This document shows positions 1 to 23,583 of a DNA stretch of 23,583 nucleotides, piece by piece; positions within the stretch are counted from its first letter, which is position 1; the number at the start of each line of letters is the position of its first letter. The DNA lies in IMG/VR virus record IMGVR_UViG_3300030109_005290, positions 1 to 23,583 of that record; one strand, written 5' to 3'. Both the position numbers and the translations under genes were made by a program. This DNA is from a virus. The notes beneath the pieces are model-generated. The model saw only the letters and a list, made by a program, of their open reading frames with translations. It searched no databases and was not told the DNA's origin.

Positions 1-1
1 G

Positions 2-1312
2 AGACCCGATAATATATTAAATAACTGGAGAGTAACCAAAACATGTTTACGATTAGGTAGTAGAATAGTTGGTAAATGCATGATGGGCTCAACATCAAAC
101 TCATTAGATAAAGGTGGAGACAATTTTAAAAAACTATACAACGCATCCGATGTCACTAAAAGAAATAGAAATGGTCAGACGAAGTCTGGTCTCTATTCTT
201 TGTTTATCCCAATGGAGTGGAACTACGAAGGATTTATTGACGAGTACGGATTTCCAGTATTTAATACACCTGACATCGATGTGTTCGCCCCAGACGGTGA
301 ATTAATAGATATAGGCGTAATAGATAGTTGGCAAAACGAGGCTGATGGTTTAAAAGATGATCAAGATGCTTTAAACGAATTTTACAGACAGTTTCCAAGA
401 ACAGAAGAACACGCGTTTAGAGATGAAACAAAAAATAGTATATTTAATTTAGTAAAAATATACGAGCAGATAGATTATAACGAAGAATTATCAAATAGTT
501 TAGGTGTAACAACTGGTAATTTTCAATGGGTAAACGGTATAAAAGATTCACAAGTAATATTTTATCCTGATCCAAAAGGTAGATTTAAAGTTAGTTGGGT
601 ACCTAAACAACAATTACAAAATAGAGTTATAATAAAAAATGGTGTGAGATATCCTGGTAATGAACATATGGGTGCTTTTGGGTGTGACTCGTATGACATA
701 TCAGGAACTGTAGATGGTGAAGGTTCTAAAGGAGCACTTCACGGACTAACTAAGTTCAGCATGGAGGACGCTCCTGCTAATAGCTTCTTTTTAGAATACT
801 TATCAAGACCACCTACAGCTGAAATATTTTTTGAAGATGTGTTAATGGCTTTAGTGTTTTATAGTATGCCAATACTTGCAGAGAATAATAAGCCTAGATT
901 ATTATATTATCTAAGACGTAGAGGTTATAGAGGTTTTAGTATGAATAGACCAGATAAAGTTTGGAATAAATTATCTGTAGCAGAAAAAGAAATAGGTGGT
1001 ATACCAAACTCTAGTGAAGACATAAAACAAGCTCATGCTGCTGCAATTGAAATGTATATACAAGATCACGTAGGTATGAAACAAGATGGTAGTTTTGGAG
1101 ATCTTTATTTTAATACATTATTAAATGATTGGGCTAAGTTTGATATAAATAAAAGAACAAAATTTGACGCTACAATAAGTAGCGGTTTAGCTATTATGGC
1201 TTGCAATAGACATTTGTATGCTCCAAATGCTAAAATTGAAAAACCAAAATTAAATATACGTGTTTCTAAATATTCTAACACTGGAACCACGTCTAAAATA
1301 ATCAAAGAATAA
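2..1312 (+). CDS. terL: Terminase large subunit, 5'-truncated by the window edge
   Basis: This is the DNA-packaging motor: an ATPase plus a nuclease that cuts concatemeric DNA and pumps it through the portal. The frame is open from base 2, so the true start and the Walker A/B region lie upstream. The ATG at 80 is internal, because the coding sense continues before it (LRLGSRIVGKCMMGSTSN). That stretch with GSTSN fits the ATPase coupling motif and is followed by a conserved GG-NF segment and SGLYSLFIPMEW. The C-terminal nuclease shows GCDSYD with an Asp at 686-688 as a probable first metal ligand, and a late TKFDATISSGLAIM segment that probably supplies the last one. The sense resembles TerL of crAss-like and marine Bacteroidota phages, from memory. 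The portal gene begins 2 bases after the TAA, so the two are probably co-transcribed and translationally linked. Family assignment is secure; the missing N-terminus cannot be judged. Confidence 0.94.
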   Translation, partial: RPDNILNNWRVTKTCLRLGSRIVGKCMMGSTSNSLDKGGDNFKKLYNASDVTKRNRNGQTKSGLYSLFIPMEWNYEGFIDEYGFPVFNTPDIDVFAPDGELIDIGVIDSWQNEADGLKDDQDALNEFYRQFPRTEEHAFRDETKNSIFNLVKIYEQIDYNEELSNSLGVTTGNFQWVNGIKDSQVIFYPDPKGRFKVSWVPKQQLQNRVIIKNGVRYPGNEHMGAFGCDSYDISGTVDGEGSKGALHGLTKFSMEDAPANSFFLEYLSRPPTAEIFFEDVLMALVFYSMPILAENNKPRLLYYLRRRGYRGFSMNRPDKVWNKLSVAEKEIGGIPNSSEDIKQAHAAAIEMYIQDHVGMKQDGSFGDLYFNTLLNDWAKFDINKRTKFDATISSGLAIMACNRHLYAPNAKIEKPKLNIRVSKYSNTGTTSKIIKE

Positions 1313-1314
1313 AT

Positions 1315-3738
1315 ATGGGATATTCTAACAAAAATTATTTTCCAAGCCAAGTTGTAAGTGATGCTGAAAAGTTAAGTTATGATTATGGTTTAAAAGTTGC
1401 TAAAGCAATTGAAAAAGAGTGGTTTGATGAAGATCAAAGAGGTGTTAATAATAGATATATGACAAACTTTAATAGTTTTCATGATTTAAGATTATATGCT
1501 AGAGGTGAACAATCAATACAAAAATATAAGGATGAGTTATCTATAAACGGTGATTTGTCCTATTTAAATTTAGACTGGAAACCTATTCCTATTATATCTA
1601 AGTTTGTTGATATAGTTGTGAATGGTATAGCTGAAAGAACGTATGATATAAAAGCTTTTTCTCAAGATCCATATGGCATTGCTCAAAGGACTGAATATAT
1701 GGAGTCTATAATGAGAGATATGGAAACAAAAGAATTTAATGATGTTGCTGCCCAAACAATGGGTATGGATCTTTATGAAAATGATAAAAATACACTACCA
1801 GAAACTCCAGAAGAATTAGCATTACATATGCAAATAAGTTATAAGCAAGCTGTAGAGTTAGCTGAAGAACAAGCTTTAAAAGTATTGTTTGAAGGTAATA
1901 ATTACGAATTAATTAAAAAACGTTTTTATTATGATTTAGCTGTTTTAGGTATAGGTGCAACAAAAACAAGTTTTAATACTTCAGAAGGTGTTACTATAGA
2001 CTATGTTGATCCGGCTAATTTAGTTTATTCTTATAGCGATTCTCCATATTTTGAAGATATATATTACGTTGGTGAAGTAAAAAGTATACCTGTAAATGAA
2101 CTAGCTAAACAGTTTCCTCATTTATCACAAGAAGATCTTGAAGATATAATGAATAACAAGAATTATAATAGAAATAATTATAATACTCGTTATGATAAAA
2201 AGAAAGAAGACAACAATACAGTACAAGTTTTATATTTTAATTATAAAACTTATATGAATGAAGTTTATAAAATAAAAGAAACAGGTACTGGTGCAGATAA
2301 AATAATACCTAAAGATGACCAATTTGATCCGCCAGAAAATATGGAAGGTGGTTTTGGTAAACTACTAAAATCTATAGAAACTCTTTACGAAGGCGCTTTA
2401 ATACTAGGTACAAATAAATTACTTAAGTGGGAAATGGCTAAAAACATGATGAGACCAAAAAGTGATTATACTAAAGTAAAAATGAATTATTCTATTGTGG
2501 CTCCTAGAATTTATAATGGTAGAATTGATTCTTTAGTAAAACGTATAACTGGTTTTGCAGACATGATACAACTAACACATTTAAAATTACAACAAGTAAT
2601 GTCTCGTATGGTTCCTGATGGTGTTTATCTAGACGCTGATGGTTTAGCTGAAATAGATTTAGGTAATGGTACAAATTATAACCCACAAGAAGCTTTAAAT
2701 ATGTTCTTCCAAACAGGTTCTGTTATTGGTAGATCGTTTACACAAGATGGTGATATGAATCCAGGTAAAATACCTATTCAAGAAATAACTAGCGCAAGTG
2801 GTGGTAATAAAATGCAAGCTCTTATAGGTAATTATAATTACTACTTACAAATGATAAGAGATGTAACCGGGTTAAACGAAGCTAGAGATGGTAGTATGCC
2901 TGATAAAAATGCTTTAGTAGGTGTTCAAAAATTAGCTGCTGCGAACTCAAATACAGCAACAAGGCATATACTGCAAGCTGGATTATATTTAACAGCGGAA
3001 ACAGCTGAGTGTTTATCTCTTAGAATATCTGATATTATAGAATATTCACCAACTAAAGAAGCTTTTATACAGGCTATAGGAGTTCATAACGTAGCTACCT
3101 TAGAAGAAATGTCTAATTTACATTTGTATGACTTTGGTATATTTTTACAATTAACTCCAGATGAAGAAGAAAAAGCAATGCTTGAAAACAATATTCAGAT
3201 GGCGTTGCAACAAAAAACTATAGAACTAGAAGATGCTATTGATCTTAGAGAAATAAAAAGTATAAAACTTGCTAATCAACTTCTTAAAATACGTAGAAAA
3301 AAGAAAGAAGAAAAAGATAGACAACTTCAAATGGAAAATATACAAGCACAAGCACAAGCAAATCAACAGTCAGCTCAAGCGGCAGCTCAAGTTGATATGC
3401 AAAAAGAACAAGCTTTAACAGCTAGTAAAGCAGAGCTTGAACAAGTAAAAGCACAACTTGATGCACAAAAAATGCAAGCTGAAGCTAATCTTAAAAAAGA
3501 ATTAATGGCTTTAGAATTTCAATATAACATGGCATTAAAAGGTGTAGAGACAGAGGGTTTAAAACAAAGAGAAAAAGAAAAAGAAGATCGTAAAGACGAA
3601 AGAACAAAAATTCAAGCAACTCAACAAAGCGAGATGATTGAGCAAAGAAAATCAGATAAACCACCTAAAAACTTTGAGTCTGCAGGTAATGATATTATGG
3701 GAGGCGGATTTGATTTAGGCGCGTTTGGTCCTAGATAA
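1315..3738 (+). CDS. Portal protein
   Basis: This is the likely dodecameric portal, the ring at one capsid vertex through which DNA enters and leaves. It has 807 residues, long for portals in general but normal for the crAss-like type. An N-terminal wing region (about 1-200) precedes a central part with portal-like segments, including ITGFADMIQLTHLKLQQ and, at about 519-553, an N-EARDGS-PDKNALVGVQKLAA stretch that is typical of this family. Residues about 640-775 are a long charged, Gln/Ala-rich helix with coiled-coil character. This could be the portal barrel projecting into the capsid, although its extreme Gln content is also typical of ejected proteins. The tail after about 780 is Gly-rich. 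The gene lies between terL (2-base gap) and the scaffold gene (28-base A/T-only gap), as expected for terminase-portal-scaffold-capsid order. Function is inferred from sequence sense and position. Confidence 0.9.
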   Translation: MGYSNKNYFPSQVVSDAEKLSYDYGLKVAKAIEKEWFDEDQRGVNNRYMTNFNSFHDLRLYARGEQSIQKYKDELSINGDLSYLNLDWKPIPIISKFVDIVVNGIAERTYDIKAFSQDPYGIAQRTEYMESIMRDMETKEFNDVAAQTMGMDLYENDKNTLPETPEELALHMQISYKQAVELAEEQALKVLFEGNNYELIKKRFYYDLAVLGIGATKTSFNTSEGVTIDYVDPANLVYSYSDSPYFEDIYYVGEVKSIPVNELAKQFPHLSQEDLEDIMNNKNYNRNNYNTRYDKKKEDNNTVQVLYFNYKTYMNEVYKIKETGTGADKIIPKDDQFDPPENMEGGFGKLLKSIETLYEGALILGTNKLLKWEMAKNMMRPKSDYTKVKMNYSIVAPRIYNGRIDSLVKRITGFADMIQLTHLKLQQVMSRMVPDGVYLDADGLAEIDLGNGTNYNPQEALNMFFQTGSVIGRSFTQDGDMNPGKIPIQEITSASGGNKMQALIGNYNYYLQMIRDVTGLNEARDGSMPDKNALVGVQKLAAANSNTATRHILQAGLYLTAETAECLSLRISDIIEYSPTKEAFIQAIGVHNVATLEEMSNLHLYDFGIFLQLTPDEEEKAMLENNIQMALQQKTIELEDAIDLREIKSIKLANQLLKIRRKKKEEKDRQLQMENIQAQAQANQQSAQAAAQVDMQKEQALTASKAELEQVKAQLDAQKMQAEANLKKELMALEFQYNMALKGVETEGLKQREKEKEDRKDERTKIQATQQSEMIEQRKSDKPPKNFESAGNDIMGGGFDLGAFGPR

Positions 3739-3743
3739 AAATT

Positions 3744-3769
3744 ATTAATTATTATTATATTATATTATG
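3744..3769 (+). promoter_or_regulatory. A/T-only leader before the scaffold gene
   Basis: The gap between portal and scaffold contains only A and T up to the ATG at 3767, so no Shine-Dalgarno sequence is possible. It begins ATTAATT and ends TATATTATATTATGG. Nearly the same string precedes the gene at 6562 (6538-6564). This could be a Bacteroidota-type A/T-rich translation enhancer or part of a promoter. I see no clear TTG/TAnnTTTG Bacteroidota promoter pair. Confidence 0.35.
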
Positions 3770-4948
3770 GAAGAAAATAAAGAAAATGTAGTTGAAGAAA
3801 CTACACCAAAAAACGTTACTAAAGTAAATATTAGTAATGAAGAAAAAAGTGATGACAATGTCATTAAAGTAGATTTAAGTAAACCACCAAAACCAGAAGA
3901 AAAAAATGAAACTAAAGAAGATAACGCTGACGACAGCGGAGTGGTTGCAGAGTCTAAAAACACCGAGTCCACAGAAAAACAAGAAGAAATACAACCGGAA
4001 GCAGAAGCACAAGAAGAAACAGTATTAGAAGAAATTACTGAAGAGTCAACTGAAGAAGAAGTTGCAGAAGTAGAAGAGCAAGTTGAAGAGGCTATAGCTG
4101 AAGCTCAAGCAACCGGAAAACCACTACCAGAAAATATTCAAAAGTTAGTTGACTTTATGGAAGAAACTGGTGGTGATATAAACGATTATGTAAAAATTAA
4201 TCAAGATTATAGTAAGTTAGATGATAACGATGTTTTATATGAATATTATAGACAAACAAAACCACATTTAACTAATGATGAAATAAACTTTTTAATGGAA
4301 GATTCTTTTCAAATAGATGAAGAAGAAGATTCTGATAGAGAAATAAAAAGAAAAAAATTAGCGTTAAAAGAGCAAGTTGCCAGCGCTAGAAGCCACTTGG
4401 ACGGGCAAAAGTCCAAATACTATAAAGAAATTAAAGCTGGTTCAAAGCTTACGCCTGAACAACAAAAAGCTATGGATTTCTTTAATAGATACAACAAAGA
4501 ATCTGAAGAAAATCAGAAAATAGCAGATGCTGCTACATCTACTTTTTTAAAGAAAACTGATCAAGTTTTCAACGATAAGTTCAAAGGTTTTGAATATAAT
4601 GTCGGGGATAAAAAATATAGATTTAACGTAAAAAATGCTAACGAGGTTAAAGAAACTCAAAGTGACATCAATAATTTTGTCAAAAAGTTTTTGAATAAAA
4701 ATAACACGATGGAAGACGCTAAGGGTTATCACAAATCTTTATATACAGCAATGAATGCCGATGCTATTGCAAAACACTTTTATGAACAAGGTAAAGCTGA
4801 TGCTATGAAAAATAGTATTGCTAAAGCTAAAAATGTTGATATGAATCCAAGACAAGCTCATGGACAAATAGAGGCTGGTGGAATAAAAGTAAAAGTTTTA
4901 GGTGATAATTCTTCCGATTTTAAGTTTAAAATTAAAAATAAAAAATAA
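3767..4948 (+). CDS. Scaffold-like capsid assembly protein
   Basis: This is a 393-residue protein placed directly before the capsid gene, where a scaffolding protein is expected. Residues 1-125 are very rich in Glu, Asp, Lys and Thr with almost no aromatic residues, so they are probably disordered. Residues about 125-190 look folded (NIQKLVDFMEETGGDINDYV, then DVLYEYYRQTKPHLTNDEI). Residues about 195-260 are charged helices. The C-terminus ends in a short basic run (KFKIKNKK), like the basic capsid-binding tails of known scaffolds. No protease motif (Ser/His/Asp context or a ClpP-like GxSxG) was recognised, so fusion to a maturation protease is not supported. There is a slightly G+C-richer patch near 4380-4420. 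The role rests on composition and position; a minor head protein remains possible. Confidence 0.72.
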   Translation: MEENKENVVEETTPKNVTKVNISNEEKSDDNVIKVDLSKPPKPEEKNETKEDNADDSGVVAESKNTESTEKQEEIQPEAEAQEETVLEEITEESTEEEVAEVEEQVEEAIAEAQATGKPLPENIQKLVDFMEETGGDINDYVKINQDYSKLDDNDVLYEYYRQTKPHLTNDEINFLMEDSFQIDEEEDSDREIKRKKLALKEQVASARSHLDGQKSKYYKEIKAGSKLTPEQQKAMDFFNRYNKESEENQKIADAATSTFLKKTDQVFNDKFKGFEYNVGDKKYRFNVKNANEVKETQSDINNFVKKFLNKNNTMEDAKGYHKSLYTAMNADAIAKHFYEQGKADAMKNSIAKAKNVDMNPRQAHGQIEAGGIKVKVLGDNSSDFKFKIKNKK

Positions 4949-4971
4949 TAACAATTTAAAAATTTAAAATT

Positions 4972-6492
4972 ATGGCAATTACTGCAGGAAATAATAATTT
5001 TGGTAAATTGAACGCTGTGCCGGCCCCAGTGCCACAAGCATTAGCTTCAAATTACCTTGATTTTACGGGTTCTACGGACACGACGTGGGCTCAACAATAT
5101 TTACCAGAACTAATGGAGAAAGAAGCTGAAGTTTTCGGACCGAGAACTATTTCAGGTTTCTTAGCTCAAGTTGGTGCTGAAGAAGCAATGACTTCTGACC
5201 AAGTTGTTTGGTCTGAACAAGGTCGTTTGCATTTATCATACAAAGGTCACATTGAAGCAAATACTGGTGGTACAGCTTCTGGTGGTCAAATCGAAATTGA
5301 AGTTGATATCGATGGAAATGATATAGGTGCAAATCACGGTATTAGAGTTAATGATACAGTTATTGTAGCAAACTCTCAAGGTGTTGTGAAATGTTTAGTA
5401 GAAGCTGTTGATACAGGTTCTATGATCGATGTATTACCTTATGACTTTGCTTCTTTAAACACTGCTGGATTAACAACTACTGGTGGAACTCAAGACACAA
5501 CTATATTAGTTTATGGTTCTGAATATGGAAAAGGAGACAATTATACAACGTCTGCTGGACAAAACGGTTCTGCTACTGATCAAAGAGGTGGAAATGAGCC
5601 ATCTTTCAAAAGTTATTCTAACAAACCAATTATAATGAAAGATTATTATGCTGTATCAGGTTCTGATGCTTCTAGAGTTGGTTGGGTTGAAGTTTCTGCT
5701 GAAGATGGTACTTCTGGTTATTTATGGTACTTAAAAGCTGAAGCTGAAACTAGATTAAGGTTTACTGATTACTTAGAAATGGCTATGTTAGAAGCTGAAT
5801 TAAACGAAGCTGCATCTGAGATTGATGGGTCTAACATTATTAACCCTGGTACTCAGTCTGGTATTAGTACTGTTGGTACAATGGGATTATTCCAAGCTGT
5901 TGAAACAAGAGGTAATGTAAGTTCTGGTATCACTGGTGGTGGTAGTGATTTAGCTGAATTCGATGCTATATTAGCTGAATTTGACAATCAAGGTGCTATT
6001 GAAGAAAACATGGTATTTGTTAATAGAGCTACTAGTTTAGCTATAGACGATATGTTAGCTTCAATGAACTCTTACGGAGCTGGTGGTACTTCTTACGGAG
6101 TATTTAATAACTCTGAAGATATGGCATTAAATTTAGGTTTCTCTGGTTTTAGAAGAGGTTCTTATGACTTCTATAAATCTGACTTCAGATACTTAAACGA
6201 CAAAGCTACAAGAGGTGGTATCAACGCTGCTAACACTGCTAGCGCAATTAGAGGAATATTTGTTCCAGCTGGTACATCTACTGTTTATGACCAAATGATG
6301 GGTAAAAACATGAAACGTCCATTTTTACACGTTAGATATAGAGCTTCACAAACTGATGACCGAAGAATGAAAACTTGGGTTACTGGTTCTGTTGGTGCTG
6401 CTACTTCAGCGTTAGACGCTATGGAAGTTCACTTCTTAACTGAAAGATGTTTAGTTACACAAGGTGCTAACAACTTTATGTTATTAAACTAA
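4972..6492 (+). CDS. Major capsid protein (HK97-like fold expected)
   Basis: This is the shell protein of the icosahedral head, 506 residues. The N-terminal segment WAQQYLPELMEKEAEVFGPR, followed by TISGFLAQVGAEEAM and SDQVVWSEQGRLHLSYKG, is highly characteristic of the capsid proteins of crAss-like and related marine phages, from memory. Residues about 90-200 are Gly/Thr/Ser-rich and beta-like and may be an inserted surface domain. The C-terminal part (MKRPFLHVRYRASQ, then KTWVTGSVGAATSALDAMEV) fits the core domain. Codon choice differs from its neighbours: AAC, TTC, GGT, GCT and TCT are frequent, whereas adjacent genes favour AAT, TTT and ATA, as expected for the most highly expressed phage gene. 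A strong intrinsic terminator follows 9 bases after the stop codon. Assignment is confident; a delta-domain or proteolytic cleavage site was not identified. Confidence 0.94.
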   Translation: MAITAGNNNFGKLNAVPAPVPQALASNYLDFTGSTDTTWAQQYLPELMEKEAEVFGPRTISGFLAQVGAEEAMTSDQVVWSEQGRLHLSYKGHIEANTGGTASGGQIEIEVDIDGNDIGANHGIRVNDTVIVANSQGVVKCLVEAVDTGSMIDVLPYDFASLNTAGLTTTGGTQDTTILVYGSEYGKGDNYTTSAGQNGSATDQRGGNEPSFKSYSNKPIIMKDYYAVSGSDASRVGWVEVSAEDGTSGYLWYLKAEAETRLRFTDYLEMAMLEAELNEAASEIDGSNIINPGTQSGISTVGTMGLFQAVETRGNVSSGITGGGSDLAEFDAILAEFDNQGAIEENMVFVNRATSLAIDDMLASMNSYGAGGTSYGVFNNSEDMALNLGFSGFRRGSYDFYKSDFRYLNDKATRGGINAANTASAIRGIFVPAGTSTVYDQMMGKNMKRPFLHVRYRASQTDDRRMKTWVTGSVGAATSALDAMEVHFLTERCLVTQGANNFMLLN

Positions 6493-6501
6493 TCAATTTT
6501 T

Positions 6502-6537
6502 AAAAGACCGGGGCTTCGGCCTCGGCCTTTTATTTTT
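6502..6537 (+). terminator. Intrinsic terminator after the capsid gene
   Basis: A 13-base-pair stem has arms 6502-6514 and 6519-6531 closing a TTCG tetraloop at 6515-6518 with a C-G closing pair. One A-C mismatch and one G-T wobble occur in the stem. The right arm ends in TTTT, followed by A and TTTTT. The position directly after the capsid stop codon supports a role in ending or attenuating capsid transcripts. Confidence 0.88.
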
Positions 6538-6564
6538 ATTAATTTTATTATATATTATATTATG
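6538..6564 (+). promoter_or_regulatory. A/T-only leader resembling the scaffold leader
   Basis: Between the terminator and the ATG at 6562 the DNA is A/T only and closely matches 3744-3769: both begin ATTAATT and end TATTATATTATGG. Because it lies just after a terminator, it is a reasonable place for a promoter that restarts transcription, but no recognised -33/-7 pair is visible. It may equally be a translation leader. Confidence 0.33.
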
Positions 6565-7389
6565 GCAAAAAAACAAGAAACAAAAAAAGAAAAGGTAGAA
6601 GTACCTGTTGTTGAAACACCAGTTGTTGAAACACCAAAACCTAAAAAAGTTGAACCAAAGAAACCTGAGTGGGAAATAAAAGATAGAATTTATTATTTAA
6701 AAGGAAATAAAAAACCTTTATCAAGAATGATAAAAGCTACTGGTATTTACTATTTTGACGCAGAAAAAGGTTATGAAAGAGAATTAAAATATTGTCAAAA
6801 TCAAAAAACATCATTTGTAGATGAAATGAAAGGTGATCAAAGATTAGAGCATATTATTTTTAGAAGTGGATCTTTATTTGTTCCAAAAGAAAAAACAGTT
6901 TTACAAAAACTTTTATCTTTATATCATCCACATAGAGATAAAATATTTTATGAACACCAACCTTCAGTAGTAGCTGAAGAAGAAATAGATATATTAGAAA
7001 TGCAAGTAGAAGCTTTAGTTGCTGCTAAAAATTTAGATATAGATTTAGCAGAAGCTATTATGCGAGTAGAAGTTGGTTCTAAGGTATCAGATTTAAGTTC
7101 TAAGGAACTTAGAAGAGATTTACTAGTATTTGCTCGTAATAATCCTGCTTTGTTCTTAGAGTTAGCTGCTGACGATAATGTTCAGCTTAGAAACTTTGGT
7201 ATAAAAGCTACTGAACTTGGTATTATTAAATTATCTTCAGATCAAAGAAACTTTTTATGGGGTTCTAATAATAGATCTATAATGACAGTTCCTTTTGATG
7301 AACATCCATATACCGCTTTAGCACATTGGTTTAAAACTGATGAAGGTATGGAAATTTATAATAATATAGAGAAGCGATTAAATTCGTAA
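6562..7389 (+). CDS. Conserved phage protein of unknown function next to capsid gene
   Basis: This 275-residue protein has no function I can name. Residues 1-40 are a Lys/Pro/Glu/Val-rich, probably disordered head containing two identical VVETP units. A folded part starts with EWEIKDRIYYLKGNKKPLS and KATGIYYFDAEKGYERELKY, followed by GDQRLEHIIFRSGSLFVPK. A helical region (about 140-215) includes AEAIMRVEVGSKVSDLSSKE and NPALFLELAADDNVQLRNFG. The end is FKTDEGMEIYNNIEKRL. Very similar proteins occur beside the capsid genes of other marine and Bacteroidota phages, from memory. It is flanked by two UUCG-loop terminators, so it forms its own transcriptional segment. A head-decoration, head-completion or morphogenesis role is plausible from position alone. 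Confidence 0.85.
   Translation: MAKKQETKKEKVEVPVVETPVVETPKPKKVEPKKPEWEIKDRIYYLKGNKKPLSRMIKATGIYYFDAEKGYERELKYCQNQKTSFVDEMKGDQRLEHIIFRSGSLFVPKEKTVLQKLLSLYHPHRDKIFYEHQPSVVAEEEIDILEMQVEALVAAKNLDIDLAEAIMRVEVGSKVSDLSSKELRRDLLVFARNNPALFLELAADDNVQLRNFGIKATELGIIKLSSDQRNFLWGSNNRSIMTVPFDEHPYTALAHWFKTDEGMEIYNNIEKRLNS
6607..6636 (+). repeat. Perfect 15-base tandem duplication
   Basis: The unit GTTGTTGAAACACCA occurs twice in a row (6607-6621 and 6622-6636). It keeps the reading frame and encodes VVETP twice in the disordered head of the 275-residue protein. It looks like a recent slippage or duplication in a region that tolerates length change. Confidence 0.9.
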
Positions 7390-7400
7390 TAAATAATTAT

Positions 7401-7426
7401 GGTTACCCTTCGGGGTAACCTTTTTT
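7401..7426 (+). terminator. Intrinsic terminator before the 66-residue gene
   Basis: A perfect 8-base-pair stem, GGTTACCC (7401-7408) and GGGTAACC (7413-7420), closes a TTCG tetraloop at 7409-7412 and is followed directly by six T (7421-7426). It begins 12 bases after the stop codon of the preceding gene. Confidence 0.88.
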
Positions 7427-7440
7427 AAAAATTTAATTAT

Positions 7441-7641
7441 ATGAGTAGAACTTTAAGAAACTATAATATAGGTAACAATAATAGACCATCAAGAGGTTTA
7501 GGAGATACTATAGCTAATTTCACTAAAGCAACCGGTATAGATACTTTAGTTAAAAAAGGAGTTGAAGCTATGGGTAAAAAAGATTGTGGGTGCAAAAAAA
7601 GACAAGAAGCTTTAAATAAAGCTTTTCCTTATAAAAAATAA
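7441..7641 (+). CDS. Small conserved phage protein with CGC motif
   Basis: This is a 66-residue basic protein. It contains GLGDTIANFTKATGIDTLVK, then a KKDCGCKKRQEALNKAFPYK ending. The DCGC-x-x-R-x-x-x-LN-x-x-FPY pattern recurs in short proteins of crAss-like and marine Bacteroidota phages, from memory, so this is a real gene although no function is known. The two Cys in Cys-Gly-Cys could bind metal only with partners from another chain. It ends in a double stop, TAA TAA, and the next gene starts 5 bases after the first stop. It sits between a terminator and the adaptor genes, so it probably belongs to the head-tail joining transcript. Its ATG at 7441 follows an A/T-only leader. Confidence 0.8.
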   Translation: MSRTLRNYNIGNNNRPSRGLGDTIANFTKATGIDTLVKKGVEAMGKKDCGCKKRQEALNKAFPYKK

Positions 7642-7646
7642 TAAAT

Positions 7647-8354
7647 ATGATAAGTGTAGATACTATATATCAAAGAGTTTTAGCGTTAGCTAATAAAGAA
7701 CAAAGAGGTTATATAACACCTCAAGAGTTTAATTTATTTGCTAATCAAGCACAAATGACTATATTTGAACAATATTTTTATGATTTAGATCAAGCAAAAA
7801 GAAATGAAATGAGTGATGAAGGTTCTTTTTCTGATATACCAGAGTTAATTAGAAATAAACTTAGACCTTTTATAACTACAGTTTCTCCAGTAGCTGGTCA
7901 AGCTTTTCCATCAAATTATAGAACTGGTAAAGTTTACGTTGGCGCAGGTCCAACTCCATTAGAAGCTAGAAAAGTTGATCATGTAGAAGCTTCTAATTTA
8001 TTTAATTCTACATTTCATAGAAAAGGTTTAGATCGTAATCCTATATATAGAGAAAGTGGCGCTAATCAAAAAGACATAGAAGCTTTTAATTCTAACGGTG
8101 TTATTACTAACCCTTTGCTTATTAAAGTTGAAATAGCTAGAGAACCAAATGAAGTTTTTTGGGGATATAACGTTGTTGACGAACAAGCACTTTATAACCC
8201 AACACATTCAGTAGATTTTGAACTACACCCTTCGGAAGAAATAACTTTAGTATATAAAATATTAACACTAGCTGGTATTACAATAAAAAATCCAGAAATA
8301 GTAAACGTTGGTCAAGGTTTACAAAATTTAAAAACTCAAAAAGAAAAAATATAA
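7647..8354 (+). CDS. Head-tail adaptor/ring protein candidate
   Basis: This 235-residue protein has a strongly conserved N-terminal helical block: ISVDTIYQRVLALANKEQRG, then YITPQEFNLFANQAQMTIFE and QYFYDLDQAK. That block is familiar from crAss-like and marine Bacteroidota podoviruses, where the gene lies among the ring or connector genes. The helical N-terminus resembles the general design of podovirus adaptor proteins that dock under the portal. The rest mixes beta and helix (TGKVYVGAG, HPSEEITLVYKILTLAGITI). The stop codon abuts the ATG of the next gene with no spacer, so the two products are probably made together. Assignment to the connector rests on family memory and position; a tail-tube-like role is the main alternative. 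Confidence 0.68.
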   Translation: MISVDTIYQRVLALANKEQRGYITPQEFNLFANQAQMTIFEQYFYDLDQAKRNEMSDEGSFSDIPELIRNKLRPFITTVSPVAGQAFPSNYRTGKVYVGAGPTPLEARKVDHVEASNLFNSTFHRKGLDRNPIYRESGANQKDIEAFNSNGVITNPLLIKVEIAREPNEVFWGYNVVDEQALYNPTHSVDFELHPSEEITLVYKILTLAGITIKNPEIVNVGQGLQNLKTQKEKI

Positions 8355-9674
8355 ATGGGATTATTAAATCAAACAGAGCAAGAATATTATAGTGGTAATG
8401 ATTTTGGAGGTTATCAATTTATATCGTTAGACGATGTTATTGATAATTTTATGGCTACTTATGTTGGAGAAAACAAATTGTTATCTAAAACTTTAAGAAG
8501 TGATGTTAGTTTTCATGCCCATAGAGCTTTGCAAGAATTAAGTTTTGATACTTTTAAATCTTGTAAAACACAAGAAATAGAAATACCACCGTCTTTAGTA
8601 ATGCCTTTACCACAAGATTATGTTAATTATGTAAAGTTATCTTGGAGTGACGATAGTGGTATTGAGCATATAATATATCCTACTAGTAAAACTTCTAATC
8701 CTAGACCAATAAAACAAAATGATGATGGAGAATATAAATTTCAAGCTATTGGTACTTTAACCAATGGTAGTAATGTTATAGTTTTAGACGGCGAATATAG
8801 TGAAGTTGTTGTTGGTATGTATGTTTCAGCTACAAATATACCAGGATCTAAAGCTATTATAAAAGCAACCTCAACTACTTCTGGCGTAACAACTATAACG
8901 CTTGATGCTTTAATAGTAGCTACTTATACAGGTGATGAAACATTAACTTTTACTAATAATGGTCTTTTGTTAGAACAAGTAGAAACATCTTTAGTTTTAA
9001 CTGGATTAACTTGGGTTAGTGCTTTAGATAAAATTACAGCTGCTTCAGCTAGCGATGCTTCAGCGGTTAAAGTTGGTATGAAAGTATCTCATGAAGATTT
9101 TCCTAGCAATACAACTGTTATAGATGTAAACGGAGCTGTAATAACAACTTCAGAAGATTCTACAGCGTCAGGTACTTCTGAAAATGTTAATTTTGTATCT
9201 TATACTAGAATATCTGATACTTGGGATAAATACAAAAGCCACACACCTTCTCAAAACAATACTAGTGATTATCAAGATTATCAAAACGATATATATTGGC
9301 CAAATGAAGGTAGAAGATATGGTTTAGATCCACAACACTCTCAAGTTAATGGTTCTTACTATATAGATTGTTCTGAAGGAAAAATACATTTTAGCTCTAA
9401 TATTTCAGGAAAAACTGTGATATTAAAGTATATAAGCGATAGTTTAGGAAGAGATCATGAAATGCAAGTACATAAATTTGCTGAAGAAGCTATATACAAG
9501 TGGATAGCTTATGGTTGTATGTCAGCTAGAATAGATATACCAGAGTATATAATTAGAAGATATAAAAAAGAAAGATTTGCTGAAACTAGAAAAGCAAAAT
9601 TAAGACTATCAAATATTAAAATAGAAGAAATTACTCAAATATTTAGAGGTAAATCAAAACAAATAAAACATTAA
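8355..9674 (+). CDS. Head-tail adaptor/ring or tail-tube protein with beta insertion
   Basis: This 439-residue protein has a conserved adaptor-like core split by a beta-rich insertion. The N-terminal core reads FISLDDVIDNFMATYVGENK, then SDVSFHAHRALQELSFDTFK and PPSLVMPLPQDYVNYVKLSW. The C-terminal core has an IHFSSNISGKTVILKYISD stretch, a helix EMQVHKFAEEAIYKWIAYG and a basic end. These cores match the ring/adaptor proteins of crAss-like phages, from memory, and the helical start resembles P22 gp4/T7 gp11-type adaptors in layout. Residues about 132-285 are two Thr/Ser/Val-rich units, each with a Gly-Met-x-Val step (G154-M155 and G241-M242), that look like small surface domains. The gene begins immediately after the previous stop, and the giant tail gene starts 6 bases after its own stop. 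Confidence 0.7.
   Translation: MGLLNQTEQEYYSGNDFGGYQFISLDDVIDNFMATYVGENKLLSKTLRSDVSFHAHRALQELSFDTFKSCKTQEIEIPPSLVMPLPQDYVNYVKLSWSDDSGIEHIIYPTSKTSNPRPIKQNDDGEYKFQAIGTLTNGSNVIVLDGEYSEVVVGMYVSATNIPGSKAIIKATSTTSGVTTITLDALIVATYTGDETLTFTNNGLLLEQVETSLVLTGLTWVSALDKITAASASDASAVKVGMKVSHEDFPSNTTVIDVNGAVITTSEDSTASGTSENVNFVSYTRISDTWDKYKSHTPSQNNTSDYQDYQNDIYWPNEGRRYGLDPQHSQVNGSYYIDCSEGKIHFSSNISGKTVILKYISDSLGRDHEMQVHKFAEEAIYKWIAYGCMSARIDIPEYIIRRYKKERFAETRKAKLRLSNIKIEEITQIFRGKSKQIKH
8748..9209 (+). other. Two GM-V beta modules inserted in the adaptor gene
   Basis: Residues about 132-202 and 215-285 share the pattern V-x-V-G-M-x-V-x(4)-[IF]-P-x(2)-[TK], followed by a beta strand ending in ITL or ITT. A third, similar unit lies in the protein encoded at 19697-21469, around G373-M374. 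They interrupt the conserved adaptor core and are probably displayed on the outside of the particle. Confidence 0.5.
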
Positions 9675-9680
9675 TATAAT

Positions 9681-12600
9681 ATGCTTGAATTGAATCACAA
9701 GTTTTATCAAGGTCGAATGAACAAAGATCTTGATGAAAGATTAGTGCCTAATGGTGAATATAGAGATGCGTTAAATATAGAAATAAACACATCAGAAGGA
9801 TCTAACATGGGTACGGTTCAAACTCTTATGGGTACAGAGGCTATATCTAATTTTATGAGTATGAATTTAGATTTATACTGCGTAGGTAGTATAGCTGATG
9901 AAAAAAATGATAAAATATACTGGATGGCTAGTGGTCAAGGTAAAGATATTATAGCTGAATATAATTACGTAGAAGAAACAATACATCCAGTTGTTGTTGA
10001 TATATTTCCAATAGGTACACCCGCTAACACTGATAGTGGAAGAACTCTAAATTTTGATAAATCTTTTTTAATAACAGGTATAAATATTATAGATGATATG
10101 TTATTTTGGACAGATAATAATTCTGAGCCAAAAAGAATACATATTGAAAGATGTAAAATGGGTACTACTAATTTTAGTACTCCTACAAAGCTTTTCGTAA
10201 GACATTATGTTACAGGTTCGTCTACGTTTACCGGTGATGACTTTATAGATTCTGGTAAACTTTTAAAACAAGAACATATAACTGTTATAAAAAAACCACC
10301 TTTAACACCTCCTCTACTCGAAATTAAAAGTACAACTAGAGAAGATATTGACGGTAATAACTCAATAGAAATATCAACAACTATATCAGCTTCTGGAAAT
10401 ATTTTTTCTGATACAAACGTTGTTATAGGTGTAGCTGGTTTAGCACCTTTAAATAACCCCGCTAATCATCCTGTTTTTGACACGCCTGCCGATTTTCAAA
10501 TTGGTGATACTTTACTTATAACTACAACAGGTAATAATCAAGTTTTTGAAATAAGAGCAAAAATTGTTAGTCAATCTTTTAATGGTAATTTTTATACTTT
10601 AGAAATTATAAAAAAAGATCCAAATATAACTAATGATTTAGATGTTTTTGAAGTAAAGTTAGAATTACCAGACCCACTATTCAAGTTTAAATTTCCTAGA
10701 TTTGCTTATAGATATAAATATGAAGATGGTGAGTATTCTACTTATTCACCTTTTACAGAAGTAGCTTTTTTACCTGGAGAATTTGATTATTTAAACAAAG
10801 AAGGTTATAATCTTGGTATGGTAAATAATGTAAGGTATTTAGCTATTAAAGATTTTGTTCATGAAAGATTAATACCAGATGATGTTGTAGCTATAGATAT
10901 TTTATATAAAGAATCAAACTCTCCAAATGTTTATTCTATAAAAACTATTAAAAAAGCTGTAAACACAGGGTTTTATAGTGTTCATGATGAGTGGAATGCT
11001 ATATCTAAAAATCAAGTAGTTCCTGCAGGTAGTAATCAAAGAACGAAAGGTTTTCTTGAAATAACATCTGAATTAATACATGGTATATTACCTTCTAATC
11101 AACTTTTACGTAATTATGATAATGTACCTAGAAAAGCCTTAGCTCAAGAAATTACTGGTAATAGAATAGTTTATGGTAATTATTTACAAAATTATGATTT
11201 ATCAAATAGGGAAGGAACTATATCATCAGCTTTAGAAGACTATGGTCCTTTATATGGTAGTTTAACAGCTCAAGAAAATATTAATGTAAATGTAGATGTT
11301 AAAATAAAAGAAGGTGTTGTTGGAGACACTATACCAACTCAACTTAATCCTTTTTATGCCGGTACTGACTCTGTATCTCCTTACGGACCAGCTAAATCAA
11401 TAAAAACATTAAGAACTTATCAAGTAGGTGTTGTTTATATAGATGAGTTTGGTAGAGAAACCCCTGTTTTTTCTGATAGTATTATAAATGATAATTCTAT
11501 AACAGTTAAAAAGATTTTTGCAGATAAAGCAACTAAATTATCAGCTCAAATTAAAAGTATAAAACCAGAGTGGGCTAAATATTTTAAGTTTTTTATTAAA
11601 GAAACTTCAAATGAATATTACAACTTAGCAATGGATCGTTGGTACAATGCTGAAGATGGTAATATTTGGTTGAGTTTTCCTTCATCTGAAAGAAATAAAG
11701 TAGATTTAGAAACATTTTTAATACTTAAAAAAGAACATGATACAGATGTTTTTACACCTGAAGATGTAAGATATAAAATAATTGCTATTGAAAACGAAGC
11801 TCCTTTGTTTATAAAAACAAGACAATATGTATCTGGTACTTTTCAAGATGATGGTACGAAATTAGGATCTTCAATATCAAACTTTCCTTTACCAGGAAAT
11901 ACCCAAGTAAGATTTGATAAAATTGCTTTTGAACAATTAGGTTGGGCAAACCCTTCTAGCTCAACAACAACTGGCACGCCTGGAGCTATGGAGCCAGGAA
12001 CACAAGGTACTCTTTATTTACAAAACTATGGAGAGTTCTTTATGAGGGCTAAAGTTAATAATGATTTTAGTGCTATGTATGAAATTAAAAATATAACTTT
12101 TAGCGCAGGTGGTAATGGTAGTTATATTGTAGAGTTTGCAAAACAATTTGAAGATGATATGTCTATAACTTCGGCTTCTTTAGGCCCAGATGCTTTTATA
12201 GACAGGTATTCAAATGTTGAAATGCATTTGTATAGAAATGAAGTTAGAAATAGACCTGAGTTTGATGGTAGATTTTTTGCTAAAATAAAAAAAGATGTTA
12301 ATTTAATAAATTCAATAATAAAAGAAGATTCTACTATTGGATCTTCTTACTATGTAACAAGTGCGGTGCAAGCTCAATATATTTCACCTTCAGACTGTAG
12401 CAAATACAAAAAAGCTGGAATGGCTGATATAGATGTTAATGATTGGTATGGTATTAGTGGTGGTGTTATTGGCCCTTCTTTTGAAAATCAATTATATAAA
12501 ATATCTACCAACGATAGTGGTATAGCTGAGTCTAGATGGAGTACTGGTGATCCAGGTCAAGGTAAAGAATATTGGAAGAAAGCTAGTTTTGGAGATAATG

Positions 12601-15600
12601 ATCCTTCTGGTATTTTTAATGCATCTACTAATACAAACGGTTTACAATCACAGTCTTCTGGTTGGTTTATTGATAAGATAGAAGGTTTTAGAAGATCTAA
12701 AGCCGCTTGGAAAAATTATGGAAAAATAATGGCAAACCATCCAGATTTTAGTTGGAGCGGTTATGGAACTCACCATGAAAAAGATAGTTTAAACGAAGTA
12801 AATCACGGATTTCTTGGTAGTTACAGTTACGGAGGAACTACTTATAACGAAACTTTTAAAGCTGGACTAGTTGCTACATCAACTTTTAGTGGAAATTTAG
12901 GAGAGTTTTATGATAGTTCTGACACAAGTGATTTTGGTCCATTAAATCAAATGCAATTAGAAGGAACTTCTACTATAGGTAGTGATGGTAATACTTGGCA
13001 TAATTATTTAGGAATAACTGACGCTAAAGGACCTTGGAATCAATTAGTCTATGATTTTACGGTTTCTAATGGAAACACTGGTTCAGAAGGAGTTAGTATG
13101 ATACATTGTAATTCAGATATGAATACTCCTAAAAATTTTGAAAAAGATAGCGGTATAGTTCCTTCTGTTGGTATACATGAGAATGTAGTTCATTTATCAT
13201 ATTCTGGTATTGGTTCTATAGAATCTTCCTCTAGTAATTACAACGATAGTGCAAATAATTATTTTGAATATTCTAACAATACAGCCCAAACACATGTAGC
13301 TGACATAGAATTTATAAACTCTATAACTACACCAGGTACTATATGGAGATGGAAAGAAGATCCGGGTCAATGTGTTTATCAAACTTTACAATATAACGCG
13401 AGTTACAACGCGCCTTTATTAGGAGAAACTTATCACTCTAATGTCGTTCCTTATCCAGCCGTCTCTGGTGTTTTTGATTATCAAAACTCTCCACCAGCTT
13501 CTTTGCAATCGCCTAATTTAGGTAATTTTGATTATACTAAACCTATTAATTTTACAGATCAACTTTGGCATTATAATAGTTTTGATCAATCTGAAGGCCA
13601 GAACGTACTTGGAGTTGCTTTATATAATTATTGTTCTTTAAGAGAATATCCTATAGATAATCCTCTTCAAGATTTTCCTATTTATAGTCACACAGGTTCT
13701 GGAGCTCATAGAGCGGGTGGTACTTATATGAACTGGTGGTGGTGGTTTGATGATGATAGCGCTGGGCAGGTTATGAGAAATAGAATGAGAGTTAATGCTA
13801 TTAAGAATTGCTCTGTTGTAGCTGTAAGAGATGTGGCAGATACACTTTCTGATGGACAAGATCCTCATACCGTAGACATGTTAGCTTGTAAACAGTGGGG
13901 TATGGGTTACAGATCAACTTATAACATCAGTAGTGGTGCCTCTACTAGCAGTATCTATTCAGAAAGCTGTTTTACCCATAACCATAATAGTATTGGTATA
14001 GCTCCTGCTTTAGGTAATTATGGAAAATGGCCTATGATGACTAGAGATTGGGGTAAACCTTATAACAAAAGAAGAAGATTTCAATTTTTTGCAAAATCTT
14101 TAGAAAGAAATACAGTTACAGGTGAAAGATATAATTTAGGTGAAGCTCCAGCAGATGTTAGTGCTACTAATCCTGGTCACCAACATTTATACTTACCAAC
14201 AAACGATCCAGATCTTCACCCTCATTTTGCTAGTGATTTTTCTGTATTAACTCTAGCTGGTGTTGCTAATACTGCTGACAATGCTAGTAATAACTATCCT
14301 AATCTACCTGGTACTCCAGCGCCTGGTATACGTCCTGATGGCGTGCATTCTGGTTATAAATATCCTGGTCCTAATTGGACTATTACAACTGGTGATACCA
14401 CTAACAAAAGTCATTCTTATGTTCCTTATTATAAAGTAATTGAAGGTACTGGTGGTAGTAATCCATCTTCACCTCCACCGGGATCATGTACTTGGCAAGT
14501 ATTATCAAAATTTAATTCTTATGAAGATGAAAAATACTCTAGTACAAACCCAGCTATATGGGAAACAGAGCCTAAAGAAGATATTGGTTTAGATATTTAT
14601 CACGAAATTGGACAAGTATACCCTATAGAACTAAACGAAAATACTGTAGAGCAATTTGTTGGTCCTATTAAAGATAATATAATTGAAAATTCTAGAGTTT
14701 CATGTTGGGTTCCTCCAACTGGACCTTGGAAAACCTTAGTATCAAATGCTGGTGGAGAAGATATTAGAGTTAATATTGCTACGCAAGGACCTAGTTTACA
14801 AACACCTCCAACTTTACCTGGAGATATGACTTTTATATCATTAGCAGATTCTGATGGAAACCCTGTTACTTTTTTACCTGGAGTTTCTGTTACTCCTGCT
14901 GTTAACGATATATTATACTTTACAAGAGCGGATGGTAGTGTTACATCAACTAAAGTTATAGAGTTAGCACCTCTTAATTTTGCTTACGCTTTGGCTCCAG
15001 ATGTTCATAATTATGAAGCCGTGCTTCCTTTCCATAATTGTTATTCATTTGGTAATGGTGTTGAGTCTGATAGAATACGTGATGATTTTAATCAAGTTAC
15101 TATAGATAACGGACCAAAAGCTTCAACTGTATTAGAAGAAACTTATGCTGAAGAAAGAAGAGGTAGTGGTTTAATTTATTCAGGTATATATAATTCTATG
15201 TCTGGTATAAATAATTTAAATCAATTTATTGCCGCTGAAAAAATAACAAAAGATTTAAACCCAAAATACGGTACAATACAAAAACTTCACTCAAGAAATA
15301 CTAATTTATTAACTCTTTGTGAAGATAAAGTATTTAAAATATTAGCTAATAAAGACGCTTTGTTTAACGCTGATGGAAACGCTAATCTTATATCTACTGA
15401 AAATGTTTTAGGACAAGCAACGCCATTATTAGGTGAATATGGTATATCAAAAAATCCAGAGTCTTTTGCTTCAGAATCTTATAGAACTTATTTTACTGAT
15501 AAAACAAGAGGAGCTGTTATAAGATTATCACAAGATGGCTTAACAGCTATATCAGATTATGGTATGAAAGACTACTTTTCAGATATTTTACCAAACTCTA

Positions 15601-18600
15601 ATAGAATAATTGGAAGTTATGATGATAAGAAAAAAGAATATAACTTAAGTGTAGATTATTATAACTATAATGTTTATAATGCTAAAATATTAGGTAGTTC
15701 AAAAACTGGTAATCCACCTTACACTCCAGAACCTAGATTAATACTTGATTGTAAAGACGCTGATAATATACAAGTCAATTATACTATTACTGGACCTGGT
15801 ATATCTCCAAATACTATTGTTGTTAGTAAAACAACTTTAGGTGGTGGTGAATGTCAAGTAGATTTAGACAAACCACCTATAGCAAACTTATCACAAAACC
15901 TTGGTAATTATTCACCTTATTCAGCAGGTGGTGTTGTTTATTGGTCAACAAAAATATCTTCTTCTAAAATTGTTCCAGATTTACCTAATACAACTATTAC
16001 TTTTTCTGAAATATCTAAAGGTTGGGTAAGTTTTAAATCTTGGTTTCAAGAAAATGGACTTAGTTTAAATAATAATTATTATTCTTTTAAACATGGTGAT
16101 TTACACAAACATCATTCAGATCAAGTTGATATAAATAATTTTTATGGTGATCAGTACGATTCTAGTATTCAAGTTCTTTTTAACGAAGATCCAGGAACTG
16201 TAAAAACTTTCCACTCTTTAAATTATGAAGGTAGTCAATCTCGTATATTAGAAAACTATGACACAGATGATTATTGGGATGATGTACATAAAGACGGTTG
16301 GTACGTTAGTAATCTACATACTAATTTACAGGAAGGTGATACACAAACGTTTAAAAATAAAGAAGGTAAATGGTTTTCTGAGATAAAAGGTCAAAGCACT
16401 GAGTGGTTAGATGATACAACTGCTGGAAATATAGATACTAAAGAATTTTCATATCAAGGAATAGATGAGACACATGGTATTACTACTTTACAAGGTGGTT
16501 TTACTTCTTGGGATTGTTTACCAGCTCAAAATCCTTGTAGTACTGGGTGTTATTATAGTTCAAGACAGTGGGGTGTACCTAGAAGTTTTTTAGGAACGTT
16601 TCAATCAACTCAGCAAGTACAAGATTTTTTCTGGGATCCAGTTAATCAAGCAAAACATCCTGGAGATTATTATACTATTATATTAGATCCACCAGGTAAT
16701 ACTAACTACAACGCACCAGGTCCAGGTTATAATTACGTTAATGGTGTGGATAACGCGCAAGGACATTACGCTTGTAGCTCTAGTTACGTGCTTTTTCCTA
16801 TTACAAACCCTGATGTTTTTCCAAACGCCCCAGCGTATAATACTTGGAACAATCCCCAAATTGGACAATATCCCTCGTCATATGTTGTAGAATGTCCTAA
16901 TATTTCTAGCTCTACAGGTCCATTTATATCTTCATCAAATCAAGTAAATCAATGTGGTCAAAGACGTTTTGAGTCTGTATTTGAAATTATAGAAGATTTT
17001 GCAACCTATGTAGATTCAACAGCTTTTTATCATGGTATGAGTAGAGCAGATTTTCTAGCAGCTATTTATCCTAATAATCCTCCGGCCGGTATGGGTTTTG
17101 TTGGGCCTGGTTTTCCTGAAAACTGGCTACAACATTTTGCAGATGCAAAACCAATAGCTACAAGTACTCCTAGCTTTACATGTGTAGAAATACAAGGTTT
17201 AGGAGGTGCTTATGCTGACGAAGCCGCGTGTTATGCAGATGTTAATTCACCGTGTACACCTGTTCCTGAAACATATAACTGTATAACAGGTCAATGTATA
17301 GATCCTAACGATGGATCTGGAGCGTTTACTGGTGTTAATGCTTTACTAGATTGTTTATCTGTTTGTCAACCTTGTACGCCAGCAACTTTAAGCACAACAA
17401 CTACAGACGCTACAAATGTACCTGGAACATCTAATTGTTATGATGATGGTGAAATTAGTATTACAGCTATAACACTTGGTGCTACTTGGACTTATGAAAT
17501 TTTTGACGTTGCGAGTGTACTTGCTTTTAATTCAACAACACCTGTTTCAACTGGTGGTACAGATAGTTCTGGTAATATTTTATTCCCAGGAAACTATACG
17601 TTAATAGTTACTGATGATTTAGGCTGTACAACTTCTGTAGGTTTTACAATAAATTGTTCTTTACCTCCAGTCCCAGCTTGTCCTACAACAGGTCCTTACA
17701 CATCTTATCTTGGGCCTAACACCACGCCTCATGAGTTTACAGCTTACGACGTGCAACCAAGTAATTATCCAGCTTGTGATAACGGAGAGTTAAGATGTAG
17801 CGCTTTAACACTTGGTTCTAGTAATTGGACAGCTTTTAATCCAGCTTATACTGTAGAGTGGTTTGAGCTTGATAATTCAGGTAATCTTACATCTATATAT
17901 AATGATCCATTTGCTTACGGTCAAGGACAAGCAACAACTCCTGTAACAGGTTTAACACCTGGTGATTATATATTTGAAATAACAGAATTAAGCGGTGATG
18001 CTTGTAAGTATCAATATGGTCCTTTTAATTTAGCTCAATGCCCTGTAATAACAGGACCTTGTACTAACCCTATAACATATCCTTATAATTCTTCAACTAC
18101 TTTTAATATAGGTCCTTGCTCTCAAACACCAGTTACAAATTTCGACGCTTGGCTTGGTCATTTGGGCCCAACAGATATAATAGACAACATGTGTTTAAAT
18201 AGGTGTGAACCATACGAACCAGATGGTTATGTTATTAATCAAGGCGCCGTTAGACATTACTTAGGTTGTATACCTACAGATGCTGCTTATGTTAAAGTTG
18301 CTTACTATGGTACTGGTGGCGGTTTTTCGATTGATTCAGATAGTTTACTATTTGATGATCCAACACAATATACAGGTAATCAATATATAATATGGGACAC
18401 GGTAGAACCTACTAGAGAACAAATGGATTTAGGACCTGGGGCTCTTGGGCCAGGCCCACAATCTCCTAGTGGTAGTAAGTATCAATTTACTATGATAATA
18501 ACAGCGTATGATGCTAATGGTGTTTATTTAGATGATGAAAATAATAATGTTTGCGGTTCATCAAGACTGTGGTATCATCCATGTGAATGTAACACAAATA

Positions 18601-19667
18601 CTGGTTTAAATGGTTGGGAGTGTAGCGTAAGTGGTTGCGTGCCTGTACAACAAGGATCTTTTCCAGCTATAAATTTTCCTAATTTATATAGTTGTAACAA
18701 TGGATATGTTTATGGGGGTGTATATTATAGTGGTTGTATTAGCAGTCAAGTAAGTGGATGTATGGATCCAAATGCTACTAATTATGACCCTACTGCAACG
18801 TTGCATGTTGCTAGTAATTGTCAATACGCTCCAATAGCGTGTGAAGGTAGTTTTGGCGGTAGCATAATAGATGATTATGAGTTTAATATTTTAGGTGTTG
18901 GTCCTTTACCTTGGATTGAAGATACTACCACTTATACTGAGGCTGTATACACAAATAATCAATGGAGATCAGCAATGCAAAACGTTATAACTAACCAACC
19001 ACCTACATCTCCAGTGATAAGTGCAGGTGGACCTATTGGGTTTTATCCTTCTTGGAAAAGCTACAGCATGACAGGCGGTGCTCCAACCGGAAACTCATAT
19101 GTAACTGAAATAATACAAAACCAATCAAACAACCCAGCACAGTTAGTTATGGGTATTACAGGAACACCAGATCCAGCTTACAACTGGGCTTCAGGTATTT
19201 ATACAATGATGCAAGTGTTAACAAAAAATACTTATCAAGTAACTGTAAATATATCTCAAATATATGACGCAAGTGGTGTTGGTTTTTGTGGTGGTGCTGG
19301 GGCAAACGCTTGTTCTTCGCCTACTACAAAAGGAAGACTTCAGGTGATGCAAAGTAGTTTTCCTTGGACACATCCTAATACTCCAAACAGTAACGATGTG
19401 TATGGATTACAACATCATCCAGGTTTTGGTACTGCTTTACCAGTTGCTAGTTTTGATTTTGATGATTCACTTTTTAACCCTTCAACAGGTGTTGCTACTC
19501 CAACTGCAAGTTTTACAATAGAATTTACTGTAGCCGATACAAATCAATATCCAACACCTAATGATCCTATTCGGGAGTTGCTAATTATACAACTTGATGG
19601 TTATTATGAACAAAAAATTTTTATAGATAGTGTTTGTGTTATAAAAATAGCAGGCCCAACTCCGTAA
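9681..19667 (+). CDS. Giant nozzle/muzzle-type tail protein fused to adhesin-like C-terminal modules
   Basis: This is one uninterrupted frame of 3328 residues. The N-terminal part looks like the beta-propeller tail-tip (nozzle, muzzle or stabilization) proteins of podoviruses. It has YQGRMNKDLDERLVPNGEYR at 8-27, propeller-like IYW at 79-81 and FWTD at 142-145, FAYRYKYEDGEYSTYSPFT at 341-359, GNRIVYGNY near 493-501, and TYQVGVVYIDEFGRETPVF at 579-597. Conserved propeller sequence resumes at about 1806-1985 (TYAEERRGSGLIYSGIYN, LLGEYGISKNPESFASESYR) and runs to about 2263. Between about 900 and 1800 lies a large, less familiar Trp/Gly/Asn/Ser-rich segment. From about 2265 to the end it is Cys-rich and adhesin-like: Cys modules, two SprB-like repeats (2565-2787), a GCxDPxAxNYxPxA motif (3026-3049) and a final beta-sandwich-like domain (3054-3328). 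No signal peptide or membrane segment is seen. It probably closes the tail channel and carries receptor-binding parts. The N-terminal assignment is firm; the C-terminal role is inferred. Confidence 0.8.
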   Translation: MLELNHKFYQGRMNKDLDERLVPNGEYRDALNIEINTSEGSNMGTVQTLMGTEAISNFMSMNLDLYCVGSIADEKNDKIYWMASGQGKDIIAEYNYVEETIHPVVVDIFPIGTPANTDSGRTLNFDKSFLITGINIIDDMLFWTDNNSEPKRIHIERCKMGTTNFSTPTKLFVRHYVTGSSTFTGDDFIDSGKLLKQEHITVIKKPPLTPPLLEIKSTTREDIDGNNSIEISTTISASGNIFSDTNVVIGVAGLAPLNNPANHPVFDTPADFQIGDTLLITTTGNNQVFEIRAKIVSQSFNGNFYTLEIIKKDPNITNDLDVFEVKLELPDPLFKFKFPRFAYRYKYEDGEYSTYSPFTEVAFLPGEFDYLNKEGYNLGMVNNVRYLAIKDFVHERLIPDDVVAIDILYKESNSPNVYSIKTIKKAVNTGFYSVHDEWNAISKNQVVPAGSNQRTKGFLEITSELIHGILPSNQLLRNYDNVPRKALAQEITGNRIVYGNYLQNYDLSNREGTISSALEDYGPLYGSLTAQENINVNVDVKIKEGVVGDTIPTQLNPFYAGTDSVSPYGPAKSIKTLRTYQVGVVYIDEFGRETPVFSDSIINDNSITVKKIFADKATKLSAQIKSIKPEWAKYFKFFIKETSNEYYNLAMDRWYNAEDGNIWLSFPSSERNKVDLETFLILKKEHDTDVFTPEDVRYKIIAIENEAPLFIKTRQYVSGTFQDDGTKLGSSISNFPLPGNTQVRFDKIAFEQLGWANPSSSTTTGTPGAMEPGTQGTLYLQNYGEFFMRAKVNNDFSAMYEIKNITFSAGGNGSYIVEFAKQFEDDMSITSASLGPDAFIDRYSNVEMHLYRNEVRNRPEFDGRFFAKIKKDVNLINSIIKEDSTIGSSYYVTSAVQAQYISPSDCSKYKKAGMADIDVNDWYGISGGVIGPSFENQLYKISTNDSGIAESRWSTGDPGQGKEYWKKASFGDNDPSGIFNASTNTNGLQSQSSGWFIDKIEGFRRSKAAWKNYGKIMANHPDFSWSGYGTHHEKDSLNEVNHGFLGSYSYGGTTYNETFKAGLVATSTFSGNLGEFYDSSDTSDFGPLNQMQLEGTSTIGSDGNTWHNYLGITDAKGPWNQLVYDFTVSNGNTGSEGVSMIHCNSDMNTPKNFEKDSGIVPSVGIHENVVHLSYSGIGSIESSSSNYNDSANNYFEYSNNTAQTHVADIEFINSITTPGTIWRWKEDPGQCVYQTLQYNASYNAPLLGETYHSNVVPYPAVSGVFDYQNSPPASLQSPNLGNFDYTKPINFTDQLWHYNSFDQSEGQNVLGVALYNYCSLREYPIDNPLQDFPIYSHTGSGAHRAGGTYMNWWWWFDDDSAGQVMRNRMRVNAIKNCSVVAVRDVADTLSDGQDPHTVDMLACKQWGMGYRSTYNISSGASTSSIYSESCFTHNHNSIGIAPALGNYGKWPMMTRDWGKPYNKRRRFQFFAKSLERNTVTGERYNLGEAPADVSATNPGHQHLYLPTNDPDLHPHFASDFSVLTLAGVANTADNASNNYPNLPGTPAPGIRPDGVHSGYKYPGPNWTITTGDTTNKSHSYVPYYKVIEGTGGSNPSSPPPGSCTWQVLSKFNSYEDEKYSSTNPAIWETEPKEDIGLDIYHEIGQVYPIELNENTVEQFVGPIKDNIIENSRVSCWVPPTGPWKTLVSNAGGEDIRVNIATQGPSLQTPPTLPGDMTFISLADSDGNPVTFLPGVSVTPAVNDILYFTRADGSVTSTKVIELAPLNFAYALAPDVHNYEAVLPFHNCYSFGNGVESDRIRDDFNQVTIDNGPKASTVLEETYAEERRGSGLIYSGIYNSMSGINNLNQFIAAEKITKDLNPKYGTIQKLHSRNTNLLTLCEDKVFKILANKDALFNADGNANLISTENVLGQATPLLGEYGISKNPESFASESYRTYFTDKTRGAVIRLSQDGLTAISDYGMKDYFSDILPNSNRIIGSYDDKKKEYNLSVDYYNYNVYNAKILGSSKTGNPPYTPEPRLILDCKDADNIQVNYTITGPGISPNTIVVSKTTLGGGECQVDLDKPPIANLSQNLGNYSPYSAGGVVYWSTKISSSKIVPDLPNTTITFSEISKGWVSFKSWFQENGLSLNNNYYSFKHGDLHKHHSDQVDINNFYGDQYDSSIQVLFNEDPGTVKTFHSLNYEGSQSRILENYDTDDYWDDVHKDGWYVSNLHTNLQEGDTQTFKNKEGKWFSEIKGQSTEWLDDTTAGNIDTKEFSYQGIDETHGITTLQGGFTSWDCLPAQNPCSTGCYYSSRQWGVPRSFLGTFQSTQQVQDFFWDPVNQAKHPGDYYTIILDPPGNTNYNAPGPGYNYVNGVDNAQGHYACSSSYVLFPITNPDVFPNAPAYNTWNNPQIGQYPSSYVVECPNISSSTGPFISSSNQVNQCGQRRFESVFEIIEDFATYVDSTAFYHGMSRADFLAAIYPNNPPAGMGFVGPGFPENWLQHFADAKPIATSTPSFTCVEIQGLGGAYADEAACYADVNSPCTPVPETYNCITGQCIDPNDGSGAFTGVNALLDCLSVCQPCTPATLSTTTTDATNVPGTSNCYDDGEISITAITLGATWTYEIFDVASVLAFNSTTPVSTGGTDSSGNILFPGNYTLIVTDDLGCTTSVGFTINCSLPPVPACPTTGPYTSYLGPNTTPHEFTAYDVQPSNYPACDNGELRCSALTLGSSNWTAFNPAYTVEWFELDNSGNLTSIYNDPFAYGQGQATTPVTGLTPGDYIFEITELSGDACKYQYGPFNLAQCPVITGPCTNPITYPYNSSTTFNIGPCSQTPVTNFDAWLGHLGPTDIIDNMCLNRCEPYEPDGYVINQGAVRHYLGCIPTDAAYVKVAYYGTGGGFSIDSDSLLFDDPTQYTGNQYIIWDTVEPTREQMDLGPGALGPGPQSPSGSKYQFTMIITAYDANGVYLDDENNNVCGSSRLWYHPCECNTNTGLNGWECSVSGCVPVQQGSFPAINFPNLYSCNNGYVYGGVYYSGCISSQVSGCMDPNATNYDPTATLHVASNCQYAPIACEGSFGGSIIDDYEFNILGVGPLPWIEDTTTYTEAVYTNNQWRSAMQNVITNQPPTSPVISAGGPIGFYPSWKSYSMTGGAPTGNSYVTEIIQNQSNNPAQLVMGITGTPDPAYNWASGIYTMMQVLTKNTYQVTVNISQIYDASGVGFCGGAGANACSSPTTKGRLQVMQSSFPWTHPNTPNSNDVYGLQHHPGFGTALPVASFDFDDSLFNPSTGVATPTASFTIEFTVADTNQYPTPNDPIRELLIIQLDGYYEQKIFIDSVCVIKIAGPTP
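13734..13745 (+). other. Four consecutive Trp codons in the tail protein
   Basis: TGG occurs four times in frame, giving Trp at residues 1352-1355, followed by Phe and three Asp. The run lies in the large, poorly recognisable middle segment of the giant tail protein. Confidence 0.9.
17181..17371 (+). other. Cys-rich mini-modules preceding the SprB-like repeats
   Basis: Two short Cys modules lie here. The first begins at C2501 (CVEIQGLGGAYADEAAC). The second spans 2534-2562, with CITGQC at the front, a Gly-x-Phe centre and CLSVC at the end. A third with the same C-x4-C, Gly-x-Phe, Leu-x-x-Cys layout begins at C2981 (CSVSGC), just before the GCxDPxAxNYxPxA motif. They look like small disulfide-bonded spacers typical of extracellular proteins of Bacteroidota. 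Confidence 0.5.
17373..17657 (+). other. SprB-like repeat 1 in the tail protein
   Basis: Residues 2565-2659, framed by Cys, show the SprB-repeat layout: a Cys followed by DDGEISITAITLG, a Trp-Thr-Tyr strand, then LFPGNYTLIVTDDLGC and a closing strand. SprB repeats occur in gliding-motility adhesins and other secreted proteins of Bacteroidota. The match is by eye; no profile search was possible. Confidence 0.6.
17679..18041 (+). other. SprB-like repeat 2 in the tail protein
   Basis: Residues 2667-2787 repeat the layout of the preceding unit: CDNGELRCSALTLGSSNW, then YTVEWFELD, LTPGDYIFEITELSGDAC and a final strand ending in Cys. Shared positions with repeat 1 are the G-E-[IL], the A-x-TLG-[AS] step, the PG-x-Y turn and the T-[DE] before the late Cys. 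It is divergent and longer than repeat 1. Confidence 0.52.
18756..18827 (+). other. GCxDPxAxNYxPxA element in the tail protein
   Basis: Residues 3026-3049 read GCMDPNATNYDPTATLH, then Val-Ala-Ser-Asn-Cys. This closely follows a short element, GC-x-DP-x-A-x-NY-x-P-x-A with a closing SC or NC, that is common in secreted and surface proteins of marine Bacteroidota, from memory. Asp/Asn spacing suggests possible calcium binding, by analogy only. Confidence 0.65.
18840..19664 (+). other. C-terminal beta-sandwich-like domain of the tail protein
   Basis: Residues 3054-3328 alternate short polar and hydrophobic strands, for example KNTYQVTVNISQIYDASG, FTIEFTVADTN, LLIIQLDGYYEQKIFIDSV. The pattern resembles carbohydrate-binding or jelly-roll domains and has the extreme C-terminal position where receptor-binding parts often sit. 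No specific family is recognised. Confidence 0.4.
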
Positions 19668-19696
19668 TAAAATAGTAATTATAAAATAATAAATAA

Positions 19697-21469
19697 ATGA
19701 TTTTTAATCCATATATATATAAATTATATTATCCAAATGGCGATTCTGAATATAGCGGTGGAGGAGCTGAAGGTGGTCGAGGTGAAGGCGAAAGCCCAAG
19801 CGGTGAACCAACCGGTGGCGGAACTATGTATAGCACAACTACTACTAGTGGTGGTGAAGTAGAAAATAACGGTAGGAGAGAAGACGATTATTTACAACCT
19901 GAATTTTGGCTAAAAAGAAAAGATCCAAATGATACTAGTAAAACAAAAGAAATAAATGTATTTACAATAGAATCTATTAAAGGTAACGCTGGGTTTATAG
20001 ATCCTAAAGGTGAAAGAAAAAGAATAAATATATTTGGTACAGCTGGTGCTATTTTTTCGCTAACAGTTAAAGATAGTTCTGGTTGTAATATATTAAGAGA
20101 AAAAGTAGAAAATGTTTCAATACCTGAAAGTGGTAGATATATTATTGTTCAAGATTTTCCATCTATTATTTCTGATGGTAGTTTTACCAAAACAAAAGAA
20201 ACTTATAGCATAGAAATAACACCCGCGGCTGACGTTTATTTAAACTCTGTAACTAAAATGTTGATAGAGCAAATAGCAGATCCAGTTATAACTGTTACTA
20301 AAACAACTTCACAAACATCCCCAGCTTTATCTATTGCTAGTGTTGATGATTTGGAAATAACTGGACCGGCTAGATCAAAAAATAACAGAGCAGCTTCAGT
20401 TTACACTTTAACAGTTACAGAAAACCCAGAAGATTCTGCTGGTAAGCTTTATGTTAAAAGTACAAATTTTAATGATAATATTAGTTCTAACACATTAATA
20501 AAAAAACTAGTTAATAGAGGTGGCGACGACGTTAAAGGTTCTACTAATACTTATACTTTAGACCATTTAACCACTAGAACAACTAGTACTATTGAAAATA
20601 GTGATGGTGCTAGAATTAGAAATGCAGATGGTAGTTTTACAGAAAACACAAACACAACGCATGAATTAATAAACGGTATGACAGCGTATGCTAAAGTTGT
20701 TTATGATAGAGAATTTGTGGCTAATTTAGACGAAAATAATAATGTTTTAGACGGTAATTGTCAAACAATACCCACAAGAATTAAAATAAATAATACTAAC
20801 GATTTGTTTGCAGGTATGCATGTTTATGGAGATGTAGAAAGCGGAACTATACTCGCAAGAGTTGATTGTGATAAAACAATTACTATTATACCTGGACAAA
20901 TTATTAAAAACAATACAACTCTTAGATTTGAAAAAAGATATTATAACTCAGTGTCAGAGGTTTTAACAAATAACAACTCTAGGCAACAAGCTGAAATACG
21001 ATTAATGGCAGATGAAGATATTCCTAATGGTACAGAAGTTGAATTTGATAATGATAAAAACCAAATAACAGGAGTTGTAAGATTTGATACTAGTGGTGCT
21101 GATCAAATAGTGTTAAAAGCACATGTTAAACCAATTAAATTTGGCGATGCTAACGTTACTTATACTTTAAATTTAGATAATTTAATAACATCTAAACCAA
21201 ATGCATATAATAAAAGCGTGTCTACTAAAAAAAATACAGCTGTAACTATAAATATGATAGAAAATGATTATGATGCTAACCGCGCAAACAAAACAGGTAC
21301 CGTTGTGAAAAAACCCACAAATGGTTTAGTTGGTGATTATGTTACTTCAACCGATTCTTTTACATATACACCAAATCCTGGTTTTACAGGTGAAGATATA
21401 TTTACATTTACAATGAGTGACGGTACGAATTCTAGTGATGAAAAAACAGTTACAATAAAAGTTATTTAA
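19697..21469 (+). CDS. Virion-associated protein with C-terminal cadherin-like/Ig-like (Big_9-type) domain
   Basis: This 590-residue protein probably belongs to the tail or its appendages. After a short aromatic start, residues about 20-55 are Gly/Ser/Thr/Glu-rich and probably disordered. The middle is beta-rich and not recognised as a whole. Around 360-412 is a unit with DLFAGMHVYGDVESGTILAR and TITI, resembling the two GM-V modules in the protein at 8355-9674. Residues 500-590 carry a clear tandem cadherin-like/Big_9 layout: a start near KPNAYNKSVS, then MIENDYDAN, DSFTYTPNPGFTGEDIFTFT and SDGTNSSDEKTVTIKV. Such domains serve as adhesive or spacer modules on bacterial surface proteins and phage fibres. 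It starts 29 bases after the giant tail gene, and its stop is followed after 1 base by the next ATG. Host attachment is an inference from the domain and neighbourhood. Confidence 0.65.
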   Translation: MIFNPYIYKLYYPNGDSEYSGGGAEGGRGEGESPSGEPTGGGTMYSTTTTSGGEVENNGRREDDYLQPEFWLKRKDPNDTSKTKEINVFTIESIKGNAGFIDPKGERKRINIFGTAGAIFSLTVKDSSGCNILREKVENVSIPESGRYIIVQDFPSIISDGSFTKTKETYSIEITPAADVYLNSVTKMLIEQIADPVITVTKTTSQTSPALSIASVDDLEITGPARSKNNRAASVYTLTVTENPEDSAGKLYVKSTNFNDNISSNTLIKKLVNRGGDDVKGSTNTYTLDHLTTRTTSTIENSDGARIRNADGSFTENTNTTHELINGMTAYAKVVYDREFVANLDENNNVLDGNCQTIPTRIKINNTNDLFAGMHVYGDVESGTILARVDCDKTITIIPGQIIKNNTTLRFEKRYYNSVSEVLTNNNSRQQAEIRLMADEDIPNGTEVEFDNDKNQITGVVRFDTSGADQIVLKAHVKPIKFGDANVTYTLNLDNLITSKPNAYNKSVSTKKNTAVTINMIENDYDANRANKTGTVVKKPTNGLVGDYVTSTDSFTYTPNPGFTGEDIFTFTMSDGTNSSDEKTVTIKVI

Positions 21470-21470
21470 A

Positions 21471-22454
21471 ATGCCTATAGTACAATTTACATTTTCACAT
21501 AAATTAAATGAATCAGTTCAAGTAGGTGATATTGCTTACTTTAGTAATCCAACAGCGGTACCGCCTCCTGGAACTAGTAATTGGTATGGGACTATACCAG
21601 CATTATCAAACGCTCATGGCACAAGTTATCCTCCACATAAAACTTCTATTAGAGAAGATATTATAAAAATTGGTGAAATAGAAGAGATTATATTCTGGGA
21701 TGGTTCAACTAATTCTATAATATGTAATATGAGTCAGGCTTTATATAATTCTTACGCTAATAATTTTGTTGTAGGTGGTTCAACTTATCAATACAACTTT
21801 ATTACAGGTACAGGTGCTATAGCTGGATATCAAACAGTTGCTAATATATATCCTCTTGATTTTACTAATTATCACTCTTGTGCTACTTGTCAAAATTCAG
21901 CTGCGTTAGCTGCAAACATGCCAAACCCTTTACCTATATATCTTCAAGCTAATCAACAAGAAAATATTGTTAATGTAGTTTTTAGATATGTAAGAGACGG
22001 TGATCAAAATGTTTGGATATCTGACGGATATGCAGCAATACCTACTAATGATCCTTATTACCAACCTGGTAGAATAAATGGTTTTATCGCTGTAAGTGGT
22101 TTTACAATAATAGATAATAGTGGAACAACTTACTACGAACCTCAAAATACAACTACTTTACCTTTTCCTGTTGTTGCAGATCCATTAAAGCCTTATAGTT
22201 ATGGTGTAGCTGCACAAGCATATCCTAACGCTGTTAGTATAGAACCCACTGATTTCGTGCCTTTAAAAGGTACTGTTGGTAATGGAACTCTTGTTAATAC
22301 TCAAGGTAGTTTTATTATGTTTAGTAAAAATAATAAAGCTAATCAATCTGATGTATTAGGTTATTACGCGTTAGTAGAATTTAGAAATAGTGCTATAAAT
22401 ACAGGTTCAGAGCTATTTAATGCCGGTATAACATACTCTAACAGTAGTAAATAA
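21471..22454 (+). CDS. Conserved phage protein of unknown function, probable tail component
   Basis: This 327-residue protein has no function I can name. It begins with VQFTFSHKLNESVQVGDIAY, has a central IIFWDGSTNSIICNMSQA segment and a single CATC Cys pair (about residues 138-141). It ends with a distinctive DVLGYYALVEFRNSAINTGS, then ELFNAGITYSNSSK, a C-terminal pattern that recurs in marine phage proteins near tail genes, from memory. The sequence is rich in Tyr, Asn, Thr, Gly and Pro, with no signal peptide, membrane segment or coiled coil, as in beta-rich virion proteins. Its ATG lies 1 base after the previous TAA, so it is probably co-translated with the cadherin-like-domain gene. A tail-tip or fibre role is a guess from position. 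Confidence 0.65.
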   Translation: MPIVQFTFSHKLNESVQVGDIAYFSNPTAVPPPGTSNWYGTIPALSNAHGTSYPPHKTSIREDIIKIGEIEEIIFWDGSTNSIICNMSQALYNSYANNFVVGGSTYQYNFITGTGAIAGYQTVANIYPLDFTNYHSCATCQNSAALAANMPNPLPIYLQANQQENIVNVVFRYVRDGDQNVWISDGYAAIPTNDPYYQPGRINGFIAVSGFTIIDNSGTTYYEPQNTTTLPFPVVADPLKPYSYGVAAQAYPNAVSIEPTDFVPLKGTVGNGTLVNTQGSFIMFSKNNKANQSDVLGYYALVEFRNSAINTGSELFNAGITYSNSSK

Positions 22455-22506
22455 AAAGTAAAAACTGTGATTATAAATAAATATAAAATAATAAAAACGA
22501 AAAGAT

Positions 22507-23403
22507 ATGAGTAAATCACCTTTAAAATTTGCTGATCCGTTTACAGTAGGCGCAATAATTAGCGGTGTTGGCGCGGTAGGAAAACTTATAGCTGGTTTTA
22601 GCGGAAGATCAGGTAGAATAAGAGAGCAAAAACAAGCTCAAGAAGAATATAGACGAAGAATGAGTGACTACGAAAAGCTTGATACTAGCAATATATATGC
22701 TGATGTAAAAAATCCTTATGAGTTTGTTCAAAATCCATATGCTAATATAGAAACACAATTTGAAAACGTTTTTGAAGATATGACTGTTAATCAACAACAA
22801 GCTCAATTTGAAAAACAAATGTTTCAACAACAGCAAGCTGATACTTTACAAGGTTTAAGAGGTGCTGCTGGGGGAAGTGGTATTGCTGGTTTGGCTCAAG
22901 CTATGGCTAATCAAGGTCAACTACAAGCTCAAAGAGCAGCTGCTTCTATAGGTGCACAAGAATCTCAAATACAACAATTAACAGCACAAGGAGCTGATCA
23001 AGCTAGACGTATGCGACAGCAAGCAGAGATTACTAGAATGCAGGGTGCTGAAGAAGCAAATAGACTTAGAATGCAAGGGGCTTATCAAGCTGAAATGCAA
23101 AGATTATCTGGAGAAGAAACATCTAGAGGTCTAGAATACCAAAAAACAGGTACAATGCTAGGTATGTCACAACAAAGAGTAGCTGCCGCTAATTTAGCAA
23201 GACAACAAGCTCTTCAAAATCAAATGTCTGCTTTTGGCGATATAGCAGGGTTAGGAATAAGCATGATAACAGGTCCTGATGGTGGTAGTACTAGAAGAGC
23301 AGCTCCAGCTCCTACATTTGAAAACCCAACAATTGAACAAGCTGCTGCAAATGCTAGAAGAAACCAGAAACTAAAAGAAGAGTTTTATAAAAATAATAAA
23401 TAA
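22507..23403 (+). CDS. Internal virion (ejection/cargo) protein candidate, T7 gp14-like layout
   Basis: This 298-residue protein has the build of a podovirus ejection protein. A hydrophobic Gly-rich segment (about 11-31, FTVGAIISGVGAVGKLIAGF) is followed by a basic helical stretch (about 33-56). A pair of related NPYEF/NPYAN units lies at about 71-82. Residues about 92-235 are a long Gln/Ala/Met/Arg-rich helical region, interrupted by a Gly-rich hinge (RGAAGGSGIAG). A second hydrophobic segment (about 242-257, AFGDIAGLGISMITG) precedes a polar tail. T7 gp14 and similar proteins have this mix of membrane-active and helical sequence and form a channel across the host envelope after ejection. 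Position after the tail genes and before a second protein with a hydrophobic start fits that role. It follows a 52-base A/T-rich gap with a weak purine run (GAAAAG) before the ATG. Confidence 0.68.
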   Translation: MSKSPLKFADPFTVGAIISGVGAVGKLIAGFSGRSGRIREQKQAQEEYRRRMSDYEKLDTSNIYADVKNPYEFVQNPYANIETQFENVFEDMTVNQQQAQFEKQMFQQQQADTLQGLRGAAGGSGIAGLAQAMANQGQLQAQRAAASIGAQESQIQQLTAQGADQARRMRQQAEITRMQGAEEANRLRMQGAYQAEMQRLSGEETSRGLEYQKTGTMLGMSQQRVAAANLARQQALQNQMSAFGDIAGLGISMITGPDGGSTRRAAPAPTFENPTIEQAAANARRNQKLKEEFYKNNK

Positions 23404-23405
23404 AC

Positions 23406-23583
23406 ATGGCTAAAAAACAAGCAATAAATTATAATCCAAACACCGCTTTAATACAAGGCGCAGCGGCTATAGGCATGAGCATGATGCCTGCAGATTTATC
23501 TGGTTTAGATAAAATTACAGAAACAGGTATATCAATGATGGAGCAAGCTAAAAAAGAAAGAAAAGAACTAGAAAATATGCTTA
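23406..23583 (+). CDS. Start of a second probable ejection/cargo protein, truncated by the window end
   Basis: Only the first 59 codons are present. The product starts MAKKQAINYNPNTALIQGAA, then a short hydrophobic stretch with Met repeats (AIGMSMMPADLSGL) and a charged helix (EQAKKERKELENML). It begins 2 bases after the previous stop codon, so it belongs to the same transcript. In T7-like layouts the gene after the gp14-type protein encodes another, often much larger, ejected protein. That is an expectation from order only, since the rest is not visible. The ATG at 23406 has an A-rich upstream context and no Shine-Dalgarno sequence, like its neighbours. Confidence 0.6.
   Translation, partial: MAKKQAINYNPNTALIQGAAAIGMSMMPADLSGLDKITETGISMMEQAKKERKELENML

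Follow-up and report, generated by a model that had tools for sequence, protein, structure and literature searches.

We propose that in a marine crAss-related podovirus the muzzle (nozzle) protein probably carries receptor-binding modules built into its own polypeptide chain. The window, meaning the whole stretch of DNA that was analysed, is a linear virus record of 23,583 bases. One ORF (9681-19667) with an ATG start runs uninterrupted for 3328 codons and occupies 9987 of the 23583 bases (42.3%, agreeing with the 42% given in the initial annotation). In a gate protein with its own binding arm, the coupling between surface binding and gate opening in short-tailed phages becomes testable within one chain.

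Genomic surroundings of the muzzle frame

The window encodes, in order, terminase, portal, a 393-aa protein, a capsid-type virion protein, further virion proteins, the 3328-aa protein and three smaller products. The genes around the large frame are as follows.

7647..8354, + strand: tail ring (barrel) protein, 235 aa (PHROG 14543; hhalign against crAss001 ring gp34, E 9e-5, 171 columns, hhalign probability 60%)
8355..9674, + strand: 439-aa virion protein between the ring and muzzle genes (PHROG 13977)
9681..19667, + strand: muzzle protein with adhesin-like C-terminal extension, 3328 aa (ORF, PHROG, Pfam, relatives)
19697..21469, + strand: 590-aa protein with C-terminal Big_9/cadherin-like domain (Big_9, E 4.6e-13)
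21471..22454, + strand: 327-aa protein, ends conserved, middle variable (relatives' loci)
22507..23403, + strand: 298-aa protein, possible cargo protein (weak hhalign match to gp45, E 9e-4, 57 columns, hhalign probability 23%)

The same gene order is found in Cellulophaga phage phi38:1 (Pervagoviridae) and the Flavobacterium elemo phages, and Tenacibaculum phage Gundel (Pachyviridae) has a similar order over the structural genes. A nucleotide search of the window against phages returned no matches. The phage is placed beside the marine Pervagoviridae and Pachyviridae.

The 439-aa protein is longer than phi38:1 gp96 (283 aa) and gave no hhalign match to crAss001 ring or hub proteins. The 590-aa product varies in length among relatives and is a possible second adhesin. 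In many relatives, proteins of 106-158 aa match the ends of the 327-aa protein, whose middle is an insert, apparently another case of a module inserted into a small virion gene.

Identity and architecture of the muzzle core

The 3328-aa protein is related to the muzzle protein of crassviruses (phicrAss001 gp44), as the initial annotation had proposed. This identity follows from PHROG 14478, PF25729, hhalign matches to both ends of gp44, Foldseek matches to gp44 structures and a position after the ring gene as in crAss001. PHROG 14478 matches the protein in four stretches (E 2.8e-134; best stretch aa 1781-2037), and Pfam crAss_MUZ_C (PF25729) matches aa 2151-2236 (E 4.9e-10; 40.2 bits against a curated cut-off of 27). 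With hhalign, a profile of 47 relatives aligned with gp44 aa 8-154 (E 7e-4), and a profile of mostly short-muzzle relatives with gp44 aa 1051-1281 (E 2e-7). An AlphaFold model of aa 1-931 (47 sequences; mean pLDDT 71) gave as its sole Foldseek PDB matches below E 1e-3 the gp44 structures 7qol (5e-5) and 7qok (1.5e-4), with probability 1.00. The comparison with gp44 matched 683 columns at a global TM-score of 0.24, the domain packing not being reproduced. Propeller proteins followed at lower probability; no closed seven-bladed propeller is visible in the model, which ends before the second half of the propeller (about aa 1605-2000).

The full-length Pfam model crAss_MUZ (PF25731), which is dominated by distant members, did not match the window protein at E 0.01; it does match the relative from Gundel (7e-17). 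PDB sequence searches gave nothing usable with the whole protein and one chance hit with the N-terminal (A1) profile. Homology to known muzzles is thus seen through Pfam, PHROGs, hhalign and Foldseek, and not through PDB sequence search.

Relatives are encoded by 520 stretches in IMG/VR, of which 80 were kept. In the shortest full-frame relatives the core comprises about 1340-1420 aa. In the window protein, muzzle similarity falls in the N-terminal part and about aa 1605-2263, and the conserved core of about 1400 aa is interrupted or extended at three places: about aa 925-1600, about aa 1993-2100, and by 1065 aa after MUZ_C. The parts of the protein are as follows.

9681..12320, + strand: conserved N-terminal muzzle core, aa 1-880 (covered in 68-80 of 80 loci; Foldseek 7qol/7qok; hhalign to gp44 aa 8-154)
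12453..14480, + strand: variable insert where gp44 has its crass domain, about aa 925-1600 (spacing in relatives; low coverage)
15006..15656, + strand: conserved C-terminal core, aa 1776-1992, counterpart of gp44 from about aa 1051 onward (late propeller) (PHROG 14478; hhalign)
15657..15980, + strand: insert between propeller and MUZ_C, about aa 1993-2100 (lengths in relatives)
15981..16469, + strand: MUZ_C region, aa 2101-2263 (PF25729)
16470..19664, + strand: adhesin-like C-terminal extension, aa 2264-3328 (length variable in relatives; conservation gradient; no separate-gene homologue)
17163..17366, + strand: Cys-rich module that relatives share best within the extension, about aa 2495-2562 (about 18 of 22 close relatives cover it; invariant Cys in A3)
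17367..18038, + strand: two tandem Ig/FN3-like beta-sandwich domains, predicted, aa 2563-2663 and 2683-2786 (AlphaFold, Foldseek, mutual similarity)
18081..19664, + strand: hypervariable tip, aa 2801-3328 (zero coverage; only a GCxDxxAxNYxPxA motif has sequence relatives)

The segment at aa 1806-2263, listed in the initial annotation as nozzle-like, does match muzzle proteins, but it is the C-terminal half of the same core, following an insert of ~675 aa, rather than a second nozzle part. Across 55 closed frames, the spacing from the N2 end to the late propeller ranges from 334 to 1061 aa, with the window protein having the largest, and the propeller/MUZ_C junction ranges from 2 to 433 aa. In Maribacter phage Panino (L085:8416-12326), the muzzle homologue is broken within the propeller into two overlapping frames (8416-11253 and 11193-12326), which looks like either a frameshift in the record or a programmed frameshift.

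Composition of the C-terminal extension

The extension has a high cysteine content (40 Cys in 1065 aa, compared to 15 in the first 2263 aa) and is low in lysine and arginine. Its description as ~1060 residues of Cys-rich, repeat-containing sequence holds for the 40 cysteines and for a tandem Ig-like repeat, but the Cys motifs are not provable as repeats, and a blastp self-comparison of the protein found none. The Ig/FN3 pair is the sole part of the extension modelled with confidence by AlphaFold (pLDDT mostly 70-90), and alignment of the two domains to each other (2560-2665 against 2680-2790) scored better than 300 of 300 shuffles (z 5.7). The Foldseek matches of the pair cover a wide range of Ig/FN3 proteins, among them the bacterial adhesins RbmA, SiiE and GhpA. 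Since these matches span many unrelated Ig/FN3 proteins, the model indicates a predicted fold and not a function.

The tip was modelled at low confidence (mean pLDDT 43.9), and a terminal beta-domain at about aa 3170-3328 is possible, again at low confidence. In the tip region, phmmer found a match to the end of one related muzzle (L031, E 3.5e-4). A CBM4/9-like terminal domain, suspected from the sequence pattern, was left unconfirmed because the model is too poor there.

Searches of Pfam, NCBIfam and PHROGs with the window extension gave zero matches, as did tblastn of the extension against phages. Scanning IMG/VR with aa 2264-2800 likewise found nothing, and with aa 2801-3328 recovered only a motif of 20-35 aa. 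A scan of GTDB genomes with the extension found no relative, so a bacterial origin of its modules is not supported. The tails of related muzzles hold other surface-type modules, namely LRR/PARCEL-type DUF285 and, weakly, SdrD_B and PKD. These modules, the Ig/FN3 pair and the composition rich in Cys and poor in K/R speak for an extension that is adhesin-like and exposed. Three of the relatives' tails (L014 at 18668-19081, L020 and L028) end at the extreme C-terminus in a complete HINT (intein/hedgehog-type) self-processing domain, reading CFVGDT...TSDHPYY...VLVHNKG-stop in L014; such a domain might self-cleave or couple the tail to another molecule. An IMG/VR scan with the L014 domain found only the two contigs already holding HINT.

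Variation of the extension among relatives

Coverage by close relatives declines along the extension: all 22 cover MUZ_C, about 9-18 of 22 cover aa 2300-2600, and coverage is zero past aa 2800; over the last 530 aa conservation has fully faded and nothing matches. Related pairs differ abruptly. L014 and L020 are 95% identical either side of an indel of ~180 aa right after MUZ_C; the identity of L011 to L013 is 86% as far as aa ~2650, with divergence beyond. Such differences suggest that muzzles with closely related cores exchange tail modules. The extension thus combines adhesin-type domains with a hypervariable distal end. No diversity-generating retroelement is evident as the source of the variability: RVT_1 was absent from all 19 related records searched, many of which are fragments.

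The tail after MUZ_C ranges from 10 to 1509 aa in the 55 closed frames, varying continuously and always within the muzzle frame. Long muzzles are common here, and the window protein is no isolated oddity, contrary to the initial view of an unusual design. On a core tree of 47 rows, 34 of the 44 scored rows are extended (tail of at least 150 aa) and 10 are short; this state changes at least five times, which points to repeated gain or loss of the extension. The window protein lies inside a well supported clade of long-tailed muzzles. The initial annotation had asked whether related phages carry the C-terminal part as a separate gene; in the loci of the 80 fetched relatives, no separate ORF outside the muzzle resembles the extension.

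A second variable site lies at the propeller/MUZ_C junction. Two genes together encode the muzzle in phi13:2 and in MW202828, and in phi13:2 and Manatee Spring phage (L084) the split falls exactly between propeller and MUZ_C. In phi13:2 (L086:9010-14580), gp120 comprises the core plus about 490 aa with Big_9, and gp121 (241 aa) is MUZ_C. In phi18:3 and phi19:3 the match likewise spans two annotated genes. Three relatives (L015, L016 and L059) have inserts of 282-433 aa at the same junction, and in two of them, L016 and L059, the insert contains the GCxDxxAxNYxPxA motif of C-terminal tails. The two sites, junction and C-terminus, look like sockets for one module set.

A proposed model of a gate with built-in arms

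The muzzle is expected as six copies closing the tail. In the model we favour, the extension would start beside the ring-joining (platform) domain and hang as six flexible arms round the muzzle, with the outermost module binding a host surface polysaccharide or protein. A pull on the covalent arms would help trigger opening of the muzzle gate, releasing cargo proteins and DNA. The initial proposal that the protein has its own receptor-binding modules stands as regards adhesin-type domains and variability; from these we infer receptor binding, and the arm of the 3328-aa protein probably grips the host.

Because MUZ_C follows the propeller, it would lie on the ring-joining side, and the tail would then start at the barrel/muzzle junction. 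By analogy with T7 gp12, the extension probably leaves the tail next to the barrel, at the place of the T7 fibre dock, and not at the very tip of the tail where the adhesin had first been placed. The propeller/MUZ_C variable site would also match the T7 fibre dock in topology.

The crAss001 tail hub proteins THA and THB, which are the fibre holders in crAss001, were not found in 15 relatives; among the 16 records searched, which did not include the window, the THA, THB and ring 3/4 models matched crAss001 alone. The missing hub genes fit built-in arms only weakly, since the ring 3/4 model also misses the ring gene in these phages, where hhalign suggests that one is present. The phage may have separate fibres as well: the gene that follows the muzzle (590 aa) likewise has a bacterial Ig domain at its end. 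About a fifth of the scored relatives have short muzzles, and those phages must bind their hosts by other means. The 590-aa neighbour could be the main adhesin instead.

A broader proposal, possible but distinctly more tentative, is that in the marine crAss-related branch the muzzle took over the job of docked fibres. Six covalent arms would stand where T7 docks fibres, receptor binding would pull the gate directly, and the junction and C-terminus would be exchangeable sockets for the same module set. If built-in arms are confirmed, they mark where host-range determinants should be sought in widespread marine flavobacterial phages, whose receptor-binding proteins are unannotated.

Alternative explanations

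The extension could serve as generic decoration of the surface, adhering to matrix, mucus or polysaccharide and raising the encounter rate, with specific receptor binding left to a different protein, for example the 590-aa product. Decoration is a frequent role of Ig-like domains on phage heads and tails, the extension of one relative matches PHROG 2973, a Hoc-like decoration family, and the Big_9 domain of the 590-aa neighbour would suit a division of labour of this kind. However, the tip varies faster than the rest of the protein and is part of a tail protein, not of a head protein, and we regard decoration as unlikely. An enzymatic role, for example as a polysaccharide depolymerase, is considerably less probable still. 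Marine flavobacteria have thick polysaccharides and the tip is unclassified, but the family searches described above found no enzyme family in the window extension.

Two further explanations question whether the extension is present on the virion, or in the gene, at all. It might be made and then cleaved off in the course of assembly, having served as a pro-peptide or intramolecular chaperone. The HINT domains that end three relatives would accord with such processing, but no HINT or protease domain was found in the window protein, and Ig and Cys-rich modules are atypical of pro-peptides, making cleavage improbable. An artefact of sequencing or assembly that joined two genes could be imagined for a single contig, given the two-gene muzzles of phi13:2 and MW202828. 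The phi13:2 split, however, precedes MUZ_C rather than falling at the start of the extension, and 29 relatives from other contigs have muzzle ORFs that are closed and end in tails of 500 aa or more. Because the same continuous frame recurs in these 29 further contigs, chance and assembly error were excluded, and the artefact, by far the least credible of the alternatives, was rejected. The adhesin-like part is truly fused, as first claimed, and a muzzle with built-in receptor-binding arms is the reading we retain.

Comparison with known muzzles and nozzles

The muzzle of crassviruses is a hexamer that gates the tail (PMC10172136). phicrAss001 gp44 (PDB 7qok, 7qol; PMC10172136) shares with the window protein a homologous N- and C-terminal core, MUZ_C, and the order ring, muzzle, cargo-like gene. 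In contrast, gp44 has 1371 aa, its MUZ_C ends 38 aa before the C-terminus, and it has no extension. Eight other gut or marine Crassvirales muzzles (phi14:2, cr115, cr60, cr1, cr113, cr52, cr108 and cr111) also end near the end of the gp44 match, without extension. The nearest isolates by muzzle sequence, phi38:1 (gp97, 1324 aa), Tenacibaculum Gundel and the Flavobacterium elemo phages, have the same gene order and a single muzzle gene, but only about 100-155 aa follow their MUZ_C match. phi13:2 likewise has a muzzle with an adhesin-type domain; there MUZ_C is a separate gene, and the adhesin part follows the propeller and not MUZ_C. For this phage only a single type of ring protein is reported, R1 and R2, which make up the hub interface, being absent (PMC10172136).

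T7 gp12 is a functional counterpart, a hexameric nozzle with propeller and platform, beside which fibres dock (PMC6702177). Its C-terminal domain is the platform, and the dock lies beside it, between propeller and platform (PMC6702177). Unlike in the window phage, the T7 fibres are a separate protein, gp17, and PDB chain searches with the window protein or the A1 profile found no sequence homology to gp12. The bacterial adhesins RbmA, SiiE and Aureispira GhpA share only a fold with the tandem domains (8-17% identity), and non-adhesin Ig/FN3 proteins match similarly.

Length variation of crassvirus muzzles has been described only as insertions in the crass and IG2 regions (PMC10172136). A search of openly licensed papers found no description of a C-terminal adhesin tail on a muzzle, and the fusion is not described for gut crAss viruses with the same gate protein. 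The C-terminal adhesin tail is thus a second mode of muzzle diversification, besides the published internal insertions of gut crassviruses.

Follow-up and report, generated by a model that had tools for sequence, protein, structure and literature searches.

In Bacteroidota, proteins secreted through the T9SS contain SprB repeats as modules of a general kind. The locus described here raises the question of whether two segments in the tail of a crAss-like virus of Bacteroidota belong to the same repeat family and, if so, what they might do there. The window, i.e. the whole stretch of 23,583 bases that we analysed, is an entire IMG/VR record. A preliminary description made from its letters had noted two diverged, tandem SprB-like units at 17373-18041 in a phage tail protein, and had suggested that they were captured host surface modules, perhaps binding the polysaccharides or the gliding machinery that host adhesins contact. 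The position was accurate and corresponds to residues 2565-2787 of the ORF at 9681-19667.

The muzzle gene and its C-terminal extension

The ORF that bears both units contains a crAss_MUZ_C domain (Pfam PF25729; 40.2 bits, E 4.9e-10, cut-off 27) and matches phrog_14478, a PHROGs family of virion structural proteins (E 2.8e-134). Genes for the large terminase (TerL), for the portal and for a number of structural or head proteins lie 5' of it. Domain and gene row together are those of a Crassvirales muzzle and identify the ORF, by sequence and gene order, as a crAss-like phage muzzle, a more specific assignment than the "tail protein" proposed initially. The same two family matches place it in the gene family of muzzle gp44 of PhicrAss001 (PMC10172136), from which it differs in its length of 3328 aa and in its 1092-aa modular extension. 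The accessible text of that study ascribes length variation to insertions in the crass and IG2 regions and does not name a C-terminal arm (PMC10172136). Searches of the PDB by sequence, using either the core alone or a nine-row alignment of part of the core, gave no match to gp44, distances within the family being large. No Pfam or NCBIfam match besides MUZ_C was found across the protein, nor the C-terminal T9SS sorting signal of the gliding adhesin SprB. BACON domains were likewise not detected: with the whole protein, MUZ_C was the sole Pfam family at E ≤ 1, and the pieces searched separately matched no family at E ≤ 10.

Table 1. Features of the muzzle gene and the two ORFs that follow it, in positions of the window.
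Feature	Position	Strand	Basis
crAss-like muzzle (tail-tip gatekeeper), 3328 aa, bearing both units	9681..19667	+	ORF; PF25729; phrog_14478
crAss_MUZ_C domain, residues 2151-2236, final conserved muzzle part	16131..16388	+	Pfam PF25729
C-terminal extension, residues 2237-3328, cysteine-rich	16389..19664	+	comparison with relatives; cysteine count
Two small cysteine modules (CVEIQGLGG...C; YNCITGQCIDPNDGSG...C) directly 5' of unit 1	17181..17372	+	sequence; likeness to L001 and L002
Predicted SprB-type unit 1, residues 2565-2665; profile match 2622-2658	17373..17675	+	host-built profile, genome searches, shuffles
Predicted SprB-type unit 2, the more diverged of the two, residues 2667-2787; profile match 2745-2771	17679..18041	+	profile, unit-unit comparison, shuffles
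GCMDPNATNYDP-type module, residues 3026-3049	18756..18827	+	motif; L015 counterpart in Bacteroidota genomes
Neighbouring ORF, 590 aa, C-terminal Big_9 (Ig-type) domain	19697..21469	+	PF17963, 50.3 bits
Separate ORF, 327 aa, ending in GYYA...ELF...SSK (residues 275-327)	21471..22454	+	sequence comparison with relatives

The extension stands apart from the rest of the muzzle by its 40 cysteines in 1092 residues, compared to 15 in the preceding 2236, and the muzzles of two relatives (L001 and L002) have the same contrast. The SprB-type units begin 328 residues past MUZ_C. L001 and L002 also hold modules resembling both small cysteine modules upstream of unit 1, which had no matches in 149 genomes of one Bacteroidota class (E ≤ 1e-3). 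A carbohydrate-binding jelly-roll at the extreme C-terminus, suspected by eye, is not proposed here; Pfam gave none, and the match to the end of the L259 muzzle was marginal (E 0.002, 23 residues). Beyond the muzzle, the neighbouring ORF with the Big_9 domain may encode another surface-exposed structural protein.

Relation of the two units to SprB repeats

The stock SprB model of Pfam (PF13573), which is only 37 positions long, returned nothing at E ≤ 10 with either unit or the whole record, and its cut-off of 28 bits was not reached. A second SprB profile of 70 positions was built from 988 SprB repeats at 80 genome loci, gathered with an SprB consensus, and was scanned at full sensitivity over 51 muzzles (the window's and those of 50 relatives). 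Unit 1 scored 15.9 bits (single-protein E 5e-7). The profile search suggested in the preliminary description was thus negative with the stock model and positive, for unit 1, with the longer host-built one. The top five matches among the 51 muzzles all fell in C-terminal extensions: window residues 2622-2658 (15.9 bits), L002 2709-2744 (7.7), window 3145-3190 (5.2), window 2745-2771 (4.3) and L001 2894-2920 (3.2). In 1000 shuffles of the window's extension, 15.9 bits was never reached, and scores of at least 7.7, 5.2 and 4.3 bits occurred 4, 8 and 11 times, respectively. The match of unit 1 is firmly established as well beyond chance; on the shuffle test alone, unit 2 and the stretch 3145-3190 are not safe. 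The latter, at 19113-19250 near the end of the extension, is a third, weak match to the profile.

To compare the units with host genomes, we searched 295 genomes of one Bacteroidota class (that of a Winogradskyella genome) in six frames. Unit 1 alone had matches in 84 of them at E ≤ 1e-3, reversed unit 1 in none, and unit 2 alone in two. Neither of the two unit-2 matches fell on an SprB unit identified in the ORF concerned. Genomes of other classes gave no match to unit 1 (0/16), a cross-class control too small to weigh much. When 38 loci fetched with a two-unit query were re-scanned with unit 1, a match was present in 36, each time on SprB units of ORFs with 3 to 14 units. PF13573 exceeded its cut-off in all five unit-1-matched host ORFs that were scanned; three of these five carry a T9SS sorting tail, and their partner domains include kelch and glycine-rich domains. 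Units 1 and 2 are adjacent and alike, consistent with the tandem repetition of SprB repeats: BLASTP aligned them with E 2e-5 (a single comparison), and their raw score of 61 was equalled in 3 of 2000 shuffles of unit 2, compared to at most 34 for 39 tiles from other muzzle parts.

When three of the extensions were aligned and used for a further scan, four more muzzles were recovered (L256, L258, L259 and L261), of which L256, L258 and L261 run past the contig end. The clearest counterpart was found in L258 (11.7 bits with the SprB profile; E 4e-7 against unit 1). Nine units from five muzzles were aligned, with unit ends set at cysteines, leaving out unit L1c of L001 (no closing motif) and the second unit of L258 (the contig ends inside it). 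The first and last cysteines are present in all nine units, partly by choice of the unit ends; the cysteine of D-x-GC, which is not a selected position, is also present in 9/9, and a cysteine preceding DG is aligned in 5/9. Comparison of the nine units with host SprB repeats by hhalign gave E 2.6e-7; leaving out unit 1 raised this to 7e-7, and leaving out L258a as well to 2e-6. The score of 39.5 compares to at most 16.9 for column shuffles (n=200, three of which carry the preceding shuffle's score) and 7.5 for the reversed alignment. Singly, seven of the nine units reached at least 6.5 bits with the closing half of the SprB profile, L1a and L2b having no clear match. All nine have an extra cysteine about 10 residues after that of D-x-GC. 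Among host SprB units, a cysteine 7 to 12 residues after this position was counted in 15 of 1081, an upper-side estimate from a loose test with a fixed search window.

These analyses strongly suggest that unit 1 is SprB-type. Unit 2 is weaker alone, and the profile comparison provides moderate evidence that it belongs to the same family. The initial observation of two diverged tandem SprB-like units is confirmed by the host-built profile (unit 1), the unit-unit comparison and hhalign. Shared with the SprB repeat of PF13573 in T9SS-secreted Bacteroidota proteins are the Cysteine-xx-(D/N)G start, the Y-x-x-x-V-x-D-x-GC end and the tandem layout, whereas the phage units fall below Pfam detection and have a longer middle loop, the extra cysteine and no T9SS tail.

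Modules at the muzzle C-terminus

The 50 relatives were gathered via the conserved muzzle core. More than 600 residues follow this core in four of them and fewer than 170 in 38, the slot being filled by unrelated modules or by nothing. According to BLASTP, only L001 and L002 share the window's extension beyond short motifs. The muzzle ends of L003, L004, L010, L015 and L028 contain GCxDPxAxNYDP repeats, and L031 and L019 end in long arrays unlike the window's extension. Of 149 genomes searched from one Bacteroidota class, 39 contain a match to the GCxDPxAxNYDP module of L015 (E ≤ 1e-5). Because both this module and the SprB-type units are matched in Bacteroidota, the C-terminal slot has at least two unrelated modules in common with Bacteroidota proteins. 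The GC(T/M)DPxAxNYDP module, which the window has in common with these five relatives, has no Pfam name in L015. Four other muzzles of 2480-3443 aa (L025, L030, L021 and L041) owe most of their additional residues to sequence ahead of the point where the conserved core ends, so that large insertions also occur elsewhere.

A GYYA...ELF...SS segment was followed through 51 muzzle loci, a count that excludes L256, L258, L259 and L261. The segment ends the muzzle in 13 loci, ends a separate ORF in 30 (including the window), is found in both in three (the muzzle copy being weak) and is missing from both in the remaining five. Among these five, L028 and L032 stop within the muzzle. Where separate, the ORF most often lies downstream of the muzzle. 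All 13 muzzles with a fused segment are compact. In muzzles with more than 300 residues past the core, the segment, wherever found, sits in a separate ORF; in L040 (333 residues) it was not found. We infer as direction of change that the terminal segment was split off as a gene of its own, which would have opened the muzzle end to new modules. It is quite possible, if somewhat short of probable, that the muzzle serves as a display platform: one branch would have split the ancestral terminal segment off, freeing the end to swap extracellular modules shared with Bacteroidota (four-cysteine SprB-type units, GCxDPxAxNYDP modules and other Ig-like arrays) and turning the gatekeeper into a fast-evolving host-contact organ.

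Origin and possible role of the extension

Phage SprB repeats as such are already known, since UniProt names them in proteins of uncultured Caudovirales (names seen in BFVD). In IMG/VR, SprB-like repeats are encoded on at least 80 other contigs (L133-L212). Their arrays range from 1 to 16 units and lie in proteins associated with tail tubes, with Hoc-like families or with no known context. These viral proteins are likewise SprB-type and differ from the window's in that none of the 80 contigs has the muzzle core and that PF13573 exceeded its cut-off in five of eight proteins scanned, whereas the window units remain below it; L142, one of the eight, bears a T9SS signal as well and is possibly of bacterial origin. 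Direct searches of named phages and IMG/VR with the units or the extension end found no relative. No SprB repeats in a muzzle are described in the accessible parts of published work on SprB repeats and on the crAss muzzle protein. The nearest published parallel, as far as the available text of PMC6949934 goes, is provided by the tandem BACON repeats of crAssphage tail-associated proteins, which are also Ig-type, known from Bacteroidota and placed in a tail-region protein. BACON is another domain family, and the window units lie at the muzzle's own C-terminus.

Several other explanations of the units were weighed. Direct capture from a Bacteroidota surface protein, with the units still binding its polysaccharide or protein partner, perhaps that of a gliding adhesin, would fit the score of unit 1 against host arrays (26.1 bits), slightly above that against the viral units compared (19.6 bits), and the Winogradskyella protein L213, whose SprB units carry the same rare extra cysteine with near-identical wording around it. 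However, in a tree of 163 units, unit 1 pairs with a viral unit (support 0.82), and around this pair host and viral units are mixed, with moderate support; unit 2 groups with one viral and several host units, and L2a among viral units only. Clustering with host proteins alone was not observed, viral units being mixed in. The tree is too shallow to choose between host and phage origin, matching unit 1 was in part the criterion by which host samples had been chosen, and adhesins are not the sole host carriers, which also comprise enzymes and kelch proteins. With many other viral contigs bearing SprB repeats, the capture is not supported in the form proposed, and we regard it as fairly unlikely. 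Contact with the gliding machinery likewise loses its footing for a repeat so general in T9SS-secreted proteins. Carriers include kelch proteins and a fucoidanase with one SprB repeat, which stays active after removal of the C-terminal part containing it (PMC7698502). In the neighbourhood of toxin genes, SprB is over-represented as a domain of T9SS substrates (PMC7073777).

It is very unlikely that the units are generic phage Ig-like decoration of the Hoc-like sort, resembling SprB solely through a shared Ig/PKD sandwich. In enterobacterial phages, an SprB consensus does match Ig domains as well, both Hoc-like ones and those of tail tubes. AlphaFold on three phage rows gave no usable model (pLDDT 31), and a model built with host SprB rows reached pLDDT 68.6 while leaning on the very homology at issue. 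A fold search with the latter returned unspecific Ig/PKD-type matches (best Z 5.4, to a PKD-type domain) and SprB-named viral proteins (E 0.02-0.064), which are partly circular because the model holds host SprB rows. In contrast, hhalign of the nine phage units gave E 0.0019, 0.17 and 0.16 with PKD-type, HYR_4C and Big_9 alignments, respectively, which puts SprB ahead of these three by roughly four or more orders of magnitude in E. In addition, all 36 unit-1 matches sit on SprB units, and the cysteine before DG and that of D-x-GC are common to phage units and host SprB repeats. An extension that merely braces the hexamer or the barrel-muzzle joint without host contact would agree with the disulfides stabilising the tail barrel and fibre hubs of the PhicrAss001 virion (PMC10172136) and with a C-terminus that may lie nearer the joint than the tip. 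Yet it must be dispensable for assembly in the family, since 38 of the 50 relatives have fewer than 170 residues past the core, and its content changes wholesale between relatives, as receptor-binding parts do; we consider a purely structural role quite improbable.

We consider it reasonably probable that the units are diverged SprB members in a disulfide-braced spacer or adhesin arm on the muzzle of a crAss-like phage. The homology, the place after MUZ_C, the cysteine pattern and the variability of the slot are observed. Units 1 and 2 would form Ig/PKD-type beta-sandwich segments, a fold modelled with host rows, braced by putative disulfides. In PhicrAss001 the muzzle is a hexamer at the tail end, a cell-contact role has been proposed for its crass domain, and this distal domain is an insertion in IG2 (PMC10172136). 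The arm would be joined to the muzzle C-terminus and, by analogy, displayed six-fold. Because it starts from the C-terminus and not, like the tip domain of PhicrAss001, from within IG2, its exit may lie closer to the ring-muzzle joint than to the tip. Presumably exposed outward, the arm could help in gripping the surface of a Bacteroidota cell, or in sensing it, while the muzzle gate is still closed. The SprB units are most likely spacers or weak adhesins and not the specificity head: because SprB occurs beside enzymes and binding modules in hosts and the fucoidanase is active without it, such a role fits better than a dedicated gliding contact.

It is a known habit of crAss-like viruses to make the parts that contact the host out of host-type modules, and the finding adds to it. 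It also indicates that diverged SprB repeats in phages escape stock Pfam searches. If muzzles do carry swappable host-type arms, host range could couple directly to the cargo-release gate, and the arm would give the search for host specificity in environmental crAss-like phages a definite target.
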